Assembly: GCF_002795805.1 (NCBI RefSeq)
Contig: NZ_CP018799.1
Coordinates: 1,047,001-1,111,000, forward strand
Source: Mariprofundus aestuarium
GTDB lineage: Bacteria; Pseudomonadota; Zetaproteobacteria; Mariprofundales; Mariprofundaceae
Reading direction: 5' to 3'
DNA length: 64,000 bases
Shown here: one piece after another, positions 1 through 64,000 of the stretch
Layout: the number at the start of each line of letters is the position of its first letter
Position numbering within the stretch: position 1 is the stretch's first letter
Notes under the pieces: generated by a model
The model's input: only the letters and a program-made list of their open reading frames with translations
The model's database searches: none
What the model was told of the DNA's origin: nothing
Position numbers and translations under genes: made by a program

Positions 1-44
1 CAGACGCGCCTCTGTTCTTACTATTGATGAACGATTCTAGATGC

Positions 45-821
45 TTAGCGAAGCAGGCGGTGAGCGGCCAGGCGCGCGGCCAGAGTGAATCCTGCTACCG
101 CATAAATAGCGAGCACGCCGACATGCAGCCACGGCATAGTTAACGGCATCTCTGTGAGTAGGGGCCGAATCAGTGCCACCGCATGGGTCAGCGGCAGAAT
201 CTGCGCCACCATCTGGACGAAGGCTGGCAGGGTGTCGATCGGGTAGAAAACACCGCAGAAGAGGAACATCGGTGTCACTGCCAGGGTGAAATAGTAGAGG
301 AAGAAGTCGTAGCTGGGGGAGATCGCGCAGATCGCCAGAGCGGGACCCGCAAAGGCGAGACCTACCAGGAAGATCACAGGTAGAGCCAGAAGTGCCGTTT
401 CCCACTGCTGGATGCCGCCTAGCAGGCCTGCAACCAGGAAGATTGCCGTGCCGCTGATCAGGCTCTTGGTAGCTGCCCACACCTGTTCACCTGCAATGAT
501 CTCGGCAATGCGTACAGGGGTGGCTAGCATGGACTCCCAAGTGCCCTGTTGGTTCATGCGAGTAAATGCCGAATATAAGGACTCAAAGGTGGCTGTGTTC
601 ATCGCGCTGGAGCAAAGGATGCCGCTGGCGAGATACGCCATGTAGGGGATGCCTCCCATGGCACCAATATAAGATCCGAGGCCATAGCCGAGGCCCAGAA
701 GGTAGAGAAATGGATCACCAAAGTTGCCGAGCATGGAGGCGCCGGCAAGCTGCTTCCAGACGAGAAAGTTTCGCCGCCAGACGGCCAGCACACGGGTGAG
801 ATTAAGGTGAAAGGGGCTCAT
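45..821 (-). CDS. ABC-2 type exporter permease (NodJ-like)
   Basis: Inner-membrane permease of a two-component ABC exporter, 258 aa. About six hydrophobic segments are visible (near residues 30-53, 60-79, 116-133, 143-167, 173-195 and 231-251), in the ABC-2 layout with a short cytoplasmic N-terminus. The start overlaps the stop of the upstream ATPase gene in an ATGA, so the two are translationally coupled and should form one transporter. In the NodIJ/DrrAB group such pairs export lipo-oligosaccharides, drugs or other amphiphiles. The substrate here cannot be read from sequence. The pair is divergent from the ArsR/RND operon, so it may share that control region. Confidence 0.9.
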   Translation of the reverse strand: MSPFHLNLTRVLAVWRRNFLVWKQLAGASMLGNFGDPFLYLLGLGYGLGSYIGAMGGIPYMAYLASGILCSSAMNTATFESLYSAFTRMNQQGTWESMLATPVRIAEIIAGEQVWAATKSLISGTAIFLVAGLLGGIQQWETALLALPVIFLVGLAFAGPALAICAISPSYDFFLYYFTLAVTPMFLFCGVFYPIDTLPAFVQMVAQILPLTHAVALIRPLLTEMPLTMPWLHVGVLAIYAVAGFTLAARLAAHRLLR

Positions 822-1735
822 GCCTCTTCCCTCATATCACGCCCGGTAAGTTTCAGAAAAACATCTTCGAGTGAGGCGGGACGATGGATGAAGGTGAGTT
901 CGGCTCGCTCGCTACAGCGTGCTACCAGTGGGCGTGCATCAATGCCGTAGCAGAACCATGTGTCGCCGACATGATCACGGCGGATATCCAGCCCTTCACA
1001 AAGCTCAATCGCATCCAGCTCATTGTGCAGCCCCCGGATTGCCACCACCTCAGGTTCAACATGCTCGACAATCAGGTCGCGCGGTGTGCCACGCGTCAGG
1101 ATCGAGCCGCGATCCAGTACCATCAGTTCATCACACAGCTCTGCGGCCTCCTCCATGTAGTGGGTGGTTAGAATCAGGGTTTTGCCATGTTTTTTCAGTG
1201 AACGTAGCCGTTGCCAGATCAGGTGGCGCGCCTGTGGATCAAGGCCCGTGGTCGGTTCGTCCAGCACAATAAGATCAGGGTTATTGATCAGGGCGCGTGC
1301 GATCATCAAGCGCCTGCGCATGCCACCGGAGAGGGCGGATACCTGATCGTCTCCACGGGAGGTGAGGGCGGCGAATTCGAGTAGATCCTCGATGCGGGGC
1401 TCGGCATCTTTAGCGCTAATGCCAAAGTAGCCGGCATAGACCTTCAGGTTCAGTCGCACGGAGAAATCCGGGTCAAGGTTATCCTGCTGCGGGACGACAC
1501 CTACGCGGCTGTGAATGGATGCATCGGAGACATCTCTACCAAACAGTCTGTAACTACCAGCAGTGACCGGGGAGAGGCCAAGCAGCATGCGCATGAGCGT
1601 TGTTTTGCCTGCGCCATTCGGGCCAAGAATGCCAAAGCAGATACCCGGTCGAATATCAAAATCGACACCACAGACCACCTCCCGGTCGGCGAATATTTTG
1701 TACACACCTTTTGCACTGACTACAGTTCCACTCAT
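818..1735 (-). CDS. ABC exporter ATP-binding protein (NodI-like)
   Basis: ATPase of the exporter, 305 aa. Walker A GPNGAGKTT lies at residues 38-46, the Q-loop region VPQQD near 81-85, the signature LSGGM at 135-139, Walker B LIVLDEP around 155-161 and the H-loop histidine near 192. A C-terminal extension of about 90 residues after the nucleotide-binding core is typical of NodI/DrrA/CcmA ATPases. It is the first gene of a two-gene minus-strand operon and overlaps the permease by 4 nt. Its ATG lies about 100 bp from the divergent arsR start, so the intergenic region must hold both promoters. Confidence 0.93.
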   Translation of the reverse strand: MSGTVVSAKGVYKIFADREVVCGVDFDIRPGICFGILGPNGAGKTTLMRMLLGLSPVTAGSYRLFGRDVSDASIHSRVGVVPQQDNLDPDFSVRLNLKVYAGYFGISAKDAEPRIEDLLEFAALTSRGDDQVSALSGGMRRRLMIARALINNPDLIVLDEPTTGLDPQARHLIWQRLRSLKKHGKTLILTTHYMEEAAELCDELMVLDRGSILTRGTPRDLIVEHVEPEVVAIRGLHNELDAIELCEGLDIRRDHVGDTWFCYGIDARPLVARCSERAELTFIHRPASLEDVFLKLTGRDMREEA

Positions 1736-1787
1736 TGCCCTAATCTCTCACAACCGGCGGCAACTTCAATGTGTGGGAAACAGATGC

Positions 1788-1827
1788 ATATTACATGTTG
1801 CTAATATAATCAGAATCGAATATATTA
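1788..1827. promoter_or_regulatory. candidate ArsR operator with three half-sites
   Basis: Two overlapping perfect inverted repeats lie in the arsR/nodI divergent region. ATATTA at 1788-1793 pairs with TAATAT at 1802-1807 (8-nt spacer). TAATATA at 1802-1808 pairs with TATATTA at 1821-1827 (12-nt spacer). The middle half-site is shared. The last half-site ends 6 nt before the arsR ATG at 1834, where a bound dimer would block the start of the operon. ArsR-family repressors typically bind AT-rich dyads of this kind. Binding itself is inferred. Confidence 0.55.
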
Positions 1828-1833
1828 CGCCGC

Positions 1834-2160
1834 ATGAGTGAACTACCGCAAATCCCAGAAGATAGAATTAAAGCTGCCAGTCAGGGTTTAAGAGCCATTG
1901 CGCACGAATTGCGCCTCTCCGTGCTCTGCCTGCTGCTTGAGCGCCCGATGTGTGTACATGAATTGATTGAGGCAACCGGAGCCGCGCAGTCCAACCTGTC
2001 GCAGCATCTTGCTAAGATGCGTATGCTTGGTATTCTTGAAAATGAAAAGAGGGGACAGGAAGTCATTTACCGCATCGCCAACCCGGCGTTTGCTGATCTG
2101 GTGCAGTCCTTGAAGTTTATCTACTGCCCAGAGATGTGTGTGCCCTCTAAGGGGGAGTAA
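1834..2160 (+). CDS. ArsR-family repressor, possible persulfide sensor
   Basis: Winged-helix repressor of 108 aa. The helix-turn-helix core (roughly residues 38-65, with NLSQHLAKM) and beta-wing are clear. Cysteines are at 32, 40, 98 and 102. A cysteine in the first part of the HTH (C40, in PMCVHEL) plus cysteines in the last helix (C98, C102) resembles the two-cysteine layout of the BigR/SqrR/YgaV persulfide sensors more than the ELCVCDL metal site of classical ArsR. The gene heads a run of efflux, DUF2892, rhodanese and OsmC genes, which supports a sulfur-stress role. A thiol-metal sensor remains possible. Its stop overlaps the next ATG (TAATG). Confidence 0.85.
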   Translation: MSELPQIPEDRIKAASQGLRAIAHELRLSVLCLLLERPMCVHELIEATGAAQSNLSQHLAKMRMLGILENEKRGQEVIYRIANPAFADLVQSLKFIYCPEMCVPSKGE

Positions 2161-3536
2161 TGCCATTTTTTTGCTCTAATGTATCAGTAAATTCTAATTC
2201 TGTAATAAAGCCTCTACTTCTTGCGGGGGCTGTTTTTGTGACCCAGCCAATGGCTGTTGCAGGAGATATTTCGACGCTGAGAGAGAGCGTGGAGTATGCG
2301 CTCACACATAACCGGATGCTGGGCGCTAATGCACAGTCTGTAGAGCAGGCCAATGCCGGCCTTTCCGATGCAACAGGGCGTCTGCTGCCGCGTGTTGATC
2401 TCTCCAGTGGCGTGGTTCGCAGCAATGCGCCGGGAGACTATTTCGGCATGAAGCTGAACCAGAAGGGTATCACTGCTGCCGACTTCAACCCGGCCGTGAT
2501 GAATAACCCCGGTTATATCAATAATTACCAGACCCGTGTCGGCGTGACGATGCCCCTGTATCAGGGGGGCGCGCTCTGGGCAGGCCGGAAACTTGCTTCA
2601 CATCAAGCGGATGCAAGTCTCTACGGGCATGACTACATGAAACAGCAGATTGTGTTTCAGACGGTGTCAGTCTATGCGAGAGTAAGGCAGTCGCAGGCGC
2701 ATATTGAAGCGATGCAGGGCGCTGTAGTTGCAGCAAAAAAACGACTTCAGGATACAGAGGCCATGGAGAAGCGTGGTGTTCTTATCAAGAGTGATGTCAT
2801 GGATGCCCGTGTTCACCTGCTGCGCACGACGGTCCAGCTGGAAGAGGCGAAAAACGCTTTAGCCGGCAGTAAGGACATGCTCGAGCAGGTGATGGGGCTG
2901 AACGGCGATGTGGCGCTGAATACTGAAGAGGATCCGCACCTGAAGATGCCTGTCATGACTCTGGAAGAGGCGATTGAAAAGGCACTTGCGGCTCGTCCAG
3001 ATCTGAAGGCGCTTGAAGAGAATCATATGGCTGCCTCCGCTGGTATCGACAGGTCACGTGCAGCCTTCCTGCCACACGTTGATCTGGTAGCCGCACAGGA
3101 TTGGAACTCATCCACCTTTGGTATGAAAAATCGCAACTCTATGGTTGGTGCGACAGTGACTATGAATATCTTCTCTGGCGGTTCCGACGCAGCCAGAATG
3201 CGTGCGGCTCAGGCTGAAACGGTGTCGCTGGAGTATAAAACTGGCGATCTCAAGCAGCAGATTCGCAATGAAGTGTCTCATGCCTGGCGACAGCTGGCTG
3301 AGTCCCGCATGCGCTTTGAAAGTGAAAGCGAAGCGATGCACCAGAGTGATGAGTCGCTGCGTATCAAATCGCTGCGCTATGAGCAGGGGCTAACCAAGAC
3401 CTCTGATCTTCTCGACGCACAGGTGCAGACCGATTCAACGCGTGTTTCCACGATTCGCGCAAAATATGATGTAACGGTTGCCGAGGCGGCGTTGCTGCTG
3501 GCAGTCGGCGCTCTCAGTGAAGAGGTGATTCAATGA
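2160..3536 (+). CDS. TolC-family outer membrane efflux protein
   Basis: Outer-membrane channel of a tripartite efflux pump, 458 aa, close to the usual TolC/OprM length. The N-terminus has a hydrophobic stretch (about residues 15-33) ending in an Ala-rich cleavage region, so it is probably exported by Sec. Two repeated OEP halves are visible, each rich in long amphipathic coiled-coil helices (near residues 150-230 and 350-430). The start codon overlaps the arsR stop (TAATG), and the stop overlaps the start of the membrane-fusion gene (ATGA). This is tight coupling in one operon. Confidence 0.9.
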   Translation: MPFFCSNVSVNSNSVIKPLLLAGAVFVTQPMAVAGDISTLRESVEYALTHNRMLGANAQSVEQANAGLSDATGRLLPRVDLSSGVVRSNAPGDYFGMKLNQKGITAADFNPAVMNNPGYINNYQTRVGVTMPLYQGGALWAGRKLASHQADASLYGHDYMKQQIVFQTVSVYARVRQSQAHIEAMQGAVVAAKKRLQDTEAMEKRGVLIKSDVMDARVHLLRTTVQLEEAKNALAGSKDMLEQVMGLNGDVALNTEEDPHLKMPVMTLEEAIEKALAARPDLKALEENHMAASAGIDRSRAAFLPHVDLVAAQDWNSSTFGMKNRNSMVGATVTMNIFSGGSDAARMRAAQAETVSLEYKTGDLKQQIRNEVSHAWRQLAESRMRFESESEAMHQSDESLRIKSLRYEQGLTKTSDLLDAQVQTDSTRVSTIRAKYDVTVAEAALLLAVGALSEEVIQ

Positions 3537-4558
3537 ACAGACATTTCGCTTTTGCCGTAGCGGTTTCATCCGGGTTGTTGCTGGTAGCCTGTGGTTCTGA
3601 TGATGGGAACGGCGATGCGGGGCAGCCGGTGCTCTCCAAAGCTGATACTTTGACACTTACCTCAGTTGAACTACCTGCGCGCTACGTCACCAGCGGCACG
3701 GTCACCTCCGACCATCGCGTTTCGATCAGCTCGCGTATCTCCGGTTATATTCGTGAGCTTCCGGTACGGGAAGGTGATCGCATTAAAACAGGCCAGGTGC
3801 TGGTTCGTGTTGATCCTGTGAATGCACGTCAGGGTCTTGTGCAGGCTGAAGCAGACCTGGCCGATGCAAAAGGTGACCTGAATCGCTACGAAGAGCTGTT
3901 CAAAGCCAGTGCTGTAAGTAAGCAGCAGCTTGACCGTGTTCGCCTGCGCTACAAGGTGGCTCGCTCACAGGTTGAACAGGCACGCAACCAGCTCAGCTAT
4001 GCTGAGGTGCGCTCACCTGTTGACGGTGTTGTTGTTGAAAAACGCATGAATAAGGGTGACTTGGCATCACCGGGTGCGCCGATTCTGCTGCTTGAAGATC
4101 CAGCCAACCTGCTGGTGGAGACATATGTATCTGATCAGTTCGTCAGCGGTATCCGCGAGGGTGATGAGGTTGAGATTGAGGTTTCATCGCTGCAGCAGGC
4201 TTTTACAGGTGTTGTACGCCAAGTCGTGCAGGCGGCCGATGCCGTCTCTCACCAGTTTCTGATCAAAATTGCCCTGCAGGCACGTGATGATGTGCATCCG
4301 GGTATGTACGCGCAGGTCGGATTTAAGGTCGGCAGCCGCAAGGGGTTGCAGGTTCCTGTTGCTGCCGTGATTGAGCGTGCTGGTTTGAATGGTACCTATG
4401 TGGCCGATAGCAACGGAATTGTGCACTACCGCCAGATCCGTCTCGGCCAGAAGCGGGGCGAGCAGATCGAGGTTCTGGCAGGGCTTCATGATGGAGACAC
4501 CGTTGCCTGGAACGGAGCGCCTGCACTTGTAACCGGCATGAAGCTACAGGCCAAATAA
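3533..4558 (+). CDS. RND efflux membrane fusion lipoprotein
   Basis: Periplasmic adaptor (AcrA/HlyD type), 341 aa. A lipobox LVAC places the lipidated cysteine at residue 20, so it is anchored to the inner membrane. A barrel-sandwich hybrid (about 60-95 and 155-190) flanks a short alpha-hairpin (about 95-155), followed by beta-barrel and membrane-proximal domains. It links the RND transporter to the TolC channel encoded upstream. Start and stop overlap both neighbours (ATGA and TAATG). Confidence 0.92.
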   Translation: MNRHFAFAVAVSSGLLLVACGSDDGNGDAGQPVLSKADTLTLTSVELPARYVTSGTVTSDHRVSISSRISGYIRELPVREGDRIKTGQVLVRVDPVNARQGLVQAEADLADAKGDLNRYEELFKASAVSKQQLDRVRLRYKVARSQVEQARNQLSYAEVRSPVDGVVVEKRMNKGDLASPGAPILLLEDPANLLVETYVSDQFVSGIREGDEVEIEVSSLQQAFTGVVRQVVQAADAVSHQFLIKIALQARDDVHPGMYAQVGFKVGSRKGLQVPVAAVIERAGLNGTYVADSNGIVHYRQIRLGQKRGEQIEVLAGLHDGDTVAWNGAPALVTGMKLQAK

Positions 4559-7500
4559 TGAGCGATAAATCATCTCAGAACAGTGAGGCTCCTCTGAATA
4601 TTGCAGGGCGCCTCGGTAAAGCGGCGATGTTCTCCAATCTGACACCGATGATCAGCCTACTGATTTTTCTGGTTGGTGCAGTGGCGTTGATGGTGACGCC
4701 ACGTGAAGAAAATCCCCAGATTGATGTGCCTGCAGCTAATGTGTTTGTACAGATGCAGGGTGCCAGTCCCGAAGAGGTGCAGAACCTGATTGTGCGCCCG
4801 ATGGAGATGGTGCTGCGCGAGATTACCGGTGTAGAGCATACCTATGGCATGGCGGTGGATTCGCTGGCAGTCGTGACGGTGATGTTCGAGGTTGGCGAGG
4901 ATAAAGAGGTTAGCCTCGTTAAGCTCTATGATCGAATTATGCAGAATATGGACCGGATTCCGGCCGGCGCTTCGCAGCCGCTGGTTAAACCGGTGGATGT
5001 TGATGATGTGCCTGCCTCGGTGATTACACTCTCATCGCGCGAACTGGACGGACTGGCTCTCAAGCGGCTCGCAGAGCGGGTTCGTGACCAGCTCGCGCCA
5101 CTTGATGGCGTTTCCGTAGCCGAAATTATCGGTGGCCGCGATCACGAGATCAGTATCCGTCTCGATCCGGCACGCCTGGCTGCTTACCGTATTCCGCTTG
5201 ATCAACTGCACAACGTTTTGGTATCAGCCAATGCGGGTGGCCCGGTGGGATCACTGGTCGGTGACAACCGTGAAACAAAAATTTGGCTGAATGGTTACCT
5301 GAAAACCGCCGAAGAGGTGGGGCAGCTGGTGGTCGGAGAGTGGCAGAACAGGCCGATCTATCTCAAGGATATTGCCAAGATCAGCGACGGTGCCGCTGAG
5401 GCTGAGAATTATCACCGTATTGGTTTCGGAGCATCTGTAACCGGAGCAGGTATCACTGGTGAGCCTGAGCTGCCTGCTGTATCCATTGCGCTGGCAAAAA
5501 AGCGTGGCACCAATGCCGTTGATGTGACTCAGCGCATCGAAGCCAAGCTCAATGAACTGAAGGGCGATTTTATCCCCAATAACGTACAGGCCACAATCAC
5601 CCGCGATTCGGGGTTGCGTGCCAATGCTGCAGTGAACATGCTGATCGAACATCTGGGCATCGCGATCGGAACTGTAATTCTGATTCTGCTGCTCTTCCTC
5701 GGCTGGCGAGAAGCAGCCATCGTGACCATGAATATCCCGCTGATTCTGTTTGTGGTGCTGGCAATCGGGCTGATGGCCGACCAGACAATCAACCGGATTA
5801 CGCTCTTCGCTCTGATCCTGGCGCTCGGCCTGCTGGTAGATGATGCCATTGTTGTGATCGAAAATATTCACCGCCACCTGCACAAGGGTGTAAAGGATGC
5901 GGCTGATAAGGCGCGGCTGATCGTGACCGCAACCAACGAAACGGGTAAGCCAACCATTATCGCTACTATTGCCGTGATCCTCGCATTTGTGCCGATGGCA
6001 TTCGTGACTGGAATGATGGGGCCGTATATGGGGCCGATTCCTTTTAATACACCCATTGCCATGGCTGCATCGCTGGTCATTGCATACATGTTTACACCGT
6101 GGATTGCGCAGCGTTTTCTGCCGACGAAAAATGTGACTGCTGTCCAGCATAGCAACAGCGATGAAGAGAAGGACTGGGTCTACCGTACCTATATGCGTTT
6201 TGCTGTGCCGCTGGTCGAGAAGACCCGCGTCCGCAAAGTTTTCTGGATTGTCACGCTGCTACTGTTTCTTGCCGCCATGATGCAGCCGGGTTGGCAGTTT
6301 ATCAGGCCGGCGGGTATCAACGGCCCGCTTACGCCAGGCACCGTTGAATTGAAGATGCTGCCCAAGGGCAACAACAACACCTTCAATCTTACTATTGATT
6401 TGCCGGAAGGGGCGACACTGGAAGAGAGTGATCGCGTATCCCGTCAGGTGGGTGATGTACTGCGTGCCCATCCGATGGTGGTCGATTATGAGACATTTGT
6501 AGGTCAGGCTGGACCTGTAGACTTCAATGGCATGTTGCGTGGTGCCGTGCTCAGGAAGGGGGCTAATCTCGCCGAGATTCGCGTTAACCTGGTCGATAAA
6601 CATGAACGCTCGATCCGCTCTGTAGGTATCGTACTGGAGCTGCGCGAGCTGTTGGTACCTGTTATGGCAGCCAACCCGCATGCCATTATCAAACTGGTTG
6701 AGGATCCACCTGGTCCTCCAGTGCGTTCAACGCTGCTGGCGGAGATTTACGGACCTGACTATGAGACCCAGCGACAACTGGCCAAAGAGGTACGCAAGAG
6801 ATTTGTTGAAACCTATGATGTTATCGATGTTGATGACTCAGTAGGTGATGACCAGATGCAGTTGAATGTGCATGTGGACAAGCAGAAGGCAGCGCATCTG
6901 GGCGTGGCAACGCAGCAGGTTGTTACTGCCCTCCAGGATTTCCTGAGGGGCTACGACTTTGGTGCCATGCACGTTGATGAGGAGCGCCACCAGGTGCGCC
7001 TGCATGTGCAGTTGCCAAAAGCGCTGCGTGCCCATGCCGAGGACTTGCATCGCATCTATGTCAGTGGTGCACAGGGGGCGGTTCCGCTCTCTGCTATTGC
7101 TGTGATTGAAGAGAGCATGGCCAGTAAACCGATCTATACCAAGGATGGTCATCCGGTCACTTATGTGATGGCTGAGCCTAAGCAGGGTTCACAGGTTTAC
7201 CCGCTGCTGGAGATGGATGGCAAGATTGATGAGCACGAGGTACTGCCGGGTGCTACCGTGAAGACAGGCGGTATGCGCTTTACCGATACCGCACCTGACA
7301 ACACCTTTGGTTACCATATGCTGTGGGATGGAGAGATGCGTCTGACACTGGATGTGTTCCGCGATCTTGGTGCGGCATTTATTGTGGCACTGGTGCTTAT
7401 CTTTCTGCTGATGGTGGCTTATTACGGACAGTTTGTCCTGCCTATGATGGTGATGGCACCGACTGCACTGACGATGATCGGCATCTTCCCCGGTCACTGG

Positions 7501-7881
7501 ATTACGGGCCAGCCGTTCACGGCTACATCGATGATCGGCATGATCGCTCTTGCCGGCATCGTGGTGCGCAACTCCACGCTTCTCATCGATTTTATTGTCG
7601 ACTACCGTAAGCAGGGGTATTCGGTGAAGGAGTCAGTGCTGGAAGGTGGGGCAGTGCGTGCGCGTCCGATTTTGTTGACGGCCCTTGCTGTGATTGCAGG
7701 AACCTCGATCATGATTACCGATCCGGTATTCGGAGGTCTCGGTGTTTCAATGGCATTCGGTACGCTGGCGGCCACGATACTGACCCTCTTCGTGACACCG
7801 CTAATGTATTACCTGTGGTACAAAAACCGTCCGTGGGAATCCGAGCAGGATGACTCGGAACTTGCCAAACAAACTGATTAA
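4558..7881 (+). CDS. RND efflux transporter (AcrB/HAE family)
   Basis: Inner-membrane proton-driven pump of 1107 aa, slightly longer than AcrB. The first TM segment follows residue 25, and the large periplasmic loops and 12-TM plan are evident. The TM4 proton-relay aspartates are present as D428-D429 in LLVDDAIVVIENI. The substrate is unknown. Divergent RND pumps next to ArsR repressors often export metals, organics or reactive thiols, and the sulfur-handling genes downstream favour the last. ATG overlaps the MFP stop. The next gene follows after 33 nt with a good RBS, so it is probably co-transcribed. Confidence 0.94.
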   Translation: MSDKSSQNSEAPLNIAGRLGKAAMFSNLTPMISLLIFLVGAVALMVTPREENPQIDVPAANVFVQMQGASPEEVQNLIVRPMEMVLREITGVEHTYGMAVDSLAVVTVMFEVGEDKEVSLVKLYDRIMQNMDRIPAGASQPLVKPVDVDDVPASVITLSSRELDGLALKRLAERVRDQLAPLDGVSVAEIIGGRDHEISIRLDPARLAAYRIPLDQLHNVLVSANAGGPVGSLVGDNRETKIWLNGYLKTAEEVGQLVVGEWQNRPIYLKDIAKISDGAAEAENYHRIGFGASVTGAGITGEPELPAVSIALAKKRGTNAVDVTQRIEAKLNELKGDFIPNNVQATITRDSGLRANAAVNMLIEHLGIAIGTVILILLLFLGWREAAIVTMNIPLILFVVLAIGLMADQTINRITLFALILALGLLVDDAIVVIENIHRHLHKGVKDAADKARLIVTATNETGKPTIIATIAVILAFVPMAFVTGMMGPYMGPIPFNTPIAMAASLVIAYMFTPWIAQRFLPTKNVTAVQHSNSDEEKDWVYRTYMRFAVPLVEKTRVRKVFWIVTLLLFLAAMMQPGWQFIRPAGINGPLTPGTVELKMLPKGNNNTFNLTIDLPEGATLEESDRVSRQVGDVLRAHPMVVDYETFVGQAGPVDFNGMLRGAVLRKGANLAEIRVNLVDKHERSIRSVGIVLELRELLVPVMAANPHAIIKLVEDPPGPPVRSTLLAEIYGPDYETQRQLAKEVRKRFVETYDVIDVDDSVGDDQMQLNVHVDKQKAAHLGVATQQVVTALQDFLRGYDFGAMHVDEERHQVRLHVQLPKALRAHAEDLHRIYVSGAQGAVPLSAIAVIEESMASKPIYTKDGHPVTYVMAEPKQGSQVYPLLEMDGKIDEHEVLPGATVKTGGMRFTDTAPDNTFGYHMLWDGEMRLTLDVFRDLGAAFIVALVLIFLLMVAYYGQFVLPMMVMAPTALTMIGIFPGHWITGQPFTATSMIGMIALAGIVVRNSTLLIDFIVDYRKQGYSVKESVLEGGAVRARPILLTALAVIAGTSIMITDPVFGGLGVSMAFGTLAATILTLFVTPLMYYLWYKNRPWESEQDDSELAKQTD

Positions 7882-7914
7882 TCCAAAAAAACTGAAAACT
7901 GAAGGAGAACTACT

Positions 7915-8139
7915 GTGACGATTCAACGCACAATTCGCATCATTGCCGGCTCATTTATTCTGCTGAGTCTCTATCTCGCATCCCGCTACAACGGCGTGGT
8001 ACTCACTGAGCTGACATGGCTCTGGTTCACCGCATTCATCGGGGTAAACCTGTTGCAATCCGGTTTTACCAACTGGTGCCTGATGGAAACCATCCTTGCC
8101 AAGCTGGGCATGAGAAGCTGCTGTGAGCAAGCAAAATAG
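7915..8139 (+). CDS. DUF2892 inner membrane protein
   Basis: Small 74-aa protein with a GTG start and an upstream GGAGAA. Two hydrophobic helices (about residues 9-24 and 32-48) and a cysteine-containing tail (NWCLMET ... RSCC) match the DUF2892 family. The same fold forms the membrane part of rhodanese YgaP in E. coli. It probably works with the neighbouring rhodaneses in handling sulfane sulfur at the membrane. A second DUF2892 gene lies at 9989. Confidence 0.82.
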   Translation: MTIQRTIRIIAGSFILLSLYLASRYNGVVLTELTWLWFTAFIGVNLLQSGFTNWCLMETILAKLGMRSCCEQAK

Positions 8140-8245
8140 AGCGTGCAATGCTGTTGCTCAATTTAGCGCGATAGTAAAATAAAAGTTAGAGCAAAAGCCC
8201 TGCCTGAATTAGCTGAATAGCCACAGAGCAGGAGATTGCCAAAGT

Positions 8246-8309
8246 TGACGGGTGCAGGCGGGACTCCTCTCCCCCCATCCCTATACGCGGATATCGTCTG
8301 CACCCGTCA
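8246..8309. repeat. perfect 12-bp inverted repeat with 40-nt loop
   Basis: TGACGGGTGCAG at 8246-8257 is exactly reverse-complementary to CTGCACCCGTCA at 8298-8309. The 40-nt spacer contains a C-rich run. The element lies in the 188-bp gap between the first DUF2892 gene and the first rhodanese gene. No T-run follows it on the plus strand, so it is a poor terminator. It could be an mRNA-stabilising or processing hairpin within the operon, or an intergenic repeat element. Nothing else is recognisable in 8140-8339. Confidence 0.75.
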
Positions 8310-8339
8310 TTCATTTAGTTTTATGATTTGAGGTGGAAC

Positions 8340-8738
8340 ATGCAATTTATGCAACAATATGCCGTATACATTTTTATCGCCCTGCTGATCAGCTGGTTTC
8401 TCTGGCAGCGGGTGATTGGCCCCAGGCTTTCAGGTGTTAAATCGTTGAGTGCTGCCGACTACATGCAGATGCGCAAAAAGCCGCACACGCTGGTTGATGT
8501 TCGTCAGCCCGGTGAGTGGCAGGCTATCCATGCCACAACAGCTGTTCATATTCCTCTGGGCGAGGTGAAGCAGCGTATGGACGAGATACCGAAAGATAAA
8601 ACCGTGGTGGTGATCTGCGCTTCAGGTGCTCGTTCATCCATGGCTGCGACAGCACTTGCCAATGCCGGATACAGTGAGGTATACAACTTCTCCGGTGGTA
8701 TGGGGGCATGGAGCAGCGCAGGGCTGCCGACTAAGTGA
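8340..8738 (+). CDS. membrane-anchored rhodanese
   Basis: Sulfurtransferase of 132 aa. An N-terminal TM helix (about residues 7-24) is followed by a single rhodanese domain. The active-site loop is CASGARS with the persulfide cysteine at C93. ATG at 8340 was preferred over the in-frame TTG at 8328 because AGGTGG lies just upstream of it. The catalytic domain should face the cytoplasm or the periplasm depending on TM orientation, which is not certain. It is the first of three consecutive rhodanese genes. Confidence 0.88.
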   Translation: MQFMQQYAVYIFIALLISWFLWQRVIGPRLSGVKSLSAADYMQMRKKPHTLVDVRQPGEWQAIHATTAVHIPLGEVKQRMDEIPKDKTVVVICASGARSSMAATALANAGYSEVYNFSGGMGAWSSAGLPTK

Positions 8739-8805
8739 CATTATCACAGAAGAGGGAAGCTTGTATATTATGATTTCCTCATATAAAAAGAGACAGGAGA
8801 TAAAG

Positions 8806-9225
8806 ATGGTTACAAAGAGAGTCTGGTTAATAATGGTAGCGTTGCTTGTTATGCCGATGACAGCCGCTGCATGCGGAATGGGTGAGAAGGTTGCCGAAGG
8901 TTATGAAAATACCGAGGTGAAGCACGCTTACCAGCACTGGAATCAGGGTGATTCCTCCGCAGTACCATTTGTCTTTATCGATGTGCGCACGCCTGAAGAG
9001 TATGCAGAGGGTCATGTAGAAAATGCAAAGCTGATTCCGGTTCAGGAGTTGGTTGAGCGTATCAATGAGGTGCCGAAGGATAAGCAGGTCTACGTTTACT
9101 GCCGTTCAGGCAAACGCTCTGCTCAGGCAGCAACCATTCTGGCAAAAGCAGGCTACATTAACATCGAGAATGTGCTGGGCGGTATAACTGCATGGAAAGA
9201 CGCAACTTATCCGGTGGTGAAGTAA
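8806..9225 (+). CDS. periplasmic rhodanese
   Basis: Sulfurtransferase of 139 aa with a Sec-type signal peptide (basic KR, hydrophobic stretch to about residue 20, then TAAACG) and a rhodanese domain. The active loop is CRSGKRS with the catalytic cysteine at C99. The ATG at 8806 follows a CAGGAG ribosome-binding site. Reading frames opening earlier in this frame lack a RBS and would remove the signal peptide from the N-terminus. The TAA overlaps the ATG of the third rhodanese. Its likely partner substrates are periplasmic persulfide or polysulfide. Confidence 0.88.
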   Translation: MVTKRVWLIMVALLVMPMTAAACGMGEKVAEGYENTEVKHAYQHWNQGDSSAVPFVFIDVRTPEEYAEGHVENAKLIPVQELVERINEVPKDKQVYVYCRSGKRSAQAATILAKAGYINIENVLGGITAWKDATYPVVK

Positions 9226-9560
9226 TGCTCGATTCGATCAACGTGAACCAACTCTATCCGCGCTGGCTGGTCGCACGGGAAAACAGCCGTCCATTCGTGC
9301 TGATTGATGTGCGTTCGCCGGATGAATTCCGTGCTGTTCATGTGCCCGGTGCAAAACTTATCGCGCTCAATACATTGATGGCGCGTGCCAACGAGATCCC
9401 TAAAGAAGGAGATGTTTACCTGATCTGCCACTCAGGGGCCCGTTCAGCACAGGCGGCAATGTATCTTGGGCAGCAGCTTGGATATAATAATCTTATCAAT
9501 GTTGATGGCGGAACCATGGCCTGGACCAATGCTGGTTATCCCGTTGAGAAGGGGGCGTAA
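9225..9560 (+). CDS. cytoplasmic single-domain rhodanese
   Basis: Sulfurtransferase of 111 aa without signal peptide or TM helix. It is a single rhodanese domain with the loop CHSGARS and catalytic C68. ATG at 9225 overlaps the previous stop (TAATG). The DUF302 gene begins 2 nt after its stop. Together with its two neighbours this gives one rhodanese for each of membrane, periplasm and cytoplasm, consistent with a sulfur-relay chain. Confidence 0.88.
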   Translation: MLDSINVNQLYPRWLVARENSRPFVLIDVRSPDEFRAVHVPGAKLIALNTLMARANEIPKEGDVYLICHSGARSAQAAMYLGQQLGYNNLINVDGGTMAWTNAGYPVEKGA

Positions 9561-9562
9561 CA

Positions 9563-9952
9563 ATGAATAACTACGGAATAAGAACGGTTTATAATGGCAC
9601 TGTCGAAGCGGCAGAGGTTGCTATTACCGATGCGTTGAAAGAGGTGGGGTTCGGTATTCTTACCCGCATTGATGTTGCTGCGACGTTGAAAAACAAGATC
9701 GACGTGGATCGTAGGCCTTATGTGATTCTAGGTGCCTGCAACCCGAAGCTGGCCAATAGAGGCATAAATGCCGAGATCGAGCTGGGCCTTTTCCTGCCCT
9801 GCAATGTGATCATTTATCAGAATGAGAGTGATGAGACTGTGGTGTCGCTGATCGATCCGATGGCGATGGTCAGCATGCTCGACAAACCTGAGCTTAACCA
9901 CCTTGCTGACGATGCCAGACCACTGCTACAGCAGGCGCTGGACAGCATTTAG
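9563..9952 (+). CDS. DUF302 protein
   Basis: Protein of 129 aa matching the DUF302 pattern: an early FGILTRIDV segment, a central ILGACNPKLA motif with a conserved cysteine, and a C-terminal VSLIDPMAM segment. The function of DUF302 is not established. It is often found next to rhodaneses, OsmC and thiol-handling proteins. No signal peptide is visible, so it should be cytoplasmic. It starts 2 nt after the rhodanese stop, clearly in the same operon. Confidence 0.85.
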   Translation: MNNYGIRTVYNGTVEAAEVAITDALKEVGFGILTRIDVAATLKNKIDVDRRPYVILGACNPKLANRGINAEIELGLFLPCNVIIYQNESDETVVSLIDPMAMVSMLDKPELNHLADDARPLLQQALDSI

Positions 9953-9988
9953 TAGGATATAGAAAAAGAACAACATAAGGAGAGTAAT

Positions 9989-10195
9989 ATGAAAGCAAAT
10001 GTAGGAACAGTTGATCGCGTACTTCGTCTGGTAGTCGGTTTGGCAGTCATTGCCTTCGGTTACATGGGTGGCCTAACTTCCCCGTGGAATATGGTAGCGA
10101 TTGGTGCAGGCAGCGTATTTGTTCTGACCGCACTGATTAAATTCTGCCCGCTTTACCCGCTTCTGGGCATCAATACCTGCGGTAAAGAAGGTTAA
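9989..10195 (+). CDS. DUF2892 inner membrane protein, second copy
   Basis: 68-aa protein with an AAGGAG ribosome-binding site. Two hydrophobic segments (about residues 9-25 and 33-50) are followed by the family signature KFCPLYPLLGINTC with two cysteines. It is closer to the YgaP-tail consensus than the copy at 7915. A role in membrane-linked sulfane sulfur handling is inferred from the rhodanese neighbours. Confidence 0.87.
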   Translation: MKANVGTVDRVLRLVVGLAVIAFGYMGGLTSPWNMVAIGAGSVFVLTALIKFCPLYPLLGINTCGKEG

Positions 10196-10227
10196 TTGAG
10201 CATTATGTACCTGGACGGTGAGTAAAG

Positions 10228-10626
10228 ATGGCAAGGCTTACAGCTACATTTAAGGGTGGGGCGGCATTCAATATCGAATGTCGTGGCCATTCGGTCCTGA
10301 CTGATCAGCCTGTAGGTAATGGTGGCGAGGATTCCGGCATGACACCGCCGGAATTTTTTGCCGGCTCACTTGCAGGTTGTATCGGCTTTTACGTTGCGCG
10401 TTATTGCCAACAGGCAGGCATCGCAACCGATGATTTGCGTGTCGATTGTGACTGGAGTGTGAGTGAGGATTCACCACGCCGTATTGGTGAATTCACCATA
10501 GATGTGCACCTGCCGGGGCTACCTGAGAAACGCAGGAAGGCTGTGGAGCGAGTGGCATCATCCTGTCTGATCCATGCAACCCTGCACCATACACCTGATA
10601 TTAACATCAACCTGACAGCTGATTGA
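10228..10626 (+). CDS. OsmC-family peroxide/persulfide reductase
   Basis: 132-aa OsmC/Ohr-fold protein. The two expected redox cysteines are present: C51 in LAGCIGF and C113 in SSCLIHATL. An early Glu/Arg pair and the GMTPPEFF segment are as in the family. OsmC-type proteins reduce organic peroxides, and some handle persulfides. Its place in a rhodanese/ArsR island makes the latter plausible here. Cytoplasmic. Confidence 0.87.
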   Translation: MARLTATFKGGAAFNIECRGHSVLTDQPVGNGGEDSGMTPPEFFAGSLAGCIGFYVARYCQQAGIATDDLRVDCDWSVSEDSPRRIGEFTIDVHLPGLPEKRRKAVERVASSCLIHATLHHTPDININLTAD

Positions 10627-10654
10627 TCAAAAGGAATGAGGAGGACTTAACCTG

Positions 10655-10996
10655 ATGAGTATTGAGACACTTGAACAGGCAATAGAAGAGACACAGGCGC
10701 AACTGGATGGACGTGAATCCAGAAGGCTGATTGCCTGGGCCGTTGTGACAATAGTCCTCTTTTTTATTCCGATTGTACTGTTTTTTAAGCTTGCAGAAGG
10801 CACTCCTTATGAAACCAGCTATGCACCGATTGTGCTGGTATGGCTAATGGTTTCAATGGGCGTGGGCAATCTCATTGCAACAGCCCTGATTGCACCAAGA
10901 ACTGTAGAGCTCAAACTTGCAGTGGCTACAGCATCATCTGTTCTGTCCCTGGTAAAAGATCGTGAGCAGGCAACCCCTCAGCCGCATAGTGACTGA
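10655..10996 (+). CDS. two-TM membrane protein of unknown function
   Basis: 113-aa protein not recognised. An N-terminal amphipathic helix rich in Glu/Gln (residues 1-22) is followed by two TM helices (about 27-47 and 60-82) and a polar tail. A GAGGA ribosome-binding site lies upstream of the ATG. It is the last gene in the sulfur/efflux run and is 28 nt from OsmC, so co-transcription is likely. No domain can be named. Confidence 0.7.
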   Translation: MSIETLEQAIEETQAQLDGRESRRLIAWAVVTIVLFFIPIVLFFKLAEGTPYETSYAPIVLVWLMVSMGVGNLIATALIAPRTVELKLAVATASSVLSLVKDREQATPQPHSD

Positions 10997-11085
10997 AGGG
11001 TCAATACGTTGCTTGTAACAGAGACCATATTGAATTTGTGTGGCTGCACAGATGCGGTGGAGCAGCCTGATTACAGAGATATTTG

Positions 11086-11739
11086 ATGAGCAGTCGGTTC
11101 AATCCCCAGTTCACCTATTACCGGCGCGACAAGCTGGCGGAGGTGTTCTTCTCAATATTCCTGGTCGGTCTCTTCTTTCCCAGGCGCATGTTCAGTGGTC
11201 TTCCAGAGGCTAAAAACCTAAAGGATAGTGGCATCTTATTGGGGATGTACCTCGCTATTCCCTCGATTCTGATGACCACTACGTTCGGGGCTGTAGCATC
11301 TACTATGGCGCCGAATATGGTGATTGGCGCTCTGATCTTCATCTCGATTCTGCCGCTATCGCTGGCTATTGGTCTTTCCACCTCACTGCTGTGGAGTAAA
11401 TGGTTGAGCTGGTCGTTAAGCAGGCTCAGCGGCAAACCTGTTTCTATGATCTCGGTGTTTCAGGTTTGTGCTTATAGCGGTCCACCCTTTGTGATTGCCT
11501 GGGGGCCGTACCTTGGGCCAGTGATGGCACTCTGGAATCTAGTTCTGAACTGGAAGGGACTTCGTTTTCACTGCAGGGTGGATGGGTGGAAGGTGCTTCT
11601 GGCCATGGTTAGTGGGGTTGTTCTGCTTGCCCTGATGATCTTGATCCTTGCCATTGCACTGTTTCTGCTTCTGCCTGAAAATGTAAATATGCTGCTTGAA
11701 TCGGTTGCGTTGATACTGCAGCAGAGAGGGTGGTTATAA
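11086..11739 (+). CDS. Yip1-like polytopic membrane protein
   Basis: 217-aa protein with about five hydrophobic segments and an N-terminal polar region ending in FFPRRMFSGLPE. This resembles bacterial Yip1-domain membrane proteins, where a cytoplasmic stretch precedes a five-TM bundle. The function is unknown. ATG at 11086 was chosen over the TTG just before it. A degraded copy of its 3' third occurs at 15729-15900, beyond the kinase gene. It converges with the kinase gene, with 36 bp between the stops. Confidence 0.72.
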   Translation: MSSRFNPQFTYYRRDKLAEVFFSIFLVGLFFPRRMFSGLPEAKNLKDSGILLGMYLAIPSILMTTTFGAVASTMAPNMVIGALIFISILPLSLAIGLSTSLLWSKWLSWSLSRLSGKPVSMISVFQVCAYSGPPFVIAWGPYLGPVMALWNLVLNWKGLRFHCRVDGWKVLLAMVSGVVLLALMILILAIALFLLLPENVNMLLESVALILQQRGWL

Positions 11740-11775
11740 GGGGGCAGAGATGCTGGCTGATGGAATAAGGAGTGG

Positions 11776-14700
11776 TTATCTTCCGATCATCTCCTGAATG
11801 GATTGAGAGAGCTGATCGAAATCGACGGGTTTATTGAGTACCTGACAGCGCTCATACTTTATTTCCTGATCAATAACATGGTCTTTGTCATAACCTGTGA
11901 CAAGAATGACCGGCACCTTATCATCGAGAAGGCGAGCCGCACCGAGCAGGTCGGGTCCTCCCATGACAGGCATAATGACATCGGAGATTATCAGGTCGAT
12001 TCTATTCTGCGGTACCTTGAATAAATCCAGGTTCTGCTGCGCCTTGAATAGATCCAGTGCTTCTTTCCCATTACCAGCTTCAATTACATGGTATCCCATG
12101 CTGGAGAGCACTTCACTTATTGTGCTGCGAACACTCTCTTCATCATCAACAAGAAGGATCCTCCTGCCTCGACCGATTTCATTTGAAGGGTACTGTTCAT
12201 CTGGTTTTGTTTCCCTTTCGACGTTGCTTATGGGTAGGTAGATACGGAAATCCGTACCCTTGTTTACTTCACTTTCAACCTCAATTGCACCGTTATGTGT
12301 CTGCATCGCACCGTAGAGCATCGCCAATCCTAATCCTGTACCTTTGCCAACTTCCTTGGTGGTGAAAAACGGCTCAAAGATCTTGTCGACCACGTCGCTG
12401 GGCATGCCATAACCATTATCCTTAATGGAAATACAGGCAAAAGACCTATCCTTAAGCTCAGGGTGGTTCTCTATGAACAGCTGATCTGCTTCAAAAGGGG
12501 TAAGGCTGCATCGAATTGTCGGATGCGGAATGCCGGCTACGGCATCAACAGCATTGCTTAGCAGGTTCATTAGCACCTGCTGCAACTGGGTGGCATCGCC
12601 TTTGATATGCAGTATTTCTTCGCAGATTCTGGGCTGATGGTCGATATTTTCCGGAATAAGCGTTTTGGCTAGTTTATATCCTTCATCCATGAAACTGTTG
12701 AGGGAGAAGGTGCGCATGGAAACCATGCCTTTTCGGGCAAATGTAAGGAGTTGCTGCACCATCTCAGCGGCACGTGTTCCCAGCTTCTCAATGTTAGCCA
12801 ACTTCTCCTTAGCATTGGGATGATCCATCAGCTGCATCTTGGCCAGAAAGACGTTACCCTGAATGGCGGCCAGCATATTGTTGAAGTCGTGGGCGATGCC
12901 TCCGACCAGCGTACCGACTGCTTCCATCTTCTGAGCTTGGCGCAGCCGCTCCTCAAACTGTTTGCGTTCGCTGATATCGCGGACGACACTGAAAAACACC
13001 TTCTCTCCATCCAGTTCAATAATTCGAGCATTGATTTCAACCGGCATGATGGAGCCGTCTTTGCGGTAATGGGCTGTTTCAAATGTCGCCTTGCCATGCT
13101 TATTAATCAGCCCCAGACGTTCAGGCACCTTGGCTGCAAATTCGGGTGGATCCAACTCGGTGAGTTTCATGGCGAGCATTTCATCTTTTGCATAGCCCAG
13201 TCGCTCATATGCAGTTTTATTGATATCGATAAATTCACCCTGCATATTGATAATAAACAGGCCATCACTTGAGGAGTCAAAGAGTTCTCTAAAGCGTTTT
13301 TGGCTTGTTTCCAGCAGGTCCTGCTGTCGTTTGCTTTCGGTGATATCTTGAATGACGGCCAGAACGGACGGTTCCTTGTCCTCTTCCAGCACAGGAGCAG
13401 ATGCAATATGCAACATGCGACGTTCACCGGATTTGGTTACGATTCCGAAATCAAGACCCTGATTAATCTCTCCATCTAGTACTTTCTGCATTGTTGAATG
13501 CGCCTTGATCCTTTCGGATTCATCGGCATACATAGTTTGCAGCCAGCCCATCCGGTTAATCTCTTCACGCGAGTATCCGGTGATATCCTGCATGCGGCGA
13601 TTCCAGATAAGGAAATCTATAAAGGTTTCGGAATTGCTGAGGCGCCACAAGACAACGCCTTCAGCTGCCTGATCAAGAAGCTGGCTGCGGAAATTAGCTT
13701 CTTGAAGCAGCCTCTCTTCCGCCTTCTGTCGCTCACTAATATCACGGCCGACTGCCACAAGCAGCTGGGTGTTGTTTTCCATAAAGGGTTTCAGGCGAAT
13801 TTCGACTGCAAATTCGGAGCCATCTTTACAGGCATGAATCGTTTCGATTACACCGAACTCATCATTTTCACTGATCACCCGGTCAAAAGCCTCTTCCAGG
13901 TGTTCTCTAGTGAAATAAGGTTTGATATTGCTTGGGCCCATGGTGAGGAGTTCTTCACGTGAATAGCCCAACCGTTTGCAGGCTCCTTCATTGACATCAA
14001 TGAACATCATCGTGTTACGATCGATGAGAAAGATCGAGTCTGCACTGTTATCAAGTGCGATGCGGAATCGCCGCAGGGCAGCTTCAGCTTTTTGACGCTC
14101 GCTTATGTCCCTGTCGAAGGCAACGTTGTAGGCCTTGTCGCCGAACTCGATGTAGTTGGCGATGACCTCTATGGGAAACCGTTCACCATTTTTACGACGG
14201 TGCTGGGTTTCAACAGGAACCGATTTGTTGTGTTTAAGATCTTCCCAGTGTTCGTCCCACACCTCCATCGGGAAGAGGGGGTCGATATCCGGGATGCTCA
14301 GTTGCAATATCTCTTCCTGCGTATAACCGAGCGTTTCACAGCCAGTTTTGTTAATGTAGCGGATGCGTGCTTCGGAATCGAGATAGGTGATATTAAGCGG
14401 CGCATTATCCATGACAAACTTGGCTAGCTGCAACTCCTCTTCAGCCTTCTTGCGCTCGGTAATATTTCTGCTGAATGAGATGTTGTATTCTTTATCACCG
14501 AATTTGACGAAGTTGGCCGAGACCTCAATGGGGAAACAGCTTCCATCTTTACGACAGTGCATAGCTTCAAACATGAGAGTGCCTTGCTGCTGTAATTTCT
14601 GCCAGTGGGTAGGCCACTCTTCAGGCTGAAGGTTAGGATTGAGGTCGTAGATCGACATATTAAGCAGTTCCATCTTCGAGTAACCGTGATCACAGCATGC

Positions 14701-15558
14701 CGATTCGTTGACGTATTGGATGCGTGCCTGCTCATCAATCCAGAGAATGCTATCGGGAGCGCTATTGGAAACAAACTGGGTCAGCAGCAACTGCTCCTCC
14801 TGCTGTTTCAGTTGGGTAACATCCCTTATTGTTCCTTCCACGCCTGTGACATTTCCCTGCGCATCTCGAAAATAGTGAGCGTTGGTCGAAACCCAGATGA
14901 TTTGACCATCGACTCTTCTGATCTGTGCCTCAAAATTACTGACGCTTCCATCACCTTCACTCAGTTCACAAAGGAATTGTTCGCGTCTACTTTCATGGAG
15001 ATAATACTGTGCAATAGGTTTTCCCAGTAACTCATCTGGTTCGCAAGCCATTAAAATGCCTGCTGATGGCGAAACCATTACGATTCGACCTTCAATGTCG
15101 GTGCGGTAATAAGCATCCTGCAAGCTGTTGAAAATATTTTTGAGTGTTTTTTCAGAGTTTTGTAGTGCAACCTGTTGCTGTTTTTCGTGGGTAATGTCTT
15201 CGTAAACACCTAAAATACCGATGACGTTTTGTGCATTGTCACGCAGCGGAACCTTGGATGTGCGCAGCCAGACTGTTTGTCCATCTGGGGTGCTCTGCAC
15301 CTCTTCATACCCGAGTCGGGAAGTGGCGGTTTCCATGATACTGAGATCATCTGTTTGGTACGATTCGGCCTGATCTTTCCACACCATCTCAAAATCGGTC
15401 TTGCCAATCAACTCATCCGGGTGGGAGAGGCCAGCATCCCAGGCAAAAAGGGTGTTGCAACCCAGATAGCGGCACTCCCTGTCCTTCCAGAAGATGCGAG
15501 TCGGTACGCCTTCAACAATATCCTGAAGTAGGTTAAGCTGATTGATGATCTCTTTCAT
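11776..15558 (-). CDS. soluble seven-PAS hybrid histidine kinase
   Basis: Cytoplasmic sensor kinase of 1260 aa with no TM segment. Seven PAS domains of about 120 residues can be counted in tandem, each with the LGYS/EEL-type motif and most followed by a PAC segment ending in ERKKAE or ERQKAE. They are followed by a dimerisation domain with the H-box [11 protein letters not shown], an ATPase domain (N-box [13 protein letters not shown]-boxes KDNGYGM and [10 protein letters not shown]) and a C-terminal REC domain (LLVDDEE, ISDVIMP phospho-acceptor, NKPVD). PAS domains 3, 4 and 5 look like recent internal duplicates. A partner is not evident. The gene sits alone, opposite in direction to its neighbours. 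Confidence 0.95.
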
Positions 15559-15728
15559 TCAGGCCATCCTTTCTGTTTATGCTTCGTTATCTCGATGGCT
15601 CCATGCCTTGGTTGATAGCTCCTGCTAAAGGTCTTGTTTTATAGTTATCAAATATCTGCAGCCAGTATCGTGCCACTATCATGATCCGTTAGTATCCATT
15701 TGAAAAGTCAGGCTATGCATGCATGGGG
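15559..15728. other. intergenic stretch upstream of the seven-PAS kinase
   Basis: This stretch precedes the kinase start on the minus strand and should hold its promoter. I see no convincing -35/-10 pair, RNA gene or long repeat. The adjacent 15729-15900 segment is a decayed gene fragment and is listed separately. Confidence 0.5.
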
Positions 15729-15900
15729 TGGAAGGGCGTTTACTTCTACTGTAAGCGAGTGGATGGGGGATGTTTGCTACCAGGGAGGGGCGTCATCCTG
15801 ATGCTGGCATAATCAAGGTGACTATTGTGGCTACACTTTTTTGCTTCTGCCCAAAAATATGAATATGCTGCTCGAATCACTTGCGTTGTTAATTCAGTAG
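15729..15900 (+). pseudogene. decayed 3' copy of the Yip1-like gene
   Basis: This stretch aligns with the last third of the gene at 11086-11739. It begins with TGGAAGGG followed by a tract encoding a WKG-YC-RVDG-like sequence. It ends with a readable tail LLLPKNMNMLLESLALLIQ and a stop, against LLLPENVNMLLESVALILQ in the intact gene. The middle has indels and an in-frame stop. No intact start exists. It is a remnant of a duplicated or interrupted Yip1-like gene, now separated from the intact copy by the kinase. Confidence 0.8.
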
Positions 15901-15934
15901 AGAGGTTAGTTATGACTTTGCAGAAGGAAGATCG

Positions 15935-16351
15935 GTGAGTCCGCTTTTTCAATCCCTGTTGATCTATGCGCTTGTTCTTGTCGTTTTTGCCACGATGGTC
16001 CATTCCAAAGGACGTCACTTCAATACCATTCATCCACTTGAGATTGCCTTTCTGTTTATGCCATGGCTGACGGTAGTCGGTATGGCCTATATCTTTTTTG
16101 GCTCGATCGATGCGCTCTATGAACGTACCGGCGTCTGGACCTTTTTCTGGATCATGCAGGTGATCGGGGCAGGGGTTGTCGGCAGCTTCGTTCTGACACC
16201 GCGTTACCTCGTTAAGGCCGATACAGTGGCCGCCAAGCTGCTGGTTAATGTGATTGCAAGCCTGAGCATCTCTGGGATCTTTGCGATGTCACGCGTCTTC
16301 CTTTTTGCACTATCCGGTGATGCCTACTTCAACGGTTGGCCGGTGGAATAA
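15935..16351 (+). CDS. four-TM membrane protein of unknown function
   Basis: 138-aa protein with four hydrophobic segments (about residues 6-22, 34-55, 68-86 and 97-120), not recognised. A GTG start follows a GAAGGA ribosome-binding site. It lies directly after the decayed Yip1-like fragment, so the ancestral order was probably Yip1-like gene then this gene. It converges with another small four-TM protein with only 7 bp between stops. No catalytic motif is seen. Confidence 0.7.
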   Translation: MSPLFQSLLIYALVLVVFATMVHSKGRHFNTIHPLEIAFLFMPWLTVVGMAYIFFGSIDALYERTGVWTFFWIMQVIGAGVVGSFVLTPRYLVKADTVAAKLLVNVIASLSISGIFAMSRVFLFALSGDAYFNGWPVE

Positions 16352-16358
16352 AGGACAA

Positions 16359-16772
16359 TTAATCCGGGGCTATCAGAGCCTTTGGATTGGCAAAAGCTGC
16401 CATGAGAAAAAACATTTTCAGGCAGAGCAGGCCAACCAAAAAACCACTGGCAAGTGACACTGTTCCACCGGGAACATCGGAGCCGGTAAAGATAAGTCGC
16501 GGCAGCAGGGTGAGGCCACCAAGAAAACCGCCAATACCGGCAATCATGATTACGGCGACAGGATGAAACTCCATCTCCATGATACCCTGATGGATACTGC
16601 CGAAGGTCAGAGTAATGTAGATTAGTACCATCAGGAATGGCACTGCCATCACCACCGGCTCCCATATTTTCCAGTTGATACTGCGCTCCCTGCCCACCCA
16701 GAGGGTAAGGCCACCAACCAGTGTGGCTGGCACGGCATAGGAGATGAGGGTCAGAGAGGTAGGGGAGATCAT
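16359..16772 (-). CDS. four-TM membrane protein of unknown function
   Basis: 137-aa protein with four or five hydrophobic segments (about residues 8-25, 39-58, 70-92 and 105-127), glycine-rich in the third (IAGIGGFLGGLTLLPR). Its length and layout resemble the convergent neighbour at 15935, so they may be distant relatives or a functional pair. No domain recognised. The start lies about 200 bp from the cytochrome c peroxidase gene, which is divergent. Confidence 0.7.
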   Translation of the reverse strand: MISPTSLTLISYAVPATLVGGLTLWVGRERSINWKIWEPVVMAVPFLMVLIYITLTFGSIHQGIMEMEFHPVAVIMIAGIGGFLGGLTLLPRLIFTGSDVPGGTVSLASGFLVGLLCLKMFFLMAAFANPKALIAPD

Positions 16773-16976
16773 TGATGGTTAGCGCTGCAGTCTCTCTGAA
16801 CAGCTCTCAGCCTGGATATGTGCAGTACGGATTCATCTCCATCCTGCGCAGAGGTATCCACTATCGAGATGCTGATTCGAACGCGTTTCATGGTTAGAAA
16901 TATATACACTTGAGTAACGTTGACTACAAATTACAGGCCTTTAGTCTTCATTGAATCGAATTCAAAGGAGTTTGCC

Positions 16977-18044
16977 TTGAAAAAGTCATCAATGATTACC
17001 TTAGCATTACTGGCGATGTTCTCCGTAGCAGCAGTGGGCTGTTCGGACTCATCCAAGGATGCACCCGCCAGCCAGCCAGCAGTACAACCTGAAGCGCAGC
17101 CTGCAGCTGCACCGACACCACCTGTCGATCTTCCAGAGGGCATGGGTGTTCTGCCATCCGATGTTCCTGTTCCCGCGGATAATCCGCAGACCGATGAGAA
17201 GGTAGAGTTGGGTAAAAAACTTTACTTCGAACCGGCTCTCTCCAAGAGCGGCATCTTCTCCTGTAACTCCTGTCACAACCTCGGAACCGGCGGCGTGGAT
17301 AATGAGCAGTTCTCCATTGGTCACAAATGGCAGCGCGGTGGCCGAAATGCACCAACCGTACTGAACGCAGCATTCTGGAGCGCACAGTTCTGGGATGGTC
17401 GCGCACCACAGCTTGAAGATCAGGCCAAGGGTCCACCACTGAATCCCATTGAGATGGCCAGTATAGGTGAGGCTGAAGTGGTTGCTCGTCTGAGTGAGGC
17501 AGGTTATGGACCGCTGTTTGATAAGGTGTTCGGTGCCAATGCCTTAAGCTTTGACAACATGGCTAAAGCCATCGCCGCATTTGAACGCACTCTGATCACG
17601 CCGGATGCACCTTTTGATCTCTACGCTCAGGGTAAAGGAGAGATCAGTGAATCAGCCAAGCGTGGCATGCAGAAGGTGGCCGAAGTCGGTTGCACCTCCT
17701 GTCACTCCGGTGCTCTGTTCACCAACAACAGCTTCCAGAAGTTTGCCTATGGCACAGATGAAGGCGTGAAGTCTGTGAGTGGCAAGGGTGAAGATGACCA
17801 CCTCTTCCGTGTACAGTCCTGGCGCAATGTGGCGCTTACAGCCCCATATTTCCACGATGGTAGTGTTAAAACCCTTGACGAAGCGGTACGTGTGATGGCC
17901 AAGGTCCAGCTTGATACCGAACTCTCTGATGAAGATACGGCGGATATCGTCGAGTTCCTGAAAACGCTCACCGGCAAACAGCCGCAGGTGACATACCCGG
18001 TCCTGCCACGTCCTGAGGGACATGCCTTAAGCTGGAGTGACTGA
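16977..18044 (+). CDS. diheme cytochrome c peroxidase lipoprotein
   Basis: Periplasmic CCP/MauG-family peroxidase, 355 aa, reducing hydrogen peroxide with electrons from small cytochromes. A lipobox-like AVGC puts the lipidated cysteine at residue 22. A Pro/Ala-rich linker follows to about residue 50. Two heme c motifs are present, CNSCH at 96-100 and CTSCH at 239-243. The TTG start at 16977 is supported by AAAGGAG at 16964-16970 with a 6-nt spacer and by the KK-plus-hydrophobic signal peptide directly after it. An earlier in-frame TTG would bury the signal. It is followed by a strong terminator, so it is probably a single-gene transcript. Confidence 0.93.
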   Translation: MKKSSMITLALLAMFSVAAVGCSDSSKDAPASQPAVQPEAQPAAAPTPPVDLPEGMGVLPSDVPVPADNPQTDEKVELGKKLYFEPALSKSGIFSCNSCHNLGTGGVDNEQFSIGHKWQRGGRNAPTVLNAAFWSAQFWDGRAPQLEDQAKGPPLNPIEMASIGEAEVVARLSEAGYGPLFDKVFGANALSFDNMAKAIAAFERTLITPDAPFDLYAQGKGEISESAKRGMQKVAEVGCTSCHSGALFTNNSFQKFAYGTDEGVKSVSGKGEDDHLFRVQSWRNVALTAPYFHDGSVKTLDEAVRVMAKVQLDTELSDEDTADIVEFLKTLTGKQPQVTYPVLPRPEGHALSWSD

Positions 18045-18065
18045 TCTTCTGATCGTGTAATCATG

Positions 18066-18093
18066 AAAGGGCCTCTTCGGAGGCCCTTTTTTT
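18066..18093 (+). terminator. Rho-independent terminator of the peroxidase gene
   Basis: A perfect 10-bp stem (18066-18075 with 18080-18089) closed by a TTCG tetraloop and followed by a T-run. It lies 21 nt after the peroxidase stop. The A/T-rich stem base could also work in the reverse direction for the minus-strand fragment that ends at 18097. Confidence 0.93.
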
Positions 18094-18096
18094 CTC

Positions 18097-18240
18097 TTAA
18101 GACGTATTGAGAAGATCCTCCCCGCGATACTGCAGAGCCTCGGCAACATGGGTGGCATTGACACCTTCTGATTCGGTCAGGTCGGCAATGGTGCGGGCGA
18201 CCTTCAGAATACGGTGATAGCTGTGGGCGGAAAGAGCAAA
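18097..18240 (-). pseudogene. comM: comM (Mg-chelatase-like ATPase) 3' fragment
   Basis: The minus strand reads [16 protein letters not shown], then [16 protein letters not shown], then AEALQYR and a stop. This is the conserved C-terminus of ComM/YifB, a roughly 500-aa Mg-chelatase-family helicase involved in natural transformation. Only about 47 residues remain. Upstream (18241-18330 on the minus strand) the frame meets stops and the homology ends. The rest of the gene was lost by deletion or rearrangement. If an intact comM exists elsewhere, this would be a duplicate remnant. Confidence 0.85.
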
Positions 18241-18330
18241 ATGGACTACCCACATTTCAGTAGACGTTTATTATCTTCTAAAAAGCTCTTCTCATAGTCA
18301 ACTGGTGACGCGGCGGATGATGAAGGTTAT

Positions 18331-20517
18331 TTACCGTTCTGAGCTTTCCTTCTGGCGGTAGTCATTAATATCGACCTGTTTCTCATCCAGGAACCTCTGC
18401 CCGTAGTTTAGGTAGAGCTTTCTATCGACAAACAGATCGAAGATGTCGGGATCAATATGCCCTTCATTTTTCATGCTTTCCAAGATCGACATCGCTTTTG
18501 AGAGAGGCATAGGGGCTTTGTAGGGACGGTCCATTGCGGTCAGGGCTTCAAAAATATCCGCTACACCCAGAATACGGGCCTGAATGGACATCTGATCACG
18601 CGTAAGCCCGTTGGGGTAACCCTTGCCATCCATTCGCTCATGATGACCGCCGGCAATCTCAGGAACATTGCACAGATGTTTGGGGAAGGGGAGCCCTTCG
18701 AGCATACGGATGGTAGAAACAATATGGTTGTTGATAATCTCCCGCTGCTCATCAGTCAGTGTTCCCTTTTCAACATTCAGGTTATATACCTCATCCTCTG
18801 TAATGAATGGGTGAACTTTTCCGGAACTATCTCGCCAGGGGTACTTTGCTGCGATAGCGCGAATCCGGGCCTGTTTTTCCGGCGCCATGAATTCGCCACC
18901 CGTATTACACTGGTGCAGAAAGGCGATATCTTCATCAAGCTGCGACCAGGACTCCTGTAGCCGCTCAACGATTGAATCCGGCTCTTCATCCAGCCTCTGC
19001 TGAAGTTTTTCGATGAGCATATCGCGCCTTACCACTTCATGGCGCAGATCCAGAAGATTTATACGGTCATAAATGCATTCCAGCTTCGTTGATTTATCAA
19101 CGATATGGACCGGTGTCGTGATCTTACCGCAGTCATGCAGCATGGCTGCAATTTTCATCTCATACATCTCTTCTCTTGAGAGGTTGAAATCGCCAAGTGC
19201 GGATTGCTTTTCATCATTTGCAGCCTGAGAAATCATCATCGCCAGTTCAGTGACACGACGGCAGTGGCCACCGGTATAGGGTGACTTTTCATCAATGGAT
19301 TTGGATATGACATTAATGAAAGATTCCAGCAGCAGCTGTAGCTCTTCATTGAGCTGTTTGTTGGTCAGAGCAACAGCGGCTTGTGAGGCGAATGATTCTG
19401 CCAGTTGCTGATCCTCTGCTGAGAAGCTGATGATCTCGCCGCTGACCGGGTCTGTAGCATTAATCAGCTGGAGAACACCGATCAGCTCCTTCTTCTGGTT
19501 ATGCATTGGCACGGTCAGGAATGACTGGGAGTGGTAGCCGTTTTTGGCATCGAAAGTTTTAGTGCCGGTGAAGTTATAGCCATCGGCTTGATATGCATCC
19601 GGGATATTGATGGTGGTGCTGTGCAGCGCCACATTGGCTGCAACAAGGTGGTCATTGGGCTGGCCACGCATATTGTAAAGGGGGATAGGCTCAATGTTGG
19701 TCAGGTTGCCGTCAGCACTGCTTAAATGAATATCCAGAGAGTCGGTTTGCATGACCTCGAAATAGAGCTTGTTTTCCCTGTGCAGATAGAGGGTGCCTGC
19801 ATCGGCATATGTAAGTGATTTGGCACTGATCACTATCTCCTTGAGCAGCTCTTCAGTGCTCTCCTGTGATGATAAGGAAATGCCGATCTGATTGAGCTGT
19901 GTTACGCGGTCGAGAAGCTTCGTGGACTCTGCATTCATGCGCGAATTGGTGATATTTGTTCCCGCCTGAAATGCCAGTGCCTCAGCCAGAAGAAGGTCCG
20001 CTTCTGAGAATGACTCAATATTGCCACTCTCTTTATCAATGCTGTTGATAAGTTGCAGAACGCCGATGACATCCCATGTTTGATTGTGAATGGGTAGTGT
20101 CAGCAGTGACCTTGTCCGGTAATTCATCTTTTCATCAAACTTCTTAATGCCTGATATTCGAACGCCTTCTGCAGCATAGACATCCGCAATATTGGAGCTG
20201 CTATTTTCCAAGGCTGCCCGGGCAGCAAGATTTTCCTGATTCGGAGTACCTTGCTTGTCATACAGGGGGATGGGGTCGAAAGAGGAGGTCTTCTCAGAGG
20301 CCTCTACATGTGAAATGTTCAGCGACTCATTCTGCATGACTGAAAAGTGGAGATGCTTATCGCTACCCAGCAGGTAGATGGTGCCACCATCAGCCCCGGA
20401 AACCTTCCGGGCCCCAGTCAGCAAAGAAGAGAGCACATCGCCCGTACTCTGTTTCGTGGCAAGCGTATGCGCGATGTTCTGAAGTTCCGAGAACCGGGTA
20501 AGCAGCCTGCCTTTCAT
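18331..20517 (-). CDS. double-GAF HD-GYP cyclic-di-GMP phosphodiesterase
   Basis: 728-aa cytoplasmic protein. Two tandem GAF domains (about residues 15-190 and 215-395) are paralogous to each other: both contain a TIYL/TLYL strand, a Q(N/T)(E/D)SL segment, an IPLY segment and an IGVLQLIN strand. They are followed by an HD-GYP domain with the metal motif MLHDCGKI and the HHERMDGKGYPNGL motif that gives the family its name. The predicted reaction is hydrolysis of c-di-GMP. The domain is unusually long because of an insertion (about residues 480-570) between the HD and GYP parts. A good AGGAGAAG precedes the ATG. It is the last gene of the minus-strand CHASE2 cyclase cluster. Confidence 0.93.
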   Translation of the reverse strand: MKGRLLTRFSELQNIAHTLATKQSTGDVLSSLLTGARKVSGADGGTIYLLGSDKHLHFSVMQNESLNISHVEASEKTSSFDPIPLYDKQGTPNQENLAARAALENSSSNIADVYAAEGVRISGIKKFDEKMNYRTRSLLTLPIHNQTWDVIGVLQLINSIDKESGNIESFSEADLLLAEALAFQAGTNITNSRMNAESTKLLDRVTQLNQIGISLSSQESTEELLKEIVISAKSLTYADAGTLYLHRENKLYFEVMQTDSLDIHLSSADGNLTNIEPIPLYNMRGQPNDHLVAANVALHSTTINIPDAYQADGYNFTGTKTFDAKNGYHSQSFLTVPMHNQKKELIGVLQLINATDPVSGEIISFSAEDQQLAESFASQAAVALTNKQLNEELQLLLESFINVISKSIDEKSPYTGGHCRRVTELAMMISQAANDEKQSALGDFNLSREEMYEMKIAAMLHDCGKITTPVHIVDKSTKLECIYDRINLLDLRHEVVRRDMLIEKLQQRLDEEPDSIVERLQESWSQLDEDIAFLHQCNTGGEFMAPEKQARIRAIAAKYPWRDSSGKVHPFITEDEVYNLNVEKGTLTDEQREIINNHIVSTIRMLEGLPFPKHLCNVPEIAGGHHERMDGKGYPNGLTRDQMSIQARILGVADIFEALTAMDRPYKAPMPLSKAMSILESMKNEGHIDPDIFDLFVDRKLYLNYGQRFLDEKQVDINDYRQKESSER

Positions 20518-20545
20518 ACAACTTCTCCTCTTAGGCTATTGATGA

Positions 20546-21427
20546 TCATCGGTTTCCAGGGTTGCCCATCACAGTCATAAATCGATGATCCCTATTCCTG
20601 ATATGGAATGGTACATCCCTTGCGAGCTTCTCTGAAATGATTCTTGCGCGTTGTCTGGGGTTGCCGTGGGTGCCGGATACCCCTGTGCCTATGCTGCTAA
20701 GTTTGCTCAGAACACGTGGAAAGCGGGTAGGGTCGTAACCCGCGGTGCGCAGCATGGACAGTGCCACCAGATCCGCCTCTTGCTCTTTTGAGCGGCTGTA
20801 ACCCTTGGCGGCAAAATCGACCATCATGCCCGAAAGGTTGTTCAATCCGCCGGCAAGATCTGCCAGTTTTTTCACATCTTCCGATGCATATCGATCACTC
20901 GCTTCACTGAGAATATCCTTCATCAATTTGTCCCTGTACTGCTTTTTGACCGAACTGATGGGGTGATCGAGAACGAGGTGGGATATTTCATGCGCAAGAA
21001 TCGCTGCCAGTTCGTCCTCGCTCTCCGTTTTTGCGACAAGCGCGGTAGTGATAAAGATGAATCCGCCCGGCACAGCATAGGCGTTCACACGGCCTGGTTC
21101 ATCGAGCACAATAAAGTGGTAGCCTGCATAGAGCTCCGGCCTTGCCGAGGCCATTGCCAGGGTCTGGCCGATTGCAGAGACGTAGTTCTGCAGACCCTTC
21201 CGGCTGAGCAGGCGGTGATCTGACAGCAGGCGTGCGCCGCTGGCGCGCCCGATGTAATAACGTTCCTCTTCGGAAAATGACCGTGTTGCCTTGGATACGG
21301 TCTGGCCGTATTCAAGTACCTTGCCTACATCAATGTTCTGTAAATCTTCGAGACTGAAGTTAAAGGCGTGGAGTGCAGATGCCGGGAATAGCAGCAGTAT
21401 TAGCAGAGCAAGGGGTTTTCTACTCAT
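20546..21427 (-). CDS. periplasmic M48 metallopeptidase
   Basis: Zinc protease, 293 aa, with signal peptide (MSRKPLALLILLLF through about residue 20, ALHA-F) and the HEISH zinc motif. A downstream EQEADLVAL supplies the third ligand. It is similar to the BepA/YfgC and LoiP-type M48 proteins that act on outer membrane proteins. I chose the ATG at 21427 because GGGGAG sits 7 nt upstream and the codon overlaps the stop of the SH3 gene (ATGAGTAG). ATG 21433 and TTG 21442 are alternatives. Confidence 0.9.
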   Translation of the reverse strand: MSRKPLALLILLLFPASALHAFNFSLEDLQNIDVGKVLEYGQTVSKATRSFSEEERYYIGRASGARLLSDHRLLSRKGLQNYVSAIGQTLAMASARPELYAGYHFIVLDEPGRVNAYAVPGGFIFITTALVAKTESEDELAAILAHEISHLVLDHPISSVKKQYRDKLMKDILSEASDRYASEDVKKLADLAGGLNNLSGMMVDFAAKGYSRSKEQEADLVALSMLRTAGYDPTRFPRVLSKLSSIGTGVSGTHGNPRQRARIISEKLARDVPFHIRNRDHRFMTVMGNPGNR

Positions 21428-21923
21428 TTGCATACTCCCCAAGCCTTCCTTCCTTGCGGAAACCCTTCAGGCTTGTTTCAGGGCGTGTCACGGTGGAAAC
21501 CTGTTCGGCCCTGTCCATCAGGTCGTAACGCAACCTTCTGTTCTTGCGGTTTTCCCTTTCGACCTCAGGCGAGAAACCTTTGGTGGCAGCAGCCATATCC
21601 GACTGGGTCACTTCCCCGGAGCGGGAAAAGCTTGTGAAGCCTGTGGATTTTACTACTGATTTTGATGAGATATAACCAGTGTTGCGACCGTCATTGACCT
21701 TATAGTAGATGCCTGAAGTGCCAAGATAGGTGACAGCTGCGCCTTTTGGAAGGGTTCTGATTAAGCTGCTGCCAAAGGCTCTTGGCGCACTTTTCATGAC
21801 CGCTTCGGAGAGTGCGATGCGCAGAGTACTTCCTTTGTTAATATTGTCCGCTGCACAGGCTGGCGAGAGAAGCAGGAAAAAAGCGGCCAGACTGCTACTT
21901 AGAATCAGCTTTAAATACACCAT
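21420..21923 (-). CDS. periplasmic bacterial SH3-domain protein
   Basis: 167-aa exported protein. The signal peptide spans about residues 1-24 (ends ACA-A). One SH3b-like domain (about 30-95) has the KGAAVTYLG and YYKVNDGRNTGYI strands. A charged C-terminal tail rich in Arg/Glu follows. SH3b domains often bind peptidoglycan. It is sandwiched between the CHASE2 cyclase and the M48 peptidase with overlaps on both sides, so the three are made together. A role in sensing envelope state is inferred. Confidence 0.8.
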   Translation of the reverse strand: MVYLKLILSSSLAAFFLLLSPACAADNINKGSTLRIALSEAVMKSAPRAFGSSLIRTLPKGAAVTYLGTSGIYYKVNDGRNTGYISSKSVVKSTGFTSFSRSGEVTQSDMAAATKGFSPEVERENRKNRRLRYDLMDRAEQVSTVTRPETSLKGFRKEGRLGEYANE

Positions 21924-24021
21924 TCCAATCTCCTTGGGATTCTGTTTTATCCAACGCCTCTATTCTGCGCAGAAATTCGATTGCGGGTGGGTCGCCCGGA
22001 ACCTGATCGAACACTGCTGTGAAGTTTGTCTTTGCAGAGACGAAGTCACCTTTACGATAGCATGTTAAACCCTCTTCGAACAGCAGGGTGGCGGCTAAAC
22101 GGTTTTCTGCAACGTCGCCTTTTTTGCCAAGAAGCTCATAAACATGAACCGGTTTTTTCTTGCCAACCACCTGAATGGCATCGAGCTCCCTGACGGTGAA
22201 CTGATCGCCTGCAAGGACCTTGGTTTTTTGCGAAATCATCAGATGGGTGCCGTAGAACTTGTTTGCCGCCTCAAGACGGGAAGCGAGATTCACGGCATCG
22301 CCCATGATGGTGTAGTTCATGCGGGTGCGTGACCCCATATTACCCACCAGCATCAAACCGCTGTTGATGCCCATTCGTACGTAGAGTTGATCCTTGCCTT
22401 CAGCAGCCCATTTGCCGCGCAGCTCTTCAAGCCTCTGCTGCATCTCCAGTGATGCCAACAGGGCAAGGTGGGCATGATCATCCCTGTAGATCGGGGCGCC
22501 CCAGAAGGCCATGATCGCATCACCCTCAAACTTATCTACGGTGCCGTGATACTTGCCGATGATGTCGCACATTTCGGTGAGGTACTCATTGAGCAGCGAG
22601 ACCAGCTCTTCAGGCGTTAGCTTCTCAGAGATCGTTGAAAAACCTGCAATATCGGAAAAGAAGGCGGTCATGGTCCTAACCTCACCACCGAGTAACAGGC
22701 GTTCAGGATTATCGACCAGTGCCTTCACCACATCGGGTGAGAGGTACTGGCCGAATGCACTGGTAACAAAGTGGCGCTGCCTGGCCTCAACCATATAGTT
22801 AGAACCGGTCGCCAGAATAAAGCAGCCGATGAGGTTGACCGAGGTTGCCGCCATATCGATCAGCATGCCATGGTGTTTGAACAGGTATACCGCAACACCA
22901 TTGACCAGAAGTAAAAGCAGGAAGGTGAAAGAAAAACCGGTGGTGGCGCGGTACTTGGCTGCAACAAAGGCCAGGAGCATGGAGGTGAGAAAGAGAATGG
23001 GCAGCACATATACCGCCTCATATCGACTCACCAGAAAGCCACTCTCCAGAATATTATGGATCGCGGTGCCATGGTAGTGAGCGCCGGGATCATTCGCCTT
23101 GTTGAACGGGTTAGGTCTGAAATCTTTCAGTTCGGTCGCATCGGCCCCGATAATAACGACCTTGTCTTTAAACAGCGCCGGGTCGTAGTAGGGGGCGTCA
23201 CCCTCATCCATTCTGATCTGTGACTTGATGACCCTAAGTAAGAGGTATTTGTCGTAGATGCTGGAGTCGCCAAAATAGAGGGGGCGTGCCATGCCTTCGG
23301 AATCAAGCGGAATCCGCCGCTGGACCGAGGGGCCGGAGAGCAGCAGGTCGCTTCCCTCCATTTGATAGGAGGTAATGTTGAGTATAGAGGCTGCTGCAGC
23401 AAGAGAGAGTGAGGGATGGTAGCGATTGCCGCTGCGGACCAGCAGGGGGATACGCCGGCCAACCCCATCACTATCCTGCACAAACTTTACATCCCCAAGC
23501 CCTTTTGCATGGTTTGTGAGTTCTGAAACAGGTGCTCTCAGGTAAGGGGTGTCATGAAACATCTTTTCATCAGCACCTTCAACATGTAACGCGAACCGTT
23601 CTGTTATCAGCCTGTTATTCTCTGCTGCTTTTTCTGACATGCTGCTTTGGCGATTGCTGGAGAGTTTTGCCAGTATGACGCCTGCATCCTCGATGGCATT
23701 TCCGAAGCCGGTATCATCTTCAAGACCATGCACTGATCTCTCCGTGAAAATCATATCGAAAACAATTTCGCTGGCGCCTGCGTTTTTCAGGAAGCGTACC
23801 GCTTCAGCGTAAGCGGAGCGCGGCCAGGGCCAGCTGATACCGTCCACCTCGTCAGCCTCGATCAGGCTGGCATCAGTGATCAGAAGGTATACGACAGGTT
23901 TGCTGGCAGGGGGTGAAGAAAACTGGATTTGCAGCAGGTCTGATAAGGCATCGTGGGCAGATTGAAAGGCACCACTAAGGTAGAACATGGATAGTAACGA
24001 GGTGAATGCCATGCATAACAA
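21895..24021 (-). CDS. CHASE2 adenylate/guanylate cyclase
   Basis: 708-aa membrane protein. An N-terminal TM is followed by a large periplasmic CHASE2 domain (about residues 30-330), three TM helices (about 335-410) and a class III cyclase domain (about 450-640). The cyclase has FSDIAGFS with the first metal Asp, KFEGDAIMAFWG with the second Asp and substrate Lys, and MNYTIMGDAVNLASRLE carrying Thr plus the Asn/Arg transition-state pair. This fits adenylate cyclase. A TPR-like tail follows. The start is uncertain: TTG 24021 or ATG 24012. The open frame extends to about 24087 without a better start, and that extension adds hydrophobic and basic residues typical of a TM start. Confidence 0.9.
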   Translation of the reverse strand: MLCMAFTSLLSMFYLSGAFQSAHDALSDLLQIQFSSPPASKPVVYLLITDASLIEADEVDGISWPWPRSAYAEAVRFLKNAGASEIVFDMIFTERSVHGLEDDTGFGNAIEDAGVILAKLSSNRQSSMSEKAAENNRLITERFALHVEGADEKMFHDTPYLRAPVSELTNHAKGLGDVKFVQDSDGVGRRIPLLVRSGNRYHPSLSLAAAASILNITSYQMEGSDLLLSGPSVQRRIPLDSEGMARPLYFGDSSIYDKYLLLRVIKSQIRMDEGDAPYYDPALFKDKVVIIGADATELKDFRPNPFNKANDPGAHYHGTAIHNILESGFLVSRYEAVYVLPILFLTSMLLAFVAAKYRATTGFSFTFLLLLLVNGVAVYLFKHHGMLIDMAATSVNLIGCFILATGSNYMVEARQRHFVTSAFGQYLSPDVVKALVDNPERLLLGGEVRTMTAFFSDIAGFSTISEKLTPEELVSLLNEYLTEMCDIIGKYHGTVDKFEGDAIMAFWGAPIYRDDHAHLALLASLEMQQRLEELRGKWAAEGKDQLYVRMGINSGLMLVGNMGSRTRMNYTIMGDAVNLASRLEAANKFYGTHLMISQKTKVLAGDQFTVRELDAIQVVGKKKPVHVYELLGKKGDVAENRLAATLLFEEGLTCYRKGDFVSAKTNFTAVFDQVPGDPPAIEFLRRIEALDKTESQGDWNGVFKADSK

Positions 24022-24360
24022 CAGCAGCCGGGGAGTGCTTGAGGCACTCCGCTTAACTGCTACAGAGGGGCCAAGATTAATCTCCGACTACCTGATGCTG
24101 AAACAGCTGGTGCTGATGACAGCAGGAAAATCGAAGGAGGGACTCCTCCTGAGCACTTCTGGCACAAAGCTTTTTAAAGAGGGCTGAGTTTGATCGTTTT
24201 AACATACTACTATTCTAGACCAACATCTGATCATTTTCATGAATAATCCCAAATCCAACCCTTGGAAAATAGCCCGGATCAGGGAATTTAACTTTCACTA
24301 TTCAAATAACCCTAAGATGCAGGCATTTAAATAAGGGGTGACGGAGGTGTGAAGCTGTTG
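24022..24360. other. intergenic region with a small hairpin
   Basis: This separates the cyclase gene from the ubiK-like gene, both on the minus strand. It contains a perfect 7-bp hairpin at 24032-24050 (GGAGTGC / GCACTCC, 5-nt loop) immediately upstream of the cyclase start. No T-run follows, so it may affect translation of the cyclase rather than terminate. No promoter could be called and no RNA gene was recognised. Confidence 0.5.
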
Positions 24361-24618
24361 TTAATGGGAGAGTTTTTTGAGCTGGGCTTCCAGTTCGGCA
24401 ACCCGTGAATCCAGAGCATGCAACTCCTCTTTCGCTTTTCTCAGCATTGCTTCCTGCACCTGCATGCGTTCATGCGTAACGACATCGAACTGTGACAGGG
24501 CATTTTCGACAATGCTGCGTACCTGTGCTTCGGCACCCTGTTTCAGGCCGCCAAGCATGCGAATGCCACCGGCAATTTTCTCCGCAATATCATCCAGTGG
24601 TTGCTGATTATCTGACAT
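24361..24618 (-). CDS. ubiK: UbiK-like (BMFP/YqiC) accessory factor
   Basis: 85-aa cytoplasmic protein. The family pattern is clear: an N-terminal helix (IAEKIAGGI), a linker helix (VRSIVENALSQFDVVTHERMQVQEAML) and a C-terminal coiled coil (LDSRVAELEAQLKKL). UbiK assists aerobic ubiquinone synthesis through UbiJ and the Ubi complex. The gene lies 3 nt after a lipoprotein gene in a minus-strand run that also contains ubiX, which suits a ubiquinone role. GGAG precedes the ATG. Confidence 0.78.
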   Translation of the reverse strand: MSDNQQPLDDIAEKIAGGIRMLGGLKQGAEAQVRSIVENALSQFDVVTHERMQVQEAMLRKAKEELHALDSRVAELEAQLKKLSH

Positions 24619-24621
24619 CTT

Positions 24622-25251
24622 CTACTCCGATTTACTCAGGATTATTTTTCTTTTCTGCTTCTCGTCATCGTCAATAATAGTGCCTTTCAGGTAGGCGGTC
24701 TCTCCTGAAGGCAGCTTGACCTTCAGCCACTGTTTGACGTTGCTGTTGCTTGCTTCAAGGCGGGCACCAGGGCGAGCCCATCCAACACGTGGTGATTTAC
24801 TGCTGGGGTCCTGTCTCAGGCTGTTGTACTTCTTGGCATCGAAGCGGGCCTTCTTTGGAAGGTTCTGCAGTTGGCCATCAATCATCTCGATGATGGCATG
24901 TTCAACCGATGCTTCACGCGTACTCTGCTTGGCCTTTACATAAACTGTGGTCAGCGCAGGCGTCTGTATTCTCAACGTGATTTCACCATCGAGACGTTCG
25001 TTGCCGAAACCTATGCCGTAACCCCCGTCACTCTGGATCTCCAGTATATCAACATCCAGTTTCATTGCCTGAAGACTCTTCTGCACGGCAGTCAGAGTTT
25101 TGCGCATGCTGGCGGGATAACTCCTCTCTTCACCTACAAACTGACTTCCCACAAACTCAAACAGTGTACCGGGGATGGCGGACACAGCAGATAAGGCGAC
25201 ACAGCCTGAGCACGAGAGAAGCAGGAGAACGGCTACAGTCCGAAGTATCAT
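24622..25251 (-). CDS. DUF3568-type lipoprotein with SH3-like tail
   Basis: 209-aa lipoprotein with signal MILRTVAVLLLLSCSGC and the lipidated Cys at residue 17. The central region (about 45-125) resembles DUF3568. The C-terminal part (about 150-195) looks SH3b-like, with WLKVKLPSGETAYLKG. ATG 25251 overlaps the ubiX stop as ATGA. ATG 25263 with an upstream GAGG is an alternative that adds four residues. It probably sits at the inner face of the outer membrane. The function is unknown. Confidence 0.78.
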   Translation of the reverse strand: MILRTVAVLLLLSCSGCVALSAVSAIPGTLFEFVGSQFVGEERSYPASMRKTLTAVQKSLQAMKLDVDILEIQSDGGYGIGFGNERLDGEITLRIQTPALTTVYVKAKQSTREASVEHAIIEMIDGQLQNLPKKARFDAKKYNSLRQDPSSKSPRVGWARPGARLEASNSNVKQWLKVKLPSGETAYLKGTIIDDDEKQKRKIILSKSE

Positions 25252-25871
25252 GATGTGCCCCATTGCTTTGCCTCAGGGTTAGAGATGTTCAGGTGGTCGA
25301 ATACGCGATCAACGAGAAAGTCGGTGATCTCTTCAAGCGATTGGGGACGATGATAAAAAGCAGGCATGGCTGGCATTATATCTACTCCCAAACGGGAAAG
25401 CTTCAGCATATTTTCCAGGTGAATGGACGACAGCGGTGTTTCCCGGGGCACGAGGATCAGCTGTCGCCTCTCTTTAAGTATCACATCGGCAGCACGTTCA
25501 ATCAGGTTGTCCGATAAACCTGCTGCAATCCGGCCGAGCGATCCCATCGAGCAGGGGATGACCACCATGCGCTTGATGCCTGCAGAGCCTGAGGCGGCGG
25601 GTGAAAACCAGTCGTTCAGTTCATAGCAGCGAATAAGAGAGGAGGGGATATCAAGGTGGCTGGATAGTGCTGTAACCGTAGCGTCCGTTCCACCGGGGAG
25701 TTCCAGATCAGCTTCCTGTTTGAGCACTACCCGTGCAGCATCAGAGAGCAGAATGTGCTGTGGTACGCCTGCCAGGGCAAGACGCCGAATCAGTCGCAGG
25801 CCATAGGCAGCACCTGATGCGCCGGTCATGGCCACGATTACCGATTCCTGATGTGTGCCGGTGTTACTCAT
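25248..25871 (-). CDS. ubiX: UbiX flavin prenyltransferase
   Basis: 207-aa flavoprotein that prenylates FMN with dimethylallyl phosphate to make the cofactor for UbiD decarboxylase in ubiquinone synthesis. Family signatures present are VAMTGASGAAYGLRL at the N-terminus (FMN binding), PCSMGSLGRIAAGLSDNLIERAADV in the middle, and LVPRETPLSSIHLENMLKL. The length is normal. It overlaps the DUF3568 lipoprotein gene. No ubiD is in the window. The 137 bp between its start and lptB contain no recognisable gene. Confidence 0.93.
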   Translation of the reverse strand: MSNTGTHQESVIVAMTGASGAAYGLRLIRRLALAGVPQHILLSDAARVVLKQEADLELPGGTDATVTALSSHLDIPSSLIRCYELNDWFSPAASGSAGIKRMVVIPCSMGSLGRIAAGLSDNLIERAADVILKERRQLILVPRETPLSSIHLENMLKLSRLGVDIMPAMPAFYHRPQSLEEITDFLVDRVFDHLNISNPEAKQWGTS

Positions 25872-26008
25872 GATCTGCCGCCCTTGAATTTACTGTTGCC
25901 TGAAACTGTAAAAGATATTCAGATAAGGGCAATGCCCGGTATTCCTGTTTCATCATCCCTTGCCGATCGCCACTCTTACTCTCCGGAGCCTTCCAGCAGT
26001 AAGTGAAA

Positions 26009-26740
26009 TCACATTGAGAAGCTTTCTCCAAGATAGAGGCGGCGGGCATCAGGATGGGCAATAACCTCATCTGAAGTGCCGTGCACGATGATCTCTCCAG
26101 CACTCATTAGGTATGCCCGGTCGCAGATAGAGAGCGTGTCGCGGACATTATGGTCGGTAATAAGGATGCCGATCCCCTTGGTTTTCAGCTCGGCGATAAT
26201 GGCCTGAATATCCTCAACAGCAATCGGATCGACACCTGCAAACGGCTCGTCCAGCAGCAGGAAACGTGGCTTGCTGACCAGAGCACGGGCAATTTCGGTG
26301 CGCCGGCGCTGACCGCCCGACAGGGTATAGGCTTTCTGGTCCTTCACCCCTTCAATACCGAGTTCGATGAGAAGGTTTTCCAGCTCCTCCTCAATCTGCA
26401 GATCCGGAAGGTTCAGCGTTTCGAAGATGGCCAGCAGGTTTTCACGAACAGTCAGTTTACGAAAGATACTCGCCTCCTGCGGCAGGTAGCCGATGCCGCT
26501 GCGAGCTCGTAAATGCATCGGTTGTGCCGTGATATCTCGATCATCAAGTGAGACCTGGCCGCTGTCGGCGGTAATCAGCCCGCATACCATGTAGAAGCTG
26601 GTGGTTTTTCCTGCCCCATTCGGCCCTAGCAGGCCGATGCATTCTCCGGAGAAGAGGTCGATATCGACGCCAGAAACCACCTGTTTGTTGCGATAACTTT
26701 TACACAATCCTTTGGCGGAGAGGTGGTGGACAGTACTCAT
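26009..26740 (-). CDS. lptB: LPS export ATPase LptB
   Basis: 243-aa ATPase of the LptB2FGC complex, which extracts lipopolysaccharide from the inner membrane. Walker A GPNGAGKTTSFYM is near residues 39-51, the signature LSGGQRRRTEIARAL near 140, Walker B LLLDEPFAGVDPIAV, and the TDHNVRDTL H-loop region typical of LptB. The ATG overlaps the lptA stop (ATGA). The gene order kdsD-kdsC-lptC-lptA-lptB is the classical one. The rpoN gene that often follows lptB is absent. Confidence 0.96.
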   Translation of the reverse strand: MSTVHHLSAKGLCKSYRNKQVVSGVDIDLFSGECIGLLGPNGAGKTTSFYMVCGLITADSGQVSLDDRDITAQPMHLRARSGIGYLPQEASIFRKLTVRENLLAIFETLNLPDLQIEEELENLLIELGIEGVKDQKAYTLSGGQRRRTEIARALVSKPRFLLLDEPFAGVDPIAVEDIQAIIAELKTKGIGILITDHNVRDTLSICDRAYLMSAGEIIVHGTSDEVIAHPDARRLYLGESFSM

Positions 26741-27210
26741 TTTACTTTCCTTTTCTGGGCAGGAGTGTGTGGCTCATCTGAATCGATGGTCATATGCGTT
26801 CGGCCGCCCTTGTCAGGTTGAACAACGGTTTTTTCACGAGCCATGTCATGTACGATGGTTTCACCCTCAATGCGGTTGCCTGCCTGTTCCAGTACGGCAT
26901 GGCCAATCAGGGTCAGGATATTATTCTTTTGATCCAGAATCGCTCTGTCCGACCTGCCGGTGATATCTTTCTGGAGGAGTCGGATATGGCCGAAGGCTTC
27001 TGCCCGATCCAGCTTGTTGTTTTTATAGTAGGCAAGAAGCCTGTCACAATAAATCTCGAAGTCATCTCGCTTTAGGTGAACCTTATTGATGAATTCCGCC
27101 CGTTCGCTTTTATGCAGAAAGGTCATCTTATCCGATTCAATCTCCATCGGCCCGGCCCAGAGCTGGGTCGGTATTAGAAAGAGTACTACGATTGCCAGAA
27201 TCCTGATCAC
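26737..27210 (-). CDS. lptA: LPS transport periplasmic protein LptA
   Basis: 157-aa bridge protein with signal peptide (MIRILAIVVLFLIPTQLWAG) and a beta-jellyroll OstA domain (MEIESDKMTFLHKSERAEFI through LEQAGNRIEGETIV). GTG at 27210 was preferred: it overlaps the lptC stop as TAGTG and has AGGGAG 7 nt upstream. The longer ATG start at 27228 would add six residues before the signal peptide. A basic, Lys-rich C-terminus follows the domain. Confidence 0.9.
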   Translation of the reverse strand: MIRILAIVVLFLIPTQLWAGPMEIESDKMTFLHKSERAEFINKVHLKRDDFEIYCDRLLAYYKNNKLDRAEAFGHIRLLQKDITGRSDRAILDQKNNILTLIGHAVLEQAGNRIEGETIVHDMAREKTVVQPDKGGRTHMTIDSDEPHTPAQKRKVK

Positions 27211-27776
27211 TACTTCACTCCCTGCCATTTCGGATCGCTATCCTGAATCCAGATGCCACCATCTACAGTGATCCGGTCACTGCTTCGCTGCAAGTGCATA
27301 TCTTTACCCCTAGCCGAGATTGTTTTCCCCTTGATGGAGAAGCTCTCGGGTATGTGGACTTCATCCATCGTACTGTCGTAGATCAGCGACTCTGTCTGCA
27401 TCGCCCATCCTTCGTAGTTGACGTTCACCTGGCTCTGAAAGTGGATATTACGCTGCAGAGGTTCAAACCATGCCTGCTCACCGTTGATGATCACCTCACG
27501 ATTCTGCTGGGTGAAGAGTGTCAGCACAGGCAGGATCAGATGCATTTTTCCATCCAGCTGCTGCTTGGCCTCTTTGGCACGCAATTGCCAGATAATTTTC
27601 CCATCCTTGCGTTCGACAATAACAGGACTCTCCACCTCGGTTTTAGGCTTCTCGGTTGATTCCGTTGCTTTATCAACCTCTGCTGGGCCTGAGAACCACA
27701 TCAGGACAATGGCCAGTATGATGCTTCCCACTGAAACAGTGAGACTAGCCCATTTTGCCCATCGCCAGATTTTCAT
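27210..27776 (-). CDS. lptC: LPS export protein LptC
   Basis: 188-aa bitopic protein. One N-terminal TM (about residues 11-30) and a periplasmic OstA-like jellyroll domain (about 55-165) are present, containing IIWQLRAKEAKQQLDG and a MDEVHIPESFSIKG strand. It passes LPS from LptB2FG to LptA. It overlaps lptA and lies 12 nt after kdsC. Confidence 0.9.
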   Translation of the reverse strand: MKIWRWAKWASLTVSVGSIILAIVLMWFSGPAEVDKATESTEKPKTEVESPVIVERKDGKIIWQLRAKEAKQQLDGKMHLILPVLTLFTQQNREVIINGEQAWFEPLQRNIHFQSQVNVNYEGWAMQTESLIYDSTMDEVHIPESFSIKGKTISARGKDMHLQRSSDRITVDGGIWIQDSDPKWQGVK

Positions 27777-27788
27777 CAGGGGGCTGTA

Positions 27789-28355
27789 TTACCAGCCGCA
27801 ATCTTCAGGGGAGACGTTGTAACGCTTGAAGACGACCTCATCCCAGGCATCTATTGCCAGCAGCAATCCCTCTGCTGCCTGACGGATGGCACCGCGTCCC
27901 CCCGGATGATCTGAAATCCAGTCGACATGGTTAAGCACCGACAGATGCGCATCGGCAGGTGCCAAACTCAGGCCGCATGCGTACATCGGTGGCAGGTCGA
28001 TGACATCGTCACCCATCATGGCGCATTGCGAAGCCGGGATGCCGGACTCATGTTCCAGCCTTGCCAGTCCCTCAGCCTTATTCAGACATTTCTGAATCAC
28101 ATATTCGATGCCCAGGTCGGTTGCGCGCTGTTCAACAACGGGAGAGATGCGTCCGGTAATAATGGCAACCTGTATGCCTGCCCGCTGTATCATCTTGATA
28201 CCATGGCCATCACGCACGTTGAATGCCTTATGTTCATCACCATTTTTGTCCATGATGATGGAACCATCGGTAAAAACACCATCGACATCGAGAATCAGCA
28301 TGCGGATATCAGCCGCTTTATCTAAAGGGAAATCAAATCCTTTTTTCTGGCTCAT
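27789..28355 (-). CDS. kdsC: KDO-8-phosphate phosphatase
   Basis: 188-aa HAD-superfamily phosphatase releasing phosphate from 3-deoxy-D-manno-octulosonate 8-phosphate. The nucleophile motif is LILDVDGVFTDG, followed by NVRDGHGIK, IITGR (motif II), LNKAEGL and MMGDDVIDLP (motif III/IV). There is no cap domain, as in KdsC tetramers. The ATG overlaps the kdsD stop (TGATG). Confidence 0.95.
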   Translation of the reverse strand: MSQKKGFDFPLDKAADIRMLILDVDGVFTDGSIIMDKNGDEHKAFNVRDGHGIKMIQRAGIQVAIITGRISPVVEQRATDLGIEYVIQKCLNKAEGLARLEHESGIPASQCAMMGDDVIDLPPMYACGLSLAPADAHLSVLNHVDWISDHPGGRGAIRQAAEGLLLAIDAWDEVVFKRYNVSPEDCGW

Positions 28356-29332
28356 CAGATGCCTCCATGGAGAATATCATGCATGTGTACGATGCCGACA
28401 ACCTTCTCTTCATTTTCCGCACAGACGAAGAGCACCATGATCTTACGCTCTTCCATCAGGTGCAGTGCTTCACTGGCCAGCTTGCCAGCATCAATCTTCA
28501 TCGGGTTCCTGTGCATCAGTTCACGCACCGGCGCATCAAGGTCCATATGGCCGGACTCCAGAATACGACGCAGGTCACCATCGGTGAGGCAACCGGTCAT
28601 GTTGCCATTCTCATTGATACCGGTAATACCGAGCCTGTGCCTGCTCATCTCCATAATGGCATCACGAAGTTTGGCATCGTGAGCAACCATCGGCAGGGCA
28701 TCGCCTTGATGCATGACATCGGCCACACGCAGCAGTTTTTTGCCGAGGCTTCCGGCTGGATGCACACGGGCAAAGTCCTCTTCTTTAAAGCCGCGCTGAT
28801 TCAGGATGACCACTGCAAGCGCATCGCCCAGTGCCAGAGTTGCAGTGGTGGAAGCGGTAGGGGCAAGGTTCAGTGGACATGCTTCGAGGGTGACAGGGAT
28901 ATGCAGTACTATATCGGCATGTTGTGCCAGCGTTGACTGCTTGTTGCCGGTAATGGCGATTACTTTTGCGCCGCGCCGTTTGATCTCCGGAAGCAGGCCG
29001 CACACCTCCCGGGTTTCGCCACTGTGAGAAAGGGCTAGAACTGCATCGGAGCCGGTAATCATGCCAAGGTCACCATGCTGCGCTTCAGCGGCATGCACGA
29101 AGAAAGCCGGAGTGCCTGTCGAGGCAAACGTGGCGGCAATCTTTTTGGCAATGATGCCCGATTTTCCCATGCCGACGACAACAAGCCGCCCTTCAATATC
29201 TAGGACTGTTTCAACGGCCTGTGTAAAGCTTTCATCGAGCGCATCCCTCTGTGCTTTCAGTGCATCAATTTCGATGTTGAGTACTTCGGTGGCTTTCTCA
29301 AGCCACTTTTTCTGTCTTTCAATTATTGTCAT
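28355..29332 (-). CDS. kdsD: arabinose-5-phosphate isomerase
   Basis: 325-aa enzyme converting ribulose 5-phosphate to arabinose 5-phosphate for KDO synthesis. A SIS domain (about residues 35-170) has VVGMGKSGIIAKKIAATFASTGTPAFFVH in separate conserved blocks, AEAQHGDLGM, and the SHSGET phosphosugar loop. Two CBS domains (about 205-325) follow. The stop of the preceding M23 peptidase gene is 1 nt before its ATG. Confidence 0.95.
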   Translation of the reverse strand: MTIIERQKKWLEKATEVLNIEIDALKAQRDALDESFTQAVETVLDIEGRLVVVGMGKSGIIAKKIAATFASTGTPAFFVHAAEAQHGDLGMITGSDAVLALSHSGETREVCGLLPEIKRRGAKVIAITGNKQSTLAQHADIVLHIPVTLEACPLNLAPTASTTATLALGDALAVVILNQRGFKEEDFARVHPAGSLGKKLLRVADVMHQGDALPMVAHDAKLRDAIMEMSRHRLGITGINENGNMTGCLTDGDLRRILESGHMDLDAPVRELMHRNPMKIDAGKLASEALHLMEERKIMVLFVCAENEEKVVGIVHMHDILHGGI

Positions 29333-29333
29333 A

Positions 29334-30854
29334 TTAGCCCCAGACTAGCGGTGCAGAATTTTCTTTCAGACGACCCAGAAGCGGGGCGGTTTGGGTCTGG
29401 AAACGCTGCTTCTCTGTAGTTGCCACCGGCTGCGCCGGAGGGTGTTTTACTGTCAGTGGATTCACCGCGCGGCCACGGGAGCGGAACTCGAAGTGCAGGT
29501 GCGGCCCTGTTGCCAGACCGGACATGCCGACATAACCGATGATTGCACCCTGACGTACCTTCATGCCTTTCTTAATACCTTTAGCGTAGCTGCGCATATG
29601 TGCATAGGCACTGGTGTGATTGCGGTTATTGTGGCGTATCGAGATAAAACGGCCATAGCCGTTTTTCCAGCCGACAAAGGTGATGAAACCGTCGCCAATG
29701 GCATGGATCGGGGTGCCGCTCGGGGAGGCGTAATCGACACCGCGATGGGCGCGGGTGTAACCGAGTACGGGATGTTTGCGTTTAGTTTTAAAGGTTGAAG
29801 AGATACGGGAAAACTTCACGGGCGCTTTCAGGTAAGCCTTGCGCATGCTTTTGCCTTCAGGCGTGAAATAGTCGACCTTGCCTTCGGCCTGTTCATAACG
29901 AACGGCCTGGTACTTCTCCCCCCGGTTGATAAATTCAGCTGCCAGAATACTGCTCTCCAGCATTCTCCCCGCATCGTTATAGCGCTCTTCGTAAACCAGT
30001 TGGTAGCTATCACCGGCACGCAGGTCACGGGCAAAATCGATATCCCAAGCAAAGATATCAACAAGATTCATTGTGGTGCGCTGATCCAAGCCAGCTCGTT
30101 CAGCAGAGGCAAAGAGGCTGTCCTGAATGGTGCCGAAGGCGACCCGCTGGCGGGAATAGACTTTGCGCTCATCCAGCGTGGCCTGCCACTCATCGGCTCC
30201 ATTCTGTTTCTGCAGGTGCAGCCGTTTTGCGCCATCGATATTGTAGAATATGGAAGTGCCGCCGCCGCTGTCGATACGGGTGAAGCTCTGGCCAACCCTG
30301 ATGTTTCTGAGCTTGTAGATCGCATTGGCTTTGGTGATCAGGGCATGACTGGTCGAGTAGTCAAAGCCGAGATTGACCAGTGCCGAGATGGCATTGTCGC
30401 CTGCCTTAACGGTAGTAGTAGTGGTTCTGGTTTGTTCTCCTGCCTCCAGATCTACCTGCGGTGAAATCCACTCCTCCTGAGGAAGGGAGACGCTGGCATC
30501 AACATCACGGCCACCACCACTTACAAAGAGCATGATGGCAATAAAGCCGATGGCTGTACCTACCAATGGGAACCAGCCGGGGGCTGGGATGCGCGGCAAG
30601 CTGGAGCCTGTCGAAATTCCGCTTTGAGAGGGAAGCTTTGGTGCTTTCAGTGAAAGCGAGAACTTTGGCATGCGAGGCATCGAGAAGCGCTTGAAGCGAC
30701 CTCTAGCTCTTTTTTTTCGACGACGATTCGAACCGGCTGGTTGGCCCGGTGAAACCTGATCAGAAAAATCATGTTTAAACGCGTTCGGCAAAGAGTACTC
30801 CTGATTGCTGCATCTTAAGTCTGGTGCATTGCTTGTCAAAGCTTCCGAGGGCAT
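29334..30854 (-). CDS. membrane-anchored M23 peptidoglycan endopeptidase
   Basis: 506-aa protein. A long Arg/Lys-rich N-terminus is followed by one TM (about residues 92-112), an OapA/LysM-like region (about 138-195, VKAGDNAISALVNLGF), a linker domain, and the LytM/M23 domain (about 355-470). The zinc motifs HRGVD and HLHFEF are both intact, so it should be an active MepM/YebA-type murein hydrolase. It heads the minus-strand run into kdsD and the lpt genes, linking wall opening to LPS assembly. It is divergent from yajQ with 47 bp between. Confidence 0.92.
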   Translation of the reverse strand: MPSEALTSNAPDLRCSNQEYSLPNAFKHDFSDQVSPGQPAGSNRRRKKRARGRFKRFSMPRMPKFSLSLKAPKLPSQSGISTGSSLPRIPAPGWFPLVGTAIGFIAIMLFVSGGGRDVDASVSLPQEEWISPQVDLEAGEQTRTTTTTVKAGDNAISALVNLGFDYSTSHALITKANAIYKLRNIRVGQSFTRIDSGGGTSIFYNIDGAKRLHLQKQNGADEWQATLDERKVYSRQRVAFGTIQDSLFASAERAGLDQRTTMNLVDIFAWDIDFARDLRAGDSYQLVYEERYNDAGRMLESSILAAEFINRGEKYQAVRYEQAEGKVDYFTPEGKSMRKAYLKAPVKFSRISSTFKTKRKHPVLGYTRAHRGVDYASPSGTPIHAIGDGFITFVGWKNGYGRFISIRHNNRNHTSAYAHMRSYAKGIKKGMKVRQGAIIGYVGMSGLATGPHLHFEFRSRGRAVNPLTVKHPPAQPVATTEKQRFQTQTAPLLGRLKENSAPLVWG

Positions 30855-30901
30855 ATTTTGGCATCAGGGATACTATTTAAAGACCAATTGATGGAGTAAA
30901 C

Positions 30902-31387
30902 ATGCCAAGTTTCGATGTTGTTAGTGAAACCGATATGCAGGAGATGACCAATGCGGTGAATCAGGTAATCAAGGAGATTACCACTCGCTATGACTTTAAG
31001 GGGTCCAAGGCCAGTATAGAGTTGGGTGAAAAAGGCATCACCGTTGTTGGCGATGATATCAACAAACTCAATACCGTGACCGAGCTTCTGCGTGCCAAAC
31101 TTGTGCGTCGCAATCTTGACCCAAAGTGCCTGGAGTATGGTGACCCGCAGGATGCCAGTGGTGGTTGCAAGCGTCAGGAGATCACCATCAAGCAGGGGAT
31201 GAGCACTGAACTCTCTAAAAAGATTGTGAAGAAGATCAAGGATGAGAAGATGAAGGTGCAGGCCGCTATTCAGGGCGATCAGCTGCGCGTGACTGGCAAG
31301 AAGCGCGATGATCTGCAGGCAGTCATGGCCCTTATTAAAGGCATGGAGAGCGACCGTCCACTCTCATTCACCAACTTCAGGGATTAG
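30902..31387 (+). CDS. yajQ: YajQ-family nucleotide-binding protein
   Basis: 161-aa DUF520 protein, full length. It starts MPSFDVVSETDMQEM and contains the conserved RYDFKGSKA and EITIKQGMSTELSKKIVKKIKD blocks. YajQ proteins bind nucleotides, and one member (XC_3703 of Xanthomonas) binds c-di-GMP and acts with a transcription factor. Cytoplasmic. Given the many cyclic-dinucleotide proteins nearby, a c-di-GMP effector role is plausible but not shown. Confidence 0.94.
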   Translation: MPSFDVVSETDMQEMTNAVNQVIKEITTRYDFKGSKASIELGEKGITVVGDDINKLNTVTELLRAKLVRRNLDPKCLEYGDPQDASGGCKRQEITIKQGMSTELSKKIVKKIKDEKMKVQAAIQGDQLRVTGKKRDDLQAVMALIKGMESDRPLSFTNFRD

Positions 31388-31390
31388 CAG

Positions 31391-32518
31391 TTGAATATCG
31401 ACGCGGAGTTTCCGCTCGATGCTGATTTGGTCTATTTCAATCATGCGGCTGTCGGCGTCTGGCCAAGACGCACGGCTGATGCGATTAAAGCCTATGCAGA
31501 TGAGAATGTGCGCAGGGGCGCAGCGGGTTACCTTGAGTGGCTGAAGGTTGAGGCAGAGCTTCGCGGGCGCTTGCAGCGGTTGGTGAATGCCGCTTCGAGT
31601 GATGACATCGCGCTCTGCAAAAACACCTCGGAGGCGCTTTCACTGGTCGCTTACGGACTGGAATGTCAGGCCGGGGATAATGTGGTTTCGAGTAATCAGG
31701 AGTTCCCCTCCAATCGTATCGTCTGGGAATCCCTGCATGAGCAGGGTGTTGAGCTGCGCCAGGCTGATATTTCAGGGGATGATCCGGAAGCGGCGTTAAT
31801 GGCTCGTTGTGATGAGCATACGCGCCTGCTCACCATCAGCTCGGTGCAGTATGGCACGGGCTTGCGCATGGATCTGAAGCGGCTCGGGCAGTTCTGCCAT
31901 GATCATGGCATTCTCTTCTGTGTGGATGCCATCCAGAGCCTTGGAGCACTGCAGTTTGATGCTCAGGCCTGCCATGCTGATTTCGTGGTGGCTGATGGCC
32001 ATAAATGGATGCTGGGGCCGGAAGGGTTGGCACTTTTCTACTCAAAAGCAGAGGCGCGGGATCAACTCAAGCTATCTCAATTTGGCTGGCGTATGGTGCG
32101 GCGAGCGGGGGAGTTCGACGCTATCGACTGGACCCCGGCTCAATCAGCCCGTCGCTTTGAACCGGGCAGCCCCAATATGCTCGGCATCTATGCACTCAAT
32201 GCCTCTCTCTCGCTGCTGCAGGAGGTCGGGATGGATCGGGTTGAGGTAGAGGTTCTTACAAGGTCAGAAACATTGATCGATTGGGTTCACAGCAGGGGTG
32301 AACTGGAACTGATTACCCCTGAACAACCCGGTCGCCACGGTGGCATTGTCACATTTCGTGTTCGCTCTCTGGATAACGATGGCCATGCTGATCTCTACCG
32401 CAGGCTGATGGCCGCAGGCCTGATCTGTGCGCACCGCGCTGGCGGCATCCGTTTTTCTCCCCATTTCTACTCTGATTTGAGCCGTTTTGAACTGCTATGG
32501 GATCGTATCTCAGCTTAG
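31391..32518 (+). CDS. class V aminotransferase (cysteine desulfurase-like)
   Basis: 375-aa PLP enzyme beginning at TTG 31391, 3 nt after the yajQ stop. Conserved features are NHAAVGVWPRRT at the N-terminus, CKNTSEALSLVAYG, the VDAIQSLGAL segment with the PLP-binding Asp, and DGHKWMLGPEGLALFY with the Schiff-base lysine. A catalytic cysteine loop typical of SufS/IscS (SACS or RxGHHC) is not obvious, so it may be an aminotransferase or lyase rather than a desulfurase. The substrate is unknown. Confidence 0.88.
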   Translation: MNIDAEFPLDADLVYFNHAAVGVWPRRTADAIKAYADENVRRGAAGYLEWLKVEAELRGRLQRLVNAASSDDIALCKNTSEALSLVAYGLECQAGDNVVSSNQEFPSNRIVWESLHEQGVELRQADISGDDPEAALMARCDEHTRLLTISSVQYGTGLRMDLKRLGQFCHDHGILFCVDAIQSLGALQFDAQACHADFVVADGHKWMLGPEGLALFYSKAEARDQLKLSQFGWRMVRRAGEFDAIDWTPAQSARRFEPGSPNMLGIYALNASLSLLQEVGMDRVEVEVLTRSETLIDWVHSRGELELITPEQPGRHGGIVTFRVRSLDNDGHADLYRRLMAAGLICAHRAGGIRFSPHFYSDLSRFELLWDRISA

Positions 32519-32562
32519 TCTCGCAGAACGATCAGGAATCGCGTTTTTTCTAAGGGAAATCA

Positions 32563-32591
32563 ATGCAAGCCTTGCTTTATTAGGCTATAAT
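32563..32591 (+). promoter_or_regulatory. candidate sigma70 promoter for the corrinoid operon
   Basis: A consensus -10 TATAAT lies at 32586-32591. ATGCAA, 17 nt upstream, is a weak -35. It is in the 139-bp gap between the aminotransferase gene and the corrinoid protein gene, the only gap of this size before a long run of closely packed genes. This suggests the corrinoid/signalling genes have their own transcript start. Confidence 0.45.
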
Positions 32592-32657
32592 CAATCTAGA
32601 TATGTACAAAATTCGGGATTGAATCTGAATACCCCGCCTTACGGAGGTCTCAGGGTC

Positions 32658-33290
32658 ATGGAAGTGAGTCTCAAGTTTGAGAAAGCGTTGGCGGATATGG
32701 ACCGGGTAAGGGCCCGGGAAATCATCTTAGCCGGTGCGGATGAGGAGGGGACACTGGCGTGTGTCTCCAATATAGTAATACCAGCCCTTGAGAAGATCGG
32801 TCTGGGCTGGGAATCAGGCAGGTATGCCCTTGCACAGGTCTATATGAGCGGCACGATCTGCGAAGAGCTCGTGGATGAAATTCTTCCGCCGGCCGACCCC
32901 AACCGTATCAAGCAGCCCAATATGGGTATTGTCGTGCTTGAGGATTTTCATGTGTTAGGTGAGAGAATCGTCTACTCGATACTTCGGGCCAGCGGTTATG
33001 AGCTGCAGGATTTCGGACACGGCCTGCATGTTGATGAGGTGATTGAAAAGGTCAAAGAGCACGGTACGAAAATCCTGCTGGTGTCGGTGTTGATGCTGCG
33101 CTCAGCCCTTCTGGTTGGCGATCTGGTCAAGCGGCTGAAGGAGGAGGGGCTCGATGTGAAGGTAGTCGTGGGCGGTGCACCGTTTCGCTTTGATCACAAC
33201 CTCTGGAAGGAGGTTGGGGCTGATGCCACAGGCAAGGATGGCATGGAGGCCCGGGATATTATTTCCGGAATGTTAGGGGGTGTGTCATGA
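32658..33290 (+). CDS. corrinoid (B12)-binding protein
   Basis: 210-aa MtaC/MetH-type corrinoid protein. A helical cap (residues 8-77) is followed by a Rossmann B12-binding domain. The base-off/His-on motif DxHxxG is present as D96-F-H98-V-L-G101, followed by SVLM and GGAPFR, which complete the corrinoid site. The ATG at 32658 (GGAGG 10 nt upstream) fits the family start. The open frame extends upstream but would run back into the aminotransferase gene. It overlaps the next gene as ATGA. It probably carries a methyl-corrinoid for, or sensed by, the downstream proteins. Confidence 0.9.
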   Translation: MEVSLKFEKALADMDRVRAREIILAGADEEGTLACVSNIVIPALEKIGLGWESGRYALAQVYMSGTICEELVDEILPPADPNRIKQPNMGIVVLEDFHVLGERIVYSILRASGYELQDFGHGLHVDEVIEKVKEHGTKILLVSVLMLRSALLVGDLVKRLKEEGLDVKVVVGGAPFRFDHNLWKEVGADATGKDGMEARDIISGMLGGVS

Positions 33291-34330
33291 ATGGTGAATC
33301 AATGACCTCACTACAGCGCGTACTGACCACGCTCGGCCATCAGGAGCCGGACCGGGTGCCGTTTTTCCTGCTGCTGACGATGCATGGCGCCAGAGAGATG
33401 GGACTATCCATCGAGGAGTATTTCTCCAAGGCTGAGCATGTTGTCGAGGGGCAGCTGAAACTTCGGGCCAAATACCGGGATGACTGCATCTACAGCTTCT
33501 TCTACGCTCCGATCGAGGTGGAGGCATGGGGCGGTGAAGTGATCTATTTCGAGGATGGCCCTCCCAACTCGGGCCGACCTTTTATCCAAGATCCGCGACA
33601 GATTACGGATTTGGCGGTGCCGGATATTCATGACATGGCCTGCCTCGCCAAGGTGTTGAAGGCGACCCGGATGATCAAGGCTGAAATCCAGGATGAGGCG
33701 CCGATTATCGGGGTGGTGATGTCACCTTTCTCCCTGCCGGTCATGCAGATGGGTTTTCCCGCTTATATCAGGCTGATGTATGAGAACAGGCCGCTCTTTG
33801 AGAAGTTGATGCAGGTGAACGAGGAGTTCTGTGTTGCATGGGCAAATGCCCAGCTTGAGGCGGGGGCGACTGCGATCTGTTATTTCGACCCGGTTGCATC
33901 TACGACGGTTACCAATCGAGAGATGTATCTTGAAACCGGCTTCAAGGTGGCCCAGCGCACGATTGCCCGCATCAACGGGCCAACAGCGACCCACATGGCC
34001 TCCGGGTGTTGCCTGCCGATTGTTGATGATATTGCTCAGACCGGCACTGCAGTGGTTGGCACCAGCGTCATGGAGGATCTCGCCACCATGAAGGATGCCT
34101 GCAGAGGGAAGCTTACGATACTCGGCAACATGAATGCGATTGAGATGCGTAACTGGACACCATCGCAGGCGGAGGCGGTGGTTAAGGATGCAATTGCCAA
34201 GGCTGGTTCTGGCGGTGGTTTCATTCTTTCGGACAACCACGGTGAAATTCCCTGGCAGGTGCCCGATGAGGTGCTGCTCAATATCTCCGATGCAGTGCGT
34301 GAATGGGGCAAGTACCCACTGAAAATGTGA
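33287..34330 (+). CDS. UroD/MtaA-family protein lacking usual zinc ligands
   Basis: 347-aa TIM-barrel protein of the uroporphyrinogen decarboxylase / methylcobamide:CoM methyltransferase superfamily (LxHQEPDRVPF start, central GATAICYFDP, C-terminal VLGTSVMED-like and ILGNMNA strands). In MtaA-type methyltransferases zinc is held by His-x-Cys and a later Cys. Here the first site reads H236-M-A-S-G-C241-C242. The later Cys is replaced in the segment SDNHGEIPWQVP (N317-H318). Methyl transfer to a thiol is therefore doubtful, or the metal site is altered. It is coupled by overlap to the corrinoid protein upstream and precedes a DUF1638-like kinase. Confidence 0.88.
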   Translation: MNGESMTSLQRVLTTLGHQEPDRVPFFLLLTMHGAREMGLSIEEYFSKAEHVVEGQLKLRAKYRDDCIYSFFYAPIEVEAWGGEVIYFEDGPPNSGRPFIQDPRQITDLAVPDIHDMACLAKVLKATRMIKAEIQDEAPIIGVVMSPFSLPVMQMGFPAYIRLMYENRPLFEKLMQVNEEFCVAWANAQLEAGATAICYFDPVASTTVTNREMYLETGFKVAQRTIARINGPTATHMASGCCLPIVDDIAQTGTAVVGTSVMEDLATMKDACRGKLTILGNMNAIEMRNWTPSQAEAVVKDAIAKAGSGGGFILSDNHGEIPWQVPDEVLLNISDAVREWGKYPLKM

Positions 34331-34331
34331 T

Positions 34332-34337
34332 GGGAGG
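34332..34337 (+). promoter_or_regulatory. strong RBS supporting an ATT start
   Basis: GGGAGG lies 5 nt before ATT at 34343 and just after the stop of the UroD-family gene (34328-34330). The kinase frame is open from this stop onward but holds no ATG, GTG or TTG until 34508. The position of the Shine-Dalgarno sequence is what points to ATT as the initiator. Confidence 0.5.
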
Positions 34338-34342
34338 TTGTC

Positions 34343-36184
34343 ATTAAATTATTTGTCTGCAGCTACTTCAGGACCGAGACTGAACAGGCGCTCAAGCTTG
34401 CCGGTATTGATGGTGAGGTCGTTGGTTTTCCCGCCCAGTGCGGGCGTCCACCGACAGATTGGAACAGACTTATCTCCGACAGTGGTAATGCTGATGAGCC
34501 ATCTCTTGTGTTGGGGGGCTGCTGCACCACCAACCTCGATCCGCTGCAGTGGCCGGATCGAACCATCAAGGTTCATCACGTTGAGCAGTGCTTCTACCTC
34601 TTTATGCAACCACAACTGGTCAATCACTATATGGCGAAAAGTTATCACCTTATCACTCCGGGTTGGCTCTCCGGCTGGAAAAACCAGATCGAGCATGTGA
34701 TGGGCTTCGATCAGCAAAGTGCCAGGCGTTTTTTCCAGGAGACAGCAAAGCGGCTGCTTCTGGTAGATACCGGCACCGACGCAGGGAGTGCTGGCAGGTT
34801 TGCTGATATGGCCGAGTATCTGGATATCCCATCGGAGCGGATTGAAGTGGGACTGGATTATTACAGCCATCTTCTCAAGCGGTTAAGCAGTGATCTTTCG
34901 ACCGAGGATGCCCATAAGAGACTGGATGAGGCACTCCAGCAGCAGGCAGAGTATGCGATGGTGGCCGACCTGCTCGGCAGGCTTACCGACCAGAAGAGCG
35001 AGTATGATATCACCCATGCCTTGATTACTACCTTCCAGATGCTTCTGGCACCAAAGCAGTGCTCCTATATCCCATGGGAGGATAACGGTTTTGGCCAGCC
35101 CCTCAGTTCAGAGCCGGATCATGCCACTGCAGCACAGGCATCAATTGATCCTGCTGGCGGCGATTTTGGCTGGATTGATGAAGATGGTTTCTGGGTAAGG
35201 ATCAGCAGTTCAGATGAGACCTTCGGTTTTATCGCGATTGAGAAGATCGCTTTTCCTCAGCATCGGAGCCGCTATCTCAATATGGCGCTCTTGATCCGTA
35301 ACGTGGCAGCGCTGGCGATCAACCATGCCCGTGATTTCCAGACAATATCCGATCTCTCGCACGATTCAGGTAAGGGCGAGGTGGCCCGTGAGGTGATCCA
35401 CAATGCCGGCAATGTGCTTAACAGCATCAATATCTCCGTACAGCAGCTGCAGTCGCAGCTTGAGAAAACCTCGGTCAGAAGCCTGCCTGCTATCGTGGCG
35501 CTGATGCAGGAGCAGGGGGAGAAGCTTGGTGAGTTCATCACCTCGGATCCAAAAGGCAAACAGATACCGGCCTATTTCGAGCAGCTTGCCCAAGCTGTGG
35601 CGGGCGAACAGCAGCAGTGGCGGGATGATCTCATGCAGATGGCCGAACATGTCGAACATGTGAGGGCCATCATTCAGTCACAAAGCGGTTCGCTGGAGAG
35701 TAACGAGGTCAAAGAGACGATCAGCCCGGCGAAACTCCTGAATCGCTCTCTCGGTCATTTTACCGAACGTATTGAAGAGCTTAAAATCGACCTGCAACGG
35801 AAAACAGGCACTGTTCCCACCTGTGCACTGCAGAAACACAAGGTGATGCAGGTGCTGGAGAACCTGTTGAAGAATGCGATTGAAGCGCTTGCTTTGGTTG
35901 GTGATCGACCTCGAAGGATTGAACTGAAAATAGAAATGGTTGGAAATGACCGATTCTGTTTTGAGATCTGCGACAACGGCCCCGGCATCAGCGGGGAGCT
36001 GAAAGAGAAGGTCTTCTCACACGGCTTCTCCACCAAGGAGGGCCACTCGGGGTTTGGGCTGCACAGCGCAGCTAATCTTGCCGTTGAGATGGGTGGCCGG
36101 TTAATCCTTTCCCATAGTGAAGATGGGAAGGGAGTCTGTTTTAGGCTTGAGTTGCCGATGGTGACAAATCATGCCGTGGAGTAG
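34343..36184 (+). CDS. DUF1638-like/histidine kinase fusion, putative ATT start
   Basis: 613-aa protein if read from ATT at 34343, or 558 aa from GTG 34508. The N-terminal 170 residues (KLFVCSYFRTETEQAL, FPAQCGRPP, LVLGGCCTTN, HHVEQCFYLF, ITPGWLSGW) resemble DUF1638, a family found beside corrinoid methyltransferases. A GAF-like middle (about 230-335) and a kinase core follow: H-box VIHNAGNVLNSIN with H353, N-box ENLLKNAIEAL, G1 DNGPGIS, G2 GHSGFGLHSAA. The GTG start would delete the first beta-strands and a conserved-looking Cys, so the longer form is favoured. No TM. Inferred role: reads the state of the corrinoid/UroD pair and phosphorylates the regulators downstream. Confidence 0.8.
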   Translation: MKLFVCSYFRTETEQALKLAGIDGEVVGFPAQCGRPPTDWNRLISDSGNADEPSLVLGGCCTTNLDPLQWPDRTIKVHHVEQCFYLFMQPQLVNHYMAKSYHLITPGWLSGWKNQIEHVMGFDQQSARRFFQETAKRLLLVDTGTDAGSAGRFADMAEYLDIPSERIEVGLDYYSHLLKRLSSDLSTEDAHKRLDEALQQQAEYAMVADLLGRLTDQKSEYDITHALITTFQMLLAPKQCSYIPWEDNGFGQPLSSEPDHATAAQASIDPAGGDFGWIDEDGFWVRISSSDETFGFIAIEKIAFPQHRSRYLNMALLIRNVAALAINHARDFQTISDLSHDSGKGEVAREVIHNAGNVLNSINISVQQLQSQLEKTSVRSLPAIVALMQEQGEKLGEFITSDPKGKQIPAYFEQLAQAVAGEQQQWRDDLMQMAEHVEHVRAIIQSQSGSLESNEVKETISPAKLLNRSLGHFTERIEELKIDLQRKTGTVPTCALQKHKVMQVLENLLKNAIEALALVGDRPRRIELKIEMVGNDRFCFEICDNGPGISGELKEKVFSHGFSTKEGHSGFGLHSAANLAVEMGGRLILSHSEDGKGVCFRLELPMVTNHAVE

Positions 36185-36188
36185 CGAT

Positions 36189-37067
36189 TTGGAAGAGATC
36201 AACAGAAGGGTCCTCGTTATCGATGATATGCAGGATATCCATGCCGACTATCTACGAGTTCTGGTTGAAACGACTGAATCATCAGCCGTAGATGCTCTTG
36301 CCTCTGATATTCTCGATGGCGGTTATGAAGGGGCCGTCTCCAAGGCAGGTTTTGATGTGGATTGTGCCTCTCAGGGCCAGAAGGGGGTGGAACTTGTCGA
36401 GAAAGCGCTGGCAGAGGGGCGCCCCTATGCCGTCGCTTTTGTTGATGTGCGTATGCCACCGGGCTGGAATGGCATAGAGACGATAAGGCATATCTGGCAG
36501 GTCGATCCCGATATCCAGATAACCATTGTGACCGCCTATTCCGATTACAGTTGGGGGGATATCACCCGGGACCTGGGCGATACAGATCAGCTGCAGTTAT
36601 TGAAGAAGCCATTCGAGAGCATCGAGCTGCTCTCCATTGCCACTTCCCTGTCGCGCAAATGGGATCTGATGCACAGAATGAAGTTGATTGAGCAGGAATT
36701 TACCATTATGGATGGGCATGGTGAGATGATCTTGCTGCTGGATGGTAAAGGGAGTGATCGTGCTGTAGGAGAAGGGGTGTTAGAGAGCCTTGGTTACAAG
36801 GTGTTGGCTGCATCAGATGAGCAGGAAGCGGTGGCGCTGTTTAATGCGAACAGGGACCTTGTTGATCTTGCCCTGATAGACTTGAACAGTGGCGGTGATG
36901 CTGTGAAACGCCTGCAGGAGTTGGCCCCTGAGCTGAAAGTGATCCTTTGCGACCATGATCCGGGCAATCATCTGGGCTATGCGAAACGGGCAGAGGAGAG
37001 CATCATTGTGAAACCGTTCAGAATGAATATCTTGAGCCAGAGGTTGCGCCATGAGTTGGAGACCTGA
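36189..37067 (+). CDS. double-REC response regulator, second REC degenerate
   Basis: 292-aa protein of two receiver domains and no output domain. REC1 (about residues 5-160) is complete: VIDDM, phospho-acceptor D86 in [18 protein letters not shown] and LKKPF. It carries the 30-residue loop insertion also seen in the next protein. REC2 (about 175-290) keeps LALIDL and IVKPF but has lost the acidic pair at its start (ILLLDG), so it is probably not phosphorylated. TTG 36189 with GGAG 7 nt upstream was chosen. ATG 36171, overlapping the kinase end, is the alternative. It could act as a phosphate sink or relay between the two kinases. Confidence 0.87.
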   Translation: MEEINRRVLVIDDMQDIHADYLRVLVETTESSAVDALASDILDGGYEGAVSKAGFDVDCASQGQKGVELVEKALAEGRPYAVAFVDVRMPPGWNGIETIRHIWQVDPDIQITIVTAYSDYSWGDITRDLGDTDQLQLLKKPFESIELLSIATSLSRKWDLMHRMKLIEQEFTIMDGHGEMILLLDGKGSDRAVGEGVLESLGYKVLAASDEQEAVALFNANRDLVDLALIDLNSGGDAVKRLQELAPELKVILCDHDPGNHLGYAKRAEESIIVKPFRMNILSQRLRHELET

Positions 37068-37070
37068 GAG

Positions 37071-39854
37071 ATGGATGCGATGAACCGGAGGGTTCTTGTC
37101 ATTGATGATATGCCCGAATTGCATGCCGATTATAGGCGTGTTCTGGCCCCGTCTTCCGAATCTTCTGCATCCGACTCGCTGGCTGCAGATATTCTCGGTA
37201 ATTACGCGCCGCCCGAGGCAGTAAAACGTCCGAACTTTATCGTTGATTGCGTCAGCCAGGGTGAAGAGGGACTGGATATGGTGGAGAGGGCGCTGGCCGA
37301 GGGTAGCCCCTATGCCGCAGCCTTTGTCGATGTGCGCATGCCACCGGGGTGGGATGGCATCGAAACGATTAGGCGCATCTGGCAGGTAGATCCCGATATT
37401 CAGGTCACTATTGTTACCGCCTACTCCGACTACAGTTGGGAGCATATGCAGAAGGAGCTGGGTGCCACAGACCAACTGCTGGTATTGAAGAAACCGTTCG
37501 AGAGCATTGAGGTTCAGCAGATCGCCGCAGCACTGACCCACAAATGGAATCTGATGCGCAGGGTAAAAGAGCAGCAGCATGAGTTGCAGGAAAAGAATCT
37601 TGCACTAAGAGCGGAACACGACTTTTCGGTTGGCCTGCTCAATGCCGCCCAGACGATTGTGCTGCTGTTGAACAGGGATGGAACCATTGAATATATCAAC
37701 CCATTCATGGAGGCGTTGAGCGGTTATACGCTGGATGAGGTGAAGGGAAAGGACTGGTTTGACACCTTTCTGCCGAAAGCGGATCACAATGAGATTCGCA
37801 AACTTTTTTCTGAGGCAATAGAAGACATACAGACGCATGGCAATATTAATCCGATTGTTGCCAGTGATGGCCATGAGATTCTCATTGAGTGGTATGATAA
37901 AACGCATCGAAATGAAAAGGGGGAAGTCATAGGCCTGCTCTCCATCGGTTACGATGTCACCGAGCGCAAACTGGCTGAAGCTGAACTGTTGCAGAGTAAA
38001 GAGCGATTCAGGCAGGTGGTTGAACAGGCTTCCGATGGGATTTTCATGGCGGACATCAACGGGCAGTATGTAGATGTGAATAGTGCCGGTTGTCAGATGC
38101 TCGGTTTTGAGCGCAGCGAAATCATTGGTAAAACCATTGTTGATCTGATTCCTCCAGAAGATGTGCATCGCCTTCTGGAATCAAAAGAAGAGATGATTGA
38201 GGGCGCTGCTCATACCTCTGAATGGAGACTGAAAAGAAAAGATGGCACATTCGTTCCGGTTGAGGTGAGTGCCAACATCCTTCCAGATGGCCAGTGGCAG
38301 GGGTTTGTCAGAGACATCAGAGAACGAAAGAGAGCCGAGGCAAGGATTCGTAAACTGTCACAGGCGGTAGAACAGTCAGGTGAGGCGGTGGCGATTACTG
38401 ATCTTGAGGGCACCATCGAATATATCAATCCGGCCTTTACTGCGCTTACTGGATACAGTGAAGAGGAGGCAATCGGGCAGAACCATCGCCTTCTCAAGAG
38501 TGGTGACCAGCATGGCGATGCCTACCGGAAGATGTGGGAGGTGATTTCGACAGGCCGGGTGTGGCAAGGCAAGGTGATTAACAGGGCGAAGTCGGGTGAT
38601 CTCTATCCTGCGATGCTCACCATATCGCCGATCAGGGGTGAGGATGACAACATCACCAATTACATCGGTATCCAGCAGGGGCTGAAGGAGTACGAGGAGT
38701 TGGAAGAGCAGTTCCACCAGGCCCAGAAAATGGAGGCGATCGGAACACTTGTCGGCGGCATTGCCCACGATTTCAATAACACGCTGGCGGGTATCACCGG
38801 CAACCTCTATCTCGCTAGGAGAAAGGCTGCTGAGATGCCGGAGGTGATCAGGCACATTGATAGTGTCGAGAAACTATCATTCAGTGCTGCAGCGACGATT
38901 CAGAAGCTGCTCGCCTTCTCCCGCAAGGGGATCGTCCAGATGCAAACCCTATCGATCTCATCCTTCCTCAAGGAGGCAGTCAAACTGCTGAGGGTTTCCC
39001 TGCCGGAGAACATTGCATTCAAGCTGGATGTAAAAGAGGTGGGTATGCTGGTTCGCGGCGATATCAATCAGCTGCAGCAGGCACTGATGAACTTGATCAA
39101 CAACGCCCTCGATGCGGTTGAAGCAGTGGAGTCACCGATCATTGAAATGGTGCTGGAGAGATTCCATGCCGATGACTCTTTCCTACAGCATCACAAGGCT
39201 GTCGAGGGTGAATATTTCGCTCTGATCCGGGTCAGGGATAACGGCAAGGGGATCAGCGAAGAGCATCTTGATCATATCTTCGAGCCTTTCTTTACCACCA
39301 AGGATGTAGATAAGGGAACCGGCCTTGGCCTCTCGATGGTCTATGGCACAATTACCAGCCATGGCGGTGTGATCGATGTCGAATCAGAGGTCGGTTCCGG
39401 AACAGAACTCTCGATTTATCTGCCACTTGTGACTGCTGAAGAGGATGCCGCTCTCCCTGCTGCAACGGATGAGGTGGTGATGGGGCAGGGCGAAACGATC
39501 CTGCTGGTCGATGATAACGGGAGCGTGTTGGAGATCGGCAGGGATATTCTCGAGGGGCTGAATTATCACGTGATTACAGCCGAGGATGGGCAGCTTGCAG
39601 TGGCAAAATACCAGAGCCGTTTTCAGGAGATTGATCTGGTGATTCTTGATGTTGTGATGCCGCATCTTGGAGGCCCCGAGGCGCTACGGCTGATCAGGGA
39701 GATCAATCCTGATGCTAAAGCGATCTACGCTACCGGTTATGACAAGTTGAGTGCGCTTGGTAAAGAGAGGGCTGAGATTGATGAGCCAGTGATCTCCAAG
39801 CCTTATGCAGTGAGTGATATGAGTCAGGTCATACGTCAGGTGCTGGAGGGTTAA
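37071..39854 (+). CDS. REC-PAS-PAS-PAS-kinase-REC hybrid sensor
   Basis: 927-aa soluble hybrid kinase. The N-terminal REC (D87) is a close paralogue of REC1 in the preceding protein, sharing the [10 protein letters not shown] start and the DVRMPPGW(N/D)GIETIR block. Three PAS domains (about 190-305, 315-425, 435-545) precede the kinase core with H566 in [12 protein letters not shown]-box [11 protein letters not shown] and [10 protein letters not shown]-like G2 ([10 protein letters not shown]). A C-terminal REC has D860 in ILDVVMP. The input REC lets the upstream kinase gate this one. It starts 4 nt after the previous stop. Confidence 0.94.
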
Positions 39855-39904
39855 AGCCCGAAGGCAGGAATAGTTTGCTACAATAAGGGTAAATGGAGAG
39901 CGCT

Positions 39905-41233
39905 ATGAATAAACTTTTTGTTACACTATTACTGCTGTTCACATTCGGGATTCTGCCTGCTTATGCCGCCGACTATAAGATGGTCAAACCGGAGAAGGTG
40001 GGGCTCTCCTCCGAGCGGCTGAAGAACATGGATCGCCTGATCGACCGTTATGTTGAGGAGAAGAAGATCGCAGGCGCGGTGGTGATGGTGGCGCGCAAGG
40101 GCAAGATAGCCTATTTCAAGGAGACGGGACTGGCCGATGTCGGCAAGCCGATGCAGAAGGATACGATCTTCCGCATCGTCTCGATGACCAAGCCGATCAC
40201 CAGTACGGCGATCATGATGCTCTATGAAGAGGGTAAGCTGCTGCTCTCCGACCCGGTAGCCAAATATATCCCCGAGTTCCGCAACCAGAAGGTGCTGGTG
40301 CCCAACCCTCCAGGTTCCGACTTCCCCTATCACCTGGTGCCAGTGAAACGTGAGGTGCAAGTCCGCGACCTGCTGGCTCACACCTCCGGCATCCTCTACC
40401 TCTTCCTCAACGATGTTTACCCCAACCCGACCCGCACCATGGTTACCGACCTCTACAAGGAGGCAGGCATCACCGATGGCTTCTGCAGGCCGGATGAAAC
40501 GATCGGTGATATGGTTAAAAGGCTGGCGAAACTGCCGCTCTACGCCCATCCAGGTGAGGTATGGGACTATGGCCTGAACAGTGACATCCTCGGTTATCTG
40601 GTTGAGGTGGTTTCGGGCATGAAGTTCGATCAGTTTGTCGAGCAGCGAATCTTCAAACCGTTGAAGATGAACGACAGCCACTTCTATATCCCCGAGGAAA
40701 AACTGCCGAGGCTTGCTGCAGTCTGGAAGAGTGACTGGAAAGGTTCACTTGTGCGCGCTGATGATAAGCCGATCATCTCAGGTGATCTCTGCCTGAATCC
40801 TGCTGATGCCGAAGCGCTCTCCGGCAAATATCTGGCCGGTGGTGCGAATGTGCTCTCCACGGTTTACGATTACTTCCGCTTTGCCCAGATGTATCTTAAC
40901 GGTGGTGAACTCGATGGTGTTCGGCTCTTAAGTCGCAAGACGGTCGAGCTGATGACGGCAACGAATCATATTGGTGAACACGACGCGGAGTTTCTGCACA
41001 GTAAAGGGTGGAAGTTCGGCTTGGGCTTTGCCATCCAGGCCGATCGTGAGCATCCTGTGGACAGTGGTGATGTCGGTACCTACGAGTGGGCCGGTATCTA
41101 CTCCACTCGTTTCAGTGTTGATCCGAAAGAGGAGAAGATTACCATCTTCATGAGCCAGACCAATCCTTTCGGTCATCACTTTGAACTTTGGGACAAGGTG
41201 CTGGTGCAGTCTGCATCGGCAGTAGGAGATTGA
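39905..41233 (+). CDS. periplasmic serine hydrolase (beta-lactamase/AmpC fold)
   Basis: 442-aa secreted protein with signal peptide (MNKLFVTLLLLFTFGILPAYA). The SxxK motif is SMTK in FRIVSMTKPIT, and a YxN motif is YGLN in VWDYGLNSDILGYL. The fold is that of class C beta-lactamases, penicillin-binding-like esterases and D-aminopeptidases. ATG 39905 has GGAGAG 4 nt upstream. ATG 39893 is a poorer alternative. It stands between cytoplasmic kinases and periplasmic binding proteins and starts 50 nt after the kinase stop. An esterase or amidase that generates a ligand is possible. Drug resistance is not implied. Confidence 0.88.
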   Translation: MNKLFVTLLLLFTFGILPAYAADYKMVKPEKVGLSSERLKNMDRLIDRYVEEKKIAGAVVMVARKGKIAYFKETGLADVGKPMQKDTIFRIVSMTKPITSTAIMMLYEEGKLLLSDPVAKYIPEFRNQKVLVPNPPGSDFPYHLVPVKREVQVRDLLAHTSGILYLFLNDVYPNPTRTMVTDLYKEAGITDGFCRPDETIGDMVKRLAKLPLYAHPGEVWDYGLNSDILGYLVEVVSGMKFDQFVEQRIFKPLKMNDSHFYIPEEKLPRLAAVWKSDWKGSLVRADDKPIISGDLCLNPADAEALSGKYLAGGANVLSTVYDYFRFAQMYLNGGELDGVRLLSRKTVELMTATNHIGEHDAEFLHSKGWKFGLGFAIQADREHPVDSGDVGTYEWAGIYSTRFSVDPKEEKITIFMSQTNPFGHHFELWDKVLVQSASAVGD

Positions 41234-41234
41234 T

Positions 41235-42092
41235 ATGAAACAGAGCATTTCAAAAACCGGAATTGTTACACTCTCCCTGCTGTTTCTGGGTTCTCTGCTG
41301 TTTGCAACAACGGCATCGGCAACCGGCCCAAGGGTAACCAAGGCACTCTTTGCAATTGATAAGGATCAGGTTCATGCCCTCGAATTTCCACCATTTCTCT
41401 CCACAGAAGTGGCCGATGGCGGCCTATTCTCCGAGATTGTGAACAGTGCTTTAGAGCAGGCGGGTGTTGATGCCGTGATTACCACCCATCCGGTGCAGCG
41501 CATGGTGAAATACTACCTGCTGCAGGAGAATGCACTGGCGGTGATGGGGCGTCACCTGAACTTCAGCAGTGAGGCCAGGAAAAGTCTTATCCTCATCCCT
41601 GTTGCGGTAATGACTGAGAATTTCTACTACTATAAACCGGCATACCCGAACGGGCTGGAGTGGAGTGGTAACCTGACTTCGCTGCAAGGCAAAACCTATG
41701 GCGCCCACAAGGGCGAGGATGTTGCCGCCTTCAAGGCTGCCGGCATTGCAGTGAAAGAGGGCAGGACGATCGCGCTACTGAAGATGATTGCGAAAGGGGA
41801 GGCCGATTTTGCAGCTATTCCCGCCCTGACGACCAGCTGGCTGCTTGATAAATACATGGCTTCCGAGAAGGGTGATTTCGCGGCCATGCAGAGGCCTGCC
41901 GGCACGGATGTCATGTATGTTGTTTTCAACGGTAAACATCCGCAGGGCGCTGATGATGCAGCCAAATTCAGAAAGGCCCTGACGGCTATGGTGAATGATG
42001 GTTCCTATGCAGCAATCATGAAGAAACACATTGGCAATGGCGAGATGTTGAAGCTCTACATGGGTAATCTGAAAGGCGAGCTGGCTAAATAG
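41235..42092 (+). CDS. orphan periplasmic solute-binding protein (SBP_bac_3)
   Basis: 285-aa exported protein, signal peptide about residues 1-29 (ATTASA-T). Its fold is family 3 solute-binding: MGRHLNFSSEARKSL, YYYKPAYPNGLEW, LQGKTYGAHKG and the MIAKGEADFAAIP hinge. No ABC permease or ATPase is adjacent. The ATG is 1 nt after the hydrolase stop. A paralogue follows, then a membrane kinase with a periplasmic domain, so this protein may present a ligand to a sensor rather than to a transporter. Confidence 0.85.
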   Translation: MKQSISKTGIVTLSLLFLGSLLFATTASATGPRVTKALFAIDKDQVHALEFPPFLSTEVADGGLFSEIVNSALEQAGVDAVITTHPVQRMVKYYLLQENALAVMGRHLNFSSEARKSLILIPVAVMTENFYYYKPAYPNGLEWSGNLTSLQGKTYGAHKGEDVAAFKAAGIAVKEGRTIALLKMIAKGEADFAAIPALTTSWLLDKYMASEKGDFAAMQRPAGTDVMYVVFNGKHPQGADDAAKFRKALTAMVNDGSYAAIMKKHIGNGEMLKLYMGNLKGELAK

Positions 42093-42107
42093 AACCAGGA
42101 GAGGTTG

Positions 42108-42935
42108 ATGGTGATGTTCTACCGGGTGATGACAGGCATTCTGCTGCTCCTGACAACAGGGGTGTCGGTAGCCCTTGCCGATGATACCGGACTGTCTGTC
42201 AGCCTTGATGCCAACGAAAGCCCGCCATACTGGTCCCAGACGATGGTAAAAGACGGCATGTGCGGTGAGATTTTGCATGCAGCCTCTGAAGCGGCCGGTC
42301 TGGTTTCGCATGTCCAGTACAAGCCACTGACGCGTATGATAGAGGATGATACAAACAACGATCTTGGTAATCCCGAGTTCTACATGGGCAATCAGGATTT
42401 TGCCGCTGTAATCCCGGTCTGCGTCTACCATGTGGGACTCTTCTATTATCAACCGAACCATAAGAATAAGCTCGCTTTCACCAGCATCGAGGATCTGAAG
42501 GGGTACAAGGTCGGAATCCTGAAAGGGACACTGGTGGATCAATCCTACTTTGAAAGAGCGGGTGTAAAATTTGAGGAGAGTTATTCTCAGGCATCACTGT
42601 TCAAAAAGCTGCAGAAGGGACGCATTGATCTGGTAATCGAGATCGACCTGGTTGGCATGAAGATTATCAACCGGCTTTTCCCTGATAGTCATAATGACTT
42701 TGTTGAATCCATCATCCCCGGTTCAGATATGCCTATCGCCATACTGATATCTTCCGGCTATCCCGATGCGAAACGGATCGGAAGCCTCTATAGAAAAGGT
42801 ATGAAGAAGATCAAAGCCAGCGGCTTATATGTGCAGATTCTTGAGTCCTACTATGGTGCAGGGCAGGTTCCGGATGAATTGATGAGCGATCTTGAGCGGC
42901 ATGAGGCTGTTTACAACTATGATGAACAGGAGTGA
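42108..42935 (+). CDS. second orphan periplasmic binding protein
   Basis: 275-aa family-3-type solute-binding protein, paralogous in layout to the preceding one (PPYWSQTM near the N-terminus, FYYQPNHKNK, LKGYKVGILKGTL, LQKGRIDLVIE). The signal peptide ends near VALA-D. ATG 42108 follows CAGGAGAGG. The TGA stop overlaps the region of the next kinase start, so translation is coupled to a transmembrane hybrid kinase. Confidence 0.85.
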   Translation: MVMFYRVMTGILLLLTTGVSVALADDTGLSVSLDANESPPYWSQTMVKDGMCGEILHAASEAAGLVSHVQYKPLTRMIEDDTNNDLGNPEFYMGNQDFAAVIPVCVYHVGLFYYQPNHKNKLAFTSIEDLKGYKVGILKGTLVDQSYFERAGVKFEESYSQASLFKKLQKGRIDLVIEIDLVGMKIINRLFPDSHNDFVESIIPGSDMPIAILISSGYPDAKRIGSLYRKGMKKIKASGLYVQILESYYGAGQVPDELMSDLERHEAVYNYDEQE

Positions 42936-42940
42936 TTGAG

Positions 42941-45940
42941 GTGCCGAGATTTTTCAACAGCATCAGGATTCGAATTACAGTGGCGCTGGTTTCCGTGGTG
43001 CTGGCTGGGGTTACCTCTTTTGAGTTTTACGAGTATAGCAGTGCAAAAAACGAGGCGATTGCTGAGTTGAATGTGGAGGCCGAAAAGAAGGTTTATCGCC
43101 TTTCTGAGAGCCTAGTGGTGCCCCTATGGGAAATTGATAATGTCTGGGCGATGAGGGTGATCAGCAATGAGATTACCGATAAGGCCATCTATGCCATTAT
43201 CGTGAATGCAGATGGTAACCTTTTTGTGGGTAAAAAACGGGATGAGAACTGGTATCCGATCAGCGCCATGGACGATATCAAAGGCGATTATATCAGCGTA
43301 GAGCGTGAGATCAGACGCGAAGGCGAAGAGATCGGTAACGTAAAAATCTATATGACCAAAAAGTTTCTTCTGGATGAGCTGCAGGAGGCTGCACTGGTCG
43401 AATTTTCCATTGCACTGCTTCTGGGGCTTGCGGGGCTTCTGGTTCTATCTGTGATGCTCAACCAGATGGTGATTGGGCCTATACAGCAGATGCTCAAATC
43501 CACCGAGGCCATTGCTTCCGGCGACTACTCCGGCGAGATCAACGTGAGTCAGGATGATGAGATCGGCCAGCTTGGAAAGAGCATCAATGTTATGGAACAG
43601 AGCATCCGGATGCGTGAAGCCGAGCGCGATAGTGCGCTTGCCTCAGCCTCTGAGAGCGAGTCCAAGACTAGGGCCCTGATTGAAAATGTTCATACTGCGG
43701 TGCTGGTTCGTGACAGGAATACAAGGGTTACGACCTGTAATCCACTTGCTCAGGAGCTGTTCGGTCTGAGCGAAGATCAGATTCTGGGAAAATCCAACTT
43801 TGACCAAGGGTGGCAGTTTGTCGACGAGCAAGGTCTGCAAATGGACTCTGTCGATTATCCTGCCAGCAGGGTTCTGCGCACGGGTAAACCGGTGCGCAAC
43901 GCCACCTTAGGGATCAAGGGCTCGAATGGGCAGCCGCTGATCTGGGTGCTGGCCAATGCCGAACCTGTGTTTGATGAGAAGGACGAGATCAGTTCGGTGA
44001 TTGTCTCCTTTGCCGATATCTCCCCGTTGAAAGTGGCCGAAGAGGCTTTGAAGGAGGGTGAGAGGCGCTTCAAAAAGCTGGTGCAGCTGTTGCCGGTTCC
44101 GCTGGCCTACGTGACAAAAGAGGGCGTGTTTGAATTTTTCAATGATCGGTTTGTAGAGACCTTTGGCTACACGCATGAGGAGCTTCCGACAATTGAGCAG
44201 TGGTGGGAGCTTGCCTATCCCGATGCCGAGTATCGAAAGTGGGTGATGGCAACCTGGGAGGCAGCAAGCCAGAAAGCCAGTGAGAAGGATGAAGACATCC
44301 AGCCGATTGAATACAACGTGACCTGCAAGGGTGGTGAAGTCCGCACCATAGAAATCTCCGGCGTTTTCATTGGCGATCATCTGCTTGCAACGCTGCTTGA
44401 TTTGACTGAACGCAAGCAGTCTGAGGCAAAACTGCAGCGTTTCTCACAGGCACTGGAGCAGTCAGGCGAAGCGATCATGATTACCGATGCCGATGGCATC
44501 ATCGAACATATCAATCAGGCATTTACCAATATCACCGGCTATTCGGAAGAGGAGGCACTGGGGAAGAATCCGCGCATACTCAAGAGCGATCAACAGGATG
44601 CCCGCTTCTTTGAGAGGATGTGGAGTACTATCGAAGAGGGGCATGTCTGGCAGGGTAAGTTGGTTAACAGGAAAAAGAGTGGCGATCTCTACCCTGCGAT
44701 GCTGAGTATCTCACCGATCAAAAATACGGTGGGAGAGATTACCAACTTCGTTAGCGTGCAGCAGAACCTCGAACAGTTCGAGGCGCTTGAGGCCCAGTTC
44801 CATCAGGCACAGAAGATGGAAGCGATCGGTACGCTGGTCGGCGGCATTGCCCACGACTTTAACAATGCTCTGGCAGGCATCACCGGTAACCTCTACCTGG
44901 CCAAACGCAAGGTGGCCGATCTTCCGGACGTGGTGGCACGCCTGGAAAGTGTGGAGAAACTTTCATTCCGCGCAGCTGCAACGATTCAGCAGCTTCTTGC
45001 ATTCTCCCGTAAAGGTATCGTGAAGATGGCTCCGATTACGATCGCCGCATTCCTCAAGGAGGTGGTCAAGTTGCAGCAGGCCACCATCCCGGAAAATGTC
45101 ACGGTACTGCTTGAGATTGAAGAGAGCGGTATGTATGTGAAGGGCGATGTGAATCAACTGCAACAGGTGATGATGAATCTGATCAACAATGCCTACGATG
45201 CTGTGGCCGGTGTTGATGATCCATCCATCACCATCTCACTTCGCAAGTTTCTACCGGATGACCGTTTTCTTGAGGGAAATAGCGAACTGACAGCCGATGA
45301 GTACGTTGCTATCAAGGTGAAGGATAATGGCTGTGGCATCGAACAGGAGCATCTGGCGAAAATCTTCGAACCTTTCTTCACGACCAAAGATATAGGTAAG
45401 GGAAGCGGCCTGGGCCTCTCCATGGTCTACGGTACGGTGCATAGCCATGGCGGCACGGTGAATGTTGAATCTGAACCTGGTGTGGGTTCGGAATTCACTT
45501 TCTATCTACCTGTACTGGAGAGTGATGTGGCGTTTGAATTGGCCAGCGAAAGCGGCGAGATTGTCATGGGAAATTGTGAAACCATTCTGTTTGCTGATGA
45601 TAATGATACAGTACTGGAGACCGGCAGGGACGTGCTCGAAGGGCTTGGCTATAAGGTACTTGTGGCCACCGATGGCCAGGAGGCGATCGATGAATACAGG
45701 GCACATGAGCACGAGATAGCACTGGTGATCCTTGATGTGGTGATGCCGCGCAAAAGTGGCATCCAGGCATTGCAGGGGATTCGCGAGATCAATCCAGATG
45801 CCAGGGTGCTGTTTGCAACCGGTTACGACAAGCTCAGTGCATTGGCCGATAAAGAGGCAATCAGGGAAGAAGCGATAATCACCAAGCCGTTTGCCGTCAG
45901 TAAACTCAGTCAGATGGTTAAGAAACTACTGGAGAGCTGA
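42941..45940 (+). CDS. transmembrane HAMP-PAS hybrid histidine kinase
   Basis: 999-aa protein. TM1 (about residues 8-28), a periplasmic sensor of about 130 residues, TM2 (about 155-175) and HAMP (about 176-230) precede three PAS domains (about 240-365, 375-490, 495-610). The kinase core follows with H638 in [11 protein letters not shown] and [10 protein letters not shown], then a C-terminal REC with D932 in ILDVVMP. GTG 42941 has AGGAG 8 nt upstream. GTG 42932, overlapping the previous stop, is the alternative. Its last PAS and kinase core closely match the kinase at 37071, so the two are paralogues that may share partners. The co-encoded binding proteins are likely periplasmic partners. Confidence 0.94.
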
Positions 45941-45986
45941 ATATCTTATGCATCTTGGACCAGATGTTTTCTGCCATTGAAATTTT

Positions 45987-47546
45987 TTAATTCTCTTCAC
46001 CCTTGACGCGGGCACGGACGATCTTGCACTTGCTGTAGTTGGGGCCGACTTCATCAACCTCCATGACTTTGAAATGGATGTCTTCATCGCCGCTTCTGAT
46101 GATAAAGATCATGTTGCAGTGGATATGGGTTTCAGGGAAATATGCTGTGAGAATGCCTGTGCCAGGAAGGATTAGCAGGGGCCACAGCCGCTTGGTACTC
46201 ATCTCCTTGCTGCCGATATCAATAGAGGCGCGCAGCAGTTTGACAGGCTGCTGGAAAAAATGGATGCCGAGCCGGATATCACCGCCTCTCTGCCGCTTCA
46301 TCCAGCGAACGAAACCGAGTCTGGGTCGATCCAGCGCAGGGACCCAGTCAAGTCCAATCATGCTTCCTGTGCAGGTTGCATGGTCGTCACCATCCAGACG
46401 TTCGATGCAGGCGCCATTCTGACTGATATTGACTACATTCCAGTTTTGAATAACCTGGTCGCTCCCATCCATGTTGCTGCTGCTTTTAGAAAATGCTTTT
46501 GCGCAATCCCACTCCAGATTCAGGTGAACTCCCTCAATGGCACCACGAGGTTCTTTTTCATATTTGGAGAGCAGAGCATCCAGTATGCCTTGGCCACCAA
46601 CCAGTGTGGTGCGCATCGCCTCTTCAGTTTGCAGTTCTACCCGTTGTCGCTCATGGTCCTGCTGTAGTGAATTGGTTCTTTCAACAGCAGTGGTTACGCG
46701 CTGAATCAGGGAGTCAACCTTCAGAGCGAGAGCATCGTAGGGGAGGCCTCCCTGGAAATTATTTATCAGCTTCGGAGGGATATTCGGTCGATTGATGTTG
46801 CTGATCAAACAGGTTGCACCAATTAACCCCTCAATCTTCTCATGTTGGGGGCAGAAATGAGCATCCAGCATTGAAACATGATGCTCCAGCTCCTTCAGGA
46901 TTAAACGCTGTTGTTCGGGCGAGCTGCGGTAAAAATCCATGGCTCGCAGTAGCTCATGTTTGCCAATGGTGATAATTAGGCGTTTCTGTTCTGGGGAGCT
47001 CTCTGCATCAATTGATGTGGCTACATCCAGTCCGAGTTTTGCCAGGGCAAAAAACTGACGTGTAGTAATCACCATGGTTGCCTGATACTGGGCAACAGTG
47101 AGCTTGAGCATTTTCAGTGCCAGCTCAATGGCATTGGTAATCATCTCGATCAAAGGGGCATAGTAGCTGCTGTCGGTTCTTGCCTCTTTCTGCACCAGAT
47201 CCACGGCGATTTTGTGTGCATTGAGAATGGCAGCTGTCATTTCGCCATCGAACAGCTCCAGCTCCTTTTCAAAGCGGCTTAATACCTTCAGGCGAAAGCT
47301 CAGTGGAATCATAGGGTTGGCATTGAGGCGTCCAAGAAAGCCCTTCATGCTGCTGCAGAGTTTTTTGCGTTCGGCTACAGAGCCGCTGTGTATGGCGTAC
47401 TGGTTAAGCCTGCCCTCAATATCATCGAAGGGGAGCGTAATAGCGTCGGTCAGGAGCTCAGCCTGTCCCAGGTTGAGCCGTTGCGGATGCAGGCGTAATT
47501 CGGTGTCGAGTGAAAGCGAGATACGCTCCTGCTTAGAGCTGCTCAT
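45987..47546 (-). CDS. PilZ-domain protein with long helical N-terminus
   Basis: 519-aa cytoplasmic protein. The first ~340 residues are mostly helical with no recognised domain. The C-terminal region contains a PilZ-like segment (VVNISQNGACIERL, GLDWVPALDRPRLGFVRWMKRQRGGDIRLGIHFF). PilZ domains bind c-di-GMP through RxxxR and D/NxSxxG. The second motif is present here as NISQNG, and a clear RxxxR was not verified. It converges with the hybrid kinase gene. Confidence 0.75.
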   Translation of the reverse strand: MSSSKQERISLSLDTELRLHPQRLNLGQAELLTDAITLPFDDIEGRLNQYAIHSGSVAERKKLCSSMKGFLGRLNANPMIPLSFRLKVLSRFEKELELFDGEMTAAILNAHKIAVDLVQKEARTDSSYYAPLIEMITNAIELALKMLKLTVAQYQATMVITTRQFFALAKLGLDVATSIDAESSPEQKRLIITIGKHELLRAMDFYRSSPEQQRLILKELEHHVSMLDAHFCPQHEKIEGLIGATCLISNINRPNIPPKLINNFQGGLPYDALALKVDSLIQRVTTAVERTNSLQQDHERQRVELQTEEAMRTTLVGGQGILDALLSKYEKEPRGAIEGVHLNLEWDCAKAFSKSSSNMDGSDQVIQNWNVVNISQNGACIERLDGDDHATCTGSMIGLDWVPALDRPRLGFVRWMKRQRGGDIRLGIHFFQQPVKLLRASIDIGSKEMSTKRLWPLLILPGTGILTAYFPETHIHCNMIFIIRSGDEDIHFKVMEVDEVGPNYSKCKIVRARVKGEEN

Positions 47547-47612
47547 ATTACTGAAACTCGTCTGCTGGTTTGGAAGCTTCGATTGCCGGAACTCCGGCAG
47601 CCTCTGACTGCA

Positions 47613-49013
47613 TCAATCGCCGATGCAGATGCGCTCTACCAGCTCTTTGACCGTCGGGATGAAGCCGTTGGCATAAAACGGGTCCTGAGCGAAGCGATAT
47701 GCGGCATGGCCTGCAAACATCAGGTTGTTGTCAGGGTTTTCACCATGTCCGATCTGCTGCAGCGTTTTCTGGATGCAGAAGCTACGCGGATCGGCCTTGT
47801 GGCCGGTGGTGCCTTTATCATTGGCTGCCCAGTTGCTGAATTTGCACATGGAGAGGCAGCCCATGCAATCCAGCTGATCCTGTCGAATCTCCTTTGCCTT
47901 TTCCGGTGTCACGAAAACCAGCGTGGAGTCAGGTGTCTGCAGTGCTTTGCTGAAACCCTCAGCAATGTAGCCATTGGCACGTTTGAGGTCCTGGCGGGTC
48001 AGGTAGACCTCTTTGTTGCGAACGCCAAAGGTGAAGAGTTCAGAATGGTCACCGGCAGGGTGATCGACGAATGCGGTCTCTCGATCGGAGCGGTCATAAA
48101 GTTCGTGCAGGAATGTGTTGTATACGGCGGAAGAGTAAAAGCCGGTTGGTGAGAAGCGATTCAGATTGATGTCACCTTCGTTGAGTGTGAGCAGACGCTG
48201 CTTCCATGCATCTGAGATCGGGCTCTCCTGAGTGAGCAGGGGGCGTGTTCCGAACTGGAATGTGATCGGGCCAATTTCAGGGTTATTCAGCCAGTTGCTC
48301 CATTCGCGCAGGCACCAGACACCGCCAGCCATGACGATAGGAACGTGATTCAGACCGAACTCATTCATGGTTTTACGGATTGCCGCAACACGCGGGTAGG
48401 GATCTTCCGGCTTGTCCGGGCTTTCTGAGTTGGAAAGACCGTTATGGCCACCAGCCAGCCATGGATCTTCGTATACAACGCCGCCCAGAAGGTCGGGAAG
48501 TTTACGGTAGGAGCGCAGCCAGAGGGCTCGGAATGCACGCGCGGAAGAGATGATCGGGTAGTAGTGAACATTATGTTTTGCGGCCAGTGTAGCCAGCTTG
48601 AAAGGCATACCGGCGCCGCAGGTAATGCCATGGACCATGTCCTTGGCACCCTCCATTACGCCTTCAAGGACGCGCTCGGCGCCACCCATCTCCCACAATA
48701 CATTCATGTGCAGTCGGCCATTGCCGCCCGACACCTCATGTGCGATCTGCGCCTGCTTGATGCCACCTTCGATGCCTTGCGCTACAAGTTCCTCGAAACG
48801 CTCCATGCGGCTCCTGCCGTGGTAAACCGTGCGGATAACCTCGCCATTTTCATCAACCCTGTCTGCATTTACAGCTGAAAATGTGCCTACACCACCGGCG
48901 GCGGCCCAGGCGCCGGAGCTTAGCCCGGTGGATACGGCAACGCCTTTGCCACCCTCAATGAGCGGGAGGACTTCTTTACCGGAGATCATGATGGGCTGAA
49001 GGTCAATAGACAT
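47613..49013 (-). CDS. nitronate monooxygenase-like flavoprotein with Cys cluster
   Basis: 466-aa TIM-barrel FMN protein of the NMO/2-nitropropane dioxygenase superfamily (STGLSSGAWAAAGGVGTFS, GITCGAGMPFKLA, IVMAGGVWCLREWSNWL, FQFGTRPLLTQES). It is longer than classical NMO. The C-terminal extension carries a cysteine group, C-x2-C-x3-C in DCMGCLSMCKF plus a Cys in RSFCIQKTL, which could bind an iron-sulfur cluster or zinc. The reaction is unknown. Divergent from the RlmL-like gene. Confidence 0.87.
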   Translation of the reverse strand: MSIDLQPIMISGKEVLPLIEGGKGVAVSTGLSSGAWAAAGGVGTFSAVNADRVDENGEVIRTVYHGRSRMERFEELVAQGIEGGIKQAQIAHEVSGGNGRLHMNVLWEMGGAERVLEGVMEGAKDMVHGITCGAGMPFKLATLAAKHNVHYYPIISSARAFRALWLRSYRKLPDLLGGVVYEDPWLAGGHNGLSNSESPDKPEDPYPRVAAIRKTMNEFGLNHVPIVMAGGVWCLREWSNWLNNPEIGPITFQFGTRPLLTQESPISDAWKQRLLTLNEGDINLNRFSPTGFYSSAVYNTFLHELYDRSDRETAFVDHPAGDHSELFTFGVRNKEVYLTRQDLKRANGYIAEGFSKALQTPDSTLVFVTPEKAKEIRQDQLDCMGCLSMCKFSNWAANDKGTTGHKADPRSFCIQKTLQQIGHGENPDNNLMFAGHAAYRFAQDPFYANGFIPTVKELVERICIGD

Positions 49014-49179
49014 GTGGGCTTCCTTAAGTGGGCTTCCTTCATCCGTGAAGGAGAAACTTTTTCAAAACAAACGACATGGGTTGCAATAAGTCGGTGAATC
49101 TACCAAAGGTGGTCAAGGGTGGCAAAGGGCGGCAAAGTAAAACGATGTAATGCTTAAGTTCGGCTGTTAGATTCTCGCC
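49014..49179. other. divergent intergenic region
   Basis: This lies between the NMO-like gene (minus) and the RlmL-like gene (plus). It holds a 10-bp direct repeat TGGGCTTCCT near 49016 and 49029 just upstream of the NMO-like start, and a GGTGGTCAAGGGTGGCAAAG-type G-rich run near 49106. TAGATT at 49169-49174 is too close to the RlmL-like ATG to be its -10. No strong promoter stands out. Confidence 0.45.
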
Positions 49180-50292
49180 ATGGAAAAGTTGAACTGTTTT
49201 GCTGTAACACTTCCCGGTCTTGAAAAGATCGTGGCTAAAGAACTGGAATCACTCTCAGTTGATGAAATTAAAGTGGATGATGGTGGTGTCCGCTTTCAGA
49301 CGACCATGGATGGCCTGTTTCGCGTTAACCTGCGTCTGCGCTGCGCTACACGCGTTCTGATCCGCCTCGCTGAGTTCAGAACCCATTCGTTCCCTGAGTT
49401 GTATAACAAGGCAAAAAAAATCCAGTGGGAGCGTTATGTCTGTGTGAACACAGAGCTTGATGTGCGTGCCTCATGTCACGGAACCAAACTGCTGCATACC
49501 GGCCGTGTCGAACTGGCTGTTACCGATGCGATCAGGAACAAGCATGCGTTGCCTGAATCGCCCATCAAACATTCTGCGATGCAGCATCAGGCTGTTCTTG
49601 TGCGTATGGATGATGACATCTGTTCGATCAGTATCGATACATCGGGTGAACGGCTGGATCGGCGCGGTTATCGCCTGCATTCCGGCAAGGCACCACTGCG
49701 CGAGACCATTGCCGCAGGTATACTATACTGGGCCGACTGGCAGCCGGATGAACCATTGCTGTTGCCGATGTGCGGATCCGGCACCTTTGCCGTTGAAGCG
49801 GCATGGATGGCGGGGCACCGCGCTGCCGGACTGGATCATGACTTCCCATTCAAACAGTGGCCCTGCTTCAAGGAGAAGCGCTGGAAACGTATCTTTGCCA
49901 AAGCCGAAGCGATGCACAAAGAGGTGCAGTTAGAGATCTTTGCCAGCGATCTGGATAAAGGCATTCTAAGGCAGGCCGAGAAAAACGCTGCAACAGCAGG
50001 TGTTGGAAAACAGATCCACTTTGCGGTTCAGGATGTGAACAGGCTATCTCCACCTGATGGGACTGCATCTCCGGGTCTGATTGTCTGCAACCCCCCTTAC
50101 GGGGATCGCATCAAAGGCGATGTGAGCGGTATCTACCGTCAGTTGGGCCAGCTTTTCAAGGCTTCTTTTGAAGGCTGGCGCATGGTGGTGATTGTGCCCG
50201 ATCAGGGTTGTGAGAATGATCTTGGTCTGCCGGTGAAACGGCGCCTTAAAATCAAACACGGCGGTAAATGGGTGCATATCCTGCAGCTTTGA
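49180..50292 (+). CDS. RlmL/Trm-type THUMP rRNA N2-guanine methyltransferase
   Basis: 370-aa protein. A THUMP-containing N-terminal half (about residues 1-160) is followed by a Rossmann methyltransferase (about 165-370) with the SAM motif LLPMCGSGTFAVEAAWMA and catalytic NPPYGDRI. This architecture fits the RlmL N-terminal half / YpsC group that makes N2-methylguanosine in 23S rRNA (m2G2445 in E. coli RlmL). It lacks the RlmK half found in enterobacterial RlmL. Single gene. Confidence 0.9.
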   Translation: MEKLNCFAVTLPGLEKIVAKELESLSVDEIKVDDGGVRFQTTMDGLFRVNLRLRCATRVLIRLAEFRTHSFPELYNKAKKIQWERYVCVNTELDVRASCHGTKLLHTGRVELAVTDAIRNKHALPESPIKHSAMQHQAVLVRMDDDICSISIDTSGERLDRRGYRLHSGKAPLRETIAAGILYWADWQPDEPLLLPMCGSGTFAVEAAWMAGHRAAGLDHDFPFKQWPCFKEKRWKRIFAKAEAMHKEVQLEIFASDLDKGILRQAEKNAATAGVGKQIHFAVQDVNRLSPPDGTASPGLIVCNPPYGDRIKGDVSGIYRQLGQLFKASFEGWRMVVIVPDQGCENDLGLPVKRRLKIKHGGKWVHILQL

Positions 50293-50296
50293 CACC

Positions 50297-51621
50297 CTCC
50301 CCATGAATTAATTCAGGGGATTCCTTTCAGGCAAAAGCTAAAATGCGAGGCTGTATCGCTGCAACCACAGGTTTCTGTTTCATAGGGGCCGGCAACCCGG
50401 CTTCTCCACAGACGAAGGCGGCATGTCCTGCCGCTAAAATATTATATGCTGCGTTTCGGTCTGCATTGGCCGTATGGCCGCAGGAAACGCAGTGGAATTT
50501 ACTTTGAGAAACACGGTTTTCTTCGGTCGTTTGGCCACACTGATTGCAACGCTGGCTGGTGTAGGCGGCTGATACATACTCAACAAAACCGCCTTTCCAG
50601 AGCTGCTTGTACTCCCAGCATCGCCGCTAACATCGACCAGCCAGAATCCAGGATGAACTTGTTCAATCCTGACTTTGCTTTGACGTTTACGCCGTTTTCT
50701 CAATCGTTCCTTTCGCAGATTTCGACATTCGGGATGTGCCAAGCTTTTCCATGATAATCATAGCGTGGTTGTTGCTGATTTCAGTGGTGGCTTTGTGCAG
50801 CGCATCTTTACGAATGTTAGCGATCTTTGAGTGGATGGCTTGAATCTTCTCCTTCTGTTTGTGCCAGTTATTTGAAAGCTTTATTTTGCGGGCAAGCAGA
50901 CGTTGCACTCTGGCCAATCGCTTTTCATGCCTCCGGTAAGGCTTTTCACCCACATAATCCTTGCCGTCCGAGCAGGCAGCCATGATATGAACACCGCGAT
51001 CGATGCCGACTGCAGTTGAAGATGCGTGGACCGGATCAACTATTTCCTGCTCGCAAAGGATCGAGACGTACCAGTGTTTTCCATTCCGAGAAACCGTTGC
51101 TGATTTCATGGTACCAACCAGTTCCCGAGGCATGCGAAACTTCATCCAGCCAAGTTTTGGAAGCTTGATTCGGTTGCCGGCCACATCAAATCCTTGCGGA
51201 AAGATGAATGAATCATGCTCGCCTTTCTTTTTTGAAACGAGGCATACGTTTGTTGGGTTGATTCTTGTCGAAACAATCACGCATAGCGCGATCCAGATGC
51301 TTCAGCGTTTGAATCAAAGACTGGCTCGGCGCTTCATTCAACCACAGCATTTCGTCCGATTTTTCCCACAGGTTGACCATGCTCCAGTTTAATTCATGGA
51401 ACCACATGATCGGAAGTCTTTGCTCCAGCCGACTTTTGATTATACGCAGGGATTGGTTCCAGACCGCACGGTTATGTCCCGCGAAACGAATCATCTCAGA
51501 TTGCTGCTCGGAGCTTGGCTCTAGCCTGAATTTATAGCCCTTGTGGATACGCATGGTGTAGGGGCGAACACCTAAATAAAGCCAATGCAATCGCTTATAT
51601 CCCCATGGATGAATCCAGGGG
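50297..51621 (-). mobile_element. IS200/IS605-type tnpB-only element (decaying)
   Basis: Both ends carry matching hairpins. 50297-50319 has CCCC-A-TGAATT/AATTCA-GGGG, and 51601-51621 has CCCC-A-TGGAT/ATCCA-GGGG. Each has a bulged A at the same position. Such subterminal hairpins are the hallmark of IS200/IS605 elements. Between them lies a broken tnpB on the minus strand and no tnpA. The element would need TnpA from elsewhere to move. The TnpB guide RNA is expected at the right end, overlapping the tnpB 3' end (about 50300-50600). Confidence 0.82.
50327..51554 (-). pseudogene. tnpB: tnpB (RuvC-like nuclease), multiply frameshifted
   Basis: Reading MRIHKGYKFRLEPSSEQQ from 51554, the gene is interrupted by at least three frameshifts: at the A6 run (plus-strand T-run 51228-51233), near 50690 and near 50613. 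Allowing for these, the protein is complete: HTH N-terminus, RuvC motif I in AVGIDRGV, motif II Glu in IIMEKLG, zinc finger CNQCG/CVSCG and motif III Asp in NADRNAA. It ends at 50327. All catalytic residues persist although the frame is lost, so inactivation looks fairly recent. Confidence 0.88.
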
Positions 51622-51694
51622 CGTTACGCGATTTCTCAGTAAGAGTTTCTGTCGGCATGATGCGTTACGAAAGATTGTTGTCTAAGAATCCGAG

Positions 51695-52825
51695 TTGTTT
51701 CAGCATACAAACGTGCAACAGGATATAAGAGATATCGAGAGCATGCTCTCCTGCTTTTCACCCGACTACCGGTGTGCGCGCCACTCTTTTCTTGATGCAG
51801 CAGCCCGTGCCGGAGCAGAGCTGAAAAGTTTCAACCATCCTCTTAAAGGACCTGAGGGCGAGTCGTTGGCAACCGATGTGGCTTGGCTTGGGCCGGCTGA
51901 TGCTGAGACGGTACTGGTGCTGCTCTCTGCCACCCACGGCGTGGAAGGGTTCAGCGGTTCGGCGGCTCAGATCGATTTCCTCTCCAGCTTCACTGCGCTT
52001 TCGAAGGGTACTGCTGTACTGGTTGTGCATGCGGTCAATCCGCACGGTTTCGCCTGGCTGAGAAGGGTGACCGAGGAGGGGGTCGATCTCAATCGAAACT
52101 ACATCGACTTTTCGCACCTGCTTCCAGTCAATGAGGGGTATGATGAACTGGCTGATGCGATTGTACCAGCCTCCCTTGACCTGGAATGCCTTCGGCTCAG
52201 CGATGCCCGGCTGGCTGACTATTATGCGCTACATGGCCGTGAGGCCTACGAGCGGGCACTCTCCGGCGGCCAGTACGATTTCCCGAATGGACTTTTTTAC
52301 GGCGGTATTCAGCCGACATGGTCGAGGCAGACCTGTGAGCAAATTATTGCCGAATACGGACTGGCTGGCCGCAAGCGAGTGGCGCTGATCGATTTTCACA
52401 CAGGCATAGGGCCGTTCGGATATGGGGAGCCGATCTGCGACCACCCTCCCGGGTCGACAGGGGTTCGACTGGCGCGCAGCTGGTATGGAGATGCTGTGAC
52501 TGAACCAGCCCTCGGAACTTCAATTTCAGTGGCCAAGCACGGGCTCTCTGATTACGGCTGGATGCATCTGGTCGGAGAGCCGCTGGTATTCATTGCGCTG
52601 GAGTTTGGCACCTACCCGTTCGACAACATGATGCAAGTGCTGCGTGCCGACCATTGGCTTCATGCCCAGGGTCAGGTGGAGTGGCAGGCTGAGCAGACAG
52701 TGGCGATTAAGGCGGCCATTCGCAGCCACTTCTATCCAGCCACGCCAAAGTGGCAGGAGAAGGTGATAAGAGGCTCGCGCCACAGTATCCGGCAGGCACT
52801 TTCGGGTCTGGCGGCGGAGGTTTAG
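51695..52825 (+). CDS. DUF2817 (M14-like) zinc carboxypeptidase family
   Basis: 376-aa protein of the DUF2817 group, related to M14 carboxypeptidases. Ligand-like motifs are SATHGVEGFSGSAAQ (HxxE), a RNYIDF segment, and DFHTGIGPFGYG supplying the second His. A late EFGTYP resembles the catalytic Glu region. The start is uncertain: TTG 51695, GTG 51710 or ATG 51743. The family starts near YRCARHSFLDAA, so the shorter forms are possible. No signal peptide. It converges with the RMD1 gene, overlapping by 4 nt. Confidence 0.83.
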   Translation: MFQHTNVQQDIRDIESMLSCFSPDYRCARHSFLDAAARAGAELKSFNHPLKGPEGESLATDVAWLGPADAETVLVLLSATHGVEGFSGSAAQIDFLSSFTALSKGTAVLVVHAVNPHGFAWLRRVTEEGVDLNRNYIDFSHLLPVNEGYDELADAIVPASLDLECLRLSDARLADYYALHGREAYERALSGGQYDFPNGLFYGGIQPTWSRQTCEQIIAEYGLAGRKRVALIDFHTGIGPFGYGEPICDHPPGSTGVRLARSWYGDAVTEPALGTSISVAKHGLSDYGWMHLVGEPLVFIALEFGTYPFDNMMQVLRADHWLHAQGQVEWQAEQTVAIKAAIRSHFYPATPKWQEKVIRGSRHSIRQALSGLAAEV

Positions 52826-53622
52826 AAGAGCTTCATCAGGTCGTGTGTGAGAAAGAAGAATATCTCAATGGCGATCAGCCAGATGATGATCCACTCCAGC
52901 AGCGATGAATGTTTATGCTTCTGTTCATCGGCAAGCATGGCGAACATGTCGTGGATGATCTGTAACTTTTTATTGAGCACATCAACGCGAGGCGTGGTGT
53001 CTAGGTAGCTAGCCATGCGCCGGTAGTGCTCCTCAACCTCGGGGTACTCCCAGAAAAATTCAGGCGTATCAAGCAGGGCATGGTGGAGCAGGATATCGCT
53101 CTCGACAAGAAAGAGCTTGCCGCGCATGCGGGCAATCTCTTTCCTACCCAGGCGGGTGGAGCCGGATTCGGCCATGTTGCGCGGGATATAGGCAGTGTTC
53201 TCGATTGTCCGTTCGGCATAGACCTCAAGCTCAGAGAGCTTCAGTGACTGGGCGATACCGTGAGAAATGGCCAGTTTCACCATGGTACTTCCTTCGTTGA
53301 TGGTGATGTGGTCGGAACGAATCCGTGTCGCAGTGTCAGCATCAATTTCGTAGGTGAAGAGGTCGGATATTTTCTCCTTGAGTGGCTCCCTCAAGAATGG
53401 GGTCAGCTGGTCGAGGATGCGCTTTTCGCTGTCGTGATCACATCCCCAGAAGACGACTACACCATAATCGAACAGGAATATATCACCGTTGGCATCATCA
53501 AGATGGATCGCATTGCGATAAGTGCAGGCGCGGTGCTGCTGCGAAAAGTGTTGCTGCATAGGCTCGGTATGGAAATGTTTGGCGAGGACATAGGCGTTGC
53601 ATCGTTTCTGCATGTTACTCAT
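52822..53622 (-). CDS. RMD1/DUF155-family membrane protein
   Basis: 266-aa protein with the DUF155 pattern (DIFLFDYGVVVFWGC near the N-terminus, SHGIAQSLKLSELE, MRGKLFLVESDILLHHALLDTPEFFWEYPE) and a single C-terminal TM (LLEWIIIWLIAIEIFFF). In yeast the family (Rmd1) is cytoplasmic and needed for meiotic division. The bacterial role is unknown. ATG 53622 with AGGA upstream was chosen. ATG 53631 or earlier starts would overlap the ATP-grasp gene. It is the last gene of the GNAT-C39 / RimK-like operon. Confidence 0.85.
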   Translation of the reverse strand: MSNMQKRCNAYVLAKHFHTEPMQQHFSQQHRACTYRNAIHLDDANGDIFLFDYGVVVFWGCDHDSEKRILDQLTPFLREPLKEKISDLFTYEIDADTATRIRSDHITINEGSTMVKLAISHGIAQSLKLSELEVYAERTIENTAYIPRNMAESGSTRLGRKEIARMRGKLFLVESDILLHHALLDTPEFFWEYPEVEEHYRRMASYLDTTPRVDVLNKKLQIIHDMFAMLADEQKHKHSSLLEWIIIWLIAIEIFFFLTHDLMKLF

Positions 53623-53644
53623 CTTTATCATCCTGTCTGTCGGG

Positions 53645-55135
53645 CTATTCGTTGCGCATCGATTCAATGCGGTGGATAAATTCATTGATGACAGTTTCGT
53701 AAAGTCCCTGCTTCAGGACTTTATCCTCGATACCATGATCGATATTCGGATTGTCATTGATCTCGATGACGAAGATACCGTCATCATTCTGTTTCAGGTC
53801 AACACCGTAGAGCCCGTTGCCAATCAGGGCGGCAGCTTTAAGGGCGGTGTTTACCACCTCTTTGGGGACATCCTCGACAGGCATGGTCGCAAAGCCGCCG
53901 GGTACGGTAGAGCCGTCAGCCTTATGGTTGACGATCTGCCAGTGGCCACGCGCCTGTTTGTACTGACAGGCATAAAGCGGCTTGCCGCCGAGGATGCCGA
54001 TGCGCCAGTCGTAGGCGGTATACATGAACTCCTGCGCTAGAATGATACGAGAGTGCGAAAAGAGCTTGTGGGCCGATTCTGCCAGCTGGGCACGGTTCTC
54101 GGCTTTGAACATGCCACGCGAGAAGGAGCCATCAGGGATCTTCAGCACCATAGGGTAACCCAACTCATCTTCAACCCGACACATGGCCTCCTCATCGAAA
54201 CGATAGCGGTTCAGCGGTATGGTTCTGGGTGTCGGCAGCTTCTGGCTTGTCAGTCGCTCCCACATATAGACCTTGTTGGTGCAGCGAATGATCGATTTTG
54301 GATCATCGATCACCGGCATGCCTTCAGCCTCCGCCTTGCGGGCGAAGCGGAAGGTGTGATTGTCGATCGCTGTTGTTTCTCGCAGCAGCAGGGCATCAAA
54401 TTCGGAGAGCCGGCTGTAATCCCTTTTCTGGATCAGTTCAACATCGACCCGCATCCTTTGTCCGGCACGGATGAAGCGTTCCAGTGCAGCCTTGTTTGAT
54501 GGCGCCAGCTTCTCATTCGGGTCGTAGAGGATAGCAAGATCGTAAAGGGCCGGTTTGCGGCTGTCGTGGCGTTTGCGGCGCGGTATGCGCGTGTAGCTTC
54601 GAAGACTGGTCTCAAAGAAGTCAGAGAGGGCTGCGGTCACCTGATGCAGGCCCATTGGACGAATGCTACGGATTTTCCACTCTTTTCCGCATTCGATTCG
54701 CAAGCGCAGCAGCGGGTAGCGGAAGATATCGAACAGCTCCGAGGCCAGACGGCGGAAGCGGTGATCATCGCATGTGCCGAAAAAGATGTGCAGGTCGAAC
54801 GAGGCCTCAGGCGGGGAGGCAAGACGTTTCATCGTGTTTTCAAGCAGCCGTTCCAGATCCGGAATGGAGAAGGCATAAAGGCTCTGGCGCGAGAGATCAA
54901 CGATATCGGCAACAGTTGGCATCGGGATATCGTTGCGCGCCTCTGCCAGCAGCGAGCAGTAGTAACCGCCACTGAGGTAGGTGTAGTGTCTGCACAGGTT
55001 GATAATGCGGATAGGCCGCTTCTGAGCACCAGCCTGGCGGGTCAGGTAGTCGTTGGCCAGGGTCACTTCGAGCCCCTCAACCGCCCATTTCCAGTCCTTG
55101 ATTCGGTCAACAATCACCGTGTGGCGTACCGGCAT
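53645..55135 (-). CDS. RLAN-RimK ATP-grasp peptide ligase
   Basis: 496-aa protein. An N-terminal RLAN-type domain (about residues 1-215) is followed by a RimK-like ATP-grasp domain (about 220-490) with MVLKIPDGSFSRGMFKAEN (ATP-binding lysine and glycine loop), EFMYTAYDWRIGILGGKPLYA, and the metal-site segment LYGVDLKQNDDGIFVIEINDNPNIDHG. RimK relatives ligate amino acids such as glutamate to a carboxylate or to a protein C-terminus. ATG 55135 follows the GNAT-C39 stop by 1 nt. The upstream open frame of 60 residues belongs to no domain and overlaps the previous gene. Confidence 0.88.
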   Translation of the reverse strand: MPVRHTVIVDRIKDWKWAVEGLEVTLANDYLTRQAGAQKRPIRIINLCRHYTYLSGGYYCSLLAEARNDIPMPTVADIVDLSRQSLYAFSIPDLERLLENTMKRLASPPEASFDLHIFFGTCDDHRFRRLASELFDIFRYPLLRLRIECGKEWKIRSIRPMGLHQVTAALSDFFETSLRSYTRIPRRKRHDSRKPALYDLAILYDPNEKLAPSNKAALERFIRAGQRMRVDVELIQKRDYSRLSEFDALLLRETTAIDNHTFRFARKAEAEGMPVIDDPKSIIRCTNKVYMWERLTSQKLPTPRTIPLNRYRFDEEAMCRVEDELGYPMVLKIPDGSFSRGMFKAENRAQLAESAHKLFSHSRIILAQEFMYTAYDWRIGILGGKPLYACQYKQARGHWQIVNHKADGSTVPGGFATMPVEDVPKEVVNTALKAAALIGNGLYGVDLKQNDDGIFVIEINDNPNIDHGIEDKVLKQGLYETVINEFIHRIESMRNE

Positions 55136-55136
55136 C

Positions 55137-56228
55137 TTACTTCTCTCCCTTGTATAGTAGCAGCGTGGCGTATTGCCGCTTGCTGCCGTAAAAACGCATG
55201 CGCTCGAACTCTGAACGGGCAACCGGAATTCCGAAGCAGGTGGTCTCCGTCTGCCCCTCGTCGACATAGGGTTCGTGGATATAGATAAAGCGACTATCGA
55301 AACCGCTGACAACAACCCAGTGCGGCGACTTGTCGCCAGTTAACCGGTAGGCGCTGATCAGCAAAACTGGGATAGCGCCATCGCGGAAGCGCGCTTCAAG
55401 TTCATCCAGTGACAGGTGCTGCTCATGCAGCGGGATTCCAAGGCGGCGAATCTCCTGCAGAAAATCATTCTGTACAATGCGAATCACTTCCCGCTTCTCT
55501 TCGTTACGCACCGAATCGACAAACATTTCTGGATCACTGGGGACGAACAGTACGGGGCGCAGGCCGCGGTGGAGAACGGAGAGTGCCAGACCATAAGGAC
55601 TGCAGCCACCGTGGCCCGAGGTCATGAAAATGCTGGTTGCTTCGCGCCAGAGGCGCAGTTCCAGCTTGCGGCTGAGTTTCAGGTCAGGATCAAGCGCCTT
55701 CATCGCCATCATCAGGCTGGCCGGCCCGCAGGTAAACTCAAGCGTCTGGGCGTAGAAGGGCACGGGACTTAGCTTGGGTGAGAGATGCGGGGCCAGCGGC
55801 TTCTCCATGCGAAGGGCTGCCGCGTGATCTTCGTAGTAGTCCGGAAAGACGGCGAACTCCTTGTATCCCAACTTGCGATAGAGGGCTATGGCACTGCCGT
55901 TGTCGATATGCACCTCCAGTCGCATCGAGACAACGCCGCGATCCAGAGCTTCTGCCTCAGAAGCTGCAATCAGCCTTGCGGCAATGCCCCTGCCTCGGCA
56001 TTCGGGCAGAACTGCCAGTGAGTAGAGGCGGGCCATGGAGGTGTTCTGATGGAACAGTACAAGGGAGTAAGCCAGTAACTGCTCTCCATCATCAAAAACA
56101 AAGAAAGAGGCCTTACCACGGGTGAGCAAGTGGCGAAAGCTGCGCTCTGAAAGGCGGTCGATCTCAAAACAGCAGTTTTCAAGGGTGAGCAGTGCCGAGA
56201 TGTCTGCAGAACAGGCGCGTCGAATCAT
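55137..56228 (-). CDS. GNAT acetyltransferase fused to C39-like peptidase
   Basis: 363-aa fusion. Residues 1-150 are a GNAT domain (RLYSLAVLPECRGRGIAARLI acetyl-CoA loop, NGSAIALYRKLGY). Residues 160-360 are a papain-like C39 peptidase: Cys in FTCGPASLMMAM, His in PHWVVVSGFD and a following Asp in the strand IYIHEPYVD. C39 peptidases cut leader peptides at double glycine, but no transporter is attached here. Its partner is the RLAN-RimK ligase 1 nt downstream. Comparative studies of amidoligases have proposed that such sets modify peptides. No precursor peptide gene was seen nearby. Confidence 0.88.
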   Translation of the reverse strand: MIRRACSADISALLTLENCCFEIDRLSERSFRHLLTRGKASFFVFDDGEQLLAYSLVLFHQNTSMARLYSLAVLPECRGRGIAARLIAASEAEALDRGVVSMRLEVHIDNGSAIALYRKLGYKEFAVFPDYYEDHAAALRMEKPLAPHLSPKLSPVPFYAQTLEFTCGPASLMMAMKALDPDLKLSRKLELRLWREATSIFMTSGHGGCSPYGLALSVLHRGLRPVLFVPSDPEMFVDSVRNEEKREVIRIVQNDFLQEIRRLGIPLHEQHLSLDELEARFRDGAIPVLLISAYRLTGDKSPHWVVVSGFDSRFIYIHEPYVDEGQTETTCFGIPVARSEFERMRFYGSKRQYATLLLYKGEK

Positions 56229-56380
56229 ACTGAAAGAGAAAGAAATATTTCCATTTGCGGTAGGCTGAAACCGTACCGTTGCTGCGTCAATAGTCAGCTA
56301 TTGCAGGCCGACTTCCCATGGTCAAAGTGATCAATAAGGGGTGGCTGCCATTGTCAGATAAGCTGGTGCGGGGAGTGCCC

Positions 56381-57889
56381 CTACAGGAAAAGCGTGTAAG
56401 CCGGATTGGCACTTTCGTTGACGTAAGCGTAGCCCAGTTCATCAAGGTAGGCTTCGAATGCCACGCTTTCCTGCGGCGGCACCTCAATGCCTGCAAGCAC
56501 CCGCCCATAGGCAGCGGCATGGTTGCGGTAGTGAAACAGTGAGATGTTCCAGCGGCCAGCAGCACGGGTGAGAAACTCCAGCAGTGCGCCGGGGCGCTCT
56601 GGAAACTCGAAGCGATAAAGCTGCTCGTTCTCCACCAGCGGACAGCGGCCACCTACCAGATGGCGGATATGCAGCTTGGCCAGTTCATTGTCCTGCAGGT
56701 TCAGTGTAGGCAGGCCTGCTGCGAGCATCGCTTTTTCCAGAACATCTACCTCATCACTGTCGGCAACGCTGATGCCTGCAAATACGTGTGCCTCTTCACG
56801 GCTGGAGAGGCGATAGTTGAATTCGGTGATGTTGTAGTCACCGATGATGCGGCAGAACTCAAGGAATGAGCCCGGCTTCTCAGGAATCGTGACGGCGAAC
56901 AGCGCCTCGCGGCCTTCACCCATCTCGGTTCGTTCAGCAACATGGCGCATGCGGTCGAAATTCATATTCGCACCACTGTTGATCGCCGCCAGTATCTGGC
57001 CACGAGCACCTGTGTTGCGGACATACCTCTTCAGCGCAGCTACGCCGAGTGCGCCAGCAGGTTCAACGATGGAGCGGTTCTCCTCGTAAATATCCTTGAT
57101 CGCGGCGCAGATCTCGTCGGTATCCACAAGTATGATCTCATCGACATATTGCCGGACAAGTTCGAAGGTGTGTTTGCCGACCTGTTTGACGGCCACACCA
57201 TCGGCGAAGATGCCGACCTGTTTGAGTGTAACCCGTTCGCCCGCTTTGATCGAATCGTACATGGCCGCAGAATCAACTGGTTCGACACCGATAATGCGGG
57301 TTCCAGGCGAATGTTTCTTCAGGTAGATCGCCATGCCAGCGGCGAGGCCGCCGCCACCGATGGGGATAAATACAGCATCAAGATCACCCGGATACTGGCG
57401 CATCATCTCTTCGGCAATCGTTCCCTGGCCGGCAATCACCAGCGGGTCGTCATAGGGATGAATGAATACCATGCCGTTCTCTTCGCAGAGTTTATAGGCG
57501 TGATCGCTAGCATCGGAGTAGCTGTCACCGAAGAGCACAACATTTGCACCCAGATGGGCAACGGCCTTGACCTTGATCTCCGGCGTGGTACGCGGCATGA
57601 CGATGGTTGCGGTAATCCCAAGCTTATGACTGGCCAGTGCCACGCCCTGAGCATGATTGCCGGCAGATGCACAGATGACACCACGGGCACGCTCTTCATC
57701 GCTTAAGTGGGCAATTCTGTTGTAGGCACCACGCAGCTTGAAGGAGTGGACCGGCTGCATATCCTCACGTTTAAACACCACCTCATTACGCAGACGCGAT
57801 GAAAGTTTCGGTGCAAGTTCCAGTGGAGTTTCAATCGCCACGTCATAGACGCGTGCTTGTTCGATGGCCTCAAGGTATAAATCGCTCAT
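56381..57889 (-). CDS. ilvA: threonine ammonia-lyase, biosynthetic
   Basis: 502-aa PLP enzyme converting threonine to 2-oxobutanoate, the first step to isoleucine. The Schiff-base lysine is K51 in PVHSFKLRGAYNRI. The PLP phosphate loop PIGGGGLAAG is present. Two C-terminal ACT-like regulatory domains (about residues 335-410 and 425-500) indicate feedback control by isoleucine/valine, as in E. coli IlvA (514 aa). ATG 57889 matches the family start (DLYLEAIEQARVYDVAIETPL). Longer in-frame starts overlap pabC. Confidence 0.93.
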   Translation of the reverse strand: MSDLYLEAIEQARVYDVAIETPLELAPKLSSRLRNEVVFKREDMQPVHSFKLRGAYNRIAHLSDEERARGVICASAGNHAQGVALASHKLGITATIVMPRTTPEIKVKAVAHLGANVVLFGDSYSDASDHAYKLCEENGMVFIHPYDDPLVIAGQGTIAEEMMRQYPGDLDAVFIPIGGGGLAAGMAIYLKKHSPGTRIIGVEPVDSAAMYDSIKAGERVTLKQVGIFADGVAVKQVGKHTFELVRQYVDEIILVDTDEICAAIKDIYEENRSIVEPAGALGVAALKRYVRNTGARGQILAAINSGANMNFDRMRHVAERTEMGEGREALFAVTIPEKPGSFLEFCRIIGDYNITEFNYRLSSREEAHVFAGISVADSDEVDVLEKAMLAAGLPTLNLQDNELAKLHIRHLVGGRCPLVENEQLYRFEFPERPGALLEFLTRAAGRWNISLFHYRNHAAAYGRVLAGIEVPPQESVAFEAYLDELGYAYVNESANPAYTLFL

Positions 57890-57928
57890 AGGGCGGCTTG
57901 CTACCATGAACGAGGTAAGGATTCGAGT

Positions 57929-58708
57929 TTGAAGATAGTTTCTGTAGATACAATTGATCGGGGAATCGCTTATGCTGAGGCCTGTTTCGAAACCTTTCGG
58001 GTTATCGATGGAGAGTGCTTTGCATGGCCTGCGCACAGGCAGCGACTGGCAGTCGGCCTTTCCGAATTCGGTATTGACCTTGGCGATGATGATTATGAAT
58101 CACTGTATACGGCTGCGCTTGATTCAGCGGCACAAGATGGGGCGTCTGATGTGCTGGTGCGGATCACGATCACTGGGGGTGATGCAGGATGGGGTCTGAC
58201 CAATAGAGCACTGTCGCCTGCGGCCTATATTCAGGCCATGCCGTTTTTCAGCCCCAGAAAGCCAGCAAGACTCATGTTGAAACGCTGGCCATTTCCGCTT
58301 AAGGAAAAGCGGGCCAAGTTCAGCTCCGATTATGCGGAAACCCTGCGTGCCTTGGCAGGCTGCAAAGATATTGATGTGCTATTTGAGAAGAATGATCTCC
58401 TGATCGCCGCAGCAACGGCCAATCTGTTGCTCTATCGCCAGGGGAGATGGTGGACGCCGCTGGCCGATGCCGGTGTACTGCCGGGTGTGGTTCGAAATCA
58501 CCTGGTGAAAGCGGGTGTTGCTCATGAGGCCGAGTGTCCGCTTGCATGGCTTGAAGAGTGCGAGGCGCTGGCGCTTTGTAATAGTGGTATATTCCTTCGC
58601 AGGGTGGTCTCAGTCACAGATAGGAAAGCCCTTGATGGCGAACATCCTGCCTTTAGAGAATTAATAGAAGCACTGGCTGGTGAAGCCGGTATTCCAAAGG
58701 ATATTTAA
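57929..58708 (+). CDS. pabC: aminodeoxychorismate lyase
   Basis: 259-aa class IV PLP aminotransferase-fold protein. AYAEACFETFRV begins the fold. AKFSSDYAETLRAL carries the likely catalytic Lys. ATANLLLYRQGRWWTPLADAGVLPGVVR is the class IV signature region. It makes p-aminobenzoate from 4-amino-4-deoxychorismate for folate. TTG 57929 follows AGGTAAGGA. The stop overlaps the mltG ATG (TAATG), the classical pabC-mltG pair, which supports the assignment. Divergent from ilvA. Confidence 0.87.
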   Translation: MKIVSVDTIDRGIAYAEACFETFRVIDGECFAWPAHRQRLAVGLSEFGIDLGDDDYESLYTAALDSAAQDGASDVLVRITITGGDAGWGLTNRALSPAAYIQAMPFFSPRKPARLMLKRWPFPLKEKRAKFSSDYAETLRALAGCKDIDVLFEKNDLLIAAATANLLLYRQGRWWTPLADAGVLPGVVRNHLVKAGVAHEAECPLAWLEECEALALCNSGIFLRRVVSVTDRKALDGEHPAFRELIEALAGEAGIPKDI

Positions 58709-59688
58709 TGAAAAAACTGATGATGTTTTCGATTGCGGGTGCGTTGCTGTTGCTTGCACCTCTGCTCTGGCTTCTCTGGCAGGCCTCGGCACTCCACCAG
58801 CCGAATTCGCCGGTTGAGGTGATGATTCCGAAAGGGGCTTCAACGATAAAAATCGGGCAACTTCTTGAGGCAAAGGATGTTATCCCTTCCAAGATCGCCT
58901 TCCGCTTTGCTACACGCCTGAAAGGGGTGTCGGCGGGGTTGAAGAGCGGTTTCTACCGATTTGAAGAGGCAGCCAGTATCAATGCCATTATCGAGCGTGT
59001 CGAACGAGGCGATGTGATGCAGTTTCAGGTCACCGTACCTGAAGGGTTGCGTAATGACGAGATCATAGCGCTGCTTGCCGCGAAAACAGGCGTTGAGATT
59101 GCTGCCTGGCAGACCGAGCTGAATAAGTTGGTGCCTGATGGTGCGGAAGGGCGCCTGCTGCCGGAAACCTACCAGTACACCAAACCACTCAACCCTGCGG
59201 AACTGCTAGGCTCGATGATCAAGGCGCAGCAGAAGGTTCTGGCTGCGTTGAGCCCAGATCCTGTTGTACAGCAGCATATTCGCATCGCTGCCTCCATTAT
59301 CGAGAAGGAGACCATGCTTGATCGCGAGCGACTGTTGGTTTCAGCTGTGATTCGCAATCGATTGAAAAAGGGGATGCCACTGCAGATGGATCCAACCGTG
59401 ATCTACGGCATCTGGAAAACCACCGGCAGCTTCTCAGGTAATATCCACAGGAAGGATCTCTCCACAGATACGCCGTGGAACAGCTATACCCGAAGGGGAT
59501 TGCCGCCGACGCCGATCGGCAATCCGGGAATTGCCTCATTAAAGGCTGCTGCAGCACCTGCCGATGTCGATTATCTCTACTTTGTTGCTGACGGTACCGG
59601 AGGCCATAAGTTTGCCACCACCCATGAAGGGCATCTAGCCAACGTGGAACGCTGGATCAAGATCGAAAGGGAGAAAAATGGTAAATGA
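58708..59688 (+). CDS. mltG: endolytic murein transglycosylase MltG
   Basis: 326-aa bitopic protein. N-terminal TM (about residues 5-22), LysM-like YceG region, then the catalytic domain with E199 in ASIIEKET and MDPTVIYGI. The C-terminus keeps TPIGNPGIASLKAA and YFVADGTGGHKF. It cleaves nascent peptidoglycan and sets glycan strand length. It overlaps pabC upstream and the small ORF downstream by 11 nt. Confidence 0.95.
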   Translation: MKKLMMFSIAGALLLLAPLLWLLWQASALHQPNSPVEVMIPKGASTIKIGQLLEAKDVIPSKIAFRFATRLKGVSAGLKSGFYRFEEAASINAIIERVERGDVMQFQVTVPEGLRNDEIIALLAAKTGVEIAAWQTELNKLVPDGAEGRLLPETYQYTKPLNPAELLGSMIKAQQKVLAALSPDPVVQQHIRIAASIIEKETMLDRERLLVSAVIRNRLKKGMPLQMDPTVIYGIWKTTGSFSGNIHRKDLSTDTPWNSYTRRGLPPTPIGNPGIASLKAAAAPADVDYLYFVADGTGGHKFATTHEGHLANVERWIKIEREKNGK

Positions 59689-59947
59689 ACCTACGCTGGT
59701 GGTCGAGATTGAACTACCCGTTAAACTCTCTTTCCGTTTTCAGATGCTGCTTGAGGGCGAGGATGGGCTGGCTGTGGTGCGCTGTTACGATCCTGAACAT
59801 AAAAAACAGCAGCTCTGGACTACACCTTGCCAACGCACCGATCTGCTCGACTGGCTGACGACACTGCCCGAGGCGCTTGAGGTCAAGGTGCAGGCTGAGT
59901 GGATCTGGGGTGACGAGATCGCGAGCAGAAAAAGTTTGCTTGGCTGA
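59678..59947 (+). CDS. small DUF4911-like protein
   Basis: 89-aa protein overlapping the mltG end. The pattern VEIELPVKLSFRFQMLLEGEDGLAVVRCYDPEHKK, with a later DLLDWLTTLPE helix, resembles DUF4911, but the match is by eye only. It is acidic with no TM or signal peptide. Overlap with mltG argues for genuine co-translation. The function is unknown. Confidence 0.62.
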   Translation: MVNEPTLVVEIELPVKLSFRFQMLLEGEDGLAVVRCYDPEHKKQQLWTTPCQRTDLLDWLTTLPEALEVKVQAEWIWGDEIASRKSLLG

Positions 59948-60055
59948 AAGATCAATACCGGGTAGGCCCGAGTTCAGGGTTCTTGACTAACTGCCCCTGT
60001 AAGTTCATTATTTTACTACTGGTATTTGCTCAGAACAGTTTAGCGGGAGGGTGAG

Positions 60056-60172
60056 ATAAAGCTCCAGTATAAAGCTCCAGTATAAAGCTCCAGTATAAAG
60101 CTCCAGTATAAAGCTCCAGTATAAAGCTCCAGTATAAAGCTCCAGTATAAAGCTCCAGTATAAAGCTCCAGT
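60056..60172 (+). repeat. 13-bp tandem repeat, nine perfect copies
   Basis: The unit ATAAAGCTCCAGT is repeated nine times without a mismatch (60056-60172). A tenth degenerate unit ATAAGGCT follows. GGGAGGGTGAG precedes the array. Because 13 is not a multiple of 3, every plus-strand frame meets a TAA within 39 nt. No plus-strand reading frame can cross the array. The last units run into the Cache kinase N-terminus (IKLQYKA). The ancestral sequence was probably a start region like ATGAAGCTCCAGTATAAG that expanded. The identity of the copies argues for recent slippage. Confidence 0.97.
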
Positions 60173-61935
60173 ATAAGGCTTCACTGACAATACTGCTCTT
60201 CAGTATCGCGCTTCTGACAACTCTGGTTGGAGGGTTCAGTTATTACAATGAGCAGGCGGCCGCAAATGTTGCCAGAGAAAGCCTTGAGACGCTTGCGGAA
60301 GAGGTCTCCTCCCATCTTGAGAGCCATATCCTGGATGCTGCCAGCCTTACCACCACACTCTCCTCAGCCCCGCTTGTTGCAGAAGCCCTGAACCGGAGTA
60401 ACGGTGAATATGCGCAGCTTCCTGATACAGAACGTAAGCAGAGGGTAGAGCAACTCAATAAAAGGTGGATGAGTGCAGAGAGTTCATCCGACCCGTTTAT
60501 CGTTAAACACCTGACAAACAGGGTTGCCGCATTCCTCAAGCAGCAGCAGATCCTTTTCCCGGGAATGTACGGAGAGATTTTTCTCACCAACCGTTTTGGC
60601 GTCATGGTCGCCTCAACAGGAAAGTTGACCACGCTGGCTCATGCAGATAAATACTGGTGGAAAGCAGCGTTCGATAAGGGTGACGGCAAAATATTTTTTG
60701 ATGACCGCGGCTTTGATACCAGCGTGGGCGGTTACGTGCTCGGCGTGGTGGTGCCGATTTACCAGGGCGGCGAAATCATCGGGTTGATGAAGGCCAATAT
60801 CAATATTCTTGGCCCCATCAGAACTCTTATCGACAGCATCAAGCTGAAGCATGAAATTAGCGCGAAACTTGTTCGCTCCAACGGATTGATCGTTTACGAG
60901 AAGGGTGTCGAGCCGCTGAGTGCGAAGGTGGATCAGTCCTTCATCGGCTGTGTTGGCAGCCATGTTACAGTCTCCCTGATTGATTCCGGTAGTGGTGCGA
61001 TCGTGGCCTGCACCCCTGTGGCCGTCACGATTGAATCGGAGAGTTCCGGTTTTGGAGGCAAGGGGCAGTCGGTTGATCAATTGAAAGGTAATATTGATGA
61101 AACCTGGTCGGTTCTGCTTAGTGAGGAGGCGGATATTGCACTGGCCGCTGCCCATGAAACGGCGAAGGCACTTATTGTCGTCGGCCTGTTGATTGTTTTC
61201 TTCTCAGCACTGCTGGCCTGGATACTGGGCCGGATTGCAGCCAGGCCGCTTGTAATACTTTCCGATGTTGCCAAGGCGATTGGTGAAGGCGCACTAGAGA
61301 CAAGAGCTCCCGAGGGGGCAGCCGATGAGATCGGCAAGCTTGCAGGCTCGGTCAACAAAATGGCAATCAACCTTCAGGAGACCATGGCCTCCCGCGATGA
61401 GTTGAAGCACGAAATTGAATTGCGTAAAAAGGCTGAAGAGAGCCTGCGGCTTCTCTCCTCCTCGGTAGAACAGGCGCGAGAGGCGATCAGTATCACTGAC
61501 AGGCATGGAATAATTGAATATGTTAATCGGGCCTTCACCCTGGTAACCGGCTATGGCGCGGAAGAGATCATCGGTAAAAACCACAATATTCTAAGCAGTG
61601 GCACTCATGATGCTCATTTTTACAGGCATATGTGGGAAACCATCAGTAGTGGCCGGGCCTGGCAAGGGCGCATTGTGGACAGGAAAAAGGATGGTTCGCT
61701 CTATCCTGCCATGATGACAGTCTCACCAATTGCCGATGAAACTGGTGAAACCACCCACTTTGTCGGTATCCAGCAGAGCCTGAAAGAGCATGAAGAGATG
61801 GAATCGCAGTTGCGCCACGCGCAAAAGATGGAGGCGCTTGGAACCCTGATTGGCGGCATTGCCCACGATTTCAAAATAACAGGCCACAATAGTCAAGCCG
61901 TCTTCACTAAACTATCTAGACTTGCATTCTGTTAA
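60151..61935 (+). pseudogene. Cache-HAMP-PAS histidine kinase, broken at both ends
   Basis: Readable frame from the stop inside the repeat array: TM1 (LTILLFSIALLTTLVGGF), double-Cache periplasmic domain (about 60260-61130), TM2 (ALIVVGLLIVFFSALLAWIL), HAMP, one PAS domain, and the H-box GTLIGGIAHDF. Then homology stops near 61874-61882 and 20 unrelated residues lead to a stop. No ATG, GTG or TTG lies before 60469, which would omit TM1. The ATP-binding domain is absent. The N-terminus is scrambled by the repeat array. It is probably non-functional, although a truncated Cache-PAS protein from 60469 could be made. Confidence 0.88.
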
Positions 61936-62033
61936 GCTGTCAATAGTTCTCTAACTTTTTTGCTGAGTTCATCGATCTTAAGCAGAAGATCAGTATGAAA
62001 GCGATATGCGCGACATGTTGGTCTGTTTTTCAT
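61932..62033 (-). CDS. 33-aa ORF resembling a ribbon-helix-helix N-terminus
   Basis: The short minus-strand ORF MKNRPTCRAYRFHTDLLLK... ends ELLTA. The pattern YRFHTDLLLKIDELSKKV looks like the strand and first helix of CopG/Arc-type proteins. It is too short for a full ribbon-helix-helix domain and may be a remnant of whatever DNA replaced the kinase 3' end. No clear RBS. Low confidence as a gene. The rest of 61936-62120 shows nothing recognisable. Confidence 0.3.
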   Translation of the reverse strand: MKNRPTCRAYRFHTDLLLKIDELSKKVRELLTA

Positions 62034-62122
62034 CATTTTTTTCTTGTCATAATTTCATTCTTCGAGTGTCGAGCTAAGTGATAAAGTCAATCGATGGGTA
62101 CGGCTAATGCTAAAAGGGGGGA

Positions 62123-62150
62123 GGCAGGCAGGAATGGGGACCTGCCTGCC
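62123..62150. repeat. GCAGGCAGG hairpin A
   Basis: GGCAGGCAGG (62123-62132) and CCTGCCTGCC (62141-62150) form a perfect 10-bp stem with an 8-nt loop. It lies 50 nt beyond the stop of the response regulator at 62200, followed by a TGCCGAG-CT-GGGG block that is also found after hairpin C. It is one of three related elements between the regulator genes. It could be a transcript end or processing signal, or a repeat family. Confidence 0.75.
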
Positions 62151-62199
62151 TGATCTGCCGAGCCTTTGGGGAATTAGGGAGGGCCCGGCAGATTTTCGA

Positions 62200-62616
62200 T
62201 TACAATTTATCATTCTGCGCGACTGTTTTTGTTGCGGGCATGGCGGGTGTTGTTTTCAGCAGCTGCCTGATTTTTTTGATCATTCTTGTCGGATTTAATG
62301 GTTTGTTGACATAGAGATCAGCGCCAGCCTCAACTGCGTATGCAACATGCTCCCGTTGGGTCAGCCCCGATAGCAGAATGATCTTGGTCTGGTGGAGCTT
62401 GCTATGCTTGATCATTTTGCATACATCGAGCCCAGAGACGTTTCCCGGAAGTGTAATATCTAGGATAACCAGATCATGTTTGTGCAGTGCATAGCTATGC
62501 ATGGCCTGAAATCCGTCAGTCGCATAATGCAGGCTATAGCTGAGCAGGCTCATCGATTTATGAAAGAGATCGCGTACTTCGTTGTTCTCATCAACTATCA
62601 GTATTTTCTTCTGCAT
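62200..62616 (-). CDS. single-domain response regulator (CheY-like)
   Basis: 138-aa REC domain. The N-terminal acidic group is VDENN, the phospho-acceptor Asp lies in VILDITLPG, the switch Ser in LLSGL, and the Lys in VNKPL. There is no output domain. ATG 62616 was chosen because GGCAGGAA precedes it. ATG 62640 adds eight residues. It is a paralogue of the regulator at 63527 (both KKILIVD-N-EVR, SGLD-C, KIILLS, AGAD). Confidence 0.9.
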   Translation of the reverse strand: MQKKILIVDENNEVRDLFHKSMSLLSYSLHYATDGFQAMHSYALHKHDLVILDITLPGNVSGLDVCKMIKHSKLHQTKIILLSGLTQREHVAYAVEAGADLYVNKPLNPTRMIKKIRQLLKTTPAMPATKTVAQNDKL

Positions 62617-62678
62617 ATATAATTCCTGCCATAGTTCCACCTTTTCTCAGGCGGTACGTCCTTATTGATGTGAGGTAA

Positions 62679-62726
62679 AGCTGCCTGCCTTCCCATTGAA
62701 CTGTTATTTTTGTTCGGCAGGCAGCT
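62679..62726. repeat. GCAGGCAG inverted repeat B
   Basis: AGCTGCCTGCC (62679-62689) and GGCAGGCAGCT (62716-62726) are perfect 11-bp arms with a 26-nt A/T-rich loop. It lies upstream of the 62616 regulator start. It shares its core with hairpins A and C and adjoins a TCCTTATTG block also found near 63935. Confidence 0.72.
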
Positions 62727-62744
62727 AGCCGCTGTTACCGGTGA

Positions 62745-62966
62745 TCAAACATAGATGCCCTCGGAGGCTTGCCTGTAAGCATAAATCGCTGTCCGGGTGA
62801 TAATATAAGCTGCGGGTGCATTGATTTTCCGCCGGGAAGGCTTTGGCGTGATATCAATAATCTTGGCGTCAGATTCTACCCCTCTTTCAATGCACTCATT
62901 AGTGACGATGCGACCGGTTTGACTGCTTCTTTTCAGCTTAAAACCAAACATGAATGTGATTTCCAT
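62745..62966 (-). CDS. 73-aa hypothetical protein
   Basis: A small minus-strand ORF between two response-regulator genes, not recognised. It is basic and polar (GFKLKRSSQTGRIV ... KPSRRKINAPAAYI) with a Tyr/Ile-rich C-terminus. No TM or signal peptide. A convincing RBS is absent. It is kept because it is flanked by hairpins B and C like a separate transcription unit. Confidence 0.4.
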   Translation of the reverse strand: MEITFMFGFKLKRSSQTGRIVTNECIERGVESDAKIIDITPKPSRRKINAPAAYIITRTAIYAYRQASEGIYV

Positions 62967-62982
62967 GCGTAACTCTGTTTAA

Positions 62983-63010
62983 GCAGGCAGGAACATCTGT
63001 TCCTGCCTGC
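62983..63010. repeat. GCAGGCAGGAAC hairpin C
   Basis: GCAGGCAGGAAC (62983-62994) and GTTCCTGCCTGC (62999-63010) form a perfect 12-bp stem with a 4-nt ATCT loop. It lies 44 nt beyond the stop of the regulator at 63054. A TGCCGAG-CT-GGGG block follows, as after hairpin A. No T-run on the minus strand, so it is not a standard terminator. Confidence 0.8.
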
Positions 63011-63053
63011 TCCATATGCCGAGTCTGGGGGGGTGAGGTTTAGACCCGACATA

Positions 63054-63527
63054 TTATTGCTGTATGAGTCTGGAAAACATCATCTCGTCAATGAGCTTTT
63101 CCAGAATTTTTCTAAATCTTTTCAGGTCTATCGGCTTTTGCATGAGATAGGCATTTTGAGGCAGGTCGCCGATTGCATATACATCTGATTCGGATAGCCC
63201 GGTTACCACGATAAATGTTATTTCATTTCCCTGCTTTACAAGGCCTTGCATGATGCTGTAGCCATCAAGCTTGGGTAGCCTCAAATCCAGAATCATGACA
63301 TCTGGCTTATGTTTCATGACTGAGCGTATGGCGCTGTACCCGTCTTGAACGAATTCAACATCCAGAGGAAGTCCCCATGCATGGATGGCCATCTGGATCA
63401 GTGAGGATACATCCGGGTCATCTTCGACGACGAGCACATCCAGACACTCGTTCGAGATCGAACTTTTGATGGGGAAAAAACGCTGCTCGCCTGGCTGGCT
63501 TCCACGAAAGAATTTATCTTTTTTCAT
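63054..63527 (-). CDS. response regulator with N-terminal extension
   Basis: 157-aa protein. A 28-residue basic N-terminal extension (KKDKFFRGSQPGEQRFF) precedes one REC domain with VVEDDPDV, phospho-acceptor Asp in MILDLRLPKLDG, VVTGLS and MQKPID. The ATG overlaps the stop region of the next regulator gene upstream (63527), so translation is coupled. No output domain. It could be a phosphorelay intermediate for the hybrid kinases. Confidence 0.88.
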   Translation of the reverse strand: MKKDKFFRGSQPGEQRFFPIKSSISNECLDVLVVEDDPDVSSLIQMAIHAWGLPLDVEFVQDGYSAIRSVMKHKPDVMILDLRLPKLDGYSIMQGLVKQGNEITFIVVTGLSESDVYAIGDLPQNAYLMQKPIDLKRFRKILEKLIDEMMFSRLIQQ

Positions 63528-63895
63528 TATCGTGCCAACTTATGTATTTCTCTGATCAGGGCCATCGGACTGAATGGTTTTGTGATATATGCATCTGCAC
63601 CGGCATCATAGCCTTTGGAGATATCAGCAGGTTGCGACATGGCTGAGAGAAGGATGATCTTGCAGTTGTGCTTGCCGTTCTTTTTAAACTCCGCGCAGAG
63701 ATCCAGTCCGCTTTTGTCACCGGGCAGCATGATGTCGAGGACCACCAGATCCGGCAGTTGCTTTTCAAATTGAGATGTTGCCTGATCAGAGTCGCCAGCC
63801 TGATAAAGATCATAGCTCATCATGTTCAGCGAAAGGAAAATAAGGTTCCTTACTTCTTCATTGTCATCCACGATGAGAATTTTTTTTGTAGCCAT
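63527..63895 (-). CDS. single-domain response regulator (CheY-like)
   Basis: 122-aa REC domain: VDDNEEV, phospho-acceptor Asp in VVLDIMLPG, LLSAMS switch, TKPFSP lysine. ATG 63895 has AGGAAAA upstream and gives MATKKILIVDD. The longer ATG 63907 would overlap the preceding EAL gene. It is a paralogue of the regulator at 62200. The order EAL protein, this regulator, then the extended regulator suggests a c-di-GMP-linked relay. Confidence 0.9.
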   Translation of the reverse strand: MATKKILIVDDNEEVRNLIFLSLNMMSYDLYQAGDSDQATSQFEKQLPDLVVLDIMLPGDKSGLDLCAEFKKNGKHNCKIILLSAMSQPADISKGYDAGADAYITKPFSPMALIREIHKLAR

Positions 63896-63903
63896 TTTTC
63901 CTA

Positions 63904-64000
63904 TCATATCACTGCCACCTTTGGATGCTCCTTATTGTTCAAGCAGGCAAATCGCGCCATTTCAACTGCGGATAGCGGCTTGCTGATCAGGTAACCCTGA
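63904..64000 (-). CDS. EAL-domain phosphodiesterase, C-terminal end (partial)
   Basis: The minus-strand frame entering from the window edge reads QGYLISKPLSAVEMARFACL before a polar tail and a TGA at 63904-63906. QGYL(I/F)SKPL is the conserved last strand of EAL c-di-GMP phosphodiesterases. The rest of the gene lies beyond 64000. Its stop is 9 nt before the ATG of the next regulator at 63895, so the two are co-transcribed. Confidence 0.8.
   Translation of the reverse strand, partial: QGYLISKPLSAVEMARFACLNNKEHPKVAVI

Follow-up and report, generated by a model that had tools for sequence, protein, structure and literature searches.

Why are genes that resemble parts of a corrinoid methyltransferase joined in one operon with a histidine kinase? 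This question was raised by a locus of Mariprofundus aestuarium, whose genome is a single contig of 2,537,610 bases. The window, namely the whole stretch of 64,000 nucleotides analysed here, covers positions 1047001-1111000 of this genome. An operon of five plus-strand genes lies at 32658-39854 of the window (Table 1). Pfam and sequence analyses confirmed the genes that a sequence-only reading had listed: a DxHxxG corrinoid protein, a UroD protein, a DUF1638-kinase with H353 and a double-REC protein. Its description of the genes as overlapping or abutting was also borne out, with overlaps of 4 and 14 nt and gaps of 12 and 3 nt. Homologues of the double-REC protein also come after related kinases in Desulfocapsa and Electrothrix. 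An Rfam scan of the window revealed no riboswitch and no other RNA, and a promoter/terminator scan gave no more sites than were found in shuffled sequences.

Table 1. Features of the operon, in window coordinates.
Feature	Position	Strand	Basis
Corrinoid (B12-binding) protein, DxHxxG, 210 aa	32658..33290	+	ATG start after GGAGG; PF02310 7e-17, PF02607 2e-9
UroD/MtaA-superfamily protein, 347 aa	33287..34330	+	PF01208 5.5e-51; alignment to MtaA 4ay7; conservation in 80 relatives
DUF1638::GAF-like::histidine kinase, 613 aa, ATT start	34343..36184	+	Pfam domains, start-codon context
DUF1638 domain, Cys C6/C33/C61/C83 near-invariant (613-aa numbering)	34343..34936	+	PF07796; alignment of 61; model pLDDT 94
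GAF-like reader domain (our own name)	34937..35371	+	Profile matches in 75/80 loci, alignment, modelled secondary structure
H353 codon, predicted phospho-acceptor in VIHNAGNVLN	35399..35401	+	Sequence
HATPase_c (DNGPGI, GHSGFGLH)	35840..36160	+	PF02518 1.9e-18; ZraS fold match Z 22.8, 152 residues, rmsd 1.6
Double receiver-domain protein, 298 aa	36171..37067	+	PF00072, two stretches
REC-PAS3-HisKA-HATPase-REC hybrid kinase, 927 aa	37071..39854	+	Pfam domains

The kinase starts with ATT, located 5 nt downstream of GGAGG. Between the stop codon of the UroD gene and position 34508 there is no in-frame ATG, GTG or TTG, and a caller restricted to these three codons begins the kinase at 34508, which cuts DUF1638 in half. 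In the nearest relative, the sister genome G044 (2,301,665 bases), ATA occupies the kinase start position (L063, around 11892). Both starts are preceded by a strong Shine-Dalgarno sequence. ATT and ATA are rare initiators, and therefore the stoichiometric production that the sequence-only reading expected from the spacing of the genes is not implied. The numbering of H353 is correct if the protein is counted from the ATT at 34343. Automatic annotation of such kinases will lose half of DUF1638.

To describe relatives of this locus, we call the corrinoid-UroD-reader arrangement of the window type A and a second, RamA-containing set type B. Six type A UroD proteins were aligned and the alignment was used as bait against named genome contigs. 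It detected 269 relatives, and the best-scoring 80 (61-73% identical) were analysed with their flanks; weaker relatives may differ from these 80 UroD-baited loci. The hosts of the best 80 belong to about a dozen phyla, including Thermodesulfobacteriota (31 loci), Pseudomonadota (15), Chloroflexota, Nitrospirota, Bacteroidota, Bacillota, Myxococcota, Ignavibacteriota, Spirochaetota, Verrucomicrobiota and others. No relatives were found in viral contigs. The UroD tree requires 23 changes of phylum label, against a minimum of 10, which fits transfer between phyla without proving it. The corrinoid gene adjoins UroD in all of the best 80 relatives. In 77 of 78 loci (two end before the next gene), the next gene encodes a DUF1638 and/or GAF-like reader with an output. 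The exception is L085, in which type I restriction-modification genes follow the corrinoid/UroD pair (1986-6532) and the reader has apparently been lost. In the cable bacterium Electrothrix the order is UroD-corrinoid-kinase (L145, L146), and L115 contains a second UroD copy.

The reader of the window consists of three parts. The sequence-only reading had proposed that its N-terminal domain is related to DUF1638, and this is so: PF07796 gives 35.3-35.4 bits (E 1.3e-8; gathering cut-off 27). Readers have four near-invariant Cys residues in this domain and solo DUF1638 proteins have Cys-His-Cys-Cys, with His at the second position. Because the type of ligand is exchanged at only one of four columns, this suggests a putative metal site. 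The predicted DUF1638 structure is confident, and no convincing solved structural relative was found for it (best Foldseek E 0.017; VIA, best Z 7.7 over 105 residues, rmsd 3.0); such weak matches of a model do not show that the fold is new. The DUF1638 and GAF-like profiles also found no solved sequence relative. DUF1638 is separated from the output by a conserved domain of about 155 residues, which Pfam GAF recognises in 1 of 78 readers. Its predicted secondary structure is compatible with a GAF fold. We call it only GAF-like because the fold search was dominated by matches of the kinase core. This domain, which no complete reader lacks, occurs in 75 loci. DUF1638 is missing from 14 of them and is thus not the universal reader. 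The kinase core contains HATPase_c (67 bits; cut-off 26) and an H-box with H353, as expected of a two-component sensor histidine kinase, and its fold matches ZraS and HK853 with Z of 22. The Pfam HisKA model has no match in it.

Do the corrinoid and UroD proteins act as enzymes? They might constitute a functional methyltransferase that acts on a methylated substrate, with the kinase regulating the operon. Both belong to methyltransferase superfamilies, and in the mec cassette of dichloromethane degraders, too, corrinoid and UroD proteins are grouped with a kinase; this PocR-domain kinase, MecA, is thought to regulate the operon (PMC9768040). The corrinoid protein matches PF02310 and PF02607 and carries the lower-ligand motif D96-F-H98-V-L-G101, whose D96, H98 and G101 are kept in 79-80 of 80 relatives. 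Together with S143, L145 and G172-G173, these invariant residues indicate that the protein binds cobalamin. It scores 83.6 bits against TIGR02370 (methyltransferase cognate corrinoid protein), below the curated cut-off of 215.3. The UroD protein is a member of the URO-D superfamily (PF01208, 174 bits; gathering cut-off 23.9), and its score against TIGR01463 (MtaA/CmuA family methyltransferase), 98.5 bits, is below the curated cut-off of 235.4. Regulated catabolism is weakened because the HxC...C zinc ligands of MtaA are absent from the UroD protein in the alignment to MtaA 4ay7 and in the 80 relatives. H236-x-A238 is found instead in 79 of 80, and D316-N-H318-G-E, which contains no Cys, lies at the C-terminal site. 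Methyl transfer to a zinc-activated thiol by the UroD partner is therefore unlikely. The invariant residues H236 and D316-N-H318-G-E suggest that a small molecule may be bound.

The neighbourhoods also speak against a methyltransferase under kinase control: they contain no recurrent metabolic gene, whether for a second methyltransferase, an acceptor enzyme, a transporter or another function. In the 8 kb around each of 72 de-replicated loci, non-signalling families occur in six loci at most, and the most frequent of them is a generic ABC ATPase. Of 13 UroD genes in the same genomes that belong to neither type A nor type B, one adjoins a kinase (L191). A fourteenth control UroD, in Thermodesulfovibrio (L200), turned out to belong to a type B set, similar to that of Mariprofundus. 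We also searched from the side of the reader, using DUF1638 or GAF-like profiles as baits in 398 genomes of Pseudomonadota and 148 genomes of the Desulfonema phylum. The GAF-like profile matched 12 and 2 genomes, respectively. The sequence-only reading had tied its kinase to the corrinoid/UroD pair. For DUF1638 readers this held, because all 11 genes with upstream context come after corrinoid and UroD genes, independently of the UroD bait. It did not hold for the GAF-like family as a whole: an orphan GAF-like kinase of 1346 aa without DUF1638 (L182, 3200-7237) has neither a corrinoid nor a UroD gene in the fetched stretch. Thus, the GAF-like domain can occur alone.

The outputs of the readers are diverse. 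Pfam detected HATPase_c in 47 of 78 readers, HisKA in 32, HisKA_2 in 2, GGDEF in 13 and REC in 12; DUF1638 was matched in 57 of the 78 at E 0.001. Acetobacterium fimetarium (L161) and Methylobacter oryzae (L155) are among the hosts of GGDEF readers. Thirteen readers end in a short CxxCK...GYW C-terminal domain. The cysteine-rich end of the short readers L101, L092, L105, L112 and their relatives reads CxxCKxIRDDxGYW...FSHGIC. Supported sister groups have unlike outputs: L126 has GGDEF and L127 a kinase, and L104 has a kinase and L116/L128 have GGDEF. In L114, L126 and L147, one corrinoid/UroD pair is accompanied by two readers with differing outputs. Fused GGDEF and other non-transcriptional outputs are difficult to reconcile with a kinase that regulates a catabolic operon. 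Correlations of pairwise distances (Mantel) were 0.53-0.73 among the corrinoid, UroD, DUF1638 and GAF-like parts and 0.43-0.58 between the ATPase domain and these parts; all values are positive, so that outputs also partly track the input, and the contrast is suggestive but not decisive.

A search of the whole genome for DUF1638 revealed the type B set at 206.8-217.8 kb (L032, 3840-14841). Its closely spaced genes encode, in order, a RamA-like reactivase, a corrinoid protein, UroD, a solo DUF1638, a GAF/PAS protein, a binding-protein lipoprotein, a hybrid kinase and a REC-PAS-kinase-REC protein. The GAF/PAS protein was considered as a member of the GAF-like family, but the GAF-like profile did not match it at E 1e-4. 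In L076 (2553-4364), type B corrinoid and UroD share a single open frame of 604 aa, a possible fusion. The DUF1638 search was extended to 398 genomes of the phylum. There, all 10 type B loci with UroD have adjacent signalling genes, and none of the four DUF1638 loci without UroD does; in these four, corrinoid and DUF1638 occur as in the split methionine synthase. Solo DUF1638 and RamA have been tied to cobalamin reactivation (Price et al., PMC5764234; PMC12478193). The presence of the reactivase in type B operons is what one would expect of a working methyltransferase. However, of 23 genomes searched, 15 contain RamA and 8, several of them incomplete bins, do not, so that the system need not depend on Co(I) being rescued repeatedly by reduction. 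Taken with the missing zinc ligands, the absence of recurrent metabolic partners and the fused outputs, this makes regulated catabolism improbable.

We infer from gene linkage that the corrinoid and UroD-like pair is probably the input half of a cytosolic sensor, which is read by a DUF1638/GAF-like protein with a swappable output. This is because the outputs vary, no other family recurs, and other UroD genes rarely adjoin kinases. The view of the sequence-only reading that the pair is sensory input rather than part of a catabolic route is thus strongly supported by fixed inputs, exchanged outputs and the lack of a recurrent metabolic partner. In such a sensor, the UroD-like protein would bind a small compound and set the state of the corrinoid cobalt, which could be a matter of alkylation, of oxidation or of the axial ligand. 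Having reached this state, the corrinoid protein would dock on the reader, either on DUF1638 plus the GAF-like domain or on the GAF-like domain alone, and the docked reader would switch its fused output. In the window, the kinase would autophosphorylate on H353, and its phosphotransfer partners would be the double-REC protein and the hybrid kinase.

What might such a sensor detect? If the pair is a sensor, the methyl or alkyl state of cobalt, which the sequence-only reading had proposed, may quite conceivably be the signal; its redox or axial-ligand state is a somewhat weaker candidate, and ligand binding alone is rather unlikely. The methyl-state signal is weakened because a RamA-type reactivase is missing from 8 of the 23 genomes. 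A methyl-state sensor is therefore plausible and possible, but not strongly favoured over one that senses redox or ligand state. A detector of redox state or oxygen would be one special case of the sensor: the cobalt, perhaps together with the Cys4 site of DUF1638, would signal its Co(I)/Co(II)/Co(III) state at oxic-anoxic interfaces, and the UroD-like protein would act as a structural cap or an electron-transfer partner. Many hosts live in gradients (Mariprofundus, Beggiatoaceae, cable bacteria, magnetotactic bacteria), the four near-invariant DUF1638 cysteines of the readers would suit such a role, solo proteins having Cys-His-Cys-Cys at these positions, and RamA is dispensable. On the other hand, the invariant UroD residues hint at a bound small molecule and the anaerobes Acetobacterium and Syntrophomonadaceae carry the system too, so that we consider a redox or oxygen sensor rather doubtful.

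Sensing of light by a CarH- or photocobilin-like B12 photoreceptor was also considered. Known photoreceptors combine cobalamin domains with GGDEF (PMC10979010, PMC11796333), and the corrinoid protein has a near-invariant Trp, W51. The photocobilin signature is Trp61 followed by Glu71-His72 (PMC10979010). Here the Trp is present but the Glu-His ten residues on is missing, being replaced by [VIL]61-Tyr62 in all but one sequence per site, and the protein is not assigned to this family. Moreover, the hosts are mostly sediment and deep-water bacteria, and a photoreceptor scheme leaves UroD without a role. Light sensing is thus very improbable.

Returning to the corrinoid/UroD sensor, we tentatively propose a fuller picture, in which an environmental methyl compound would alkylate the corrinoid and the DUF1638/GAF-like reader would sense this, perhaps through methyl transfer to the Cys4 site, with outputs ranging from His-Asp phosphorelays to cyclic-di-GMP; these proteins would then form a widespread undescribed sensor class. 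Alkylation of the corrinoid, if it is the signal, would make this a sensor of a new kind. Annotation routinely assigns corrinoid and UroD-like genes to methyl metabolism. If the sensor interpretation is true, sulfate reducers, cable bacteria, sulfur oxidisers, iron oxidisers and acetogens possess hundreds of these pairs as sensors, B12-dependent sensing extends beyond light, and metabolic predictions from these genes are wrong. The signal detected by these interface bacteria would also become testable with purified proteins.

The component superfamilies are known; what appears to be new is their probable use as input to modular signalling, and we found no description of a three-part input with exchanged outputs in open-licence PMC papers. 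In MtaA/CmuA-type systems for methanol, chloromethane and O-demethylation, the UroD protein adjoins a two-domain DxHxxG corrinoid protein as it does here. Unlike in those systems, the present proteins score below the cut-offs, lack HxC...C and a second methyltransferase, and are coupled to signalling proteins. The split B12 methionine synthase of Phaeobacter and Ruegeria (PMC5764234, PMC12478193) resembles the present system in that DUF1638 works with a corrinoid protein, and three Cys positions are common to both. However, its DUF1638 is solo and implicated in cobalamin reactivation, whereas here the domain is fused to kinases or cyclases and type A loci have no RamA nearby. CarH and photocobilins (PMC10979010, PMC11796333) share a corrinoid-domain sensory input, in some cases with GGDEF, but they are single-chain proteins that use adenosylcobalamin and Trp...Glu-His, without UroD or DUF1638. 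The mec cassette (PMC9768040) clusters all three kinds of genes, encoding the kinase MecA, the corrinoid protein MecB and the UroD-type MecC/E; it differs in its PocR sensory domain, several methyltransferases and catabolic function. In summary, the known systems that come closest are the B12-based light sensors and the mec cassette.
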